Shown here in pieces: positions 1 to 64,000 of a stretch of 64,000 nucleotides of DNA; the stretch's first letter is position 1; every line of letters starts with the position of its first letter. Source of the DNA: an uncultured Caryophanales bacterium (GTDB lineage Bacteria; Bacillota_I; Bacilli_A; RFN20; CAG-826); NCBI GenBank assembly GCA_946414655.1, contig CAMKPL010000001.1, forward strand, positions 173,081 through 237,080, in the 5' to 3' direction. A model generated the notes under the pieces. The model saw nothing but the letters and a program-made list of their open reading frames with translations. It was not told the origin of the DNA and searched no databases. A program made the position numbers and the translations under genes.

Positions 1-643
1 CCGCGGTTTTTAAACCCGAATATGAAAAATCTAGTGAATCATCGTGGAGTGGGAATGGAAGTTCATAAGTGTGTTGGCCTTCCTTAGATAATTTATCAAT
101 TGGGATTCCGCCCGGATATGGAAGTCCAACAGTACGAGCCACCTTATCGAAACATTCTCCAATTGCGTCGTCTTTTGTTTCGCCAATAATCTCAAAATTC
201 ATCGGTTCTTTCATATAAACAAATTCGGTGTTACCACCACTGACAACAATTGAAAGAAGGGGGAATTGCAGGGGTTTTACGAATTCGTTTGCATAAATAT
301 GACCGGCTAAATGATGAACAGGAATTAGTGGTTTTTGATAAAGAATTGCCAGGGTTTTTGCAACTTGCATTCCAACATGAAGAGCTCCAATTAGGCCTGG
401 GCCGCGTGTAAAAGCAAAAGCATCAATATCCTCAAGTTTTACATTCGCATTTTTGAGTGCTTCATCTAGAACAAACAATACATTTTCACAATGCAAGCGA
501 GAAGCGAGCTCTGGCATAACGCCTCCAAATTGCTGATGCATTTTGATTTGGGTCGCAACAACATTGCTTAAAAGTTCCCCATCTCGAACAATCGCAATGG
601 AGGTTTCATCACAACTTGATTCTAGTCCTAAGATTAATGACAT
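1..643 (-). CDS. tsaD: tRNA N6-adenosine threonylcarbamoyltransferase TsaD (truncated by window edge)
   Basis: Minus-strand reading from 643: MSLILGLESSCDETSIAIVRDGELLSNVVATQ...HQQFGGVMPELASR...HHLAGHIYAN...SGGNTEFVY; classic TsaD/Kae1 motifs. Not in the ORF track because it runs off the edge. Confidence 0.95.
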   Translation of the reverse strand, partial: MSLILGLESSCDETSIAIVRDGELLSNVVATQIKMHQQFGGVMPELASRLHCENVLFVLDEALKNANVKLEDIDAFAFTRGPGLIGALHVGMQVAKTLAILYQKPLIPVHHLAGHIYANEFVKPLQFPLLSIVVSGGNTEFVYMKEPMNFEIIGETKDDAIGECFDKVARTVGLPYPGGIPIDKLSKEGQHTYELPFPLHDDSLDFSYSGLKTA

Positions 644-1095
644 AGCATAAGCCTCTTTACCATATAAATGGCATCTTCTCCGTCAGCATAGTAATGTGGT
701 TTTTTTACAACAACTTCGTAACCATGTTTTTCATAAAGTTTGATTGCAGCAACATTCGATGAACGCACTTCCAAAGTAACGTTTTCAACAATGTCTTCGC
801 CTTCTTTTGGAAACGTCTTCTCCATCTCATTTAAAAGAATGGTTGCAAGACCTTTTCTTCGATATTCTCTTGTTACAGCAATTTGAGTTATAGTTGCGGA
901 ATTGAATGTAATCATAAAATTATTAAAACCAACAATTTTTCCATCGGCTTCAATAACGATGAATTTGTTAACAGGGTTTCCATTAAATTCATACTCAAGA
1001 TCTGAATATTTCCAAGGATCTAAAAAGCACTCTTTTTCAATTTCGTAAACCTTTTGTATATCTGCTTTTTTTAATAAACGCACTTTGTAATCCAT
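634..1095 (-). CDS. rimI: Ribosomal-protein-alanine N-acetyltransferase RimI (GNAT)
   Basis: GNAT signature (ITQIAVTREYRRKGLATILL...LEVRSSNVAAIKLYEKHGYE); overlaps tsaD by 10 nt in a tsaE-tsaB-rimI-tsaD cluster. Confidence 0.9.
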   Translation of the reverse strand: MDYKVRLLKKADIQKVYEIEKECFLDPWKYSDLEYEFNGNPVNKFIVIEADGKIVGFNNFMITFNSATITQIAVTREYRRKGLATILLNEMEKTFPKEGEDIVENVTLEVRSSNVAAIKLYEKHGYEVVVKKPHYYADGEDAIYMVKRLMLCH

Positions 1096-1685
1096 TATAA
1101 AAGCTCCTTCAGATAGACAGGATTTACGACGAAAGGATTTTCAACTAGTTTCTCATCGTTGAGACCTTTTGCAAGATTATTGATTGTGTCGTAGGAATTT
1201 GAATCTAGTCCAAGATGACCAAGTTCTCCATTAATAAGATAGTAAGGATGTTCAGCAATATATTTTTGAAGATCTTCATTACTCATAACGCAATCAGATA
1301 AAAGGCATTTCTCACCCTCATACACGCCAACATACGATCGTCCACTTCGTGCGTTAAAAACGCAAATTGTTGGTTTGCTTTCGTCTCTTAATAAGGAAAG
1401 CGATGAAACAGCATAAACCTTAGTATGCAAAGCATAAGCGAGTGTTTTTCCAATTGTTACAGCGATTCTTACACCTGTATATGAGCCGGGACCAACTCCA
1501 ATAACGACGGCATCAATATCCTTGTTTTCAACATTGTTTCTTTTAAGAATTGTTTGAAGTTCACTTGTCATCATCTCTGATTGACGTTGCCAAGCTTCAT
1601 AAAAAATCTTATCGATGACTTTTCCGTCTTTTGCTAAGCCAACAGACAAATACTTGCTTGAACTATCTAACAAAATTTCAAACAT
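1095..1685 (-). CDS. tsaB: tRNA threonylcarbamoyladenosine biosynthesis protein TsaB
   Basis: MFEILLDSSSKYLSVGLAKDGK... IGVGPGSYTGVRIAVTIGKTLAYAL; TsaB motif and operon context. Confidence 0.93.
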   Translation of the reverse strand: MFEILLDSSSKYLSVGLAKDGKVIDKIFYEAWQRQSEMMTSELQTILKRNNVENKDIDAVVIGVGPGSYTGVRIAVTIGKTLAYALHTKVYAVSSLSLLRDESKPTICVFNARSGRSYVGVYEGEKCLLSDCVMSNEDLQKYIAEHPYYLINGELGHLGLDSNSYDTINNLAKGLNDEKLVENPFVVNPVYLKELL

Positions 1686-2146
1686 TATTTACCCTCCAAA
1701 GCCGAAAAGACTTTCTGATATTTTTCAGAATCAGAATAAAATTCAAAGAGACGTTCATTATCGCTGACTCTAGTAATTTTAATTGTCATTGTATGAGGCG
1801 GAAGAATACTTTCAATATAGTTTGGCCATTCTACAAAAGAAATGCCTTCACCCTCTAAAAATTCTTCTAATCCAATGTCAATATTTTGGTCTTCTAACCT
1901 ATAAGCATCGATGTGAAATACATTTGGTTGGACTTCAAAATAACATTTTAAAATGTTAAATGTTGGGGAAACAACGTGGTCCTTATAACCAAGTTCCATG
2001 AGCGCACCTGCAACAAAAGTTGTTTTACCGGCTCCTAAATCACCAGTTAACAAAACAACACTTCCCGGCGTCAACTGACGTACGATATTAGCTGCAAGGC
2101 GTTGCGTTTCTTCTTTAGATTTTGAAATCACTTGTAATTTCAACAT
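1685..2146 (-). CDS. tsaE: tRNA threonylcarbamoyladenosine biosynthesis ATPase TsaE
   Basis: Walker A LLTGDLGAGKTTF; SPTFNILKCY; HIDAYRLE; FVEWPNYIE. Confidence 0.94.
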   Translation of the reverse strand: MLKLQVISKSKEETQRLAANIVRQLTPGSVVLLTGDLGAGKTTFVAGALMELGYKDHVVSPTFNILKCYFEVQPNVFHIDAYRLEDQNIDIGLEEFLEGEGISFVEWPNYIESILPPHTMTIKITRVSDNERLFEFYSDSEKYQKVFSALEGK

Positions 2147-2201
2147 AAAAAACCCCGATACATTATAGCAAAGTTAAGAAAATATATTTATAATATTTTT
2201 C

Positions 2202-3101
2202 ATGACAAAGGAAACAACCGTTACAATTGTTGGAGCCGGACCAGCCGGTTTGTATTTTGCTAATCTCTGCCAAAAGGCGGGAATTGATTATCTTTTAATC
2301 GACGCATCAAATGAAGTTGGTGGACAGATTACACACCTTTACCCCGAAAAAGAAATTGTTGATATTCCAGGCATTAATTCAATCATTTCAAAAGACTATA
2401 TTTCAAAACTTTTAAAAGGGGTTGATAAAAGCAAAATTCTCCTCAATACAAAGGTTGAAAAAATTGAAAATAATAAGGTTTTTGCAGGTGATTTTGTTGC
2501 AAAAACCAAATATGTCATTCTTGCTGTTGGATTAGGCTTTTCTTCGCCAAGACCTCTTGGAATAGAGCACGAAAATGAGTGCAAGAACATTCTCTATCAC
2601 CTTAAAAAATTTGATTTTCTAAAAGATAAAAAAGTTGCTATTTTTGGTGGAGGAGATTCGGCGCTCGACTGGTCAAAAGAAATATCAAAGATCTCTAATG
2701 ATGTACACTTAATTCATCGAAGAACAGAATTTAGAGGAAACCCTGAAACAATAAAGAATTGCAAAAATTTAAACATTCATCTTCCTTATGTACCATATTC
2801 TTTAGAATATGAAAACGGAAAAGCTACATCGATAACAATTAAAAAAGTTCTTCCGGAAGGCGAGAAGGAAGAATTCGAAAAGATTTATGTTGATTACATT
2901 TTGGTCAACTATGGCAATGTTGCTGCTAACTGTGATTTTGGTTTTGAAAAACAAGGAATGTTTGTAAAAGTTGATAAAGACAACAAAGTTAAAGACAACA
3001 TTTTTGCTGTCGGAGATATCTGCGATTACGAAAGCAAAAAAAGACGCATTGCGCCTTCAATTGCTGAGTGTAACAAGGTATTTAAACTTATTCAGTCTTA
3101 A
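2202..3101 (+). CDS. NAD(P)/FAD-dependent oxidoreductase (thioredoxin reductase / ferredoxin-NADP reductase type 2-like)
   Basis: N-terminal GAGPAGLYFANL, second Rossmann motif VAIFGGGDSALDW, C-terminal FAVGDICDY. Confidence 0.85.
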   Translation: MTKETTVTIVGAGPAGLYFANLCQKAGIDYLLIDASNEVGGQITHLYPEKEIVDIPGINSIISKDYISKLLKGVDKSKILLNTKVEKIENNKVFAGDFVAKTKYVILAVGLGFSSPRPLGIEHENECKNILYHLKKFDFLKDKKVAIFGGGDSALDWSKEISKISNDVHLIHRRTEFRGNPETIKNCKNLNIHLPYVPYSLEYENGKATSITIKKVLPEGEKEEFEKIYVDYILVNYGNVAANCDFGFEKQGMFVKVDKDNKVKDNIFAVGDICDYESKKRRIAPSIAECNKVFKLIQS

Positions 3102-3618
3102 AATCTCTTGCAAATCTCGAATAATATTCACGAATCTCTTCATCATTAAATGGAGATTCTTTTTTTTCAATTTTCTTATAAACTTCATCGACTGAATGAG
3201 AAAGGATATTCATTATTTCTTGTGAGTAACCTTGCTCTTCGGCATGTTTTTTGTATTCGGATACATCGAGAAGTTTGGTTGATCCATCAGTAAATTTCTT
3301 TATGTCGAGGTCATAATCAATGTATTTGATATATCCTTTGTCATAAATTGCTGGGGACGCAATATTGACATAATAAGAAATGCCTTCTTCCTTAAACATA
3401 GCAATCACATTAAACCAGCGTTTCTTAGAAAGAATAAACATTGCTGGTTCTTTTGTGTGCCATTTGCGCCCGTCAGCCTCGATGACCGAAGCTCGAATAG
3501 AAGCGAGCACAAAATAATCATCATTGTCTTCCACCACATAGCTATGTGACCATTGACGATGAAGTTCTTGATTATGCTTATAGGCCTGGATAATGACCCA
3601 CTTCTTTTCTAATGACAT
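3088..3618 (-). CDS. DUF402 family protein, NtdP/YgaC-like nucleoside tri/diphosphate phosphatase
   Basis: Recalled similarity to B. subtilis YgaC/NtdP: SYKHN..LHRQW, ESDGR-like EADGRKWHTKEPA, WFNVIAMFKEEGISYYVNIASP, KYIDYDLDIK. Confidence 0.8.
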   Translation of the reverse strand: MSLEKKWVIIQAYKHNQELHRQWSHSYVVEDNDDYFVLASIRASVIEADGRKWHTKEPAMFILSKKRWFNVIAMFKEEGISYYVNIASPAIYDKGYIKYIDYDLDIKKFTDGSTKLLDVSEYKKHAEEQGYSQEIMNILSHSVDEVYKKIEKKESPFNDEEIREYYSRFARDFKTE

Positions 3619-4646
3619 TAATCAAGTTCCTTTGCTAATTGACAGGCTTTTAAAATATCCTTTTTGTAACCTTTGACAGGCTCTTGGTTAAATGGACGAT
3701 CTAATGGAATGACCATTAGTGGATCATCATAGCCAAGAGCGATATAAGTTGTTCCTGGTTGAATCGAAATCGCAATATCAACAAGCTCTTTGTTTGGCTT
3801 CATTGAATTAACAATTTTCATCACTTTTGTGTTAAGTGTTTTTTCCCATTTTGAGTCATTTGAATAAATCGCCATTTTGGCATCGTCTTTAACGACTTTC
3901 ACATCTTCTAAATTTGTTGGAGGAAGAGAACGTTGATCACCTTTTATATAAATATAAATTGGTTCTTTTCCTTCGTATTTATTTCCAGTAACGAGATACT
4001 TTCCAACGAAAATTGGTGCAACTCGTTTATCGGTTTTAACAGAGCCTGCGCAGTCACAAACTAAGATGGGTTTTTTCTCATATTCAAACGTTGTTGCTCC
4101 GCGACTACGAACTTCCAAAACATCTTTGTAAAGATTACTATCGATGAAAAGGTGGTCTTCAATTTTTCCTGGGTTTTCAAAGACAACTTTGTCAAAGTTC
4201 TTTGAACCAAAAACATATTTGTTCATGTTTCCATAGAAAACAGAAAAATAATTTCTCATTTTTTCAGTCATCTTTTTTCGTGTTAAAAACGAGAAGGCTA
4301 AAACACATCCAAGTAGGACAACCGCAACACTAATCATCACTGGGAGCTGCCACGAGGCACCTTGCCCAACGTTCGGAATAATAAGGAATGTTCCAACCAT
4401 CAAAAACATCACGACGAAAAATACAATGGATTTAATTCTGTTTCCGCTACGATATTCACCTAAGAATTTAACTCGTTGATCTTCGATGGCTTGTAGTTCT
4501 TCACTATCGTAAACTGGTTTGGTTGGTTCAGGTTGTGTTTCTAAAACAGCGCTTTCTTCTTTCGGCTGTTCAACCTGAGGCATTTCTTCATTAGAAGAAA
4601 CCTCTTCTACTCGTACTTCTTTGTTCTGAACTGTTTCTCTTTGCAT
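3618..4646 (-). CDS. DUF3137-like membrane protein
   Basis: Acidic Pro-rich N-terminus, two adjacent TM helices, then a soluble domain; family assignment from pattern memory only. Confidence 0.5.
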   Translation of the reverse strand: MQRETVQNKEVRVEEVSSNEEMPQVEQPKEESAVLETQPEPTKPVYDSEELQAIEDQRVKFLGEYRSGNRIKSIVFFVVMFLMVGTFLIIPNVGQGASWQLPVMISVAVVLLGCVLAFSFLTRKKMTEKMRNYFSVFYGNMNKYVFGSKNFDKVVFENPGKIEDHLFIDSNLYKDVLEVRSRGATTFEYEKKPILVCDCAGSVKTDKRVAPIFVGKYLVTGNKYEGKEPIYIYIKGDQRSLPPTNLEDVKVVKDDAKMAIYSNDSKWEKTLNTKVMKIVNSMKPNKELVDIAISIQPGTTYIALGYDDPLMVIPLDRPFNQEPVKGYKKDILKACQLAKELD

Positions 4647-4706
4647 ATGATCACCTATTTATACTTAAATAAATTGTATATGATTCACTTACATTATTAT
4701 AGAAAA

Positions 4707-5747
4707 TTATTTTTCTACCGGAAACCGTTTATTAACCATAATCATCGGCCCATAAATCGCGACTAACGCTGCTATTGCAATTGCACCAGATATAGACACA
4801 TAAAGAACGTTATATGCCATCGCTGCTTGAATTTCGTAACCATAAATGATCATTGATGATGTGCAACCGCCCACAAAACGTAGCGCCGTGGAAAGAATTC
4901 CTCCAATAACAATGAAGAGAATTCCTTTTATGTTATAACCATTTTGATCTTTTCCAAAAATAAGTGGTTGGAAAAACCCTAGAACGCAAACAGAGCCCAT
5001 GCCCAATAAATAGTCAAATGGGAATGTCGCAATGCCGTATCCATCAGCTAAACAACTTATTAAACCATATGTAATGCCAGCACCAATGAACCCTTTTAGC
5101 GGACCTTTTCTTAATGCCAAAATCATAAGTGGTAACATTTGAAAATTAACAGATCCACCGCTTTCACCAAGTTGAACAATCTTAACAAAGTTAAGAACAA
5201 GTGCCATAGCAATTAATACACCTATTTCTGTTATATCAAGGGCACTAATTGAGGTATGGTTTGCGGCAATAGACAAAGCCATTAAACCAGCAATAAAGAA
5301 TGCTACTATTGGCAAAACATAACAGAAGAAAATATCATGTGGTTCATAAGCGAGTTCATAACCACTAGAAACATATAAATCGTTCGCTGCAATATCGCGG
5401 ACGACAATCGCGTTAATACCACTCAATAAGAAAAGTAAAACTGCGACAACATAGAAATTTTTGTGTTTACGTCCCAAAAAAATAGTGCCACAAGCAACGA
5501 GAGGAAAAACTAGATATGTTGCGATAAAGAACGCAGTTGTTGGGCCACTAAACGAGCCACCAAATAATGTGTTTCCAAGAGTAAATGATGGATAAGTTTT
5601 AACCCCATCAATTTTAACCTTCACATCAAAAAATGTTCCTATAAAAGAAAGACCAATAAAAAGTAAAACAAAGCCGAGAATACATAATGGCATCAGTTTA
5701 ATCATTTTTTGTCTTATTGGAGAATATTGTTGTTTTGACTCTTCCAT
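4707..5747 (-). CDS. thiT: Energy-coupling-factor thiamine transporter substrate-binding subunit ThiT-like
   Basis: Multi-TM; LDITEIGVLIAMALVLNFVKI...GGSVNFQMLPLMILALRKGPLKGFIGAGITYGLISCL typical of ThiT; preceded by a TPP riboswitch. Confidence 0.9.
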   Translation of the reverse strand: MEESKQQYSPIRQKMIKLMPLCILGFVLLFIGLSFIGTFFDVKVKIDGVKTYPSFTLGNTLFGGSFSGPTTAFFIATYLVFPLVACGTIFLGRKHKNFYVVAVLLFLLSGINAIVVRDIAANDLYVSSGYELAYEPHDIFFCYVLPIVAFFIAGLMALSIAANHTSISALDITEIGVLIAMALVLNFVKIVQLGESGGSVNFQMLPLMILALRKGPLKGFIGAGITYGLISCLADGYGIATFPFDYLLGMGSVCVLGFFQPLIFGKDQNGYNIKGILFIVIGGILSTALRFVGGCTSSMIIYGYEIQAAMAYNVLYVSISGAIAIAALVAIYGPMIMVNKRFPVEK

Positions 5748-5753
5748 AAAAAA

Positions 5754-5774
5754 ATCCGCCTTTCGTTAGCGGAT
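5754..5774 (-). terminator. Terminator/SD-sequestering hairpin of the TPP riboswitch expression platform
   Basis: Minus-strand AUCCGC-UAACGAAAG-GCGGAU followed by UUUUUU abutting the thiT AUG (5747). Confidence 0.85.
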
Positions 5775-5787
5775 AATAAACAAAAAG

Positions 5788-5870
5788 TTCACCTCCGCTA
5801 GCATTACCTAGATCAGGTATGGTCAATTCCGAAGAAGGAATAATCTCAGCCGAGTTCGCTCAGCACCCAA
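5788..5870 (-). promoter_or_regulatory. TPP riboswitch (THI element) upstream of thiT
   Basis: Minus strand: GGGUGCUGAGCGAACUCGGCUGAGAUUAUUCCUUCUUCGGAAUUGACCAUACCUGAUCUAGGUAAUGCUAGCGGAGGUGAA; contains the THI-box cores CUGAGA and ACCUGAUCUAGGUAAUGCUAGCG. Confidence 0.97.
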
Positions 5871-5884
5871 ATAATATTTTAGTT

Positions 5885-6547
5885 TCATATATTAGACCAT
5901 TCAATCTTTTTAATTCTGTTTGACTCTAAAAATTTGTTAGCTTTTGAAAACTGATGTTCATTAAACCATCCGCCATGATTCGCTCCAAGAGGCGATGGGT
6001 GGGACGACTTTAGAATTAAATGGTTGGGGTTTGACAGGTATTTTTCATATTTTTTCGCAAAATTTCCCCACAGCATAAAAACCATCGGTTGGTTGCAAGA
6101 ATTAAGAAATTTTATGACATCTAACATCAAGCAATCATATTCTTTTCTATGGTGTGAAAGGGCTTGTCCGGCAACGACCGTAAGATATGCATTTATTAAC
6201 AGCACCCCTTGTTTTGCTAGGTATGTTAAATCACCGTTTTTAAAATCCATATCGCATCCAGTATCGTTATGAATCTCCTTAAATATATTTACCAAACTTG
6301 GAGGGACTTTTGTGTCTTTTGGAACAGAAAACGATAATCCTTGTGCTTGACCTGGTTCGTGGTATGGGTCTTGGCCAATAATGACAATCTTGATTTGATT
6401 GACTGGTGTTAGTTCAAATGCTTTGAAGAGATTTTCACGAGCTGGATATATTGTTTTTGTCGCGTATTCCTCGTCAAGAAAACGCATTAACTCACGATAA
6501 TATTCCTTTGTTTCTATTTCCTTAAAGAAATCTGACCATGTTTTCAT
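5885..6547 (-). CDS. ung: Uracil-DNA glycosylase
   Basis: IKIVIIGQDPYHEPGQAQGLSFSV; LLINAYLTVVAGQALSH; MLWGNFAKKY; LKSSHPSPLGANHGGWF. Confidence 0.97.
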   Translation of the reverse strand: MKTWSDFFKEIETKEYYRELMRFLDEEYATKTIYPARENLFKAFELTPVNQIKIVIIGQDPYHEPGQAQGLSFSVPKDTKVPPSLVNIFKEIHNDTGCDMDFKNGDLTYLAKQGVLLINAYLTVVAGQALSHHRKEYDCLMLDVIKFLNSCNQPMVFMLWGNFAKKYEKYLSNPNHLILKSSHPSPLGANHGGWFNEHQFSKANKFLESNRIKKIEWSNI

Positions 6548-6599
6548 TGATTAAATTATAATTTTCTAAACATTGATAAACAATGTATAATTGTTTCAA

Positions 6600-7688
6600 A
6601 TGAAAAAGGTTCTTATCGTTTTTAATCATCCTGCGCCATACAAAGTTCGTTTATTTAACGAACTAAGTAGAAGAATGGATCTTAGCGTTATCTTTGAGCG
6701 AAGCCAAAACAAAAACCGTTCATTAAGTTTCTACTCTGAAAATGACTTTAAATTTAAAACTATCAAAGTTACTGGCATAAAACTTGGCGATGAAAATTTT
6801 CTTTCCTCGGGAGTAAAAAACCACATTAAGAAAAACCATTATGACTTAATTGTTATGAATGGTTATTCACAATTTGCCGAAATGAAAGCTATACGTTATA
6901 TGCAGAAGCATAATATTCCTTATGTATTATTTATTAATGGCGGAATCATAAGTAGAAAAGAATCTAAATGTAAGCGAAGATTAAAGACTTCATTTATATC
7001 AAAAGCAAAGTTCTATCTTTCTCCCGATAAAGAATCTAATAAATATCTCGAATACTATGGCGCAGACAAATCTAAAATTTTTAACTACCCTTATTCAACC
7101 TTCTATGAAAATGAGATTGCTCTTAAAGAATTAACCAAAGAAGAAAAGAATGCCATTAAGCAGAAATATGATATACAAGGCGAAAAAGTTTTTGTTTCCG
7201 CCGGACAGCTAATCAAAAGAAAGAATTATTTAACTTTAATTGAGTCTTGGAAAGAAATACCTGAATCACACCATCTTTACATTTTTGGTGATGGAAAAGA
7301 GCACCGTCATTATTTGAAAATTATTGAAGATTTACAGGTGAAAAATGTTCATTTGCGTGATTTTTTACCAAAGAATAAATTATTTGAGATTTTCCGCTGC
7401 TCAGACGTATTTATTTTCCCAAGCAACGAAGACATCTATGGTCATGTTATTAATGAATCTTTATCACAAGGACTCCCGGTTATATCGAATTTAAATGTTA
7501 ATTCTGCTAAAAAACTTTTAAATGAAAAAACAGGAATTTTAACGAGTGACTTTTCAGCAAAAAATATTCTTAAATGTTTGAAACAAATCGAAGATAATAC
7601 ATCATTCGATGATTGCGTGCGTGTTGCCAAAGACAACTCTATTGAGAAAATGTCAGATTCAATTTCTCAAATTCTTTTGGAGAACTAA
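6600..7688 (+). CDS. Glycosyltransferase family 4/1-like
   Basis: MKKVLIVFNHPAPYKVRLFNEL...FVSAGQLIKRKNYLTLIESW...FIFPSNEDIYGHVINESLSQGLPVI; ORF track starts at 6591 but Met at 6600 fits the family N-terminus. Confidence 0.88.
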   Translation: MKKVLIVFNHPAPYKVRLFNELSRRMDLSVIFERSQNKNRSLSFYSENDFKFKTIKVTGIKLGDENFLSSGVKNHIKKNHYDLIVMNGYSQFAEMKAIRYMQKHNIPYVLFINGGIISRKESKCKRRLKTSFISKAKFYLSPDKESNKYLEYYGADKSKIFNYPYSTFYENEIALKELTKEEKNAIKQKYDIQGEKVFVSAGQLIKRKNYLTLIESWKEIPESHHLYIFGDGKEHRHYLKIIEDLQVKNVHLRDFLPKNKLFEIFRCSDVFIFPSNEDIYGHVINESLSQGLPVISNLNVNSAKKLLNEKTGILTSDFSAKNILKCLKQIEDNTSFDDCVRVAKDNSIEKMSDSISQILLEN

Positions 7689-8849
7689 ATGAACATTATT
7701 TTCTTAACTTCTTCAACATCAGAAAACGTGTTTCACAACATTTGTTCGGAATCAAAAGTTTTACCAAACCCAAGCAATCAAAATTTTTATCATAAGCTCA
7801 TTAAAGCTTTATCGTTTTATGACAATGTGGAAGTTGTTTCACATCGGCCATCTGCAAAAGGCATAACATTTTCGCCAATTGAAGATGATCATGATGACCG
7901 CGTTCCTTATCACTATACAAAAATCCAAAAAAATCTTTTCTACAAAATATTTAGAGAAAAACACCAGATTGTTGAAACCACTGTAAAAATTTTAGATTCA
8001 TACCTTCACAAGGATTCCATTATTGTAGTTGATGTGTTGCGAAGAAATCTTTTAAATGCTGCACTAAAAATTAAACACAAACATGGTATTCCAGTTATTG
8101 GCGTCCTCACCGACAACCCTTACAACCTTACCAACGTATCAGACCATTATGCCGAGAAAACTATCGATAAAACAGCAAAGCTGGATGGCTTTTTAACATT
8201 AACAGATGGACTTCTTGCGGCTTATGGAATCACAGGAAAACCAACATATATTTTTGAAGGAATTGTTGAAGATATACCGACGTTTAAAAGAGAGCCTTTG
8301 GGTGAATATATTGCTTTTGCTGGCTCTTTGTACGAACGATATGGTGTCAAAAATCTTGTTGATTCATTTGATGGTCTAGACCAAAAAATTAATTTAGTCA
8401 TTTTAGGAAACGGTCCATTAAAGAGCTATATTTCTAATCTCAGTCAACACGATCATCGCGTTTTATATTTATCTCAACTTAGCAAAAACAAAACATACTG
8501 TATCGAACAACACGCTTTAGCAAACATTAATCCGCGTCCATTAAATGAGACTCTCGACAAACAGTCCGTTCCTTCAAAAATGTTGGATTATCTTGCGAGT
8601 GGTGTTCCAACAATATCAACAAAGCATCCGAGATTATACGAACTTTTCAAAAACGATGTCTATTGGATTGATGATACCTCTGGTCAAGGTATTCAAAAAG
8701 CAATTCTAGATTTTCTTAATTCCTCCCAGATTGAAAAAACAAAAAAGGCCTTGTCCGCCAAGACAAAGGTCTATTCAATGTTTGGAAGTTTAGTTCAAGG
8801 CGAAGGAATTTCTCACTTCTTAAATTCTTTTAATACATCTAAAAGCTGA
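7689..8849 (+). CDS. Glycosyltransferase (GT-B type)
   Basis: IAFAGSLYERYGVKNLVDSF...NINPRPLNETLDKQSVPSKMLDYLASGVPTIST. Confidence 0.8.
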   Translation: MNIIFLTSSTSENVFHNICSESKVLPNPSNQNFYHKLIKALSFYDNVEVVSHRPSAKGITFSPIEDDHDDRVPYHYTKIQKNLFYKIFREKHQIVETTVKILDSYLHKDSIIVVDVLRRNLLNAALKIKHKHGIPVIGVLTDNPYNLTNVSDHYAEKTIDKTAKLDGFLTLTDGLLAAYGITGKPTYIFEGIVEDIPTFKREPLGEYIAFAGSLYERYGVKNLVDSFDGLDQKINLVILGNGPLKSYISNLSQHDHRVLYLSQLSKNKTYCIEQHALANINPRPLNETLDKQSVPSKMLDYLASGVPTISTKHPRLYELFKNDVYWIDDTSGQGIQKAILDFLNSSQIEKTKKALSAKTKVYSMFGSLVQGEGISHFLNSFNTSKS

Positions 8850-10000
8850 GAGGTTAATTTCTCGGCCGTTAAATGTTGGTTGAAATAGCGCAAATTGTTT
8901 GAACCAAGCTGTGCTTTTTCTTTATCGGAAATATCGCAGATTTGCGAGAAAATATTTGATATTTGCAGGGGATTTTCATCAGAAAAGACTGTTCCTTTTG
9001 CTTTTTCAAGAAGGTCTTTTGCATCACCTTTAATTACACCAATTAATGGCTTCCCATATTTCATATATTGAATGGCTTTATTTGGGATTGTTTTACCAAC
9101 CGTTCCCTGATTCTTTAATGAGACAATTAATGCATCGGCGTTTTTATAATAACGTTCTGCTTTCTCAATTGGCAAAGCCCCGGCATATTCAACTCTGTCT
9201 TCTAAATGCTCTTTGGCAATTTGTTTTTTAATATTTTCAAGATTTGTGCCCATTCCCATTAGATAGAGTTTCGCATCATTTCGTTTTAAAAGATTCATCG
9301 CTTCAACAAGTTCAGAAGTCAATTGTAGTGTTCCAATATTTCCAGCATAAACAAAGTTATGCTTCTTCTCAAAATCGATTGGTTCAAGTTCTTCTTTAGA
9401 TTTTAATATCGGTTGATAAACAACAGGGAACTTTTTGTCAGAAATATGTAGCACATCATTGAAATATGATTTAAAAGAGGGCGAAGAAATAACAATTTCA
9501 TCACATTGCTCATAAAGTTTCTTTGACCATCTATAAAGGATTTTATAAACAATCGACCCTTTTCTCACTGCGCCAGTAACAACAGTAGATTCTGGCCAAA
9601 GATCCTGACAATACAAAACATGTGGAACATGGTGTTTCTTAGCATATTTGATTGCCGGAGCAATCGAAATCACTGGTGATAATGAAATTGATAATACAAC
9701 ATCAAAATCGTGGTCGAGTTTTTTTACATAACGTTTTGCATTCCTATGGAATGATAAGTAATTTCGAATGATCGAAATTCGTGAATGTTTTCGTGGATAA
9801 AGCTTAGTTCTTAAAACTCGAACACCATTGATGTTTTCTTCTTTAACTTTCTTGTATTCGTCAAGAATGTATCCATAACCGTAATTTGGTTTTCCGGTCA
9901 ATACGGTAACCTCATTACCTTGTTTAACAAGTTCTTCAGCAATATCGCTCGTTGAAAAACGTTCAGGGTAATAATACTGCGTAACCAGAAGAATTTTCAT
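8813..10000 (-). CDS. Glycosyltransferase family 4, WbuB-like
   Basis: MKILLVTQYYYPERFSTSDIAEELVKQGNEVTVLTGKPNYGYG...; the ORF track start 10039 is probably too long. Confidence 0.9.
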   Translation of the reverse strand: MKILLVTQYYYPERFSTSDIAEELVKQGNEVTVLTGKPNYGYGYILDEYKKVKEENINGVRVLRTKLYPRKHSRISIIRNYLSFHRNAKRYVKKLDHDFDVVLSISLSPVISIAPAIKYAKKHHVPHVLYCQDLWPESTVVTGAVRKGSIVYKILYRWSKKLYEQCDEIVISSPSFKSYFNDVLHISDKKFPVVYQPILKSKEELEPIDFEKKHNFVYAGNIGTLQLTSELVEAMNLLKRNDAKLYLMGMGTNLENIKKQIAKEHLEDRVEYAGALPIEKAERYYKNADALIVSLKNQGTVGKTIPNKAIQYMKYGKPLIGVIKGDAKDLLEKAKGTVFSDENPLQISNIFSQICDISDKEKAQLGSNNLRYFNQHLTAEKLTSQLLDVLKEFKK

Positions 10001-10097
10001 AGCAAAATTATAATCATTATTGATTAAAAACAAAAACACTCAAATGAATTATTTTTTGTGCTATGCCTAAAAATAATGTAATATCTTTTTTGTACCT

Positions 10098-11573
10098 ATG
10101 AAAAATCAGGTTCAATCAAACGTTATTGTAAATCTCATTCGAACAGTAACGATGACATTATTGTCTTTCGTTACTTTTCCATATGTATGTCGAGTTCTTG
10201 GAGATTCCGCATTAGGGTTATATTCGTGGGCCGCAGCTTTTGTTTACTACTTTGTAGTTCTTGCAAAAGTCGCCATTCCAAATATTGCTGTTCGCGAATG
10301 TATTAAAGTGCGCAACAATCCAGATGAACTATCCACTAAGGTTCAAGAGTTCTTTATCATTCAAGCTATTGCAACATTAGTCTCATTTGGATTAATGGCA
10401 ATCCTTGTTTTCACTATTCCGGCCTTAAGAGAAACCAAAACACTTATCTTCATATTGAGTATCAATTTTTTAACCAATGTTTTGACATTCGAATGGTTAT
10501 ATCAAGCATTTGAAAAGCACACATATCTCGCTATTCGTTCAATCATTATTGCTTCGGTTATTGATATTATAATTTTCGCCACAATTCGAAGACCGGAAAA
10601 TGTTATTTTGTATTCTTTCCTAGTTGTTTCAACTGGTTTATTAACAATGCTTTCAAATTTGATTTACCTGCCAAAACTCGTACGAATTAAAAAATGTAGA
10701 CCTTATAACTTCAAACAATATATCCCTGTTTTAGCAACGCTTTTAGCCATTGCCTTTGTCGGTTCTTTGTATGATAAAACAGATACGTTTATTCTTGGCC
10801 TAATTGATCCGTCTAAAACATCTGTTGGTTCCTATACGGTAGGAGTTAAATCAATCGAAATAGTTCTAGGAATAGTTATGTCACTTAGTGCCGTCTTTGT
10901 GCCAAGAGCAGTTTACTATCAGCAAAAAGAAGATGAGAAACAATTCAATAACTTGAACATGTATTCTGGAAATATAACCTTGTTAATTGTTCTTCCGGCT
11001 ATTGCTTTATCAATCACCCTGGCCATACCAATCACGAAGGTCATCTCTGGTTTAAGTGGCTATGCTGATGCAGGAACAATTTTAATGGTTCTTTCAAGCA
11101 TGATGGCTACATTTTCAATTTGTAATATCGTCTACACTCAGATCTTGATTCCACAAAAAAAGGAAAGGTTTTACCTTTATGTCATCTTGGGGTCTGTAGT
11201 ATTGAATGCGGCATTATCAGTTTTGTTTGGTGTTGTTGTTTTCAAAGACCACCCAGCTATTGGCGTTGCTGTTGGTACCGCTGTAACAGACTTACTGATG
11301 CTAGCGTGTTTAATTGGCCTAACTTGGAAAAACTCCAAACAAATCATCTTCAACACGAACAACATTAAGCTTCTTGTTCTTGCTATTGCTATCGCTCTTA
11401 TTAACGTCTTTATTAGACAACCAATAGAAGCCGCGTTCTTAAAAACAATGAATGAGGAAACAGCCTACATTATTGAGATTGTTGCGATCTTCTTAATCGA
11501 CGCTATCATTTACGTTGCCGGTTTAATATTAAGCCGAGAAAAATTCGTTCGCTCTTTAAAATTAAAAAGGTAA
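10098..11573 (+). CDS. Flippase / polysaccharide biosynthesis protein (Wzx-like, MATE/MOP superfamily)
   Basis: ~12-14 TM; NVIVNLIRTVTMTLLSFVTFPYVCRVLGDSALGLYSWAAAF. Confidence 0.92.
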   Translation: MKNQVQSNVIVNLIRTVTMTLLSFVTFPYVCRVLGDSALGLYSWAAAFVYYFVVLAKVAIPNIAVRECIKVRNNPDELSTKVQEFFIIQAIATLVSFGLMAILVFTIPALRETKTLIFILSINFLTNVLTFEWLYQAFEKHTYLAIRSIIIASVIDIIIFATIRRPENVILYSFLVVSTGLLTMLSNLIYLPKLVRIKKCRPYNFKQYIPVLATLLAIAFVGSLYDKTDTFILGLIDPSKTSVGSYTVGVKSIEIVLGIVMSLSAVFVPRAVYYQQKEDEKQFNNLNMYSGNITLLIVLPAIALSITLAIPITKVISGLSGYADAGTILMVLSSMMATFSICNIVYTQILIPQKKERFYLYVILGSVVLNAALSVLFGVVVFKDHPAIGVAVGTAVTDLLMLACLIGLTWKNSKQIIFNTNNIKLLVLAIAIALINVFIRQPIEAAFLKTMNEETAYIIEIVAIFLIDAIIYVAGLILSREKFVRSLKLKR

Positions 11574-11578
11574 AAACT

Positions 11579-12454
11579 ATGGCAAAACTTCAATGGTTTA
11601 GAAATATCCTCATCAAAACCTGCCCGGTTTTTTATGTGAAAAAACAATACAAGTACATTACTCATCACAAACTTAATTTAAAAAATCCGGTACGCTATAC
11701 CGAAAAACTTCAATACTTGCGTTTGTTCGTATACCCAAAAGATTTAGAGGTTATTCGCTGCGCATCTCGTGATGGTGCACGCGAATATTTAAAGGAACAA
11801 GGATTTGAGGATTTGCTAATTAAGTCATATGGTGTTTTTGATCGATTCGAAGATATTGACTTTGAAAAACTTCCAAATCAATTCGTTTTAAAATGTACAC
11901 ACGCATGTGCATTTAATGAGATAGTTAGAGACAAGTCAAAATTCGATCTCGAAGCCTCTAGAAAGAAATTTCATAAGTGGCTTAATACAAATTACGGTAA
12001 TATGACTTGTGAAAAACATTATTCGCCAATCAAGCCACGAATAATCGTTGAAGAATACATTGGCGAACTTGAACACCTTCCCACAGAATACAAAATACAT
12101 GTCTTCAACGGCAAGGCAAAATCGCTTTACGTTGTTACTGGCCGAGGCGAAGATATTCGCTATAACAATTACTACATCGATTGGACACCGTTTGATGGTT
12201 CTCAGTTTAATGGGTGGAAGAAAACGGATCATGAACTAGAAAAACCAAAGAACTGGGAAAGAATGGTTAAGATATCTGAGCAATTAGGAAAAATCTTCCC
12301 ATTTGTTCGTGTTGATTTATACAACATAAATGGAAAGATTTATTTCTCTGAAATGACGTTCACCCCTGCAAAAGGCACATTAATTCTTGATGATGATAAG
12401 TGTGATTTTGAAATGGGAGAATGGTTAGATATCTCTAAATTTTTAAAACATTAA
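11579..12454 (+). CDS. TupA-like ATP-grasp polysaccharide biosynthesis protein
   Basis: HHKLNLKNPVRYTEKLQYLRLF...FVLKCTHACAFNEIVRDK...RIIVEEYIGE...DLYNINGKIYFSEMTFTPAKGT typical of the TupA-like ATP-grasp family. Confidence 0.85.
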   Translation: MAKLQWFRNILIKTCPVFYVKKQYKYITHHKLNLKNPVRYTEKLQYLRLFVYPKDLEVIRCASRDGAREYLKEQGFEDLLIKSYGVFDRFEDIDFEKLPNQFVLKCTHACAFNEIVRDKSKFDLEASRKKFHKWLNTNYGNMTCEKHYSPIKPRIIVEEYIGELEHLPTEYKIHVFNGKAKSLYVVTGRGEDIRYNNYYIDWTPFDGSQFNGWKKTDHELEKPKNWERMVKISEQLGKIFPFVRVDLYNINGKIYFSEMTFTPAKGTLILDDDKCDFEMGEWLDISKFLKH

Positions 12455-13251
12455 TACCAAACAGAACCTGGAAGGAGCACTTCATAAAGCATAATGCTAA
12501 AGTGTTCTTTTTCTTTGTTTGGATCGCTTGTGTAATCGTCAGTAATCTCGTATCCGGAATATTGGGTTTTATCTTTTAGTTCAAATTCAAAGGACATGGC
12601 ATCAGCTCCATAAATCTTTGAACCAACTTCTTCGGTAAAATCCATTTGGACATATGTCGTGTTTCCGTTGTTATCTGATGAGATTGGCAAATCGGCGAAA
12701 ACAAAATCAACTCTGTTATATGTGTTTGTTCCTTCTACGCGTACATAGAACTTCATGGTTACATCAACTTTAATCTTGGTATAAGGTTTTCTAGCCTCAG
12801 AGCTTGGGAAGGCAATAGTTGTACCTCCTCGAAGTGCAAAAGCTAATCCTTGGCTACCACGATATTCTTTAGGGAAGAACGTTCCATAACCAGTCTTGTT
12901 TAACTGAACTCTTGAACGGGTTGTAAGACCGTCACAACGTAATCTTCCGTCATAAAGTTTAGATAAATAGCCATATGAAAATTTGTCTTCTTCTTTAATT
13001 AAATTCTTCACCTCAAATCCATAATCTGAGTGGTCATTAGGAATCTCTTTATTATCGAGATATACGAGATTTGACACGTGAATTGTGGAGATTTCTCCAA
13101 TTTCCACTTTGTCTACACCACCCCATTCGGTGTAATAGTTGTTATCGAAAACTGACGAATTATAACGACCATGTTCGAATGATTCGTCGGTCTTTCTACA
13201 ACCAACAAGAACTATTGCTAAAACAGGAAGAATTAAGTATCTCTTTTTCAT
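12451..13251 (-). CDS. Hypothetical lipoprotein
   Basis: Lipobox MKKRYLILPVLAIVLVGC; no recognised domain; SD GGAGG upstream. Confidence 0.7.
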   Translation of the reverse strand: MKKRYLILPVLAIVLVGCRKTDESFEHGRYNSSVFDNNYYTEWGGVDKVEIGEISTIHVSNLVYLDNKEIPNDHSDYGFEVKNLIKEEDKFSYGYLSKLYDGRLRCDGLTTRSRVQLNKTGYGTFFPKEYRGSQGLAFALRGGTTIAFPSSEARKPYTKIKVDVTMKFYVRVEGTNTYNRVDFVFADLPISSDNNGNTTYVQMDFTEEVGSKIYGADAMSFEFELKDKTQYSGYEITDDYTSDPNKEKEHFSIMLYEVLLPGSVWY

Positions 13252-14696
13252 TGTTTTTCCTCCTGATCGCTATCGCTAAAATCATATTCTTCAACCGCCG
13301 AAATACCTTTGCCTGTATCAGCTTGTTTTTTAATTTTCTTCTCAAATTCAACCGGTTCTATACCTTTAGCATTGGCGACATAACCAAGTAAAAAAAGTAG
13401 AACCATAAACATCGTAAAGCGGCTAAATGAATTCAAATAGGTGCTAACGTGTATTAATGGAAATGTTTCAAACGCAACCGAATAATAAAGAACAAAAATA
13501 ATTAAAAATGTAATAATGACTGATTTTGTAAGATGACTATCATTGCTTTTTGAAACATAACGTTTTGTTGCAAAGAACGAAAGGACTCCAAAAACAACTA
13601 GAGCAATTAAGGCAAAAATTCCACCCTCTTTTAAAACTTCTAATTCAAAGTGTCCGCTAGAAGACATTAATGCTTTTTCTGTTGCTCCATATACATCTTC
13701 GATATTTCCGGCTTTAAAACCAAATAGGTTATACGGCTTAAAAGCTGGCGCTAAAACATCATTGATGCCGGACATAACATGATTTGTGTTAAATAAATGA
13801 TCAGTGAACAAGTTGGCGGAAATCGCTTTTGCAAACCCTTCTGAAACATTATTTAAAACAACGAAGAAAACTCCAATTCCAATTAATATAGAGATAACAA
13901 TCAACGCCCACTTTAATAATTTTTTGAATAACTCGTTATCCTTGAAAAACTTATAAATAGAGCCAATCACTAAAATAATTGCAAGGAATATAATTCCGGT
14001 TAGTGATGTAACTGTTGCTATTGCAACAATTGAAATAGCGGCATAAATTGAAACAATCAAAAACTTTTTTGTTTCTTTTTTTCGGTCAATAAAGAACAGG
14101 GCCGGAATCGACGTAGCTAGTAAGACGGCAAATTGTGTGCCATAAGAAATTGTTGATTCATAAAATTTTAAACCAATTATCACGCTCATTTCTTTGGTAA
14201 GGTCAATTACCTCGCCGCGATAATAACCATCTGGTCTGGAAGAATAGATTAAAGGATAAAATGGCCCGTAATCGAACCATGTAGCGAACATATTAATTAA
14301 CACGAGCAAAGCCAATCCACCACCAATGCAAATTAAGGCAAGTTCAATGTTAAACGATTCGTTTCTTCTGGCACTCAGTCCCATGAAAAAGAATCCAAGA
14401 ATACCAAGTAGAGCGCAAATATTATTCAGTGTGTTCCCGGCGTAATAATCTGATCCACCAAAACTTACAAGAACAGCAAAAATAATTAACGGAATAATTA
14501 AAACTAGCAGTCTTACTAATTCGCCTTTTTTAAATTGACTACCACTCGTTATGAACGAAAAAATTGCTACCAAAAATCCAGCAACGTGAAAAACGATATT
14601 AACACCACCAAGCCCAAAGGTCGTTAAAGCTAAAACCTCAAAAATTAGGAACGCTACGATTCCTTCATAAGCTTTAAGTGAATTTTTTACAGTCAT
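13248..14696 (-). CDS. O-antigen ligase/polymerase-like membrane protein (Wzy/WaaL type)
   Basis: ~12 TM; large extracytoplasmic loop; polysaccharide cluster context. Confidence 0.75.
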   Translation of the reverse strand: MTVKNSLKAYEGIVAFLIFEVLALTTFGLGGVNIVFHVAGFLVAIFSFITSGSQFKKGELVRLLVLIIPLIIFAVLVSFGGSDYYAGNTLNNICALLGILGFFFMGLSARRNESFNIELALICIGGGLALLVLINMFATWFDYGPFYPLIYSSRPDGYYRGEVIDLTKEMSVIIGLKFYESTISYGTQFAVLLATSIPALFFIDRKKETKKFLIVSIYAAISIVAIATVTSLTGIIFLAIILVIGSIYKFFKDNELFKKLLKWALIVISILIGIGVFFVVLNNVSEGFAKAISANLFTDHLFNTNHVMSGINDVLAPAFKPYNLFGFKAGNIEDVYGATEKALMSSSGHFELEVLKEGGIFALIALVVFGVLSFFATKRYVSKSNDSHLTKSVIITFLIIFVLYYSVAFETFPLIHVSTYLNSFSRFTMFMVLLFLLGYVANAKGIEPVEFEKKIKKQADTGKGISAVEEYDFSDSDQEEKQ

Positions 14697-14708
14697 ACGT
14701 AAATTATA

Positions 14709-15188
14709 TTACTTATGATATGTTTCGTGATTTAAAATTTTGAAACAACGGTAGATTTGTTCCAAAAGAACCAATCTAGTCATCTGATGAAGAAAAGTCA
14801 TTTTTGAAAGAGAAATCGATGTGTTTGCTCTCTTTTTAAGCTCATCAGAAAGTCCATACGATCCGCCGATGACAAAAGTTAAAAAAGCGCCTGCAAATTC
14901 CAACTTTTTTTGCAAAAATGTAGCAAATTCTTCTGAAGAAAATTCCCTGCAATTCATATCTAAATTTATCAAAACATCACTACTCTTAACCAATTTCAAA
15001 ACGCGTTTTCCCTCTTCGTTTTTTGCACGTTCAATATCTGATTGATTTGGGTTATCTTTTACAGATGAATCTGCCACTTCTACAATTTCAACATCGCAGT
15101 ATGGTTTAATTCTTTTAACGTATTCGAAAATACCCGATTTCAAATAATCTTCTTTGATTTTTCCAATAGCAATAATTCGAATTCGCAT
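14709..15188 (-). CDS. rlmH: 23S rRNA (pseudouridine1915-N3)-methyltransferase RlmH
   Basis: MRIRIIAIGKIKEDYLKSGIFEYVKRI...FVIGGSYGLSDELKKRA...SLSKMTFLHQMTRLVLLEQIYR. Confidence 0.97.
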   Translation of the reverse strand: MRIRIIAIGKIKEDYLKSGIFEYVKRIKPYCDVEIVEVADSSVKDNPNQSDIERAKNEEGKRVLKLVKSSDVLINLDMNCREFSSEEFATFLQKKLEFAGAFLTFVIGGSYGLSDELKKRANTSISLSKMTFLHQMTRLVLLEQIYRCFKILNHETYHK

Positions 15189-15212
15189 GATCTTATTATA
15201 CTGAAATAACTT

Positions 15213-15248
15213 TTCTATAAAAAGAAAACTCTAGCTCTTAACTAGAGT
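15213..15248 (-). terminator. Rho-independent terminator after tmRNA
   Basis: Minus-strand ACTCTAG-TTAAGAG-CTAGAGT followed by TTTTCTTTTT. Confidence 0.8.
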
Positions 15249-15258
15249 AATTTTTCAT

Positions 15259-15653
15259 TGGTGGAGTCGGCGGGCATCGCACCCGTGTCCACAGAAGGCC
15301 CCACAATAACGTCTACAGCTTAGACGATATTAGTGATCTCGTATGTTCTTTGCATATCGCCTGCTTGAACAATACAAGGTTCATTAACGTTCGACAATGA
15401 TTAGCGAACCAACTGTCATTATCTATCCTTTTGGTATGACACCTACTTCAAGCGTGAAAGGCTAAAACCTTGAAGGGCGGTCTGTCCGGCGCCTAGCGTC
15501 GGTCCCTATGTCGGGTCGCTTATGCGAAGCAGACGGCTTGAGCTCTAGGAGCTCTCATATAACTGTTGTCAGTTATTTTGTTTTGATGATAACGTCATCA
15601 CTCGGCTGCAGTTAATGCCAGGCAATCATCCGTGTCGAAACTATATCGACCCC
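15259..15653 (-). ncRNA. ssrA: Transfer-messenger RNA (tmRNA)
   Basis: 5' GGGGUCGAUAUAGUUUCGACACGG ... 3' GGACACGGGUGCGAUGCCCGCCGACUCCACCA; 7-bp acceptor stem with G3-U pair; encoded CCA; tag ORF at 15520-15570. Confidence 0.97.
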
Positions 15654-15740
15654 AAATGTGTGATTATCTTATCACGGTAATTAGTTTTCTACAAATATTT
15701 ATTTGTTTTGCCCAATTTCTTTGATAACATATATTGCGCT

Positions 15741-16811
15741 ATGAAAAACTTCAAATTAATTCTCAAATCACTATTCTCAAATAATGCTGCCGTTGAAGGT
15801 GCTCGTCACCGTCCATGGTATTTCGCAGTAATTATGTTCTTTGTATCAATGGTTCTTGCATTGGTGCCAATCTTTGTAACAAACATCTCTAAACGCGGAT
15901 CTGATGTTGTTAAAAACTATAGTTACAACATGGATAATCTTTCTCTTCGCTTTAGCGAAGAATTAAAAGATAAAAACGTTGAAATGGAAGTTAGTTACAA
16001 CGAAGCGGAAAAGAAAAACATCCTTATTACTGACCAAAGTGCATGGGATGCCGCATTCCCTGAGACATACAAATTTAAAGACGTTGATTATCACGTTTAT
16101 GTCCACAAGAATGAAGCTGCTCAAAACGATCTTCTCGCCTATTATTTAGGCGCAATGTCAAGTAGCGATCTTTCTGATTTTGCTAAATCTGTTGAGCAAT
16201 TTTATAAGGACAGCAACACAAATTTACCAAGTTTAATCATCATGACTGATAGCCAATTTGTCGTTTATGTCTGCAATCCGCAAAGAGGCGCAACAATTGG
16301 CTCTGTTGTTGGAGATTACCAATCAACTAAAGTTGGTTGGAAATTAAATCAACTTCTTTCAGAAAAACCGCACGCTACCCCTGACGAATACGCCGAGTAC
16401 CGCGCGGAAACATGGAATAACTGGAAATCCTTCTATGATGAGGTTTACAACAAAAACCGCCTTACAGGAACCTGGACTACAACATTAATTATGTTTGGTA
16501 TTGATGCTGCTTTAGTCTTCTTTATGGGCTTAATGGTCTTCATCTTAACAAGAGGAAAGAACAACCCATTCCGCATCTACACCTTCTGGGAATCAATGAA
16601 GGTTGCGATGTGGGCCGCCAACATGCCTGCTGTCTTAACATGTGGCTTCGGATTCTTAATCACTGGATTCATACAAGTCTTATTCGCGCTTCTCATCGGT
16701 GTCCGTGTCATGTGGTTAACAATGAAAACGCTTGGGCCAAACAATGCTCCAACCCCATCTTCCAATTACAAGGAAGTCAAAACAGTTACAGCAAAACCAA
16801 GTAAAAAATAA
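15741..16811 (+). CDS. Membrane protein of unknown function (possibly DUF1189-like)
   Basis: N-terminal TM, ~200 aa extracytoplasmic region, three or more C-terminal TMs; Met at 15741 (MKNFKLILKSLFSN) preferred over the track start 15708. Confidence 0.55.
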   Translation: MKNFKLILKSLFSNNAAVEGARHRPWYFAVIMFFVSMVLALVPIFVTNISKRGSDVVKNYSYNMDNLSLRFSEELKDKNVEMEVSYNEAEKKNILITDQSAWDAAFPETYKFKDVDYHVYVHKNEAAQNDLLAYYLGAMSSSDLSDFAKSVEQFYKDSNTNLPSLIIMTDSQFVVYVCNPQRGATIGSVVGDYQSTKVGWKLNQLLSEKPHATPDEYAEYRAETWNNWKSFYDEVYNKNRLTGTWTTTLIMFGIDAALVFFMGLMVFILTRGKNNPFRIYTFWESMKVAMWAANMPAVLTCGFGFLITGFIQVLFALLIGVRVMWLTMKTLGPNNAPTPSSNYKEVKTVTAKPSKK

Positions 16812-16818
16812 GAAAATT

Positions 16819-16853
16819 AAAAGCCTGCGAGTCAATCAATCGCAGGCTTTTTA
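16819..16853. terminator. Bidirectional Rho-independent terminator between convergent genes
   Basis: AAAAGCCTGCGA-GTCAATCAA-TCGCAGGCTTTTT. Confidence 0.9.
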
Positions 16854-17189
16854 GTCGCCATAATCAGAGCCACGTGACTTATCTTCGAAATAGACATTTA
16901 TTGGATCTGTCACATCAGTGAATTCAAGTAATTTGAACCCTTTAATTTCGATGAACGGATTTTCAAAATCATTGACAAAAATAACATTTTTTCTTTCAAA
17001 AGCCGTCTTTTTTAATTGTTGGATAACCTTATCAAAATTTTCTGGTTGAATTTCTTTAAAGATCATTAGTTGAGTATAAAAAGTTGGTTCAATATAAAAC
17101 TTTTCACCAGTCGGAAACTGAAAACCACGGATGAAAGATGTATGTTCATCTTGTAGCGAAATTAAATCATTAAATTCTTCGTAGTTCAT
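16851..17189 (-). CDS. Hypothetical protein
   Basis: ORF MNYEEFNDLISLQDEHTSFIRGFQ...; SD AGGAGGAAAGG before Met at 17189; no recognised family. Confidence 0.6.
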   Translation of the reverse strand: MNYEEFNDLISLQDEHTSFIRGFQFPTGEKFYIEPTFYTQLMIFKEIQPENFDKVIQQLKKTAFERKNVIFVNDFENPFIEIKGFKLLEFTDVTDPINVYFEDKSRGSDYGD

Positions 17190-17932
17190 TCCTTTCCTCC
17201 TAGAGTCATTTCGAATTGGTTCGCACAATGAATTTTAATTCCTTGTGTTTTTATTTTACGCTTCCTAAATATTTTTTCATATGCAGAAAGAGCTTTTTCA
17301 GGAGTATTTGCTTCCTGAGATAGATGCGCTAGAACAATCTCTTTTGTCTTTGGACCAATTGAATCGGCCATATAAAAAGCAGAGTCTTCGTTACATAAGT
17401 GACCATGGTCAGAAAGTATTCTTTGTTTTAAGACTTCAGGGCGATTTGTTTTAAGTAACATTCTTCGATCATGATTTGATTCAATAATGTAATAATCGGC
17501 ATTTTTAATCATCTCTAACGTTTTATCAGGGATAAAACCAGTATCGGTTAGATAAACAAGTGTCTCCTGATCTGCGCTAACAATATAACCAACGGTATTC
17601 GGTGCATCATGAGACGCTTCAATAGCAATTATATCTAATCCATTTATATGAAATTTCTTGCCGATTTTAACAATGTTAATATCACCGCGTTCATATGTGC
17701 CTTTTGTGCAATAGATTGGAAGCGGATCAAGATAACCAATTCCAAGCGTATGATCACTATGTGAATGGGTAATTAAAAGAGCATCAATATCTAATAATTT
17801 TTTATTCCACACAGCTAATCCTTCTTTTAAGCATTTCAAAGAAATTCCCATATCAATTAAAAGAACGCAACCGTTATGTTCGATAAGGGTTGCGTTTCCT
17901 TTTGATCCTGACTGAATTACATTAAATTTCAT
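17186..17932 (-). CDS. MBL-fold metallohydrolase, WalJ/YycJ-like
   Basis: MKFNVIQSGSKGNATLI...LLITHSHSDHTLG...; HSHSDH metal motif. Confidence 0.88.
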   Translation of the reverse strand: MKFNVIQSGSKGNATLIEHNGCVLLIDMGISLKCLKEGLAVWNKKLLDIDALLITHSHSDHTLGIGYLDPLPIYCTKGTYERGDINIVKIGKKFHINGLDIIAIEASHDAPNTVGYIVSADQETLVYLTDTGFIPDKTLEMIKNADYYIIESNHDRRMLLKTNRPEVLKQRILSDHGHLCNEDSAFYMADSIGPKTKEIVLAHLSQEANTPEKALSAYEKIFRKRKIKTQGIKIHCANQFEMTLGGKE

Positions 17933-19419
17933 TAGTCGCGGTTTAAATAGCTTACACGTTCTTTTTCCAAGGCAAGAATTTGCTCACTTGCTTCTTTAGA
18001 AGGAGAATCAAATTTGCAGAATGCTTTACGGAACAATAATTCAACGGTTCCCATCTTTCCAGAACGGTTCTTCACGATTTGAACATTGACCATAATTGTG
18101 TCTTCTCCGCCTTCAGCACGAGCAATCTTTTGCTGTGCCTCGTTCACAGCATCATTTTGTTTTTCAAAAATGGATTTATTTGCTCCACCAGTATTAACGG
18201 TCATTCTATTTTCTTGGAGCATCATAACAATATCAGCATCTTGTTCAATAGAACCGGATTCACGAAGGTCTGATAGTTGTGGGTTGGCGTTAACACGATT
18301 TTCAATATTACGATTTAACTGAGCAACACCAATAACTGGAATTTGTAAATCCATTGCCAGTTTTTTAAGTGTTTGGGAAATCATTTGAACCTCTAATTGA
18401 CGAGATTCGGATTTGGTTTTACCAACAACGCGAACAAGGCCAATATAGTCAACAATAATTAGTGATAAATCTGGTTCTTTGTTTTTAAGTTTGCGGCATT
18501 TTGCGGCAAGGTCAAACAAAGAGATACCAGACGTGTCATCAACATAAATCTTGGTTTCGCCAAGACGTTCACAGGATTGTTGCAATTTTAATCTTGTATT
18601 TGGAGTGATGTTATAACCGGTTTGTAACCAGTCAAATGGAACGTTAGCATCACCTGAAACTAAACGCTTAAATAGCAAATCTGAAGGCATTTCTAATGAG
18701 AAATATGCAACAGGATAGCCTCGTAACGCAGCATTCATTGCTAGGTTTAATGAAAGGGCCGTTTTGCCAACTCCTGGACGAGCAGCAATGACGATAAATT
18801 CGCCTTTATGGAACCCGTGAGTTAATAAGTTCATCTTTGGGAAACCTGTTGGAACGCCTGTAACAGTGTCGTCAGATGTTGTTGCTCTTAAATCTTTAAA
18901 TTCCTGAGAAAGTTTAGTTGTTACCTCTCGTGCTGATTGGAAATCCCCAATACGGCGTCTTTCAGTAACAGTATTAATTGCTTTTTCACTGATTGATAAG
19001 AAATCCGAAACGTTGTCGATATCGTTGTTCTTATAGTTATCTTCGATTTTTTCAAGTGTTTCCAAGAAATGTCTTAAAAGAGATTGGTCTTGGACGATCT
19101 TGATATAGTTTTCAATGTTGGCGAATGTTACAACACTATCAGCGAGTTCAAGAAGATATTCTGGACCGCCTGATGTTTCTAAATCTTTAGCGTTAATTAA
19201 TTCATCAACGACTGTTTGAACGTCAACTGCTGTTCCACGTTTAAAACAACGTTGCATAGCTTGGAAAATAACAACGTGATTCTTATTCTCTGGAAAGAAA
19301 TCATCATCGGTTAATTTGCCAACGCCATCACTTAAAATTGAGGAGCTCTTTAGCATTGCACCCAGTACGGCTTTTTCGGCTTCTGTATTATGCGGTAAAT
19401 CTTTTTTATTAATTGCCAT
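17932..19419 (-). CDS. dnaB: Replicative DNA helicase
   Basis: LPHNTEAEKAVLGAML; Walker A IAARPGVGKTALSLNLA; LIIVDYIGLV; SDLRESGSIEQDADIVMM. Confidence 0.98.
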   Translation of the reverse strand: MAINKKDLPHNTEAEKAVLGAMLKSSSILSDGVGKLTDDDFFPENKNHVVIFQAMQRCFKRGTAVDVQTVVDELINAKDLETSGGPEYLLELADSVVTFANIENYIKIVQDQSLLRHFLETLEKIEDNYKNNDIDNVSDFLSISEKAINTVTERRRIGDFQSAREVTTKLSQEFKDLRATTSDDTVTGVPTGFPKMNLLTHGFHKGEFIVIAARPGVGKTALSLNLAMNAALRGYPVAYFSLEMPSDLLFKRLVSGDANVPFDWLQTGYNITPNTRLKLQQSCERLGETKIYVDDTSGISLFDLAAKCRKLKNKEPDLSLIIVDYIGLVRVVGKTKSESRQLEVQMISQTLKKLAMDLQIPVIGVAQLNRNIENRVNANPQLSDLRESGSIEQDADIVMMLQENRMTVNTGGANKSIFEKQNDAVNEAQQKIARAEGGEDTIMVNVQIVKNRSGKMGTVELLFRKAFCKFDSPSKEASEQILALEKERVSYLNRD

Positions 19420-19430
19420 AGTCTCCTCCT

Positions 19431-19880
19431 TTACTTACTTTCTGTGACATGAACGTTAATTTCGCCAATCACACCTTTGTACAATTCAATTTGTAATTTT
19501 GTATATCCGAATGAATCAACGACTGCTTTATTGACGAATTTTCGCTTGTCGATTTCAATGTTATATTTGCTTTGTAATTCGGCAGCAATTTGTTTAGACG
19601 AGATTGTTCCAAACATTCTTCCACCTGTTCCAGCATTTGCACTAAATTCAAGAACAATATCTTTGAGTTTTGCAGCAATATCTTTGGCTTTTGCTATGTT
19701 TTTTGCAATTTCTGCCGCTTCATCTGCTTTTTGATTATTTAGAATCTCGAGAGACTTTTCCGAATACATCACTGCAAGACCATGAGGAATCAAATAATTT
19801 GCGCCATAACCGTCTTTTACATTGACGATTTCTTGCTTCTTTCCAACGCCTTTAACGTCCTTTAATAAGATAACTTTCAT
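19431..19880 (-). CDS. rplI: 50S ribosomal protein L9
   Basis: MKVILLKDVKGVGKKQEIVNVKDGYGANYLIPHGLAV. Confidence 0.98.
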   Translation of the reverse strand: MKVILLKDVKGVGKKQEIVNVKDGYGANYLIPHGLAVMYSEKSLEILNNQKADEAAEIAKNIAKAKDIAAKLKDIVLEFSANAGTGGRMFGTISSKQIAAELQSKYNIEIDKRKFVNKAVVDSFGYTKLQIELYKGVIGEINVHVTESK

Positions 19881-21895
19881 TATCGTTTCTCCGGCACGGT
19901 TCGTGCATCATTTAAGTATTCTTTCAAAACATCCAAAAGCTTCTCTTCAACCTTATCGATTGGGGTGTTTTTGAATGCTCCAGCAGCCATCGTAAAGTGA
20001 CCACCACCATTCATCTTTTCTGCGAGTAATTGAACGTTTACTGTTCCGTCGCTTCGGCATGATATACGCGTTTCATTTGTGCCTGTGCGGCCAATGACAA
20101 AGCATGCGTTCACACCTTTCATCTGCATACATTGATTTCCAACTTTCGCAAGTGTCGCTTGTTCGATGATATCTTCTTCATCGGCAACGCAATAGACAAC
20201 ACCATAAGCCGGTGTCTTTAAACTAGAAATGATGTGAGTAATGAGTGTATATTCCTCAAAGTCGTCCTTAAGGAAGTCATCAGCAATAGAGTTATCAGCA
20301 CCCATTTCCTTGAGAATCATGGATGCTTCAAACGTTCTAATACCGCAACTCTTAGATTTGAAGTAGTTAGAATCCATGAAGATTCCAGAAAGCATAATTG
20401 TAGCGTATGCACTCGGAATATTAATGCGTGGGTTCGCGCTTGAATAACGAATTAATTCAGCAATCATTTCGCAAGAAGATGAAGCGCTTGGTTCAATATA
20501 ATTGAACACCGGTGATTCAATAAACTCTTCACTACGACGGTGATGGTCAATAACCATAACCTTTGTTGCTTTTTCAAGCACCTTTGGTGCCATAGTCATT
20601 GATGGCCTGTGAATATCACAAACAATAACCAATGTATTTGATTTAATTGTTGGCAAAGCATCATCTGGTGAAATAGTTAATTTTTCCATTTCATCACGTG
20701 AAAACGATGAGGTCATAGCAGAACGTGTCTTACGTTCCGTGTTTTTTGGATCATAAATGATCTTCGCGGACTTTCCACAATAATCACATACGGCTTTCAT
20801 ACCTAAGCACGCACCAATAGCGTCCATATCGGCTACCGCGTGTCCCATGATTAGTACGTTTGCGGAGTTACGAATTAATGACAAAACTGAGTCCGCCATA
20901 ACACGAACTTTAACTTTGTTACGGCTTTCTTGAGCTTCAACTTTTCCACCGAAAAATTTAAGTGGTTGACCATACGGAGAAACAACAACTTGGTCGCCTC
21001 CACGAGACATAGCGATTTCTATCGCTGCGCTTGTCATTTCGTTTAACTTATTAATATCAGGAATGTCATGGGCAAACGCCATTGATAATGTTGGAGGAGT
21101 ATCTTCGTTTTCGCCAATCAAATGGATTTTCTCTAATAGAGAGAACTTGTCAGCCTCCATTCTTTGAAGCGATTCATAGTTACAAACAAGGAAGTAAGCG
21201 TCGTTACGATAGCGACGTAATAATACGTCGAATTCATCACAATAATTAAAAATTTCGTTACGAATCTTCGAAATAGTATCGTTTGAGTCATCTGAACTTT
21301 CTGAAACGTCAGAGTAATTATCAATAATTACCATACCGATAACTGTACTATTTTTTGTAGCGTAAGCAGTTGTTGTTTCCAAATCAGTATTATCTTTAAA
21401 GATATATAAGCCAGCATCTGGTAAATATTTAACTTCATAGTTACGTGAGTTAATGACCAATTTACAAACAGCATCTCCGCCTTTTTGGATTTCTTGTAAC
21501 TTTGGTTGCCACTCTAAAATATTCTGATCAAGGATTTCTAGGTTACGATCATGGAAGATATCGTTCATCCAAATAACAACGTTATTTTCATCAACAACAA
21601 CTAACCCAATCATGCCAAAATTATAGGCTTCTTGAACATCTCCACCAATTAGGTCAGCGGCTCTCAAATCTGTTTTCTTTCGCTTATAAGAGAAAACAAG
21701 GATTGAAACCCATACAAAAATCATATCTAAACCAGCCAAAACCGCGGTACCAACATAAAATGTTTCGATTGTTAATTTAGTTTTTAACTCCAAAACATTT
21801 TCAAAATAAAAGATGCCAAAAAGAGCAATTATTGCGAGTTCAACAACAATAAGAATAAAAGCGACTAATTTAAACGTGGAGGCTGTCTTTTTCAT
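19880..21895 (-). CDS. gdpP: GdpP-type cyclic-di-AMP phosphodiesterase (TM + PAS-like + degenerate GGDEF + DHH/DHHA1)
   Basis: NVLIMGHAVADMDAIGACLG; VIDHHRRSEEF; GGGHFTMAAGAF; domain order and rplI/dnaB context. Confidence 0.95.
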   Translation of the reverse strand: MKKTASTFKLVAFILIVVELAIIALFGIFYFENVLELKTKLTIETFYVGTAVLAGLDMIFVWVSILVFSYKRKKTDLRAADLIGGDVQEAYNFGMIGLVVVDENNVVIWMNDIFHDRNLEILDQNILEWQPKLQEIQKGGDAVCKLVINSRNYEVKYLPDAGLYIFKDNTDLETTTAYATKNSTVIGMVIIDNYSDVSESSDDSNDTISKIRNEIFNYCDEFDVLLRRYRNDAYFLVCNYESLQRMEADKFSLLEKIHLIGENEDTPPTLSMAFAHDIPDINKLNEMTSAAIEIAMSRGGDQVVVSPYGQPLKFFGGKVEAQESRNKVKVRVMADSVLSLIRNSANVLIMGHAVADMDAIGACLGMKAVCDYCGKSAKIIYDPKNTERKTRSAMTSSFSRDEMEKLTISPDDALPTIKSNTLVIVCDIHRPSMTMAPKVLEKATKVMVIDHHRRSEEFIESPVFNYIEPSASSSCEMIAELIRYSSANPRINIPSAYATIMLSGIFMDSNYFKSKSCGIRTFEASMILKEMGADNSIADDFLKDDFEEYTLITHIISSLKTPAYGVVYCVADEEDIIEQATLAKVGNQCMQMKGVNACFVIGRTGTNETRISCRSDGTVNVQLLAEKMNGGGHFTMAAGAFKNTPIDKVEEKLLDVLKEYLNDARTVPEKR

Positions 21896-21940
21896 AAATG
21901 AGTATTGATATTATATCAATTATCTAGAAGAGAAAGAAAC

Positions 21941-22006
21941 AAAAAAAGAGCAATTTTGTAGAACTAGTTCACAAAAACCGAAAAAGTTACGAATTGCTCT
22001 TATTTT
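21941..22006 (-). terminator. Probable terminator downstream of the flavodiiron gene (long loop)
   Basis: AGAGCAATT (21947-21955) pairs with AATTGCTCT (21992-22000); T-rich flanks on both strands. Confidence 0.55.
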
Positions 22007-22012
22007 TGTTAA

Positions 22013-23335
22013 TTAATCTATTTTTTGGAAATCTGAAGCCGGATGTTTGCAAATTGGACAAACAAAGTCTTTCGGGAGTTCTTCTCCTTCATACTCAACA
22101 ACGAATCCACAAATCTTACAAGCGAAATGATGTTTCTGTTTTGCCACTTCAACTTTCTTCTCGCCAGCAAGGTTTTTACTAGGTTTCATTAATTCTTCTG
22201 CTAAAGCATCAATTTGCTTTTTGTTTTCATCACTAAGTGAAGAAAGTAAACGAATTGAAGGTTCAATGAATTCGAGATTTTTGCTCTTCTCAAGTTTTTC
22301 CTTCATTAATTTTGCTGCAGCAGGAGCCCATGTACCATTCTCGATTAACGCCACAGTCTTGTTTTGGAATAAGCGTTCGGTTAGATGATTGATAAATGTA
22401 TGCATGAATGGGAAAATTTGCATGTTATAGGTTGTTGTTGCTAGAACAATTTTTGGATAGCGGAAAGCGTCTTCGACAGCTTCGGCCATATCTTCGCGAG
22501 CAAGATCGGTTATCGCGACTTTTGGACAACCTTTTTGACGAAGTTTTTCAGCTAATAATTCAGCAGCTTCTTTGGTGTGTCCATAAACGGAAGTATAGAA
22601 AATTGCAACGCCATCAGTTTCGCTCTTATACGAAGACCAAATGTCATACAAATTAAGATAGTATCCGAGGTCCTTATCGAGCACTGGCCCATGAAGTGGA
22701 CAAATCATTTCTAAAGGCAATTTAGCGGCTTTTTGCAGGAGATTTTGTACTTGAAAGCCGTATTTTCCGACAATTCCAATATAGTAACGACGAGCTTCAC
22801 AAGCCCAGTCTTCTTCAACGTCTAAAGCGCCAAATTTTCCAAAGGCGTCAGCGGAGAAGAGTGTCTTAGCAACATCATCATAAGTAACCATAACTTCTGG
22901 CCAGTGAACCATTGGAGCGAAGATGAATTTTAGTGTATGTTTTCCAAGGTTTAATGTGTCGCCATCATTGACAACTAATTTGTTCTTAATTTCTGGATGA
23001 TAGAATTGCTCCATCATCGTGAAAGTCTTTGTGTTTCCGACAACAAATGTATCTGGATAGACCTTCAGGAATTCAAGAATGTTTGCCGAGTGGTCTGGTT
23101 CCATGTGTTGAACAATTAAATAAGTTGGTTTTGCATCCTTCAAAACTTCTTTAAGGTTTGCCAGCCATTCTTTCGTAAATTTAACATCGACAGTATCAAA
23201 AATTGCAATTAAGTCATCCTTAATCACATAAGAGTTATACGCCATTCCGTTTGGAACGATGTATTGTCCTTCAAATAAATCTAACTTGTGGTCGTTAACA
23301 CCAACATAGTAGATATCGTTACGTAATAATTTCAT
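22013..23335 (-). CDS. Flavodiiron protein (FprA/ROO-like) with C-terminal rubredoxin domain
   Basis: MBL core HMEPDHSAN, flavodoxin domain YTSVYGHTKEAAE, C-terminal rubredoxin CKICGFVVEYEGEELPKDFVCPICKH. Confidence 0.94.
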   Translation of the reverse strand: MKLLRNDIYYVGVNDHKLDLFEGQYIVPNGMAYNSYVIKDDLIAIFDTVDVKFTKEWLANLKEVLKDAKPTYLIVQHMEPDHSANILEFLKVYPDTFVVGNTKTFTMMEQFYHPEIKNKLVVNDGDTLNLGKHTLKFIFAPMVHWPEVMVTYDDVAKTLFSADAFGKFGALDVEEDWACEARRYYIGIVGKYGFQVQNLLQKAAKLPLEMICPLHGPVLDKDLGYYLNLYDIWSSYKSETDGVAIFYTSVYGHTKEAAELLAEKLRQKGCPKVAITDLAREDMAEAVEDAFRYPKIVLATTTYNMQIFPFMHTFINHLTERLFQNKTVALIENGTWAPAAAKLMKEKLEKSKNLEFIEPSIRLLSSLSDENKKQIDALAEELMKPSKNLAGEKKVEVAKQKHHFACKICGFVVEYEGEELPKDFVCPICKHPASDFQKID

Positions 23336-23841
23336 TATTTTGCCACCCAATTAGCAACAACTTCATCAGATTTTTCTGCGTCATAACCACGGATTGCTAA
23401 ACCTTCTTTTACAATCGCGCCTTTAACAGCTCCACGAAGTTCAAGTTCCATAAAACCAAATGACCCTTCTTCGTTTGTGCAGAAAGGTTTAACAACTTTG
23501 CCGACAAATGAATACTGTTTTAAGAAACTGGCAATAATTCTTGGATAAGAACGATACCAAAGTGGGAATCCAATGTAAATTATGTCATACGCATCAATAG
23601 ATGCTGGTAGATTTGCGATCGCTGGAAGAATATTTTCTTCATATTCCTTACGAGCCCGCTTGTTGCACTCTTCATATCCATAAGGATATTCTTCAACTGG
23701 TTTTAAACCAATCAGTGCTCCTCCTGTGATTTTTTGGATTTTTTCAGCGACAATTTCAGTAAAACCTTTGTGAATTATTTCACGATTGCCGTCGACAATA
23801 TTTTCCCCTGTGTGAGAGAAATAAACAATTAATGATGCCAT
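23335..23841 (-). CDS. Flavodoxin
   Basis: MASLIVYFSHTGEN...; IIYIGFPLWYRSYPRIIASFLK. Confidence 0.88.
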   Translation of the reverse strand: MASLIVYFSHTGENIVDGNREIIHKGFTEIVAEKIQKITGGALIGLKPVEEYPYGYEECNKRARKEYEENILPAIANLPASIDAYDIIYIGFPLWYRSYPRIIASFLKQYSFVGKVVKPFCTNEEGSFGFMELELRGAVKGAIVKEGLAIRGYDAEKSDEVVANWVAK

Positions 23842-23918
23842 ACTAAAACTCCTTAAAACTAGTTTACCAAATTATGAGGTTAGACAACAATACTTAATTA
23901 TAAATAATTAATGTTATC

Positions 23919-25163
23919 TTAGTTTGTTTTGATTTCTTTCTTCGGAAAACCTACTGTTCGGCCTTTAAAAACATCATACATTAATAAAATTAATGAAACC
24001 ATGATTAATGATGATCCGATTAAGAGGTTGAGGTTCTCATTATTTAAATAATAAGTATTAAATAAGTAGTTATTGTATCCCTGGAATGTTCCAGCAACTG
24101 CTAGGAATGAAATGTACCATTTCTTTGGGCATACAGCGACATAAAGAATCGCCATAATTTCCGCAATATAGAAATATCTTTCGTGCATTGATGGGAGCAC
24201 ATATGGAGAAAATAAAGTAACAAGAAAGGTGACTTTGATAATGTCTTCCAATGTGACGTCTTTATAAGCCAAGAACAAGAACACGAGAAGCACAAAAATT
24301 AAAGCGACACCAAAGTAGGTTGCTGCTGGGACAAGATGTTCAATAACCGATTCATTGGTTACGATCGATTTATACATAAAAGCGTAAACGCTTGGAGCAT
24401 TCATCACTAAATATGGATATTCTTCCGTTTGTTCAAAATAAACGTTGATGCATGAGTGGAAACTCCTTCCGCATGCCATCGCTGGAATCATACAAATAAC
24501 ATAGATGACCGGTACTAAAAGTAGCCAGTAGAGTTTAAATCTCTTTTTAAACCATAAGAATATTAAAACTGGTAAGAAGAAAATACTTTGTAGCTTAAAT
24601 GCAAACGAGAACCCAAAGGCAACTGAAGCCCAACATGATTTCCCTTTTAATACAAAGAATAATGAAAGAACAATAAAGAATGCATAAATTGCGTCGCATT
24701 GCCCCCAGAACGCACTATTTAAGAATACTTGTGGAAGGAATAGAGCAAGGAAAACACCAAGAAGCGTAATCGAATCATGTTTCTTTAAAATAAATTTCAA
24801 TATGAAGAAAATTAAGATTGCTGATCCAAGTTCAAATCCTATGGAAATGTACTTAATCGCAAAATTAAAAGCGTTGCCCTCCACATCAAGTTTGAAAATG
24901 GAAAGGAAAGCTAAGAAATACATATATGTTGGTGTGTAGTCCGCATCGTCACTAGCCAAAAACGCCTTTGGATCTTCAACTAAAGATTCGTACCAAGGTT
25001 TTAAGAAATTGTAATAATCACCGCTTTTCTTGGTCATTAAAGGAATGCGAATGACCACCGCTAAAGCAACGATGCCAACTAAGGCAATCCAAAACCAATA
25101 CTTCTGGATAAAATTAATTACCCAGTCTCTTACTTTAGTAAAAAATAAGCCAACTTTTGCCAT
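23919..25163 (-). CDS. GT-C-type membrane glycosyltransferase (mannosyl/glucosyltransferase-like)
   Basis: Multi-TM, IRIPLMTKKSGDYYNFLKPWYE, SAFWGQCDAIYAFF; Met at 25163 (MAKVGLFF) likely. Confidence 0.7.
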   Translation of the reverse strand: MAKVGLFFTKVRDWVINFIQKYWFWIALVGIVALAVVIRIPLMTKKSGDYYNFLKPWYESLVEDPKAFLASDDADYTPTYMYFLAFLSIFKLDVEGNAFNFAIKYISIGFELGSAILIFFILKFILKKHDSITLLGVFLALFLPQVFLNSAFWGQCDAIYAFFIVLSLFFVLKGKSCWASVAFGFSFAFKLQSIFFLPVLIFLWFKKRFKLYWLLLVPVIYVICMIPAMACGRSFHSCINVYFEQTEEYPYLVMNAPSVYAFMYKSIVTNESVIEHLVPAATYFGVALIFVLLVFLFLAYKDVTLEDIIKVTFLVTLFSPYVLPSMHERYFYIAEIMAILYVAVCPKKWYISFLAVAGTFQGYNNYLFNTYYLNNENLNLLIGSSLIMVSLILLMYDVFKGRTVGFPKKEIKTN

Positions 25164-25164
25164 A

Positions 25165-26118
25165 TTATTTGTCGCCCGTTGTTTTTTCAATGAAGTAATG
25201 TGGACGTTTCTTAACTTCGGTATTTACTTTTCCAAGATATAAACCAATCATTCCCAAAGCAGAGAGAATAATTCCAGTATTTAAAGCTATAAAACCAAAA
25301 AGGTAATAGAAAATTGAGAAATTATAAACTCCACACAAGTGTAGAATTCCAATCGTTAGCATAAATAAACACGATAAAGCAATAAAAGCGATGCCACATT
25401 TGCCAATTGCAGTTAATGGTTTTGATGAAAATGAAGTCATTCCATCACTTGCAAGAGTAAGCATCTTGGACAACTTATAATGTGTCTCACCTTGTTGACG
25501 AGCCAAACGGTCATATTCAACTTTTGCTGATGGATAGCCAATTTGAGGAACGATTCCTCTTAGAAATAAATTCGATTCTCGATAAGAGAGTAAAGCTTCG
25601 ACTGCGCGATACGAAAGAAGTCGAAAATCGGCTGAATCTTCAACGATCTCGACACCAAGACGCTTCATAAATTTATAGTAAGATTGAGCGGTTTTTCTTT
25701 TAAAGATCGAATCCGTATTGCGTTTCTTTCTCACACCATAAACAACATCGTTTCCTTCAAGATATTTTTGAACCATTTCACCAGTTACATTAATATCATC
25801 TTGAAGATCAACGTCCATTGTAATTGTGAAATCTGCTTTCTTTTTATAAGCGTATTCCAAACCCGCTTCAACCGCGTATTGGTGGCCCTTATTTCGGGAG
25901 AGTTTAACGCCGACAACAAATTTCGATTTTCCTGACAATTCCTCAATAATTGACCAAGTTTTATCTTTAGAACCATCATCAACAAAAACAACTTTTGAAT
26001 CTTTTGAAATGAGATTTTCAGCAACTAGTTGTTCATAAGATTTAAAAATTTTTTCTGCTGAAGGATTTAAACATTCTTCTTCGTTATAACAAGGAAATAT
26101 CCAATAAAGAGTTTTCAT
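25165..26118 (-). CDS. Glycosyltransferase family 2 (DPM1/GtrB-like)
   Basis: MKTLYWIFPCYNEEECL...VVFVDDGSKDKTWSII...TMDVDLQDD; two C-terminal TMs. Confidence 0.93.
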   Translation of the reverse strand: MKTLYWIFPCYNEEECLNPSAEKIFKSYEQLVAENLISKDSKVVFVDDGSKDKTWSIIEELSGKSKFVVGVKLSRNKGHQYAVEAGLEYAYKKKADFTITMDVDLQDDINVTGEMVQKYLEGNDVVYGVRKKRNTDSIFKRKTAQSYYKFMKRLGVEIVEDSADFRLLSYRAVEALLSYRESNLFLRGIVPQIGYPSAKVEYDRLARQQGETHYKLSKMLTLASDGMTSFSSKPLTAIGKCGIAFIALSCLFMLTIGILHLCGVYNFSIFYYLFGFIALNTGIILSALGMIGLYLGKVNTEVKKRPHYFIEKTTGDK

Positions 26119-26172
26119 AATTGGGGCTCCAATACGTGTGTATTTATAATAAAACACGCATCAAGAATAAAG

Positions 26173-26213
26173 CAATAAAAAAAGCCATCCACAGAGGACG
26201 GCTTTTAATCTTT
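26173..26213 (-). terminator. Rho-independent terminator after rpsR
   Basis: Minus-strand AAAAGCCGTCC-TCTGT-GGATGGCTTTTTTT. Confidence 0.85.
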
Positions 26214-26219
26214 GAATTA

Positions 26220-26447
26220 TTAGTCTTGCACGTATGGAAGTAAGGCCATATAACGAGCGTTCTTGATTGCTTTCGCAAGTTCACGTTGATATTTGGCACA
26301 TGTTCCAGTCGAATGACGGGAAGCAATTTTTCCAGTTGGCGTAATAAATTTACTAAGTAATTCAGCGTCCTTATAATCGATGTATTTCACTTTATTCTTA
26401 GTGAAGTAACACACCTTCTTATGAGGTCTAATCTTTTTGAATCCCAT
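26220..26447 (-). CDS. rpsR: 30S ribosomal protein S18
   Basis: [52 protein letters not shown]. Confidence 0.97.
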
Positions 26448-26463
26448 AAATTATCCTTTCTTA

Positions 26464-26904
26464 TTAGAATGGTAAGTCGTCATCAGTAACTTCAATGGAA
26501 TCTAAATTTTTAGATTCATCCGCTGGAGTTTCGCCACGAACTTCATCATAAACGATTTCTTCGTTCGGAATCTCGCGGTTCTTTGAAGCTGGATCTAAGA
26601 ATGTGACATAGTCAGCCACAATTTCGATTACTGATGCTTTTGTACCATCACGGCGTTCGAATGTGCGTTGGCGGATACGTCCGTCGACGCCAGCTAACGA
26701 GCCTTTGCGAAGGAACTTAGCACAATTGTCAGCTTGGTTATTAAACACTGTGACACCAATAAAGGTTGTTGTTTTGTTTCCTTGCGCATCTTTTACGCGG
26801 TCATCAACCGCAAGTGTGAATGAGCACACAGCAACTTCTGTGTTCGTGCGTCTGAGCTCAGGATCACGAGTTAGTCTGCCGACTAAGCAAATTCGATTCA
26901 TCAT
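26464..26904 (-). CDS. ssb: Single-stranded DNA-binding protein
   Basis: MMNRICLVGRLTRDPELRRT...; C-terminal acidic DDDLPF tail. Confidence 0.97.
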   Translation of the reverse strand: MMNRICLVGRLTRDPELRRTNTEVAVCSFTLAVDDRVKDAQGNKTTTFIGVTVFNNQADNCAKFLRKGSLAGVDGRIRQRTFERRDGTKASVIEIVADYVTFLDPASKNREIPNEEIVYDEVRGETPADESKNLDSIEVTDDDLPF

Positions 26905-26923
26905 AATGTAATCTCCTCCTCAA

Positions 26924-27208
26924 TTAGTCTTTGTCAACTGTGATTAAGTGACGTACAACGTTTTGATTGATCTTTGTTAAGCGTGCGAATTCGTCAAGAG
27001 CAGCTTTTTCGGCTGTTACTTTAATAACAACATAGTAGCCCTTAACCATATCATTGATTGGATAAGCAAAGTTTCTCAATCCCCATTCATTAACTTTTGT
27101 GACTTTTGCACCGTTGCTAGTAAGAATGGCGTGAAGTTTCTCGATTTCGGCTTTGCGGCTTTCATCATCGAGACCATCTTTCACGATGTACATGATTTCG
27201 TACTTTTT
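26924..27208 (-). CDS. rpsF: 30S ribosomal protein S6
   Basis: MKKYEIMYIVKDGLDDESR...WGLRNFAYPINDMVKGYYVV; SD GGGAGGTG before Met at 27208. Confidence 0.96.
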   Translation of the reverse strand, partial: KKYEIMYIVKDGLDDESRKAEIEKLHAILTSNGAKVTKVNEWGLRNFAYPINDMVKGYYVVIKVTAEKAALDEFARLTKINQNVVRHLITVDKD

Positions 27209-27339
27209 CATACAGGCACCTCCCTTTGGTCTATCTGGTTTGTATTCACTACAAACAGAGAGTAATGCGATTTCTCGCTTCATTATTATAAATGAAGAGA
27301 TTTTCCTTGTATAGAAAAAGATAAGATTTGTTAATTTTA

Positions 27340-27367
27340 GGTAAAGAAAAAGGGTAGCATGCTACCC
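27340..27367 (-). terminator. Rho-independent terminator after lysS
   Basis: GGGTAGCATGCTACCC perfect palindrome followed (minus) by TTTTTCTTT. Confidence 0.88.
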
Positions 27368-27379
27368 AAATTCGTTTAA

Positions 27380-28870
27380 TTATTTACCTGAATCTCTCAT
27401 ACATGGGAAGAGAATAACTTCACGAATTGATTGTTGATTTGTCATTAACATGACAAGACGGTCAATTCCGATTCCAATTCCACCAGTTGGTGGCATTCCA
27501 TATTCGAGAGCTTCGAGGAAGTCTTCATCCATTTCGGAAGCTTCTTCATCTCCAAGTTTTTTCGCTTCAAGTTGTTTCTCGAAACGTTCTTTTTGATCAA
27601 TTGGATCATTTAATTCGCTATAAGCATTTCCGTATTCACAGCCACCAATAAATAGTTCAAATCGATCGGTGAAGAGTGGATTATCCTCACATTTTTTAGT
27701 GAGAGGAGAAACCTCAATTGGATAGCGGTACACGAAGGTTGGTTCTTGTAACAAATCATCACATTTTTGATCAAAGAAAGCATTGATAATATGACCAACT
27801 GTATTGAAGTGTTTTTCAAGTTTAACACCATGTTTTTTCGCGAGCTCAACAGCCTCTTCAAACGAGACTTTTTTATCGAAGTCTACACCAGTTGCTTCTT
27901 TAACAACTTCAACCATAGTTTTCCAACCAAATGGTTTACCCAAATCAAGGGTTTTTTCACCATAAGGAATTGTGGTTGATCCAACTACTTTTAAAGCGAC
28001 TTCTCTGAATAAATTCTCCGCAAATTCTCGCATATCTTGAAGATTTCCATATGCTTGGTAAAGTTCAATTGTGGTGAATTCTGGATTGTGTTTTGTATCC
28101 ATTCCTTCATTGCGGAATAATCGTCCAATTTCATAGACTTTTTCCATGCCACCAACGATACACTTTTTCAAGTTAATTTCTGTCGCAATTCTTAGATAAA
28201 AATCTTTGTCTAAAGTGTTGTGGTGAGTGATAAATGGACGAGCAGAAGCTCCGCCTAAAATTGGTGACAAAATACTTGTTTCAACTTCAACGAAACCAAG
28301 GCTATCACAGTAGTTTTGAATAGCACGAATTACTTTTGGTCGAGCAAGAGCAATTTTCATCGAATCATCATTCATAATTAAATCGACGTAACGATGACGA
28401 TAACGCTCTTCAACATCTGTTAAACCATGGAATTTTTCTGGAAGTGGTCGGAGTGATTTAGTGAGATGTGTGTATTTTTCAACACGGACAGTTAACTCTC
28501 CGGTTCTTGTTAGCATTACACGTCCATAAACACCGACAATGTCTCCAAGATCGGCCAATTTAAAAACTGTGTAAGCTTCTTCACCGACAACATCGATACC
28601 AACATAGCATTGTATATTGCCAGTAACATCTTTGATGTTCATGAAGGAAGCTTTTCCCATTTTGCGTAATGCCATAATACGTCCAGCTAATGTGACATAA
28701 ATTGGATTTGCTTCTAATTGTTCGTTGTCTTTTCCGGCGGCTTTTTCGCGGACAGATTTAATGCTATCACTACGAACAAATTTCTTACCATAAGGGTCGA
28801 CTCCGAGTTCTTTATATCGCGCTAATTTATCTCTTCTAGCGCGTTCTTGATCTGTTAATTTTTCTTCCAT
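27380..28870 (-). CDS. lysS: Lysyl-tRNA synthetase (class II)
   Basis: MEEKLTDQERARRDKLARYKELGVDPYG...; motif 3 GMPPTGGIGIGIDRLVM. Confidence 0.97.
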   Translation of the reverse strand: MEEKLTDQERARRDKLARYKELGVDPYGKKFVRSDSIKSVREKAAGKDNEQLEANPIYVTLAGRIMALRKMGKASFMNIKDVTGNIQCYVGIDVVGEEAYTVFKLADLGDIVGVYGRVMLTRTGELTVRVEKYTHLTKSLRPLPEKFHGLTDVEERYRHRYVDLIMNDDSMKIALARPKVIRAIQNYCDSLGFVEVETSILSPILGGASARPFITHHNTLDKDFYLRIATEINLKKCIVGGMEKVYEIGRLFRNEGMDTKHNPEFTTIELYQAYGNLQDMREFAENLFREVALKVVGSTTIPYGEKTLDLGKPFGWKTMVEVVKEATGVDFDKKVSFEEAVELAKKHGVKLEKHFNTVGHIINAFFDQKCDDLLQEPTFVYRYPIEVSPLTKKCEDNPLFTDRFELFIGGCEYGNAYSELNDPIDQKERFEKQLEAKKLGDEEASEMDEDFLEALEYGMPPTGGIGIGIDRLVMLMTNQQSIREVILFPCMRDSGK

Positions 28871-28926
28871 TTTGAAAAACCTCGCTATGAATATACCATA
28901 AAAGGACCATTGGAACAATGTGGAAT

Positions 28927-29892
28927 TTATCGATATTCGCTCAAGATACGCACTAATGAGTCGCGTGTTGTCAATGTTTGAGCAAGTGCATTTTTAACCT
29001 TTTTTGTGTTTGGATAACCATCAAAAAACTTTGTCGCAATACCTCTTAGAAGCATCATCGCTTTGTATTCGCCTTTTTCTTCAATTAGCATATCAGCAAA
29101 CTCCAAAAGATATGCAATATTTTCATCAAGCGTGGCGTCTGGTAATTTTTCTCCAGTTTCAAAATAATGATTAATTTGTTCAACTAATCTCGGATGACCA
29201 ACCCCTCCACGAGCAATCATTACTGCTGTTGCTTTAGAAATATCAAGAAATTGCAGGGCATTTTCTAAAGTATAAATATCTCCTGAAATTATTAATGGAA
29301 CACTCATTTTCACCTGTAAATCCCTAATAATTTCATAATTTGCTTTTCCGGAATATCCTTGTTTTGCTGTTCTGGTGTGAAGACCAATAGCTTTAACTCC
29401 CGCCTTCTCTAAAGCAGCAATATTTTCCATAAAATTTATCGATTTTTCATCCCACCCCAAACGGATTTTTGCCGTTACCGGAACAGGAGAATAATCGCAA
29501 ATTTTCTTCATAAATTCATAAAGCTTTTTTGGTTCTTTTAACAAAGCCGAACCAGCTCCGGTTTTAGTAACTTTTGGAACAGGGCATCCGAGATTTATAT
29601 CGATAAAATCAACAATGGAATTTTCTTTCAAAACAACATCAATAGCTTTGCAAATGTTCTCGGCATTTCCACCGAATAATTGAATAGCGACCGGTCTTTC
29701 GTCTTCAGTGGTTTTTAAGTATTCAATCGTTTTGTCGTTTCCATATATCAAACCACAATCAGAAACCATTTCAGTGACAGTCAAGCCGACACCGAACTTT
29801 TTCATAAAATTTCTGTACGCTAAAGAAGTAATTCCGGCCATAGGTGCCAGAACAACTTTTGATTTAATTTCAACGTTACCTATTTTCCACAT
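28927..29892 (-). CDS. dusB: tRNA-dihydrouridine synthase DusB-like
   Basis: VVLAPMAGITSLAYR...IDINLGCPVPKVTKTGAGSALL...IIRDLQ...ISGDIYT. Confidence 0.94.
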   Translation of the reverse strand: MWKIGNVEIKSKVVLAPMAGITSLAYRNFMKKFGVGLTVTEMVSDCGLIYGNDKTIEYLKTTEDERPVAIQLFGGNAENICKAIDVVLKENSIVDFIDINLGCPVPKVTKTGAGSALLKEPKKLYEFMKKICDYSPVPVTAKIRLGWDEKSINFMENIAALEKAGVKAIGLHTRTAKQGYSGKANYEIIRDLQVKMSVPLIISGDIYTLENALQFLDISKATAVMIARGGVGHPRLVEQINHYFETGEKLPDATLDENIAYLLEFADMLIEEKGEYKAMMLLRGIATKFFDGYPNTKKVKNALAQTLTTRDSLVRILSEYR

Positions 29893-29925
29893 AATGAAAA
29901 GGGAGATATCTCTCCCTTATTATTT

Positions 29926-31956
29926 TTATTCAGGTTTCTTTACAGCTTTTGGCTTCGGTTCTTTTTTAACTTCGGCTATTGGCTCTTTAGCAACCTTTTC
30001 TTTTTTTGGTTCTTTCTTTTTCAAAGATCCTTCTTTTAGAAGAGTATCAATTTCTTCTGCGGTAATTGTTTCTTGTTCAAGAAGAGTTTCGGCTATCAAA
30101 ATTACATCTTTTTTATTATTTTCAATAATCTCAAGAGCTTTCTTGTGAGCAGAATCAATAATCTTACGAACTTCTGTATCAATTTCAAACGCTACTTGCG
30201 TCGAGAAATTGCGTTGGGTAGATGTGTAATCTCTTCCAAGGAAGACCGAACCAGTATCATGTTCATATTGGATTGGTCCAAGCGAACTCATTCCATACTC
30301 GGTGACCATCATACGAGCAATGCGTGTTGCAACTTCAATATCGTTTGATGCACCGGTAGAAACATCTTTAAAGAAGATTTCTTCAGATGAGCGCCCACCA
30401 AGATAACCAATAATACGAGCTTCTAACTCAGCCTTGCTAAGTAAAAATCTATCGTCTTCTGGTGTCATCAAAACATGTCCGCCTGTACGACCACGCGGAA
30501 TAATTGTGATCTTCTGAACTTTATCCGAATCCTTCAGTTTAAGACCGATAATCGCGTGTCCGGCTTCGTGATAAGCAATTTGCTTACGTTCTTTTTCATT
30601 AAGTCCTTTTGAAGACTTGGCTGGTCCAGCGATACGGCGATCAATAGCCTCATCAATTTCTTTGATGCTAATCATCGGTTTATTGCCACGAACAGCAAGA
30701 ATTGCTGCCTCGTTCATAATGTTTTCAATATCGGCACCACTAAATCCAACAGTTCTCTTAGCAAGAGCTTCAAAATCAACTTTTGGATCAATGAGTTTAT
30801 TACGAGAATGGACTTTGAAAATGGCTTCACGTCCTTTCTTATCTGGTAAATTAACGGTGATGGTTCTGTCAAAACGTCCCGCTCTTAATAGAGCTGGGTC
30901 AAGAACATCGTCACGGTTTGTAGCAGCAATAACGATGATTCCAGAGTTGTCTTCAAAACCATCCATTTCAACTAAAAGTTGATTTAATGTTTGTTCACGT
31001 TCGTCATTGCCTCCGCCTAAACCTGCGCCACGTTGACGTCCAACAGCATCGATTTCATCGATGAAAACTAAACATGGAGCGCATGATTTGGCCTTTCTAA
31101 ACATATCTCTAACACGCCCAGCACCGACACCGACGAACATTTCAACAAAGTCGGAACCGGAAATTGAAAAGAATGGCACACCGGCTTCACCGGCAACCGC
31201 TTTTGCTAATAATGTTTTACCGGTACCAGGATTACCAACAAGAAGAATTCCTTTTGGAAGCTTGGCACCAAATTTAGTAAATTTCCCAGGTTCTTTTAGA
31301 TATTCAACGATTTCCTGCATTTCTGCTTTTTCTTCGTCACATCCTGCAACGTCATCGAATCTTACTTTCGAATTCTCTACTTTTCTTGCACGAGAGCGTC
31401 CAAAATCCATGGCCTTGTTATTTGCACCATTAACAGAGGATGAAAGTCGAGAGAATAAGAAGATCGCGATTAAGACGGTAAAGACTAACGTAATAATTGT
31501 TGGTCCCCAAGAATCCCAGAACGAAACGTTAAAAGCGTATTCGTCTCTAAAATAAGATTTTGATTTCTCGTTTGGGTGATCTCTTTGGAATTTTTCAACA
31601 GCTTTTTCAAGTTGTTCACGTATTGTTGTTGGATCAATTGGTGTTTCACCATATTTATCAAATTCTGTATTAAAAGTCGCAGCATCACATGTAAATGTGA
31701 AAGTAATGGCATTATTGGATTCATCATATCCAGTACCACTGACTTCATACATTGTTTCTTTGTTGTACACTTCAACAGTTTGAATGTTGTTTTTGTTGAT
31801 TTGTTCATAAAGGTTGTTGCGATTCGAATCCCAACGAGTGGTTTTTGTTCCAGTTAAGGCTACAATCATCCACACAAAAGCTCCAATTGCAACAAGAATT
31901 AAGATGTATGGGATGATGCTTCCAATACCTCTTCTTTGACGTTTTTCTTGATCCAT
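29926..31956 (-). CDS. ftsH: ATP-dependent zinc metalloprotease FtsH
   Basis: [23 protein letters not shown]; second region of homology; HEAGHAIIG; low-complexity Lys/Glu/Pro C-terminal tail. Confidence 0.97.
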
Positions 31957-32037
31957 ACGTATCACCTCTTAATATTGAATAAATTCAAGTTCCGGTACAA
32001 AAATAGTACCAAAACTATTTGTTTTGTAAATCTTTTT

Positions 32038-33252
32038 TTAAAATACAGGGTACTTGATTACAAGTTTTGATGAGTGATTATCTGTATATGTTTCCCTATA
32101 ACGAGGAATATATACGAGCTTACCATTCTTATTATAAAATCCCGGCCACCAGCCTCGTAAAAATGATGGCATTTTCCAGTCGATAAACAGACGTCTAACG
32201 CTGCAGTTGTAGTTGCCGACGGTATACTTTTCTTGTCGCCCGACTGGTTTAATTGTCAAAGGAAAATCTGCAATCGACATATTTCTATCTTTGGTTTCAA
32301 CTTCGAATTCAAAATCAATAAATTTAGATGAAAATTTTCCAGGATTTTTAATTACATATTCATACTTTTCAAACTGATCAAAATCAACCAATAAAACCTT
32401 TTCATACGCTTTTACTAAATGGATACTTCCTGAAATTTTTTGAGCAATATTTGCGTGATTGCTTTCGAAAGATTTTTTGTAGGATTTAATCGAATTTACT
32501 GACAACTTTTTAAAAATATTTCTTTGTTGTAAATTATTTGAAATTTGTAAGATTAAAATTTCGTTTTTTTCTTTTAAAAACTCCTGTAAATCCCAAATAT
32601 TTTGCTGCAAATTTAAGCTATTTTTATTTGGTTGATTTTTATTAAGTTCAGCAATTTGCTTCCTTGCTTTTGCTCTTTCTTTGCGATCCATTTTCTCAAC
32701 AATTTCGTGCCTATATTTATTGCGAGTATACAGGTCGGTTAGGTTTGTCCAATCAATTGAATAAGGAACTTGATTTTTGATGTCATATTCTTCTAGTTCT
32801 TTCTTTGTAAAATTTAACAAAGGTCGAACAATTTTTACGCCAAATAATGTTGTTGTTTCTTCAATGCCAAAACTAGATACAAATGATTTCTTAGACTTTT
32901 GCATCAGATATGTTTCGATAAGGTCGTCCTCCTGGTGAGCAACAGCGACCGCATCGCATTCGTTTTGTTCTAGAACATCTTTGAAAAATTGATAACGAAC
33001 CTTACGTGCCCATTCTTGGAAATTCCCAACATGTTTGATATTTGATGTATCTAAAACAAAACATGGCACGTCATTTTTAAGACAATACTCTTTTAAAGAC
33101 TGCTCTTCAAAATCAGATTCCTTTCGTTTGTGGTAATTCACATGTGCAACAACCACACAATATCCATCTTTTAACATCATATCCAAAAGAGCCATGGAAT
33201 CTGGTCCAAAGGAACACGCAACAACATATTTCTTCTTTTTATCTAAATTCAT
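32038..33252 (-). CDS. tilS: tRNA(Ile)-lysidine synthase
   Basis: VVACSFGPDSMALLDMM (SGPDS-type PP-loop), VAVAHQEDDLIETYLMQ, RPLLNFTKKELEEY. Confidence 0.93.
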   Translation of the reverse strand: MNLDKKKKYVVACSFGPDSMALLDMMLKDGYCVVVAHVNYHKRKESDFEEQSLKEYCLKNDVPCFVLDTSNIKHVGNFQEWARKVRYQFFKDVLEQNECDAVAVAHQEDDLIETYLMQKSKKSFVSSFGIEETTTLFGVKIVRPLLNFTKKELEEYDIKNQVPYSIDWTNLTDLYTRNKYRHEIVEKMDRKERAKARKQIAELNKNQPNKNSLNLQQNIWDLQEFLKEKNEILILQISNNLQQRNIFKKLSVNSIKSYKKSFESNHANIAQKISGSIHLVKAYEKVLLVDFDQFEKYEYVIKNPGKFSSKFIDFEFEVETKDRNMSIADFPLTIKPVGRQEKYTVGNYNCSVRRLFIDWKMPSFLRGWWPGFYNKNGKLVYIPRYRETYTDNHSSKLVIKYPVF

Positions 33253-36200
33253 TGCTCTTTCACTTTCTTAGAAAACTTTTGATATAGCGTTCTAATCACA
33301 ACCACTATTGATTCTAAATCACGAATCCAATTGCCTTCTTTCTTTAGTCTAATCCTTAAAACTTTTTGCAAATAAGTCACAACAATTTTATCCAAATATG
33401 GTTGTAAACTCTCAAAGAGAGCATTACCGATTCCTGATAATTCAGAAAATTTAGAAGACAAAACCAACTCGATACAATCATTATACTCGTTTGTTTTATC
33501 AAACTCTTCTTCTCCTAGATATATATCAATCTTTCTTTTATCGATAAGATTCTCCACTTCTTTTGGAAGACGTCCATAAACATCGCGAACGTGTCGCTTG
33601 ATTTCTTTAATCTCTTCTTCATTTTTAGCGTTTTCAATCTCTTGATAAAGTTGAATTCGGTCTTCGTTTGAAGCGTATTGTTCAGGAATGTATGCATCGA
33701 TTTTAAATAATGTAACAGGCTTTGGTGGTTCAGGAACAACGCCAGTTTTTTTCTCTTCGATAACTTCTTTAAGAAGTTTAAGATATAAATCAAGTCCAAC
33801 CGAATCAATAAATCCGGCTTGTTCAGGACCTAAAATATCTCCAGCACCACGAATCATTAAATCTCGTTGGGCAATCTTATAACCGCTGCCCAATTCAGCA
33901 AAGTCTTGGATTGCTTTTAATCGTTTTTCTGCATTTTTATTAATTTGTTTATATTCATTATAGAAAAGGTATGCATAGGCAAGAGTGTCTCCGCGCCCTA
34001 CTCGACCTTTAATTTGATAGAGTTGAGATAATCCGAAATGATCTGCATCTTCTACAATTATTAAATTTGCATTCGGCACATCGATTCCGTTTTCAATAAT
34101 CGATGTAGCAACCAAAACATCAATATCTCCATTATAAAATCGAATCATCACATCTTCGATGTCCTCTTTGTCCATCTGCCCGTGTACAACTCCAACACGA
34201 GCATAAGGAATAGACCTTTGGATTGCATTTGCAGTTTGATTTATTGAATAAACCGCGTTGTGAATATAGAAAACTTGTCCTTTTCTCGAAATTTCTCTTT
34301 CAATTAATTCTTTAACAACACCCTTATTAAAAGGTGCAACATATGTTTGAATTGCGTTCCTATTTACAGGTGGGGTTGTGATCTGTGAAACGGGACGAAC
34401 ACCAATCAAAGAAAGTTGAAGTGTTCTTGGAATTGGTGTCGCACTCAAAGATAAAACATCAATATTGCTTTTTATCTCTTTAATTCTTTCTTTTTGTTCA
34501 ACACCGAATCGTTGTTCTTCATCTACAACAAGCAATCCCAAATCTTTAAAGACAAATTCTTTATTTAATAATCTATGTGTTCCGATTACAAGATGGATTT
34601 CTCCACTGGCAATCTGTTTCATATAAATTTTTTGTTGTTTTTCAGAAACAAGCCTTGAGATAATGGCAATCTTAACACCATAATTTGCAAACCTGTTCAA
34701 GGCTAACTCGTAATGTTGACGTGCCAACAAAGTTGTTGGGCAAAGAATAGCTGCTTGCTTACCGCTAGAAATGGCTTTAAAAATTGCTCTAAACGCAACC
34801 TCCGTTTTTCCAAAACCAACATCACCGCACAGCAACCTATCCATCACCCTATCTGATTGCATATCTTCCTTAATTTCTTTTATCGCAGTTTCTTGATCGT
34901 GAGTTAATTCGTATGGGAACTCATTCTCAAAATCGCTTTGAATTTGATCGTCTTCTTGAAATTTGAATCCTTTTGCAGTCGCACGTTCGCTATATAGCTG
35001 GTAAAGACGATCAGCCAGTTCGTTGACTCTTTCTTTAATTTTCTTTTTTGTTTTTTCCCAATCTTTAGAGTTGAGGTGTGAAAGCCTTGGCTGAGCGCCC
35101 TCTCTTCCGGCATATTTTCGAACAAGTCTAAATTGAGTTAAAGGAACATAAAGCTTGTCTGTGCCAGCATATTGGATGTTTAAAAAATCTCTATGAATCC
35201 CATCAACCTCAATTGTCTCGATTGAAAGGAACTGACCAATTCCGTAAAATTCGTGAACAACATAATCCCCTGGTTTCAAATCATCAAAATTTTTAAGAAT
35301 GATTCCTTCTTTGAACTTTGAGCTATACCTTGACGAATGACTTTGGAACCCAAACAATTCTCTTGATGAAACAAAGAAGATTTTATCGTCACCAAGTTCA
35401 AAACCTTCATCAAGAGAAAACAGCACAATTCCGACATTTTTCTTAGGAATTGCAGGGGTTTTTAGCTTCTCATATTCGATTTTTCTCTCATCTAAAAAGT
35501 CTTTAACAATGTTATATTGCTGAGTGTTTGAAACACAAAAAATCGTCTTTTTTGCAAGTGGTAAATATGAATCGATAATTAGTTGCAAAGATGGAATATT
35601 TGCTTTGCTAAAAATTAATGGTTTTGTATCAAACTCAATATCATCTGCATGCTCTTTAAATAAGGAACTGGAAAGAACATTTTTTTGATATTTGAGAACG
35701 TGATCAATGTCATCATACATTTCTAAATGAGATGGAAGATTTCCATGCTCAAACATTTCTCTTAGGTACGTTCTTTCTTCTTTCAAAGAGAACTCTAAGG
35801 CAATATCGAATTGTTTCTTATTGTTAATAAAAACGATGTCCGATTCAAAATAATCTAGAATACTGCTGAATCGCTTTTTAATACTTTTAAAATACTTATA
35901 TGTTCGTGGATTAAAAATCTTATTTTCAATTCGCTCAAGATCTCGATTAAAGCAATCGATTAATTTTTCTCCAATATCTTGCCCAAGTTCCTTTTGATCT
36001 TTGACCAATTGTTCCTTCATTGCTGATTTAAATTCGTTTAACTCTAAATCGGAAAATAAACAATCTGTCGCCGGTAAAATTTCAATTTCATCAACGGATT
36101 CCTTCGATGATTGGGTTGCGATATCAAAAAAGTGAATAGACTCGATTTCGTCATCAAAGAATTCAATTCTAATTGGGTGGTTATAATTAATTGAAAAGAC

Positions 36201-36731
36201 ATCGAAAATATCTCCTCGGTGTGCAAATTGGAGAGATTGATCAATCTTATTAACTTGCGAATATCCGGATGAAATAACAAGTTCTTTTAAGTTAGAAATA
36301 TCAACGTGATCTCCAACTTTTAATATCTTTGAATGTTGTAGAAATTCTACTTTGTTTGGAATCGGAGAAATGACCGCTGTTGAATGTGTTACCAAAATAA
36401 AATTTTTTAATTCTTGCACACGGTTTAAAACATATAGACGTTGAGCTAAAAACTCTTTTGAAGATGTTACTAAATCACTTCTCAGAAGATCGTCGCCAGG
36501 ATATAACAAAACATTTTCTTCACCAACAATCGCAGAAATGAAGTCTGCAACCTTTTGAGCGTTATATAAATTTGGACAAATTATTGAGTATTTACCTGGG
36601 CTTTTCGAAAAAACAGACGAAAAAAGCAGGGAAATTCCTGTAGTATCCCCAACGACAAAATTCCCTTTTTTCTCAAGAAGGGAGGTAGCGGCTTTGGAGT
36701 TTAAAACATAATCAACAAGTTTGTTAGTCAG
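33249..36731 (-). CDS. mfd: Transcription-repair coupling factor Mfd; conserved N-terminus extends ~75 codons past the track start, probable CTG start at 36731 or 36734
   Basis: RID domain, SF2 motifs (LLCGDVGFGKTEVAFRA, DEEQRFGV), TRCF domain. Upstream in-frame LLTNKLVDYVLNSK...YSIICPNLYNAQKVADFISAIVGEENVLLYPGDDLLRSD matches the Mfd N-terminus. Confidence 0.93.
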   Translation of the reverse strand: MTNKLVDYVLNSKAATSLLEKKGNFVVGDTTGISLLFSSVFSKSPGKYSIICPNLYNAQKVADFISAIVGEENVLLYPGDDLLRSDLVTSSKEFLAQRLYVLNRVQELKNFILVTHSTAVISPIPNKVEFLQHSKILKVGDHVDISNLKELVISSGYSQVNKIDQSLQFAHRGDIFDVFSINYNHPIRIEFFDDEIESIHFFDIATQSSKESVDEIEILPATDCLFSDLELNEFKSAMKEQLVKDQKELGQDIGEKLIDCFNRDLERIENKIFNPRTYKYFKSIKKRFSSILDYFESDIVFINNKKQFDIALEFSLKEERTYLREMFEHGNLPSHLEMYDDIDHVLKYQKNVLSSSLFKEHADDIEFDTKPLIFSKANIPSLQLIIDSYLPLAKKTIFCVSNTQQYNIVKDFLDERKIEYEKLKTPAIPKKNVGIVLFSLDEGFELGDDKIFFVSSRELFGFQSHSSRYSSKFKEGIILKNFDDLKPGDYVVHEFYGIGQFLSIETIEVDGIHRDFLNIQYAGTDKLYVPLTQFRLVRKYAGREGAQPRLSHLNSKDWEKTKKKIKERVNELADRLYQLYSERATAKGFKFQEDDQIQSDFENEFPYELTHDQETAIKEIKEDMQSDRVMDRLLCGDVGFGKTEVAFRAIFKAISSGKQAAILCPTTLLARQHYELALNRFANYGVKIAIISRLVSEKQQKIYMKQIASGEIHLVIGTHRLLNKEFVFKDLGLLVVDEEQRFGVEQKERIKEIKSNIDVLSLSATPIPRTLQLSLIGVRPVSQITTPPVNRNAIQTYVAPFNKGVVKELIEREISRKGQVFYIHNAVYSINQTANAIQRSIPYARVGVVHGQMDKEDIEDVMIRFYNGDIDVLVATSIIENGIDVPNANLIIVEDADHFGLSQLYQIKGRVGRGDTLAYAYLFYNEYKQINKNAEKRLKAIQDFAELGSGYKIAQRDLMIRGAGDILGPEQAGFIDSVGLDLYLKLLKEVIEEKKTGVVPEPPKPVTLFKIDAYIPEQYASNEDRIQLYQEIENAKNEEEIKEIKRHVRDVYGRLPKEVENLIDKRKIDIYLGEEEFDKTNEYNDCIELVLSSKFSELSGIGNALFESLQPYLDKIVVTYLQKVLRIRLKKEGNWIRDLESIVVVIRTLYQKFSKKVKEQ

Positions 36732-37293
36732 CAGATTTACCTCCGTTATATTTACACATGGCAGCGTTAAAATCTTTTAGCAAAAACTCGCGTATTGCCA
36801 ATGCTGCTTTATTTATTCCTTGGTCGATAAGCGGCTGTTCTTCTTTCGACGGTCTACCCAGAACATAATTAATTGGATCGAAGGTCGGCTCACCAATACC
36901 AATTCGAATGCGTTTAATGTTTTGTGAACCAAGATGGTTAATAATGTTTTGCATACCATTATGTCCACCGCTTGATCCAAAAAGTCTTAATCTGATCTCG
37001 CCAGGTTTGACTGCCATATCGTCATAGACAATCACAATGTCTTCCAAACTAACCTTGAAGTAAGAGACAATTGCTTGAACTGCCTCACCTGACAAATTCA
37101 TATAAGTTAACGGTTCAAATAAGATAATATCTTCGTCATCTAACTTAAATTTGGAATAGCGCCCTTTGAAATCCTCGCGATTAAAATCAACTTGTGCCAT
37201 ATCAGCATAAGCTTCAATTGCTGCGAAACCACAATTATGGCGGGTGTTTTCATACTCTTTTCCCGGATTTCCAAGACCAACAATTAATTTCAT
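36724..37293 (-). CDS. pth: Peptidyl-tRNA hydrolase
   Basis: MKLIVGLGNPGKEYENTRHNCGF...; SGGHNGMQNIINHLGSQNIKRIRIGIG. Confidence 0.98.
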   Translation of the reverse strand: MKLIVGLGNPGKEYENTRHNCGFAAIEAYADMAQVDFNREDFKGRYSKFKLDDEDIILFEPLTYMNLSGEAVQAIVSYFKVSLEDIVIVYDDMAVKPGEIRLRLFGSSGGHNGMQNIINHLGSQNIKRIRIGIGEPTFDPINYVLGRPSKEEQPLIDQGINKAALAIREFLLKDFNAAMCKYNGGKSAD

Positions 37294-37344
37294 AACGATG
37301 TGATTATATCACAAATAAATTACTAGTATGCTACAATTACAAAC

Positions 37345-38253
37345 ATGAAATCTAAAGTTAAAGAAGTTTTAAAAGATGGTGCCGTAGGTGCCGGAATTGG
37401 TTGTGCCGTCATTGTTCCAGGAATTTCTGGAGGCACAATTGCTTTAATTACGGGTGCGTTTAAAAAGATTGTCACGGCCGTTGATCATCTTTTCTCTAAG
37501 CTGTTCTGGAAGAACCTAGCAATATTGATACCATTTGGTATTGGCGCTGTCTTGGCGATTGCTGCACTTTATTTTCCAATAACTCTCGCATTTGAATATT
37601 GTATGCTCGCGATTGTATGTTTGTTTGCCGGTTTTATGATTGGATCCGTTCCAAGCATTACAGACAAAGTCAAAGATAAAAAGACCAACGCAAAAGAAAT
37701 AATTTTTGGTATTTGTGGTTTTATTGTTGTTGTTTTGTTTGGCGTTTTATCTCTTTTATTCAATCTAAACACAGCCGTTCAACAAACATTTGACAACAAT
37801 TCGTGGTATTTATATCCAATAATTTTACTTGTCGGGATCATTTCGTCTACTGGATTAATTGTTCCTGGATTTTCCGGATCAATGCTTTTGATGGTTATTG
37901 GTTTTTACGACAAAATTTTAAATTTAGTTAAACAAATCTCATACGAACCTGGTTTATCTATCCTGCGTTTATTTACATTTGCTGTTGGTGTAGCATTGGG
38001 TTTTGTTCTCTTTAGTAAACTGATGAAAAAACTTTTTGAAAAGTATCCACGAGAAACAAATTTTGTTGTTTTAGGTTTCTTGATTGGTTCAATTATCGCC
38101 ATTTTCATAAATGACCAAATGTTCGATTATTTTAGAGCCTCTTTAGGTACTCTTGATTTTGTTCTTTCACCAATATTCTTAATCTGTGGCTTTATTGGTT
38201 CCTATTCAATTGTTGTTTATATAAGAAAGCACCCCGAAAATGCCGAGAACTAG
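37345..38253 (+). CDS. DUF368 family membrane protein (PopT-type polyprenyl-phosphate transporter)
   Basis: VIVPGISGGTIALITGAFKKIV ... STGLIVPGFSGSMLLMVIGFY: duplicated PGxSG(G/S) motif characteristic of DUF368. Confidence 0.9.
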   Translation: MKSKVKEVLKDGAVGAGIGCAVIVPGISGGTIALITGAFKKIVTAVDHLFSKLFWKNLAILIPFGIGAVLAIAALYFPITLAFEYCMLAIVCLFAGFMIGSVPSITDKVKDKKTNAKEIIFGICGFIVVVLFGVLSLLFNLNTAVQQTFDNNSWYLYPIILLVGIISSTGLIVPGFSGSMLLMVIGFYDKILNLVKQISYEPGLSILRLFTFAVGVALGFVLFSKLMKKLFEKYPRETNFVVLGFLIGSIIAIFINDQMFDYFRASLGTLDFVLSPIFLICGFIGSYSIVVYIRKHPENAEN

Positions 38254-38812
38254 TGATATTAATAAGCAAATTAAAGACGAAAGAAAACAATCAATTTTGG
38301 TTGCTTCTATTTCTTTATTTGCCTTATATAACGATAAGGTGTCGGTGGATATGATTTGCGAAAAAGCAAAGTGCTCACATGGTCTTCTTTATCACTATTT
38401 CCGAGATACCAATAATGTTCTATTTAACATTAGAAAAACGGACGCATATTTAAATCTTAAAGCAAAACTTCTTAACATAGTTGATAACGATTCAGCAATC
38501 GATTCTGTTTACCAAATTGTTGGACATGTGAATGATTGTGTTGAGAAGGCTAAAAACGATGACTATGGTCTCTTATATTTGGTAATTAATGAAGAAGAAA
38601 AAACAAGCTTCAAGAATTCACTTATTGGATATGTAAAAAAGGGACAAGTGCAAAACCAAATTGTTGCTGGCAAACCGGAGAATATTGTCTCTATATTTAT
38701 CAATCAAATTAACGGGGTTTTGCTTAAAAAACTCCTGCAAAAGTCATATAAAGTCGAACTTCCACCTGTCGACAACATTATGCAAATCTTCATTAAAAAA
38801 ACAGTCCGCTAA
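38240..38812 (+). CDS. TetR family transcriptional regulator
   Basis: N-terminal HTH: ILVASISLFALYNDKVSVDMICEKAKCSHGLLYHYFRDTNNVLF. Confidence 0.88.
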   Translation: MPRTSDINKQIKDERKQSILVASISLFALYNDKVSVDMICEKAKCSHGLLYHYFRDTNNVLFNIRKTDAYLNLKAKLLNIVDNDSAIDSVYQIVGHVNDCVEKAKNDDYGLLYLVINEEEKTSFKNSLIGYVKKGQVQNQIVAGKPENIVSIFINQINGVLLKKLLQKSYKVELPPVDNIMQIFIKKTVR

Positions 38813-38830
38813 ATTGAGTGGACTTTTTTT
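38800..38830. terminator. Bidirectional terminator between tetR-like gene and FGGY kinase
   Basis: AGTCCGCT-AAATTG-AGTGGACT followed by TTTTTTT; A-run on the other side. Confidence 0.85.
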
Positions 38831-38836
38831 CAATTA

Positions 38837-40399
38837 TTAATTTTTATCAGCGAATTTTTTAATGTCTTTATAGATGTTTTTTAGACGAGGATATATCTTC
38901 ATATAAGCGTGTCTAAAAAGATAGTCATACTTCTCATGATTTTCCTGATTTGGAAGGAAGACAGAAGTCTGGTGAACCATGCTATCAACAGCTTCTTCAA
39001 CTGTTTTAAATTCCCCCGCAGCAAGGAACCCAGCAATCGCGACACCAAGAGATGAACATTCACCCGTTTGAACCTTGGAAACTGGCAATCCAAAAATATC
39101 TGCTGTAATTTGACAAATGGCTTCGCTATTGGAACCACCACCGGAGATTCTAATTCTCTCAATCTTATGGTGAAGTCTCTTCTTTTCGAAAAGTTCTAAT
39201 CCCTCTCGCAAACAATATGCGATACCTTCTATAATTGCGCGGTAGAAGTGAATCTTGGTGTGAGTTTCTGAGAATCCGATAATTGCACCTTTTGCTAAAG
39301 GTCTTCTTAATCCTGGACCCCAATAAGGTTGAAGAACCAAACCATTACAACCTGGTTCAATTTTTAACATTTCTTCATTTAAATCCTCAAGTTTAACTTG
39401 GGACTGAACTTGTTTTTCCACCTCAGTTGGATTTCCAGCAAATTCACGAGCAAACCAGTTTAACATCCAATAACCACGATAAACTTGAACGTCAAGGTTA
39501 TAGTAACCTGGAATAATCGCTGGGTATGCAGGTAAGAAAGGCTCAGCACTTTTATATTTTTTTATAGGAACTTCAACAGTACAAGCCGTTCCATAAGAAA
39601 TCGAGGCACTTTTATCATCGATAACTCCTAAACCAAGTGTTTCTGCTGATTTGTCAGAGCCACCCGAGAACATCATTAATCTTGATGGTAATCCAGTATC
39701 TTTAGCGGCTTGTTCGGTGATTGTTCCAATAACACCGCCGACAGGAACAATCTCACAAAGTTTTTTATTATCAACGTTAAAAATCTGGCCTTTTAAATGC
39801 TTTTCGGCTTTTTTATACCAAACTCCTTTTTTAAAATCGATTGGCAAATGTCCAGCTTGAGAACACGGCGAGTCAGCATATCTTCCAGTAAGTAACAACG
39901 TTATATACGTTGAAAGCATCATAAACTTGTCTGTTTTCGCCCAAATTTCTGGTTCGTTTTCTTGGATCCAGCGACTCATTGAACGTTTAAGATTTAGTTC
40001 AATGGTTGGTCCCATTCCAACAAGTTTAAAAATGGCACGTGAAAAGGCTGGTAATTTTTTGAGCCCTTTTGCCCTTCTTTCATCAAGCCAAAGAATTACT
40101 GGTCTAAGAGGTTTGTTATCTTTATCTAAAGGAACAACAGAATCTCTAAAGCAGCACATGTTAATACCAATGATGTCTAGTAGTTTTTCTTTGTTTCTAG
40201 AAGCAATTTCTTTGGTTGCTTCACACATTTTCTTGTAATAGTAGTTTGGATCCTGTTCAGCATATCCTGGTTTTTGACTAAAATATGGTGGTTCATATGG
40301 CTTTTTGACTATGTCAACAACATCGCCTTTTTTATTAAATAAACCAGCTCTAACAGACTGTGTTCCAAAGTCAATTGTGAGAATAAGTTTTTCGTTCAT
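38837..40399 (-). CDS. FGGY-family carbohydrate kinase (xylulokinase-like)
   Basis: LTIDFGTQSVRAGLF; WLDERR; ISGGGSNSEAICQITADIFGLPV. Confidence 0.88.
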   Translation of the reverse strand: MNEKLILTIDFGTQSVRAGLFNKKGDVVDIVKKPYEPPYFSQKPGYAEQDPNYYYKKMCEATKEIASRNKEKLLDIIGINMCCFRDSVVPLDKDNKPLRPVILWLDERRAKGLKKLPAFSRAIFKLVGMGPTIELNLKRSMSRWIQENEPEIWAKTDKFMMLSTYITLLLTGRYADSPCSQAGHLPIDFKKGVWYKKAEKHLKGQIFNVDNKKLCEIVPVGGVIGTITEQAAKDTGLPSRLMMFSGGSDKSAETLGLGVIDDKSASISYGTACTVEVPIKKYKSAEPFLPAYPAIIPGYYNLDVQVYRGYWMLNWFAREFAGNPTEVEKQVQSQVKLEDLNEEMLKIEPGCNGLVLQPYWGPGLRRPLAKGAIIGFSETHTKIHFYRAIIEGIAYCLREGLELFEKKRLHHKIERIRISGGGSNSEAICQITADIFGLPVSKVQTGECSSLGVAIAGFLAAGEFKTVEEAVDSMVHQTSVFLPNQENHEKYDYLFRHAYMKIYPRLKNIYKDIKKFADKN

Positions 40400-40419
40400 A
40401 TTTGCTATTTTACCACAAC

Positions 40420-40439
40420 TTTTGAAACCGATTTCAAAA
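40420..40439. promoter_or_regulatory. LacI/CcpA-type operator (cre-like) between FGGY kinase and ppdK
   Basis: TTTTGAAACCGATTTCAAAA, near-perfect inverted repeat with central CG; one mismatch to the cre consensus WWTGNAARCGNWWWCAWW. Confidence 0.7.
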
Positions 40440-40524
40440 ATAAAGTGTTTGCGGCGTTTTCTTTGCGCGTGTAATCTATATACGTGTGTTCAAACACATA
40501 TTATTGTCGCTTAGGAGGAATAAT

Positions 40525-43152
40525 ATGGCAAAAAAGTACATCTACAACTTCAAAGAAGCCCATGGTTTAGGCAAAGAGTTGTTAGGTGGTAAAGGTGCCG
40601 GTCTTGCTGAAATGACCAGTATTGGTGTACCAATTCCACAAGGATTCACCATTACAACAGAAGCTTGTAACCTTTACTATGACAGTGGTAAAAAACTTCC
40701 TAAAGAAATCGTTGATGACATCTACGCTCACATTAAAGAAGTCGAAAAAGAAACAGGAAAGAATTTCGGTGGAGATCATAACCCACTTCTCGTTTCTGTC
40801 CGTTCTGGTGCTAGAGTCTCAATGCCAGGCATGATGGACACCATCTTAAACCTTGGTTTAAATGATGTTACAGTTGCTGCTTTAGCGAAAGAAACAGGAA
40901 ACGAAAGATTTGCTTTTGATAGCTACCGTCGTTTCATCCTTATGTTCACAAACATCGCCAAAGGACATCCACGTACCGAAATGGATAAGATGCTTGATGA
41001 ACTCAAGGAAAAGCATGGCTATAAACTCGATACAGAAGTTACAGCCGAACAATTAAAAGAACTTGTTAAAGCTTATAAAGCTTACTACAAGAAAACATTC
41101 AGCGAAGAATTCCCATCTGATCCAAAAGTTCAATTACTCGAAGCTGTTACAGCAGTCTTCCGTTCATGGGATAACCCACGCGCGAACGTCTATCGTATGA
41201 TGAACTCCATTCCATATTCTTGGGGTACTGCCGTTAACGTTCAATCAATGGCTTTTGGTAACAAGGGTGAAACATCTGGAACTGGTGTTGCTTTCTCAAG
41301 AAACCCAGGAACAGGTGAAAATAAAATCTCAGCTGAATATTTACCAAACGCACAAGGTGAAGACGTTGTTGCTGGTATTCGTACTCCTCTTCATATTGAA
41401 GAACTCAAGAAACGTATGCCAGAAGTCTACGAACAATTCGTTAAGACCATTAAATTAATGGAACACCACTACCGTGATATGCAAGATATGGAATTTACCG
41501 TCGAAGACGGAAAACTCTACTTCTTACAAACACGTAATGGTAAACGTACACCTGCTGCTGCTCTTAAGATTGCTTGCGATCTCGTTGATGAAGGTTTAAT
41601 CACCGAAGAAGAAGCCGTCTTACGTATTGACCCAGTGTCATTCGACAAACTCCTTCTTCCAAACTTCGATAAAGATGATTTAGCAAAAGCTAAAGAAATC
41701 GCTCAAGGTTTAGCTGCTGGCCCAGGTGCTGGTACTGGTAAGATTGCTTTCACTGCCGAAGAAGCTGAAAAACGCCACGCTGCTGGTGAAAAAGTTATCT
41801 TAGCTCGTGCTGAAACAAGTCCAGAAGACATTGTTGGTATGGTTGCTGCTGAAGGTATTCTCACAATGCGTGGAGGTATGACTTCACACGCCGCCGTCGT
41901 TGCTCGTGGAATGGGCAAATGCTGCGTTTGTGGTTGTAAAGAAGCTCTCATTGATGAAGAAGCTCGTACAATTACCATTAATGGTAAGGTATATACCGAC
42001 AAAGACGAACTCTCCCTTGATGGAAACACCGGTAAAGTCTACCTTGGCTCCATTAAGAAAGTTATGCCAGACCTCTCTTCTGGTTACTTCGGACGTCTCA
42101 TGAAATGGGTTGACGCTGCACGTACCTTAAAGGTTCGTACAAACGCCGACACACCAAGAGATGCCAAACAAGCCCGTGAATTCGGCGCTGAAGGTATCGG
42201 CTTATGCCGTACTGAACATATGTTCTTCGATAAAGACAGAATCTTCTCTATGAGAAAAATGATTCTTGCTGATACTGTCGAAGAAAGAAGAGCCGCATTA
42301 GCAGAACTCGAACCAATGCAACAAAGTGACTTTGAATCCCTCTATGAAACAATGGAAGGGCTCAATGTTAATGTCCGTTTACTCGATCCACCTCTACACG
42401 AATTCCTTCCACAGGAAGAAGATAAGATCGAAGAACTTGCTAAAGCAACTGGTCGTACAGTTGAAGAAGTTAAAGCTCGTATCGAATACTTACACGAATT
42501 CAACCCAATGATGGGTCACCGTGGTTGCCGTTTAGCCGTTTCATATCCAGAAATCTGCGAAATGCAAACCGAAGCTATTATTAAAGCTGCCATTAACGTG
42601 ACAAAGAAAGGTATCAAAGTTGAACCAGAAATCATGGTACCACTCGTACTCGAAGTTAAGGAACTCAAGTTCGTTAAGAAGATTATCTGCGATACCGCCG
42701 ATAAGATTATTAAAGAAGCCGGAGTTAACCTCAAATACCACGTCGGTACAATGATTGAAATCCCGAGAGCTGCATTACTCTCTGATGAAATCGCTCAAGA
42801 AGCTGAATTCTTCTCCTTTGGTACAAACGACTTAACACAAATGACATTCGGATTTAGCCGTGATGATGCCGCTAAGTTCTTACCAGACTACTATAATTCC
42901 AAGATCTTAGAAGAAGATCCATTCAAGACACTTGATCAACGTGGTGTCGGAAAACTCATCGACATGTCCGTCAAAGCCGGACGCTCGACAAGAAAAGACC
43001 TCCATATTGGTGTCTGCGGTGAAACAGGTGGTGAACCAAACTCCATCGACTTCTACCACAGAGTTGGTCTTGACTATGTCTCTTGCTCACCGTTCCGTGT
43101 GCCAGTTGCTCGTTTAGCTGCTGCTCAAGCTGCTATTCGTCACAAAAAATAG
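40525..43152 (+). CDS. ppdK: Pyruvate, phosphate dikinase
   Basis: MAKKYIYNFKEAHGLGKELLGGKGAGLAEM; GGMTSHAAVVARGMGKCCVCG; SD AGGAGGAATAAT before 40525. Confidence 0.98.
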   Translation: MAKKYIYNFKEAHGLGKELLGGKGAGLAEMTSIGVPIPQGFTITTEACNLYYDSGKKLPKEIVDDIYAHIKEVEKETGKNFGGDHNPLLVSVRSGARVSMPGMMDTILNLGLNDVTVAALAKETGNERFAFDSYRRFILMFTNIAKGHPRTEMDKMLDELKEKHGYKLDTEVTAEQLKELVKAYKAYYKKTFSEEFPSDPKVQLLEAVTAVFRSWDNPRANVYRMMNSIPYSWGTAVNVQSMAFGNKGETSGTGVAFSRNPGTGENKISAEYLPNAQGEDVVAGIRTPLHIEELKKRMPEVYEQFVKTIKLMEHHYRDMQDMEFTVEDGKLYFLQTRNGKRTPAAALKIACDLVDEGLITEEEAVLRIDPVSFDKLLLPNFDKDDLAKAKEIAQGLAAGPGAGTGKIAFTAEEAEKRHAAGEKVILARAETSPEDIVGMVAAEGILTMRGGMTSHAAVVARGMGKCCVCGCKEALIDEEARTITINGKVYTDKDELSLDGNTGKVYLGSIKKVMPDLSSGYFGRLMKWVDAARTLKVRTNADTPRDAKQAREFGAEGIGLCRTEHMFFDKDRIFSMRKMILADTVEERRAALAELEPMQQSDFESLYETMEGLNVNVRLLDPPLHEFLPQEEDKIEELAKATGRTVEEVKARIEYLHEFNPMMGHRGCRLAVSYPEICEMQTEAIIKAAINVTKKGIKVEPEIMVPLVLEVKELKFVKKIICDTADKIIKEAGVNLKYHVGTMIEIPRAALLSDEIAQEAEFFSFGTNDLTQMTFGFSRDDAAKFLPDYYNSKILEEDPFKTLDQRGVGKLIDMSVKAGRSTRKDLHIGVCGETGGEPNSIDFYHRVGLDYVSCSPFRVPVARLAAAQAAIRHKK

Positions 43153-43165
43153 TCATCAACAAACT

Positions 43166-43200
43166 AAAAAGATCCTTGATTCGTCAGGGATCTTTTTTTA
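43166..43200 (+). terminator. Rho-independent terminator after ppdK
   Basis: AAAAAGATCCTTGA-TTCG-TCAGGGATCTTTTTTT. Confidence 0.92.
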
Positions 43201-43239
43201 CGTAATTTTATGATATTTTTCAGGCAAAACACCAATATT

Positions 43240-43497
43240 TTAATTTTTTATAAGTGCTTTAGATTTGAAACAAAGGTCATTGCTTGAAGAGACAAATCCT
43301 GCCGGTTCATCATGAACAATTATTTCATCATTATCCTCGATATAGCCAACCCATTCACCTTGGATGTAAATATCTCCGTCTGGGGACAATGAACCAAATT
43401 TATGGCCTTGGGCAAACATGTCTCCATCTGGCGAAATATACCCGACAAGTTCGTCATCAATATAAACATTTTTGTTATAGCAACGAATATATAACAT
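43240..43497 (-). CDS. Small protein made of ~4 tandem ~16-aa beta-type repeats
   Basis: DDELVGYISPDGDMFAQ / GHKFGSLSPDGDIYIQ / GEWVGYIEDNDEIIVH / DEPAGFVSSSNDLCFK; start overlaps the ispE stop (TAATG). Confidence 0.7.
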   Translation of the reverse strand: MLYIRCYNKNVYIDDELVGYISPDGDMFAQGHKFGSLSPDGDIYIQGEWVGYIEDNDEIIVHDEPAGFVSSSNDLCFKSKALIKN

Positions 43498-44351
43498 TAT
43501 TTTAATTTTAAAGTCTTGGTGAGATAGACTTCATATCCTTCTTTTTCTAATAAACGATATTTTTGAGCAGCAAGTTTTGCATCATCAGTTAAAGCAAATA
43601 CACAACTTCCTGAACCAGACATCAATACAAGCTTAAATCCTTCCATTCTTAAACGATTTTTCACTTCTTGAATTTCTGGCACTAATCTAATTGAGGTTTT
43701 TTCTAAACCGTTAAACATTGATTTTTCAAGCAACTTATCGTCACCGGTTTTTAATGCTTTAATCACATCTTCGACATTTCCGTGTTCATAACTATCTTTA
43801 TCAGACTCTTCAAAAACAAATTTGGTTGAAAGACCAAGATGTGGTTTAACAAGTAACACGTTATATCTCTTTTTTAATTCAATTAATTCAATTTTTTCTC
43901 CAATTCCTTGGACATGGGCCGGTTTATTAATCACACAAAAAGGAACATCAGCTCCAATTTTCTTGCCGACTTTTAATTGTTCTTCCAAAGGAAGATTTAA
44001 CTTACATATTTCATTTAATGCACGAATTGTTGCAGCAGCATTAGAACTTCCTCCGCCCAATCCGGCGCTAATAGGTATTTCTTTATGAACCAAAACAGAA
44101 AAATTCTTTTCGATTTGGTATCTTTCTTTCATTTCCTTCAATGTCATGTTGATAGAGTTGTATTTGGTTTCTTGTAAATCAACATGATCGCAGGTTACAT
44201 AGCAATCAGAAAGGAATGGAACGTGTTCGAAATCAATCGAGTCATGAAGTTCTAAAGGAAGCATTACCATGTCTAAATCATGATAACCGTCCTCTCTTCT
44301 TCTTAAGACATCTAAATACACATTAATTTTTGCGTAAGCTTTGATATACAT
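43497..44351 (-). CDS. ispE: 4-diphosphocytidyl-2-C-methyl-D-erythritol kinase
   Basis: KAYAKINVYLDVLRRREDGYHDLDMVM; KEIPISAGLGGGSSNAAATIRAL; LMSGSGSCVFAL. Confidence 0.95.
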   Translation of the reverse strand: MYIKAYAKINVYLDVLRRREDGYHDLDMVMLPLELHDSIDFEHVPFLSDCYVTCDHVDLQETKYNSINMTLKEMKERYQIEKNFSVLVHKEIPISAGLGGGSSNAAATIRALNEICKLNLPLEEQLKVGKKIGADVPFCVINKPAHVQGIGEKIELIELKKRYNVLLVKPHLGLSTKFVFEESDKDSYEHGNVEDVIKALKTGDDKLLEKSMFNGLEKTSIRLVPEIQEVKNRLRMEGFKLVLMSGSGSCVFALTDDAKLAAQKYRLLEKEGYEVYLTKTLKLK

Positions 44352-44375
44352 CGTCAATATTCTATTAAGTCGCAA

Positions 44376-45173
44376 TTACGACTTCAATACCTCAAATAAA
44401 TTTTGGAAATCTTTAATATTTAGTTGTTCTGGACGAAGATTCTCACTTAAACCGCACTTATTTAAGGCGTCTTTCGCAACATCTCTATTTCCAATAACGT
44501 TTGATAAACAGTTCAAAATGTTTTTTCTCCTATGTAAAAACAGTTGGCACATAAGTTTATAAACACCTTTGTTTCTTTCGTCTTTCATGCATTGGTTTGG
44601 AATAAGTTCAAACACAACGGAATCAACATGTGGAACTGGTGCAAAGGAATTCCTACCAACATTCATTGGGGTAGAAATTTTGCAAACATAATTAAGTAGA
44701 ATTGAAAGAGGGTTGTGATCCATTGAAATAAGTTTTGGGTAAACTTCTTTTTGGCACATCAGAACAATCTTTTTAGCGTTCGTTGCATTAAGGGCGATGT
44801 GCTCAATAATTCCTGATGTTATATAGTAAGGAAGATTTCCAATTATTTTTGTGTATTTCGACAGATCAGATTTCAACACATTCTCTCTTTTCACCTGTAA
44901 ATCCTCAATATTTTTGAATTTTTCTCTCAAAAACTGCAACATTTTTTCATCAACGTCAATCAATGTTTTGTCGCAGTTTTCTTGAACAAGGAAATATGAA
45001 AGTGAGCCAAGACCTGCTCCGATTTCAAGAACTATATCGCCGGTTTGAATCTCGAGTTTTTTAACTATTTTTTCAGCTATATCAGAATCAACCAAAAAAT
45101 TTTGACCAAGTGACTTATTGGCAATAAATTTATAAGATTTCACTTCCTCAAAATATTTTGTTTTATCTAACAT
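44376..45173 (-). CDS. rsmA: 16S rRNA dimethyladenosine transferase RsmA/KsgA
   Basis: NKSLGQNFLVDSDIAEKIV; VLEIGAGLGSLSYFL; IIGNLPYYITSGII. Confidence 0.96.
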   Translation of the reverse strand: MLDKTKYFEEVKSYKFIANKSLGQNFLVDSDIAEKIVKKLEIQTGDIVLEIGAGLGSLSYFLVQENCDKTLIDVDEKMLQFLREKFKNIEDLQVKRENVLKSDLSKYTKIIGNLPYYITSGIIEHIALNATNAKKIVLMCQKEVYPKLISMDHNPLSILLNYVCKISTPMNVGRNSFAPVPHVDSVVFELIPNQCMKDERNKGVYKLMCQLFLHRRKNILNCLSNVIGNRDVAKDALNKCGLSENLRPEQLNIKDFQNLFEVLKS

Positions 45174-45690
45174 AATTTTTTAATTCCTCTTTTGTAACTT
45201 CATTATTATTTAATCTCTTTAAAAATGTCTTAGCGTTACAAAATCCAAGATGTAATTTATCGCAAACCATAGCCCTCTTGTTGCTGCTATCAGGTTGTCC
45301 AATCAAACCAAGATCGTGTAAATCCGACATTGTTAAAGTTCCACTATTTTTGTCTTTTTCAACATAAACTTGTTCAAATGCTTCTAGGATTTCTTTTATA
45401 TTCCCTTCGGCCACTCCTATTTTGCCATTTTTAATTGAATTTTCTTTTTTAATAAATACATGTTTAAGATTTGAAATGCTTTTTGACAGCTCATCCCTAA
45501 TCTTTTTGCCAGGAAAATCTGGATCAGTTAATACATAAATATCTTGTTTTGTAGTTTTAAGGTATTCGATTGTATTTTTATCTAGCGCTGAACCGTTTGT
45601 AATAACAAATTCAGCGTCAATATACGAAGAAAGAAACTCAACATCACTCTTTCCTTCAACAACGATAATTCCATTAATTATTTTTTTCAT
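45163..45690 (-). CDS. rnmV: Ribonuclease M5
   Basis: TOPRIM: IINGIIVVEGKSDVEFL...IYVLTDPDFPGKKIRDEL; rsmA-rnmV-tatD order. Confidence 0.94.
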   Translation of the reverse strand: MKKIINGIIVVEGKSDVEFLSSYIDAEFVITNGSALDKNTIEYLKTTKQDIYVLTDPDFPGKKIRDELSKSISNLKHVFIKKENSIKNGKIGVAEGNIKEILEAFEQVYVEKDKNSGTLTMSDLHDLGLIGQPDSSNKRAMVCDKLHLGFCNAKTFLKRLNNNEVTKEELKNYVR

Positions 45691-46463
45691 CTAAAAACTC
45701 GATTGAAATTTTTTGTGCTTTGCTTATCAACTTCTTCTACACTAATACCTTTAACTTCAGCAATTTTGTTTCTCACAAGATAAAGATATTTCGAATGATT
45801 TTGTTTTCCGCGGTAAGGGTCAGGCGCCAAATATGGAGCATCAGTTTCTAAAACATAATCGTTTGGACCAATTGATTCTAAGACTTCTCGTGGTCTACGA
45901 GCGTTTTTGAACGTTAGTGTTCCGCCAAACCCGAGAACAAATCCAAGTTTAATAAAGAGCTGGGCCATTTCTGGTGATCCACCATAACAATGCATAACAC
46001 CACCTTTTTTAACAGGATGATTTTTTAATATTTGATAGCAATCTTCATAAGCATCTCGACAATGAATTGAGACTGGTTTGTTTAGTTTATTTGCAAGATC
46101 GATTTGTTTAATAAAGAACTCTTTTTGCTGTTCCTGAACATCTTTTTCTTTGTCCCAATAGTAATCCAAACCAATTTCACCAATTGCTAAAACTTCCTTG
46201 TTTTGAGCCATTTTTTCTATTGAGTCCAAATCACTCTTTTTCATGCGCTTAACATCCGATGGGTGAATTCCGACAGCAGCAAAACACTCATGATATTTTT
46301 TTGCGATTTCACAGGCAATTCTCGAAGATTTTTCATCGTAACCAACAACTAAAAATTCAGCAATTCCTGCACATTTTCCAAGGTTTATGTATTCTTCTGC
46401 ATTATTTACAAACGCGGAATCATTAATATGACAATGGGAATCAATCATTTTATTTACCAACAC
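45687..46463 (-). CDS. TatD family DNase
   Basis: MIDSHCHINDSAF; AVGIHPSDV; IGEIGLDYYWDKE; PVSIHCRDAYED; LETDAPYLAPDPYRGKQN. Confidence 0.95.
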   Translation of the reverse strand: MLVNKMIDSHCHINDSAFVNNAEEYINLGKCAGIAEFLVVGYDEKSSRIACEIAKKYHECFAAVGIHPSDVKRMKKSDLDSIEKMAQNKEVLAIGEIGLDYYWDKEKDVQEQQKEFFIKQIDLANKLNKPVSIHCRDAYEDCYQILKNHPVKKGGVMHCYGGSPEMAQLFIKLGFVLGFGGTLTFKNARRPREVLESIGPNDYVLETDAPYLAPDPYRGKQNHSKYLYLVRNKIAEVKGISVEEVDKQSTKNFNRVFR

Positions 46464-47760
46464 AAAAGCGAGAAAAAATTTCGTTAGTTAAATCATTCTT
46501 ATTGCTTTCACCCAATAGATCAAGTGAGAAGTTATAGGCAATCATCAAACTTGCCGAAATCAAATCACTTGGTTCGTCTGCTTTTGCATCACGAATAGCA
46601 ATATCAATATGACTAACAATTTGTTTTAGTAATCCGATTTGTCTTGCGTTTGTAAAGGATGGGCGCACACTTACCTCGTCAAGTTCTAACATTTTGATCA
46701 TTCCATCTAAGAGTGGTTTGATATCGTGTTTGATTGCAGAAACATAGATGCTATGTCCATCTTGAACTTTCAAAATATCGGACTTATTAAATACTATTAG
46801 GTGTTTTTTATCTTTGATAAGATCAAACAAATGGTTGTCTATCCCTGTTTCATCTACGACAAAAAGAACTAGATCAGATTTATTAATAATTTCTTTAGCT
46901 TTATTGATTCCAATTTGCTCGATTTTGTCATCTGATTCATGAAGTCCTGCTGTGTCATATAAATAAACAGGAACCCCATTTAAGTTGAATTTTCCTTCAA
47001 CAACATCTCTAGTTGTTCCTGCGATATCGGTAACAATAGCTTTCTCTTCGTTAATCAATGCGTTAAGCAAAGAAGATTTGCCGACATTTGGCTTACCAAC
47101 AATAGCAACTTTTACACCATCTAAATAAACACGATTTCTTTCACCAGTGTTAATTAAATCAGCTAAATCAGACTTTATTTGAGAACATACAGAAATAACT
47201 TCTATCTTACTAATTTCAGCGATGTCTTCATATTCTGGATAATCAATATTAACTTCGATTTTTGCCAGCAATTCCCCAATTTTTTCACGAATTGGAAGGA
47301 AAATTTTTGATGTTTCACCGGATAAAGCAAACATCGACATTTCCTTGGCTTCTTCGCTTGTAGCATTAATCATATCGTTAATGCCTTCGGCTTGAATTAA
47401 ATCAATTTTTCCGTTCAAGTAAGCTCTTGATGAGAACTCACCGTTAACGGCCATTCTGGCACCTTTTTGAATAAGGATGGTAATGATTTGATTAACGATT
47501 AACATTGAGCCGTGGCACATAATCTCCACCGAATTTTCGCCAGTAAATGAATGCGGGGCAACATATGTAATCAAAACAACTTGATCAATATTTTTCACAC
47601 CGTCTTTAAGAAAACCGAAATGAACTTCTCTTTTTTTACAATTTGTTAAATCTTTGCTAAATACTTTCGAAACAACTTGAAAACAATCGTCTCCAGAAAG
47701 GCGAATAATTGATAATGCGCTCTTCATTGGCGCGCTAGCGAGTGCAACGATTGTTTCCAT
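46450..47760 (-). CDS. mnmE: tRNA modification GTPase MnmE
   Basis: SALSIIRLSGDDCF; GKPNVGKSSLLNALINEEKAIVTDIAGTTRDVVEG; C-terminal FCVGK. Confidence 0.98.
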   Translation of the reverse strand: METIVALASAPMKSALSIIRLSGDDCFQVVSKVFSKDLTNCKKREVHFGFLKDGVKNIDQVVLITYVAPHSFTGENSVEIMCHGSMLIVNQIITILIQKGARMAVNGEFSSRAYLNGKIDLIQAEGINDMINATSEEAKEMSMFALSGETSKIFLPIREKIGELLAKIEVNIDYPEYEDIAEISKIEVISVCSQIKSDLADLINTGERNRVYLDGVKVAIVGKPNVGKSSLLNALINEEKAIVTDIAGTTRDVVEGKFNLNGVPVYLYDTAGLHESDDKIEQIGINKAKEIINKSDLVLFVVDETGIDNHLFDLIKDKKHLIVFNKSDILKVQDGHSIYVSAIKHDIKPLLDGMIKMLELDEVSVRPSFTNARQIGLLKQIVSHIDIAIRDAKADEPSDLISASLMIAYNFSLDLLGESNKNDLTNEIFSRFCVGK

Positions 47761-47765
47761 AATCT

Positions 47766-47794
47766 AAGAAAAATAGAGATTATTAATCTCTATT
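47766..47794 (-). terminator. Terminator-like hairpin between jag and mnmE
   Basis: Minus-strand AATAGAGATTA-A-TAATCTCTATT followed by TTTCTT; lies just upstream of the mnmE ATG. Confidence 0.6.
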
Positions 47795-48392
47795 AATCAA
47801 CGTATTTAATTGTGACAGCACGTCGATGTCCTTCTCCGGAAGATTCTGTCTTAATATGAGAGAATTCTGAGAGGGCATTGTGAACAATGCGTCTTTCATC
47901 GGAAGGCATTGGATCAAGAGTTACATCAACTTTGGTCTTTTGAACTTCTTTTGCAGCTTTGCGCGCAAGGAATGCGACGCGAGAATATTTGGAGTTTTTA
48001 TAATCACCAATATCAAGAAGAATTCTGAATCTGTGATGGAATTTACCAGAAACAGCTAAACGAACAAGTTCGTTAAGTGCTTGTAATGTAACACCGTTCT
48101 TTCCAATAATAATTGGATTATGATCAGTATCAACCTCGATGCGAATAATATCATCTTCTAATGAAGCTTTTGTTTTAATTTCGCCAACTCCAAGTGATTC
48201 TAATACATCTTTGATGTATGATTGGCTATATTCGATTGCATCAGTTAATTCGTAAACTTCTATTTCAGCTTTTTTACGAAGTCCTTTTTTCTCGTCTAAA
48301 ACACGGAAAATAACTTCATCAGCCGGAATACCGAGTTCTTCACTTGCTAATGCAACTGCTTCATCAACTGTTTTAGCAGTATAGTTTTTCAT
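47793..48392 (-). CDS. jag: Jag/KhpB RNA-binding protein (Jag-N, KH, R3H)
   Basis: MKNYTAKTVDEAVALASEELGI; HNPIIIGKNGVTLQALNELVRLAV; R3H PMPSDERRIVHNALSEF. Confidence 0.96.
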   Translation of the reverse strand: MKNYTAKTVDEAVALASEELGIPADEVIFRVLDEKKGLRKKAEIEVYELTDAIEYSQSYIKDVLESLGVGEIKTKASLEDDIIRIEVDTDHNPIIIGKNGVTLQALNELVRLAVSGKFHHRFRILLDIGDYKNSKYSRVAFLARKAAKEVQKTKVDVTLDPMPSDERRIVHNALSEFSHIKTESSGEGHRRAVTIKYVD

Positions 48393-48401
48393 ATTTTTCT
48401 C

Positions 48402-49940
48402 CTATTTACGCTTTCTTGAGAAAATAGCGTTTGTAATGAGGGATTGTGCTAATGAAACAAGAGCACCGACAAACCAGTAGAATCCCATTGCTGCTGGAAG
48501 TGTGAATCCCATAAAGATAATCATGATTAACATGACCCATGAAACAATATTCATTGTTCTGTTTTGTTGTTGTTGTGCTGGGTTTTTACCTAAGCGTGCA
48601 ACTTTCTTAGCTTTAGCTTTTTGGATCCATTGTGGAACTTTCATCGCCATGAACTGAGCAACAGCCATGAGTAAGAATAAAACTAAAGCAGTCCACCAAC
48701 CTCCTGACCATACTGGATTAACTTTAGTTAAAGCATCCCAGACAGATGTAGAGAGATTGAGTCCTAAGAATGATCCTGTAGAAAGGACTGCGTTACCAGT
48801 CATGGCTCCCCACACACCAATAAAGATTGGGAATTGGATAACTAAAACCAATAACGAAGACAAAGGATTAACTTTGTGTTTTTTGTAAAGAGCCATTTGC
48901 TCTTGAGCTAATCTTTGTTTTTGAGCTGGATTGGTGTTCGAGTTTGGATATTTAGCTTGAATTTTTGCTAATTCTGGTTGAAGTTGAGTCATTTTTTGTT
49001 GAGTCATTGTTGATTTAAATGACACTAAGAAAATGAATAATCTCACAATAATTGTAGCAAATAGCAAAGCTAAAATTTGAGGAACACCATTCGAAAAGTT
49101 TGCTGGGTTATGACCGGCAAAACCATATGCAATGGCATCAACTAAACAAGAAACTGGATAAACGATGAGACCTTCAATGACAGCGCCTCCGCGTGACCAG
49201 GCATATCCCCAGTTTTTCGCATCAACTTTAATTGAAATCTTATCTTGTCCATAGGCGCCATAATTTCCATCAACGCTTGTAATACAAGCGCGTGAATTGT
49301 TAATGGTAGTTTCAAGTGTTGATTTGTAAATCTTTATAAAATCAGCATTTGCCACATGTTCAATACCGTCTTCGAGCGCAATTTCTCTATTCATGCGATC
49401 GAATATTGTCCATAAAGCATCAACATCCTTGCCTTTTTTGGTTTCTGTACCAAAATATTTCAAATATCCGTAATCAGTTAAAATTCTTTCAACTTTGACT
49501 CTGTCAAGGTGATCAAAATAACCCTCGCTAACATTTGTTGTTTCAATGGTTTTTGCATAAGTAACGGCTTCGCCAAGAACAACACGGTCTAGATGTGCGA
49601 AATAGTTTGCACCTGGAATAACTAGATTAGCTTTTTTAGCGGCTTCAATAACTGAGCTTAGTTGATTTGATTTAGTGTACTTTTCACCATCTTGTTCGAC
49701 AAGTTGCCAAACATCTATTCCATCAACTTTTGTTACGACAGGATAAGTATACTTTTCTTCATTTTTAGCAGCGTTTGCCTCCGCTTCGCTATCAAAATAG
49801 CGGGAAACACCTGGTTCAACGGCAAAGAGCAGTCTAGATTTCTCTTTTACTGAGCAAAAGTTTGCGGTACAACCAGATAAAACAATCGCCCCTAAAGCAA
49901 TAGCAAACGAAACTAGTCCTAATTTGTGTACTTTTTTCAC
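48402..49940 (-). CDS. yidC: Membrane protein insertase YidC with large lipoprotein-type N-terminal ectodomain
   Basis: Lipobox ALGAIVLSGC; C-terminal 60KD_IMP core (TIIVRLFIFLVSFKSTMTQQKMTQLQPELAKIQAKYPN...PLSSLLVLVIQFPIFIGVWGAM). Confidence 0.95.
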   Translation of the reverse strand: MKKVHKLGLVSFAIALGAIVLSGCTANFCSVKEKSRLLFAVEPGVSRYFDSEAEANAAKNEEKYTYPVVTKVDGIDVWQLVEQDGEKYTKSNQLSSVIEAAKKANLVIPGANYFAHLDRVVLGEAVTYAKTIETTNVSEGYFDHLDRVKVERILTDYGYLKYFGTETKKGKDVDALWTIFDRMNREIALEDGIEHVANADFIKIYKSTLETTINNSRACITSVDGNYGAYGQDKISIKVDAKNWGYAWSRGGAVIEGLIVYPVSCLVDAIAYGFAGHNPANFSNGVPQILALLFATIIVRLFIFLVSFKSTMTQQKMTQLQPELAKIQAKYPNSNTNPAQKQRLAQEQMALYKKHKVNPLSSLLVLVIQFPIFIGVWGAMTGNAVLSTGSFLGLNLSTSVWDALTKVNPVWSGGWWTALVLFLLMAVAQFMAMKVPQWIQKAKAKKVARLGKNPAQQQQNRTMNIVSWVMLIMIIFMGFTLPAAMGFYWFVGALVSLAQSLITNAIFSRKRK

Positions 49941-49944
49941 GTTT

Positions 49945-50268
49945 TTACCCTACTTTTTTAATTACGTCAACGACATCGGCTAGTGTTTTTTGATAATTTT
50001 TGATGTCGTAGGTCTTTCTAGCTATAAAGACAATCTCGTATGGAATTGTCATATCACATGATGCGCCAATCGCAGCACGTATCTGACGTTTCATGCGGTT
50101 GCGCATCACAGCGTTACCACTTTTCTTTGGGATTGAAATCCCAAATCTAGAAAGAGGTGTAGTAACTTTCACATAGTAAGCATTAAACGAGTCATTACGA
50201 ATTAGAGATCCTTCATTAATGATTTTTTGGAACTCTTCATATTTTTTAACCCGATTAACTACTTTCAT
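49945..50268 (-). CDS. rnpA: Ribonuclease P protein component
   Basis: RVKKYEEFQKIINEG...ISIPKKSGNAVMRNRMKRQIRAA. Confidence 0.96.
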   Translation of the reverse strand: MKVVNRVKKYEEFQKIINEGSLIRNDSFNAYYVKVTTPLSRFGISIPKKSGNAVMRNRMKRQIRAAIGASCDMTIPYEIVFIARKTYDIKNYQKTLADVVDVIKKVG

Positions 50269-50276
50269 TCAAAAAA

Positions 50277-50411
50277 TTAAGCGGTTAATTTCGCTCTTCC
50301 TTTTCTGCGACGAGCAGCTAAAACTTTGCGACCATTTTTAGTGGCCATTCTTTGACGGAATCCATGGACATTACGTCTATGGGTCTTACTTGGTTGGAAT
50401 GTTCTTTTCAT
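50277..50411 (-). CDS. rpmH: 50S ribosomal protein L34
   Basis: [44 protein letters not shown]. Confidence 0.98.
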
Positions 50412-50459
50412 AAATTGTCTCCTTGTGTTCGTTTTGAACACGCGAGCAAAATTATACAT

Positions 50460-50915
50460 ACATACACGCGAACTGTCAAAATAAATTATTTTGTTTTCGT
50501 ATCAAAAAACAGGACATTTTTACTAATTTTTAAGAAACTACACAATTTTCCACAATTTAGCTAAAATTTAGACAATGCACAACTTTCTTTATCCACAGAA
50601 ATATTTTTATTCACATCCGGTGGGAAAATCTAGTTTGCTTTTGTTGAAACATAAAAATTATTTCGATTTTATCGTATCTTTTTAATTTTATGTATTGTTA
50701 ATATGTTTTGCCATTCTTTTACTTTTCACAAGTTAGGTATGTATAACTATCAACACCGAATTTAAATTTTAAAAAAGTTGTGGAAAACTATAAAAAATTA
50801 TGTGTTTATCGATATTATTTTTGTTGTAAATCTGTGGAAAACTTTCTATTCCCTATTTTTCTATTTAATTTTTATATGCGCGAGTATATAATTTTGACTA
50901 AACGAGGAAGATGAT
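50460..50915. other. Chromosomal replication origin region (oriC), rpmH-dnaA intergenic
   Basis: AT-rich; DnaA-box-like TTTTCCACA 50546-50554 (+), TTATCCACA 50589-50597 (+), TGTGGAAAA 50779-50787 and 50833-50841 (i.e. TTTTCCACA on -). Confidence 0.88.
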
Positions 50916-52262
50916 ATGCCTGAAACTATAACTGAACTTTCAAACTTATGGGCAAAGATCAAATCTCTCCTTGAAGAACGAATTGGTGATCCGCGTGTTT
51001 CTGACGTTTTTCTAGGCAAAACTCGCATTTATTCGTTTGAAAACGACGTTATTATTGTCTCAACTGAGACAGATTTAGCAGCAATGATTTTGGGGTCAAA
51101 ATACCAAAATTTAGCCGATCAAGTCGCAAAAGAAGTCGTTGGAAAAGCAGTAAAGGTAAGTTTTGCACATAGCGAGAGTTTGAAGAAAACAGCTTCTCCG
51201 GTTGAAGAAACCCCACAATACTTCAAAAATGTAAGCATTAATCCTACATTAACGTTTGATAATTTTGTGAGTGGTCCATCCAACTTGGAAGCTAAACAAG
51301 CCGGAATATTTGTTGCAAATAATCTTGGCAAATCTTTTAACCCATTATTTATGTATTCTGATCCTGGTCTTGGCAAAACACACTTGCTGCATGCAATTGC
51401 TAACGAGATCAAAGATCACAACCCAAGCAAGAGATGTCTGTACTGTGAAGCAAACGATTTTATCGAACAGTACGTTACTTTTGTTAAGGATGTAAACTCA
51501 CTATCGAATTTTATTAAAAGTTACGATGTTCTCTTAATTGATGATATTCAATATCTTGCCACAAAAGAAAGAACATCAGAATTCTTCTTCAATATCTTCA
51601 ATCATTTCTTAAACCAGGGAAAACAAGTTGTCATCACAAGTGACCGTCATCCTCAAGATCTCAAGGGATTTGAAGAAAGATTGAAATCAAGATTCGTTCA
51701 AGGTTTAACCGTTTCTATCGGTCAACCTGATGTTCAAACTTGTATCAACATTATTAAATCAAAGATTAATAATGGACCAGTTTCTTTAGATGCTTTTGAT
51801 CCACGCGTGATCGAATTCATTGCTGAAAAATTCTCCAAGAACATTCGCGATATTGATCAAGCTCTAAACAAACTTCTTTATTACACTCAATTCTATCGCC
51901 CAACAAAACACATCACGTTTGAAGCAGCGATGGAAGCGTTGCAATCTCTTGTTAATGTAAAGGATGCGAAAGCAAAGCTTTCCGAACAAAGAATCATTGC
52001 AACAGTGGCAGATTATTATAACCTGATGCCTTCTCAACTAACCGGTCCAAGTCGACAAGCCGATATTGCATTAGCTCGTCACATTGCGATGTATTTGATT
52101 CGCGTTATGCTCGATACTCCATTCACTAAAATCGGTTATATCTTCGGCGGCAAAGATCATTCCACAGTTATGAACGGTGTAACAAAAGTGGAAAAAACGT
52201 TAAAAACAAATACCGCCTTACAACAGGCTGTAAACGAGATTAAAGCCAATCTAAAAGCTTAA
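50916..52262 (+). CDS. dnaA: Chromosomal replication initiator DnaA
   Basis: Walker A YSDPGLGKTHLLHAIANEI; LLIDDIQYL; signature GGKDHSTVMNGV. Confidence 0.99.
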   Translation: MPETITELSNLWAKIKSLLEERIGDPRVSDVFLGKTRIYSFENDVIIVSTETDLAAMILGSKYQNLADQVAKEVVGKAVKVSFAHSESLKKTASPVEETPQYFKNVSINPTLTFDNFVSGPSNLEAKQAGIFVANNLGKSFNPLFMYSDPGLGKTHLLHAIANEIKDHNPSKRCLYCEANDFIEQYVTFVKDVNSLSNFIKSYDVLLIDDIQYLATKERTSEFFFNIFNHFLNQGKQVVITSDRHPQDLKGFEERLKSRFVQGLTVSIGQPDVQTCINIIKSKINNGPVSLDAFDPRVIEFIAEKFSKNIRDIDQALNKLLYYTQFYRPTKHITFEAAMEALQSLVNVKDAKAKLSEQRIIATVADYYNLMPSQLTGPSRQADIALARHIAMYLIRVMLDTPFTKIGYIFGGKDHSTVMNGVTKVEKTLKTNTALQQAVNEIKANLKA

Positions 52263-52324
52263 ATCTTATATTAATTATGTGCGCGCGAGAAAATGTGTGT
52301 TAAAATATTCATAATAAAAGAGAC

Positions 52325-52333
52325 TTATCCACA
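52325..52333 (+). promoter_or_regulatory. Perfect DnaA box in the dnaA-dnaN intergenic region
   Basis: TTATCCACA exact match. Confidence 0.8.
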
Positions 52334-52407
52334 GTTTCCACCGTACTTATAATTACTAATATTTAATAAGTAAATAAAAGTAGATTAATTATATAAGGAG
52401 ATTATAT

Positions 52408-53526
52408 ATGCGTTGCGTAATTGAAAAAGAACAATTTATTAAAGGATTGACAATGGTGAGTAAAGCTATTCCACAAAAAGCTGAACTCCCAATTCTTTCT
52501 AACGTTAAATTAGATTTATGTGAAAAAGGTTTAGTTTTAACCGGATCCGACAACAACATCATTATTTCAACCGTGGTTCCTTACATGGTTGATGACAAAG
52601 AAATTATTCGTAATGCTCAATTCGGTGAAACTTGCGTCCAATGCAAACTAGTTCTTGAAGTTGTTCGCCACATGGAAGACGAATACGTTACATTAGAACT
52701 TGTGGATAACTCAATTCTAAAAATTGAAGACTCTCGTGCTAACTTTAAATTGAACTCCATTAGAGCAGAAGAATATCCACAAATTGACCTATCTGTGGCA
52801 AACGGCTTTATAGAGGTCAAAGCAAATGATATCAAGGATTTAGTTGACCAAACATCTTTTGCGGCTTCTATGAAGGAAACAAGGCCGATTTTGACTGCAA
52901 TTAACCTTGATGCAGAGGGTGGAAAACTCACTGCGACTGCAACAGACACCGCTCGACTTGCTCGTAAGTCTGTAACGATTGATTCTGATGCTCATTTTGT
53001 GGCTAATATTCCAGCCAAAAAGATGATTGATATTGTCCGTAGTTTTGAATCAGAAGAAGTTGTTAATGTCGCTGTTAGCGACAACAAAGCGATTTTTAAG
53101 TTTGGAAGAACCACAATCTCAACCCGTTTAATCAACGGTGAATATCCAAACACAAAACACATTGTTCCGAAGGTTTTTAACTACTTCCTTGAAGTCAATG
53201 CTCGTGAATTTTTAGCATCAATGGAACGTGTTTCTCTTTTAAGCGCTGACCACGATGGTGTTATTAAACTTATCTTAGATGAAGATGAGGCTGAAATGAT
53301 ATCTAGAAGCTCACTTGTTGGTTCAGCTAACGAAAAACTTTCAATGTTTAAGTTCTCAGGTGACCATCTTGAAATCAGCTTCCGCGCTTCATTTGTGGCC
53401 GATGCAATCCGTGCCAACAAATCGGAAGATGTCACGATTGCCTTCATCGGCGAAATGAAGCCATTTGTTGTCCGAAATGACAAAGATGACTCCATTGATA
53501 TGTTAGTCACTCCATTGCGTGCTTAA
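52408..53526 (+). CDS. dnaN: DNA polymerase III beta clamp
   Basis: MRCVIEKEQFIKGLTMVSKAIPQKAELPILSNVKL...; C-terminal MLVTPLRA. Confidence 0.98.
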   Translation: MRCVIEKEQFIKGLTMVSKAIPQKAELPILSNVKLDLCEKGLVLTGSDNNIIISTVVPYMVDDKEIIRNAQFGETCVQCKLVLEVVRHMEDEYVTLELVDNSILKIEDSRANFKLNSIRAEEYPQIDLSVANGFIEVKANDIKDLVDQTSFAASMKETRPILTAINLDAEGGKLTATATDTARLARKSVTIDSDAHFVANIPAKKMIDIVRSFESEEVVNVAVSDNKAIFKFGRTTISTRLINGEYPNTKHIVPKVFNYFLEVNAREFLASMERVSLLSADHDGVIKLILDEDEAEMISRSSLVGSANEKLSMFKFSGDHLEISFRASFVADAIRANKSEDVTIAFIGEMKPFVVRNDKDDSIDMLVTPLRA

Positions 53527-53565
53527 AACACTGAAAAATCGCACATTCTAAACATATGCATTATT

Positions 53566-53592
53566 AAGGGAATTATTTATTCCCTTTTTATT
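53566..53592 (+). terminator. Rho-independent terminator after dnaN
   Basis: AAGGGAAT-TATTT-ATTCCCTT followed by TTTATTTT. Confidence 0.85.
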
Positions 53593-53638
53593 TTATATAT
53601 GATAAAATGTTCATCGAGGATTAAAAAGTCGCTTTTTT

Positions 53639-53863
53639 ATGAAACAAAAAAGAGTTCAAATTAAGATCAATACCGAATACATCACTCTCGGCCAATTTCT
53701 AAAATTTGCTAATGTGGTTGATTCTGGAAGTGAAGCAAAATTCTATCTCGCAACTCACGAAATCTTAATTAACAAAGAACTCGATAATCGTCGTGGTAGA
53801 AAACTTCGTCCTGGTGATATTGTGGAAACAGAAAACGAGACTTATGAAATTATCTCCAAATGA
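53639..53863 (+). CDS. yaaA: S4-domain protein YaaA/RlbA
   Basis: ITLGQFLKFANVVDSGSEAKFYLATHEILINKELDNRRGRKLRPGDIVE; dnaN-yaaA-recF order. Confidence 0.92.
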   Translation: MKQKRVQIKINTEYITLGQFLKFANVVDSGSEAKFYLATHEILINKELDNRRGRKLRPGDIVETENETYEIISK

Positions 53864-54933
53864 TAGTTTCTAAATTAATTCTCAGGAATTTCCGAAACTA
53901 TGATCATGTTGAACTAGAGTTTTCCCCAAAATTAAACGTGATCATCGGTGATAACGCTGAGGGAAAGACAAATATTGTTGAAGCAATCTATTATCTCTCC
54001 TTAGCTCGTTCATTCCGGACATCAGAAATCAATGATTTGATAAAGGAAAGGCGCCAATTTGCCACGATTGAAGCGGTGGTGGATAATCTCACCACTCAGA
54101 AAGAAATCGTTGCTCTAATGACGTCTTCCAGCAAAAAAGTGTCCCTCAACGGGAAACAAGTGAGACGGATTTCTGACTTATCAAAACTCATTAATGTCAT
54201 CGTCTTTCAACCAAAGGATGCTCTCTTGTTTCAAGATTCACCATTGGTGAGAAGGAATTATCTAGACATTAATCTCTCCAAAAAATCCCCTGTTTACTTG
54301 GAGAACCTCATTGAGTTTGAAAAACTTCTTAAGGAACGTAATTCCATTCTTAAAGGAGAAGAAATTGACAAGATTCATTTGGATGTTGTCACAAAAAAAC
54401 TCATTGAAGTTGAGGAGCAAATTGTCCGCTATCGTTTAGCCTATATCGCTGAATTAAACAAAATTCTCTCGAAAATTGTTAAAGCGGTAAAAGGTGACGA
54501 TGACGAGGCAGTCTTGAATTATAATCCATTCATTAGAATGGATGAAAAATTCTTACAGGCGTGTGCGCGTGCATACGAAAAGAATTTGGAAAGCGACATT
54601 AAACACAAAGCGACCCAGATTGGAATCCATCGTGAAGACTTCTCACTTAGTCTCAACGGAAAAGATATCGCCACACACGGCTCCCAAGGCGAAAACAGAC
54701 TAGTCGTCATCGCCTTGAAACTCGCCCCATACTTCCTAATTGAAGATGAAGGCGAGAAACCAATCGTTGTCCTAGATGACGCATTAAGTGAACTTGACTA
54801 CGAACATCGACAACGATTGATCAAATTTGTCTCGAAAATGAACCAAGTATTCATTACCGCGACAGAACTCAAAGTATCTAATGCTACGACTTACGTAGTA
54901 AATAATCAAAATATTACAAGGAGGAATGCTTAA
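53860..54933 (+). CDS. recF: DNA replication and repair protein RecF
   Basis: [63 protein letters not shown]. Confidence 0.98.
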
Positions 54934-56936
54934 TGGATGACATTAAAGAAGAAGTCGAATTAAATGTCGACGCATCCACTGAAGATCGCCCAGACGCTGA
55001 TTATAGCGCGAAAGATCTTCAAGTTCTCGAAGGCCTTGAGGCGGTTCGTAAACGTCCAGGCATGTACATTGGTACAACAGCTTCTGCTGGTTTGCACCAC
55101 CTCGTTTGGGAAATTGTCGATAACTCAATCGACGAAGCCCTCGCAGGATTCTGTGACAAAATTGTTGTCAAAATTAACAAAGGAGAAACCATTACCGTTA
55201 TCGATAATGGACGTGGTGTCCCAGTTGACATCGTCGCCAAATCAGGACTTTCCGGTGTTGAAACAGTTTTCACTATTCTTCACGCCGGTGGTAAATTTGG
55301 TGAAACTGGCGGATACAAAGTATCCGGTGGTTTACACGGTGTTGGTGCATCAGTTGTTAACGCCCTTTCTGAATGGTTAGAAGTCACTGTTAAAAAGAAT
55401 GGTGGGATTTACTACATCAAATTTGGTCGTGGTGGAAAACCACTCGACCACTTAAAGAAGATTGGTGAATGTCCAATTGAGGAAACTGGGACAACAGTTA
55501 CCTTTAAACCAGATGACACCATCTTTACTGAAACCACAGTGTATGATTACGACATTATCTGTGATCACTTAAAACAAATGGCCTACCTCAACAAAGGCGT
55601 CAGATTTGAAGTCATTGATGATCGTGGTGGCCAACCAAGAAGTGAAACATACTGCTATGAAGGTGGTATTAAAGAGTACGTTGAAGCAATTAACTTCAAT
55701 AAGACCCCAATCATGCAGGAAGTTATTTACTGCGAAGGACGTGGTAAATACATCGTTGGCGGAGAAGAAAAAGGTCACATCTATTGTGAAGTTGCTATGC
55801 AATACAACGAAACATACAACCCAACCATCTTCTCATTCTGTAATAACATTCACACCCATGAAGGTGGAACCCATGAAGAAGGTTTCCGTCTGGCCATGCG
55901 TCGTGTAATGAATGATTACGCCAGAAAATACAAACTTTTAAAAGATGGCCAAGATGACCTTGAAACAAGTGATATTTTGGAAGGTTTAACCGCGATTATT
56001 TCGATTAAACACCCAAATCCACAATATGAAGGTCAAACAAAGACCAAACTTGGAAACAGCGAAGTTCGTAAGATTGTTAGCCAAATCGTTGGTGAGCAAC
56101 TTGAAAGATTCCTCCTTGAAAATCCAAAGCTTGCCGAGACAATCATTTCTAAACTTCGTACTGCTGCGACAGCCCGTATGGCTGCACGTATGGCTCAAGA
56201 AAATGCTCGTCGTAAAACCGGTCTTGAAGTCACAACACTTCCTGGAAAATTAGCGGATTGTTCCAGTAAAGATCCATCTATTTGTGAACTCTACATCGTC
56301 GAAGGTAACTCCGCTGGTGGTAGTGCAAAAAATGGACGTGACCGTGAGACTCAAGCAATTCTTCCACTACGTGGAAAAATCTTAAACGTTGAAAAAGCAA
56401 CACAAGAAAAAGCATTCGAAAATGCTGAAATCGGAAACATGATTGTCGCCATCGGAGCTGGCATTGATCCAGAATTCCATGTCGAAAAGATTCGCTATCA
56501 CAAAATCGTCATCATGACCGATGCTGACGTTGACGGTAGTCACATCAGAATCCTTCTTTTAACCTTCTTCTTCCGCTTTATGAAGGAACTTATTGAAGGT
56601 GGATATGTCTACATCGCTCAACCTCCACTATATAAAGTTGATTATCACGGTAAGCAATTCTATGCCTACAACGATGAACAACTTGAAGTAATTAAAAAAC
56701 AACTCAACCTCAAACCTGGATATCCGTTCCAACGTTATAAAGGTCTTGGTGAAATGGACGCAGAACAACTTTGGGAGACAACCATGGATCCAAAAACCAG
56801 AAAAATGTTACGTGTAACGATGTCTGATGCAATTGAGGCAGACAAAGTCTTTACCGACTTAATGGGTGATGAAGTTCTTCCAAGAAAAGAATTCATCCAT
56901 AAATATGCTAAGTTCGTTAAGAACTTAGATATCTAA
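54933..56936 (+). CDS. gyrB: DNA gyrase subunit B
   Basis: [52 protein letters not shown]. Confidence 0.99.
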
Positions 56937-56951
56937 TAGGAGGACATGAAA

Positions 56952-59510
56952 ATGGCTGAAGAAGAAAAGAAAATCGAAGCTAACGAAGAAGCTGTTGATG
57001 ATTCCAAACTCCAAGAAATTGAAGATGGCATTGTTCCAGGACTTCGTGATACAGACTTAGCTCAAGAAGTTCGTAATTCCTTCCTTGATTACGCGATGAG
57101 CGTTATCGTCTCTCGTGCAATCCCAGATGTCCGTGATGGATGTAAACCAGTTCACCGTCGTGTTATTTATGGCATGCAGATGAGCGGAATGCTTCCAGGC
57201 ACTGCCTATAAAAAGAGTGCTCGTATCGTTGGTGACGTGATGGGTAAATATCACCCACATGGTGATGCTGCTATTTATAGCACACTTGTTCGTTTAGCCC
57301 AACCATTCGCGATGCGTTATACCTTAGTTGATGGTCATGGTAACTTCGGTTCTGTTGATGGTGACGAACCAGCTGCGATGCGTTATACCGAAGCTCGTAT
57401 GACTAAACTCGCCACCGAAATGGTTCGCGATTTAAACTGTGACACAGTTGACATGGTTGATAACTATGATGGTACCGAAAGAGAACCATCTGTTTTACCA
57501 GCTAGGTTCCCTAACTTATTAGTTAACGGATCAAACGGTATTGCTGTTGGTATGGCCACATACATTCCAACCCACAACTTAGGCGAAACAATTGATGCTG
57601 TCATCGCTGTTGCTCGTAATCCAGAAATTACTCCAATCGAAATCATGCAAGACTATTTACATGGTCCTGATTTCTCCACAGGAGCAACAATTTTAGGACG
57701 TTCTGGCATTCGTGATTATTTTGAAACTGGTACTGGATCAATCGTCATCCGTTCTAAGTGTGAAATTAAAGAAAACGAACGCACAGGCAAAAAACAAATC
57801 ATTGTTCACGAGATTCCATATCAAGTGAATAAAGCAAATATGATTGAATCAATCTCTCACTTAGTGAGAGATAAAGTGATTGAAGGAATCACTGATATCC
57901 GTGATGAATCCTCTAAAGGAAACGTTCGTGTTGTTATCGACGTTCGTCACGACTCCATCCCAGAAGTAATCTTAAATCAACTTTATAAGATGACCCAACT
58001 TCAAACAAGCATGGGCATTATTATGCTTTGCTTAGTTGATGGTGCACCAAAGATTCTTCCAATTACTGAAATCTTAAAACACTACCTCGATTTCCAAGTC
58101 GAAGTGGTGGAAAGACGTACCAAATTCTTACTTAAGAAAGACGAAGCTCGTGATCATATCGTTGTTGGTTTATTAAAGGCCATCGGTGATATCGATGAAA
58201 TTGTTGAAACGATTAAGAAAGCTGCCACCCCAGAAGATGCTACCAAAGCATTAATGGAAAAATTTGGTTTCTCTGAAGAACAAACAGCCGCGATTTTAGC
58301 AATGACTCTTCGTCGTTTAACTGGTCTTGAAGCTGGAAAACTTGAAGAAGAAAGACGTCAACTTGAAGCAAACATTGCTAAATATCGTTACATCTTAGAA
58401 GCACGTGAACACATTGTTGATGTTGTTGTCGAAGAATTAACTGAAATTAAAGAAAAATATTCCGATGAACGTAAGACTGAAATCTCTGATGAAGCGGCGA
58501 CAATCGAAGATGAAGCTTTAATTCCAGAAAAGGATATTGTTATTACTTTGACCAAGAATAACTATGTTAAGAGAATGGAAGATGATACTTTCCGTACTCA
58601 AAACCGTGGTGGTCGTGGTGTCAGAGGTATGACAACAAACGATGAAGATGAGGTCGCGATTATGCTTCATACAAAAACACACATCGATGTCATGTTCTTC
58701 TCTAATTTAGGACGTGTTTATCGTTTACGTGGTTACATGATTCCAGAAGGAAGCCGTGTTTCCAAAGGTATTCCAATTCAAAACCTTCTCAACCTTGAAA
58801 AAGGTGAAAAAGTCGTCTCCATTATTCCAGTTGATGACTACTCTGAAGGTAAATACCTCTTCTTTGCCACCCGCAATGGTATTGTCAAACGTACCGCAAT
58901 TGGTGAATTTGCTTCCATCCGTCGTAATGGTAAGATTGCTATCTCCTTACGTGATGATGACGTCTTATTAGATGTTAAACATACCGATGGAGATACCAAG
59001 ATCGCTCTTGCATCAAGCAAAGGTAAAGTTGTCCGCTTCCATGAAAATGAAGCTCGTCCACTTGGCCGTACTGCTTCTGGTGTGAAAGGTATTGAACTTG
59101 ATGAAGGTGCTTATGTTGTTGGTATGACAACCAGCCTTGAAGGTAATTACATCTTAGTTATTACCGCAAGAGGATTTGGTAAGATGAGCCTTAGCGAAGA
59201 ATACCGTGAATCTCACCGTGGAACTAAAGGCGTTATCGCTCTTAATACCACAGCCAAGAATGGTAAGCTTGTTGCCTTTAGAAGCGTTAATGGTGACGAA
59301 GATTTAATGATGGTTACAAATGGCGGAACAGTCATTCGTATTCCACTTGAACAAGTTAAAGTTGCTCACCGTGTCACCCAAGGTGTCCGCGTGATTAGAC
59401 TTGAAGACGAAAAACAACGTGTTAGCTCGATTACAGTTGTCCCTCATGATGACGAAGCTGAAGTCAATGAAGTAGCTCAAGAAGCCACTCCAGTGGAAGA
59501 AGCAGAATAA
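56952..59510 (+). CDS. gyrA: DNA gyrase subunit A
   Basis: SFLDYAMSVIVSRAIPDVRDGCKPVHRRVIYGM; YHPHGDAAIYSTLVRLAQ; Met at 56952 (MAEEEKK) preferred. Confidence 0.99.
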   Translation: MAEEEKKIEANEEAVDDSKLQEIEDGIVPGLRDTDLAQEVRNSFLDYAMSVIVSRAIPDVRDGCKPVHRRVIYGMQMSGMLPGTAYKKSARIVGDVMGKYHPHGDAAIYSTLVRLAQPFAMRYTLVDGHGNFGSVDGDEPAAMRYTEARMTKLATEMVRDLNCDTVDMVDNYDGTEREPSVLPARFPNLLVNGSNGIAVGMATYIPTHNLGETIDAVIAVARNPEITPIEIMQDYLHGPDFSTGATILGRSGIRDYFETGTGSIVIRSKCEIKENERTGKKQIIVHEIPYQVNKANMIESISHLVRDKVIEGITDIRDESSKGNVRVVIDVRHDSIPEVILNQLYKMTQLQTSMGIIMLCLVDGAPKILPITEILKHYLDFQVEVVERRTKFLLKKDEARDHIVVGLLKAIGDIDEIVETIKKAATPEDATKALMEKFGFSEEQTAAILAMTLRRLTGLEAGKLEEERRQLEANIAKYRYILEAREHIVDVVVEELTEIKEKYSDERKTEISDEAATIEDEALIPEKDIVITLTKNNYVKRMEDDTFRTQNRGGRGVRGMTTNDEDEVAIMLHTKTHIDVMFFSNLGRVYRLRGYMIPEGSRVSKGIPIQNLLNLEKGEKVVSIIPVDDYSEGKYLFFATRNGIVKRTAIGEFASIRRNGKIAISLRDDDVLLDVKHTDGDTKIALASSKGKVVRFHENEARPLGRTASGVKGIELDEGAYVVGMTTSLEGNYILVITARGFGKMSLSEEYRESHRGTKGVIALNTTAKNGKLVAFRSVNGDEDLMMVTNGGTVIRIPLEQVKVAHRVTQGVRVIRLEDEKQRVSSITVVPHDDEAEVNEVAQEATPVEEAE

Positions 59511-59578
59511 TGGGGTTTTGCAAAAAAGAATTAAGATTTGCAGGTGATTTTGCAAACTTATAAGAAAGGAATTTCTAT

Positions 59579-60859
59579 ATGATTGATATTAAATTAATCC
59601 TTGAAAATCCACGTGAAATCGAAGCTAAACTAGCCAAAAAAGGATGTGTTGTTAACTTCGACCCACTCATTAAATTAAGTGAAAGAAGAAAAGAGTTAAT
59701 CCTCCGCGTTGAAGAAGCAAAAGCAGAAAGAAATCGTCTCTCTGCTAGTGTTCCTCAAGTGAAGAAAGAAGGCGGCGATATTCAAGCAATCTTTGCGAAA
59801 GTTAAAGAGATTAGTGCGAATAGCGCCAAAGACGAAGAAGAACTTGGGAAAGTTGAAGAAGAAATTAAAGCATTCCTCCTTCCACTTCCAAACCTTCCTG
59901 ATGATGACCTTCTTGCTGGTGGAAAAGAAAACAATAAGGTGATCCACGAATACGGAAAACCACAAAAGTTTGATTTCAAAGCTAAAGACCATGTCGAACT
60001 TTGTGAATCACTTGGCTTAATTGATTATGTTCGTGGTGCCAAGATGAGCGGACACGGATGCTGGGTTTATACCGGTTTAGGTGCTCAACTTGAATGGGCG
60101 TTATTAAACTTCTTCATTTCTGAACATCTAAAAGATGGTTATAAATTCATTCTTCCTCCACATATCCTGAATTATGAAAGTGGATATGTTGCTGGGCAGT
60201 TCCCGAAATTCATCGATGATGTCTTCTCTTTAGAAGGCGTTGAACCAAAAAAGTTCATTCTTCCAACCGCTGAAACAGCATTAGTGAATCTTCACCGTGA
60301 TGAAATTATTCCTGGCAACAAATTACCTCTGAAGTATTTCGCTTATACACCATGCTACCGCAAGGAAGCTGGAACATATCGTACTGAAGAACGTGGAATG
60401 ATTCGTGGATATCAATTCAACAAAGTTGAAATGTTCCAATATACCACTGAAGAGGGCGATCAAGCAGCATTTGAAGAACTCGTTAGCAAAGCTATTTCCC
60501 TTATGGAAAAACTTGGCTTAACATTTAGAGTTTCTAAACTCGCTGCCGAAGATATCTCTGCTTCGATGGCTCGTACATATGACATCGAAGTTTATATTCC
60601 AAGCATGGGCATTTATAAGGAAGTCAGTTCTGTTTCCACAGCACATGATTATCAAGCTCGTCGAGGAATGATCAGGTATCGTGATGAAGCAACTGGAAAA
60701 ACCAAATATGCTCATACATTAAATGGTTCTGGTTTAGCAACATCCCGTGTCTTCCCGGCAATGGTGGAACAATTCCAACAACCAGATGGATCGTTTAAGA
60801 TTCCTGAAGTCTTGCGTCCTTGGATGGGTGGAATGGAATATATCAAACCAGTCAAATAA
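59579..60859 (+). CDS. serS: Seryl-tRNA synthetase
   Basis: MIDIKLILENPREIEAKLAKKG...; FILPTAETALVNLHRDEI; AGTYRTEERGMIRGYQFNKVEM. Confidence 0.98.
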   Translation: MIDIKLILENPREIEAKLAKKGCVVNFDPLIKLSERRKELILRVEEAKAERNRLSASVPQVKKEGGDIQAIFAKVKEISANSAKDEEELGKVEEEIKAFLLPLPNLPDDDLLAGGKENNKVIHEYGKPQKFDFKAKDHVELCESLGLIDYVRGAKMSGHGCWVYTGLGAQLEWALLNFFISEHLKDGYKFILPPHILNYESGYVAGQFPKFIDDVFSLEGVEPKKFILPTAETALVNLHRDEIIPGNKLPLKYFAYTPCYRKEAGTYRTEERGMIRGYQFNKVEMFQYTTEEGDQAAFEELVSKAISLMEKLGLTFRVSKLAAEDISASMARTYDIEVYIPSMGIYKEVSSVSTAHDYQARRGMIRYRDEATGKTKYAHTLNGSGLATSRVFPAMVEQFQQPDGSFKIPEVLRPWMGGMEYIKPVK

Positions 60860-60871
60860 GACATAAACAAA

Positions 60872-60905
60872 AGAGCAGTCAAAATAAATGACTGCTTTTT
60901 TTATT
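60872..60905 (+). terminator. Rho-independent terminator after serS
   Basis: AGCAGTCA-AAATAAA-TGACTGCTTTTTTT. Confidence 0.92.
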
Positions 60906-60930
60906 ATATAAATCGTGTTAAGATTACTTC

Positions 60931-61008
60931 GCCATCGCGATAATTTACTGTGAACCAGGTCAGGATAGGAATATAGCAGCCTTAAGCAACTAGGTTATGT
61001 GCGATGGT
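60931..61008 (+). ncRNA. ffs: Signal recognition particle RNA (small bacterial type)
   Basis: GCCATCGC...GUGAACCAGGUCAGGAUAGGAAUAUAGCAGCCUUAAGCAACUAGGUUAUGUGCGAUGG: helix 8 core with GGAA tetraloop, terminal stem CCATCGC/GCGATGG; serS-ffs-tadA context. Confidence 0.93.
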
Positions 61009-61016
61009 TTAATTTT

Positions 61017-61472
61017 ATGAATCAGTTAGATGAAAAATATATGAGAATTGCCTTGGATTTAGCTAGAAAAGCTGAATCTGAAGACGAAGTGCCTGTTGGC
61101 TGTGTCATTGTTGAAGGTGGCAAAATTTTAGCTCGTGGTTCTAATAAAAGAGAACAAAAGACGGATCCAACAATGCACGCCGAAATGATTGCGATTCGTA
61201 AGGCTTGCGCTAAGAAAAAATCTTGGAGATTGGAAAACTCAACAATCTATATCACTTTAGAACCATGCTCAATGTGTGCCGGAGCCATTTTATGGTCACG
61301 TTTTAAAAGAGTTGTTTATGGTGCAACTGATCCAAAAGGTGGTGCGCTTGGAGGATCGTTTAATTTGTTTGAACAACCAAACCTTAACCACCATCCTGAA
61401 ATCATCGGCGGGGTTTTAAAAGATGAGTGTGGTGCTTTATTGTCAAACTTTTTTAAAAAGAAACGCCAATAA
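61017..61472 (+). CDS. tadA: tRNA-specific adenosine deaminase TadA
   Basis: MNQLDEKYMRIALDLARKAESEDEVPVGCVIV; HAEMIAIRKA; LEPCSMCAGAILWSRFKRVVYGATDPKGGA; track start 60999 lies inside the SRP RNA so Met at 61017 is preferred. Confidence 0.95.
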   Translation: MNQLDEKYMRIALDLARKAESEDEVPVGCVIVEGGKILARGSNKREQKTDPTMHAEMIAIRKACAKKKSWRLENSTIYITLEPCSMCAGAILWSRFKRVVYGATDPKGGALGGSFNLFEQPNLNHHPEIIGGVLKDECGALLSNFFKKKRQ

Positions 61473-61528
61473 TATATACACTGTACAAAAATTGATATAC
61501 AATTAACAAAAATAAGGATCAAATATCA

Positions 61529-64000
61529 ATGAAAGAGAACAAAGACATCGAAAACGTAAGCGATATTGATGAAAGACACTTTCCGATTGATTTAGAAAAT
61601 GGTTTAACCTCTGAACAGGTTCAGCAAAGAGTTGAAGAGGGGCTTGTTAACCGCATCCCCAAACACGTTTCTAAGTCATATTGGCGAATTCTTCTGGATA
61701 ACGTCTTAAACTTTTTTAACGTTTTATTGTTTGCTCTGTCTGCGGTAATGATTTATGCCGAAATTAAAATTACTGCTTTCGGATTTCTATTTATATTAAT
61801 TCTTAATATTATTATCGGTTTATACCAAGATATTCACGCCCGTCACCTTGTTGATAAATTGCGTGTTGTTTCTTATCCGGTCGTTAAAGTTATTAGAGAC
61901 GGAAAAGTTATTTCTATTCCAGCGAACCAACTAGTTTTATCAGATATCGTTAAGATTGATTTAGGCGACCAAATTGTTTGTGATGGAACAGTTTTATCTG
62001 GAACTGCTGAAGTAAATGAGTCCATGCTAACTGGTGAATCAGTTGGCGTTAATAAAGGTAATGGAACCAAAATTTATTCAGGATCATATGTCATTTCAGG
62101 GCACTGTTTATATCGTGTTGAAAAATTAGGAAAAGAGAATTACGCCGAAAAACTCCAAACAAAAGCTCGAGAATTTAAACGTGCTAAATCTGAGATTTTA
62201 AACACACTACACTATATTTTCCGAATCATCTCAGTCATCGTTATTGTTCTTGGTGGTGCTTTATGGATTTCTGTTATTTCCAAAGGAAACTTAGAGATAC
62301 CTCCAGAAATGGAAGGATCACAATTCCAGAAAACAGTACAGGCTATTTCTGGATCAATGGTTGCGATGATTCCTACTGGAATGTATCTTTTAACGTCGAT
62401 GACGTTAGCAATTGGTGTTATTCGCTTAGCGCATCATCGCGTACTTGTCCAATCGATGTACTCCATCGAAATGTTGGCCCGTTGTAATGTTCTTTGTTTA
62501 GACAAAACAGGAACAATTACTGATGGAACCATGAACGTTAAAGAAATGGTTACATTAAGTAAAACAAGTGAAGAAGAAATAAAATCAATGCTTCATACTC
62601 TAGTTGACGCGACTAGTGATAATAACGCGACAGCAAACGCGATCTTAATTTCCTATTCGGATGCAAAAGTAATGGATTGTTATGGTGAAATTCCGTTCAA
62701 TTCTGAAAGAAAATATTCCAGTGTTTTCCTTTCTGATGGACGAAATATCGTTCTTGGAGCACGCGAGTTCCTTGGATGCGAAGATGAAGACATTATTAAG
62801 AAATGTTTAGAATTCGAACGACAAGGTTTAAGAGTGCTTTTAGTTGGTGAAACAAAGCATGCGGTTTCTGTTGAGAAAGAATTACCAAAACTCAAGTTTT
62901 TGGCAATTCTCGTGATCGAAGATCACATTAGAGAAGATGCTTATGAAATTGTTAAATGGTTTAACGAAAACGATGTCAGCTTGTGTGTCATTTCCGGCGA
63001 TAACCCAATCAGCGTAAGTCAAATTGCCAAACGCGTTGGTATAAAAGATGCTCAAAAGTTTATTTCGTTAGACGGCATGTCCTTAGACGACGTTCGTTTA
63101 ATCGCTAATAAATATACCGTTTTCGGAAGAGTTTCTCCGGAACAAAAACAAGTTATCGTCGAAACGCTTCAAGATTCTGGACAAACCGTTGCTATGACCG
63201 GCGATGGTGTTAATGACATTCTTGCACTTAAGGTCGCTGATTGTTCTATTGCTATGGCATCAGGAACAGACGCAACCAAAAATACTGCTCATCTTGTCGC
63301 TTTAGATTCCAATTTTGGTTCTCTACCTAAGGTAGTTGCCGAAGGACGCCGTGTTATTAACAACCTTCAAAGAACATGCACGTTGTTCCTAACAAAAACA
63401 ATTTTTGCTGTGTTTATGACTTTGATTTTCTTTATTGTTGGTTTGGTAAAGATTACTGACAAAAACTTTATTGACTATCCATTTATTGTTAACTCGATGT
63501 ACCTTTGGGAAATATTAACAATTGGTATTGGATCGTTCTTCTTATCGATTCAACCAAACGAAGAGAGATTAAAGTCTTCATTTATTTTAAACATTTTAAA
63601 AAGAACAATTCCTGCTGGATTAGTTCAAATTATTATTCCTCTAACGTTCTTCTTGATAAATCTTTCTGATCCAACTATTTTTGGATCCGAAACGATTGAA
63701 GGCTACTATGTCGCTATCACAATGGGCATTATTGGATTTAGTTTTGGAAGTATAGTTATCTTTATTAGAACATGTTATCCATTTGATAAATATCGCCTTG
63801 GTCTAGTAATTACAATTGTTATTTTATTTGTGGCAGCAATTCTTATTGATAAGTTTGTTTTCTATGACAACAACTTGATAAAAACGGCTACCAACGTTCC
63901 GGGATCACATTCGTTATTTACAATCGAATATAACTACATCACAAGCGAGAATTGGTGGATCCTATTCTTGGTTTGTGTATTATCAGTACCATTATTATTC
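61529..64000 (+). CDS. Cation-translocating P-type ATPase (CtpE-like), truncated by window edge
   Basis: Manual translation from 61529: MKENKDIENVSDIDERHFPIDLENGLTSEQVQQRVEEGL...SMLTGES...AMIPTGMYLLTSMTLAIG...LCLDKTGTITDGTM...MTGDGVNDILALKVADC. Not in the ORF track (runs off edge). Confidence 0.93.
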   Translation, partial: MKENKDIENVSDIDERHFPIDLENGLTSEQVQQRVEEGLVNRIPKHVSKSYWRILLDNVLNFFNVLLFALSAVMIYAEIKITAFGFLFILILNIIIGLYQDIHARHLVDKLRVVSYPVVKVIRDGKVISIPANQLVLSDIVKIDLGDQIVCDGTVLSGTAEVNESMLTGESVGVNKGNGTKIYSGSYVISGHCLYRVEKLGKENYAEKLQTKAREFKRAKSEILNTLHYIFRIISVIVIVLGGALWISVISKGNLEIPPEMEGSQFQKTVQAISGSMVAMIPTGMYLLTSMTLAIGVIRLAHHRVLVQSMYSIEMLARCNVLCLDKTGTITDGTMNVKEMVTLSKTSEEEIKSMLHTLVDATSDNNATANAILISYSDAKVMDCYGEIPFNSERKYSSVFLSDGRNIVLGAREFLGCEDEDIIKKCLEFERQGLRVLLVGETKHAVSVEKELPKLKFLAILVIEDHIREDAYEIVKWFNENDVSLCVISGDNPISVSQIAKRVGIKDAQKFISLDGMSLDDVRLIANKYTVFGRVSPEQKQVIVETLQDSGQTVAMTGDGVNDILALKVADCSIAMASGTDATKNTAHLVALDSNFGSLPKVVAEGRRVINNLQRTCTLFLTKTIFAVFMTLIFFIVGLVKITDKNFIDYPFIVNSMYLWEILTIGIGSFFLSIQPNEERLKSSFILNILKRTIPAGLVQIIIPLTFFLINLSDPTIFGSETIEGYYVAITMGIIGFSFGSIVIFIRTCYPFDKYRLGLVITIVILFVAAILIDKFVFYDNNLIKTATNVPGSHSLFTIEYNYITSENWWILFLVCVLSVPLLF

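Follow-up and report, generated by a model that had tools for sequence, protein, structure and literature searches.

Start codon of mfd

Where does translation of mfd begin in this bacterium? The window, a stretch of 64,000 nucleotides, stems from a draft genome (1.21 Mb, GC ~37%, 41 contigs) and carries on its minus strand a frame (stop at 33249) whose product matches the TIGR00580 mfd equivalog (E 4.5e-298) and the Pfam set UvrB_inter, CarD_TRCF_RID, DEAD, Helicase_C and TRCF. The frame is open upstream as far as a TAA just before 36776, and from that stop down to the TTG at 36509 it holds no ATG, GTG or TTG. Its codons past the TAA read AAG ATT TTA ACG CTG CCA TGT GTA AAT ATA ACG GAG GTA AAT CTG CTG ACT AAC: two tandem CTG codons follow a strong Shine–Dalgarno (SD) sequence, whose GGAGG core is predicted to form a duplex with the 16S 3′ end at −10.4 to −10.9 kcal/mol (Table 1).

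Table 1. Features of the pth–mfd junction and the 5′ part of mfd, in window positions.
Feature	Position	Strand	Basis
mfd CDS read from CTG 36731, 1160 codons	33249–36731	−	TIGR00580, NF007966 and Pfam matches
pth (peptidyl-tRNA hydrolase), 8-nt overlap with mfd	36724–37293	−	PF01195 (1.6e-64); ATG start
SD core GGAGG within the pth 3′ end	36740–36744	−	Sequence; conserved in sister species
First CTG, alternative mfd start, spacer 5 nt	36732–36734	−	Invariant in five species; spacer of 5 rare
Second CTG, most likely mfd start	36729–36731	−	Alignment with TTG/CTG of congeners; 8 nt after GGAGG; 8-nt pth overlap
TACCTCC, perfect complement of the mfd SD GGAGGTA (36744–36738); possible alternative pairing	36681–36687	−	Sequence; one fold
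RNA hairpin TCCCTT ... AAGGGA, mfd codons 17–24	36662–36683	−	Synonymous bias, covariation, randomisation, folding
Tail AATTTTGTC/G, putative RNA polymerase pause	36653–36662	−	Family GGG/GTC counts; pause consensus (PMC12288461)
TTG, first canonical codon of the mfd frame; 74-residue truncation of Mfd	36507–36509	−	Sequence, pN/pS

An initial annotation of this DNA had proposed initiation at CUG, reasoning that a start at the TTG would delete ~75 conserved residues, that the extension upstream lacks a canonical codon and resembles the Mfd N-terminus, and that a strong SD precedes the tandem CTGs. Each of these points holds, and the start can be narrowed to the second CTG. With CTG 36731 as start, the match to the NF007966 model sets in at residue 26 of the protein and model position 18; with the TTG as start, it begins only at model position 79. 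The 73 disputed codons evolve as coding sequence, with a pN/pS across five species of 0.22 in frame as opposed to 0.99 and 5.9 in the other two frames. Conservation of the CTG in sister genomes and the chance of an assembly error, both raised by the same annotation, were settled together: GGAGG and CTG-CTG are identical in four further species of the genus, whose Mfd proteins are 98, 91, 91 and 82% identical. Given the in-frame pN/pS and this conservation, the disputed stretch is neither chance nor the product of a base error.

Which of the two CTGs is used? The SD core lies 5 nt from the first and 8 nt from the second, and GGAGG-to-ATG spacers in this genome have their mode at 7–9 nt, a spacer of 5 occurring in 4/83 genes. 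CTG 36731 is moreover homologous to the TTG or CTG start of other congeners, 13 codons ahead of an AATSLL stretch, and in two loci (L008 and L009) the CTG aligned with it overlaps the pth stop as CTGA. The second CTG is therefore favoured, by modal spacing and by homology. Both marks of a near-cognate start were thus found, namely the absence of any ATG, GTG or TTG compatible with the N-terminus and an SD at functional spacing that is kept in relatives. Translation of mfd from a CUG, best from CTG 36731, is supported as the only reading that fits the SD, the N-terminus and the five species.

Three other readings fare poorly. Translation from TTG 36509, the first canonical codon of the frame, would yield a shorter Mfd and leave the upstream frame untranslated; it is highly improbable, for the upstream codons evolve as protein and match the Mfd N-terminus, and the SD at the CTG is kept in five species. 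The overlapping frames in the window might instead suggest a frameshifted Pth–Mfd fusion that dispenses with an mfd start, but among relatives each of the three possible phases between mfd and pth occurs, and the mfd start codon of 22 loci comes immediately after an in-frame stop, so that such a fusion is hardly credible. That an ATG was lost to a sequencing or assembly error, conceivable in a draft of 41 contigs, is refuted by five species, assembled independently of one another, that all carry the same SD and CTG-CTG. An upstream in-frame ATG present in L004 and L005 was also considered as a general start and rejected: it is absent from the other three sister species and has no SD. Among sister copies of mfd, some are interrupted (L006, L012, L019/L024), by an in-frame TGA (G017), a TAG (G013) or a split frame (G002), reflecting either assembly error or decay.

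Translational coupling of pth and mfd is plausible. The pth stop, TAA 36726–36724, leaves an overlap that falls within the range of −8 to +6 nt for termination–reinitiation pairs, and 8 nt is a recognised overlap class for this process (PMC10666635). The arrangement is not uniform: in most relatives the two genes are separated by −17 to −4 or +8 to +17 nt, and the junctions include CTGA, TTGA or an SD placed on the stop. Downstream, mfd shares 4 nt (ATGA, 33249–33252) with the tilS-like gene that follows, and the pth–mfd–tilS operon hence looks translationally coupled throughout.

Weak mfd starts across the family

To our knowledge, natural ACG and CTG starts are very rare in bacteria. We gathered mfd 5′ ends from genomes of the same family; for 150 loci, the codon at the homologous start position was called automatically. 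The calls, least certain for the AT-rich genus g19, gave TTG in 50 loci, ACG in 47, ATG in 20, CTG in 13, GTG in 6, ATC and ATT in 5 each and ATA in 4; a canonical codon was absent from the call window in 69 of them. The pth genes of these loci, taken as a control, have an ATG start in 142/156 cases. The ACG occupies the exact place that TTG or ATG takes in relatives, after AAGGAGG and before AAC CTA TTT GA; ten loci have it directly after an in-frame stop. Over a 160-tip mfd tree, the class of start changed at least 35 times.

The weaker codons go together with stronger SDs: complementarity over a fixed region is −10.0 kcal/mol in non-ATG members versus −4.7 in ATG members (p=4.9e-6). In the sister family f3, all ten mfd loci start with ATG, and nine of them have a weak SD. 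Streptococci, enterococci and clostridia apparently use mostly ATG for mfd, and there the gene seems to lack the hairpin element described below. The weak start of mfd is thus family-wide, conserved as a class though the identity of the codon shifts.

Is it also specific to this gene? A census of the source genome took in 449 kb with 423 predicted genes and was insensitive to extensions below ~25 codons. Only three genes showed strong coding signal well before their first canonical codon: mfd, infC and a transposase orfB. Within these ~450 kb, infC is the sole other clear case like mfd; the gene (L177, G000:C2 57402–58002, minus strand) has an ATC start after AAAGGAG, the usual kind of non-canonical start for IF3. 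The transposase-like frame (G000:C1 280288–281212, plus strand) runs through 89 coding codons before it reaches a canonical start; an IS3-type element probably expresses it by frameshifting, as its second frame. In a genome with an ACG start, where 345 genes were surveyed over 412 kb, ACG after a strong SD was found at mfd only, and the strong upstream coding signals look like split genes. Several frames with coding signal and no start in G162:C4 (L292–L311), among them a 64-aa frame, an aldehyde-dehydrogenase-like fragment and permease-like pieces, likewise look like split or frameshifted genes. Genome-wide relaxation of initiation is accordingly rejected: in the censuses of two genomes, the weak start is specific to the gene.

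A hairpin and putative pause in the first codons

The start codon is not the only unusual feature of this 5′ end. Some 45–80 nt into mfd lies a conserved element in which a hairpin of a C-rich and a G-rich arm is followed by TTTTGTC/G, the slash separating positions −1 and +1; in the window, hairpin and tail span 36683–36654, as TCCCTT...AAGGGA and then ATTTTGTC. Synonymous divergence of mfd drops to roughly half over the first codons, and synonymous choice is near background there except in the blocks ACC-NCC-NCC-CTC and AAG-GGG-N-TTT-GTC (~0.9–2.2 bits per codon at key positions). Arms from the same genome pair better than arms combined across genomes (80 representatives, p=2.6e-9), with p=0.10 for an upstream control arm. 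When codons were randomised synonymously by drawing from the same mfd gene, the native stem exceeded expectation (Stouffer Z 14.6 for the family, 8.3 for 72 representatives; p=0.02 for the window), the excess being non-significant within the ATG-start class (p=0.41). Loci with the C-rich arm carry GGG in 86/111 cases and GTC in 92/101, against backgrounds of 12% and 25%; in loci without the arm, GTC is found in only 6/23 (p=5e-10).

What might this element do? The elemental pause signal consists of G-10, Y-1 and G+1, with a hairpin ~10 nt upstream of the RNA 3′ end (PMC12288461). The mfd element fits a hairpin-stabilised pause of this type by its sequence pattern, with the hairpin ~10–13 nt upstream and, in the window, G-10 at 36663, C-1 at 36654 and G+1 at 36653, and TTTTGTC/G is thus a putative RNA polymerase pause site. 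The window hairpin is modest and its tail, with four consecutive T, lies under the threshold of the terminator scan, which did not call the site. A free scan for terminator-like structures exceeded synonymous shuffles in 31/150 loci only; some relatives, such as L268, have a CCTCC/GGAGG stem plus T7. Over the 449 kb of the source genome that were covered, the motif occurs once. Searching Rfam 15 with the element returned only chance-level matches, none above the gathering score, and RNAalifold gave no consensus structure for the family hairpin, since the stems differ in register and the loops in length. At about codons 14–28 of mfd in L193, L204, L192 and L261, an outer helix GCGAT/GTCGT surrounds the hairpin and possibly marks a larger structured element; in such members it offers a competing reason for the conservation of GTC.

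Weak start and hairpin are associated. Of the loci that possess the C-rich arm, 6/116 start with ATG, versus 14/34 of those that lack it (p=1.2e-6; representatives p=2.5e-4; phylogeny corrected for only in part), and the distance from start to G-10 is 62, 65 or 68 nt in 113/116 loci with the arm. The linkage is not absolute and the two features are separable, since sister family f3 pairs the hairpin with ATG. In that family (L312–L321), the mfd ATG usually lies 1–3 nt past the pth stop behind a weak SD, and a longer hairpin is often kept, for example CCCACCTTGA/TCAAGATGGG.

Could the weak starts be no more than tolerated drift, in which a cell needing few copies of Mfd gets by with a strong SD and ribosomes supplied by pth, the hairpin being unrelated? 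The many changes on the mfd tree, the interchange of CTG, TTG and ACG among relatives and the strong SD of weak-start members would all agree with this. However, ~90% of genes use ATG and the operon partner pth keeps it, as against 20/150 at mfd, and drift leaves unexplained both the association of non-ATG starts with the hairpin and the conserved ACG of one genus. We regard it as rather unlikely.

Alternatively, the C-rich segment could pair with the SD and mask the translation start, the hairpin with the G-rich segment representing the open state. In the clade of the window, GGAGGTA and TACCTCC are perfectly complementary over 7 nt and invariant in five species, and the pairing is present in one predicted fold of the mfd 5′ end; as both partners are invariant, covariation offers no test here. 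Across the family, an SD pairs no better with the C-rich arm of its own genome than with that of another (p=0.28), whereas for the two arms of the hairpin the native pairing is better, and L008, L012 and like members have GGTGG, which does not match. SD masking is, to our mind, improbable.

Possible control of the Mfd level

Why should a repair gene combine a poor start with a hairpin? By comparative inference on draft genomes, the account we consider probable is that mfd is translated from CUG 36731, after a strong SD in the end of pth, as one instance of a family design that holds Mfd low by a weak start together with a hairpin acting as pause or attenuator. A poor, usually non-AUG start (ACG, UUG, CUG, AUA and others) would keep Mfd synthesis low, and joined to it is the hairpin with its U-rich tail in the first ~25 codons. 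With few ribosomes starting, polymerase might transcribe the first 70 nt of mfd with no ribosome trailing close behind; thus uncoupled, it could allow the hairpin to form and would pause or terminate at TTTTGTC/G, leaving mfd attenuated unless translation begins promptly.

Mfd, a DNA-repair helicase, is the enzyme that removes stalled RNA polymerases, and it may be speculated that it acts on the polymerase paused here, limiting its own gene. In this self-targeting attenuator, the weak start would repel ribosomes, and a polymerase parked by the hairpin near codon 26 would be dislodged by Mfd, closing a direct negative feedback loop. Such autoregulation is attractive but speculative, and we hold the loop as a whole to be doubtful. 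Precedents exist for Mfd acting within genes and at terminators: in B. subtilis, termination within genes at CcpA and CodY sites depends on it (PMC7885715), and its loss increases readthrough at terminators in Synechococcus (PMC13289151).

Near-cognate starts and pause hairpins are both known kinds of element; no case of the two stably combined on mfd throughout a bacterial family, with ACG common, was found in the open-licence literature searched. The closest relatives are instructive. Conserved non-AUG starts with extended SDs occur in S. aureus at cvfC1 (AUU) and ccpN (AUA), where they lower output (PMC13009471). Shared with mfd are the weak codon, the strong SD and the conservation within a lineage; in contrast, mfd is another gene, its codon often changes, ACG is common and a hairpin lies within the gene. 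In Streptomyces, a GTC start of sigR is repressed by IF3 (PMC5472188). Like mfd, sigR has a near-cognate start holding down a dosage-sensitive protein, but it has no linked downstream hairpin, and its dependence on IF3 has been demonstrated. By analogy with sigR and infC (PMC5472188), the CUG and ACG starts of mfd would be expected to be sensitive to IF3. As to hairpin-stabilised pauses and attenuators (PMC12288461), the likeness consists in a hairpin ~10 nt upstream of G-10/Y-1 G+1 and a T-rich tail; the mfd hairpin differs in lying in the first codons and not in a leader, and its pause site is proposed from sequence alone.

The gene for IF3 itself offers a further parallel. Non-canonical starts of infC are AUU in E. 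coli, AUA in S. aureus and ATC in Streptomyces, and the infC of the present genome, with its ATC, resembles mfd in having a conserved non-AUG start after a strong SD. The feedback logic of infC cannot apply to mfd, because IF3 proofreads its own start codon and we know of no role of Mfd in initiation.

What follows for this family of uncultured gut bacteria? Automatic annotation is expected to truncate Mfd in its genomes. That a non-AUG start is kept while the codon changes its identity points to selection on initiation strength itself, and the link between hairpin and weak start predicts a controlled dosage of Mfd, possibly controlled by Mfd. Such control would matter for a protein that promotes not only repair but also mutagenesis. 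If the self-targeting attenuator were true, Mfd would be metered to match the burden of stalled polymerases in the cell.
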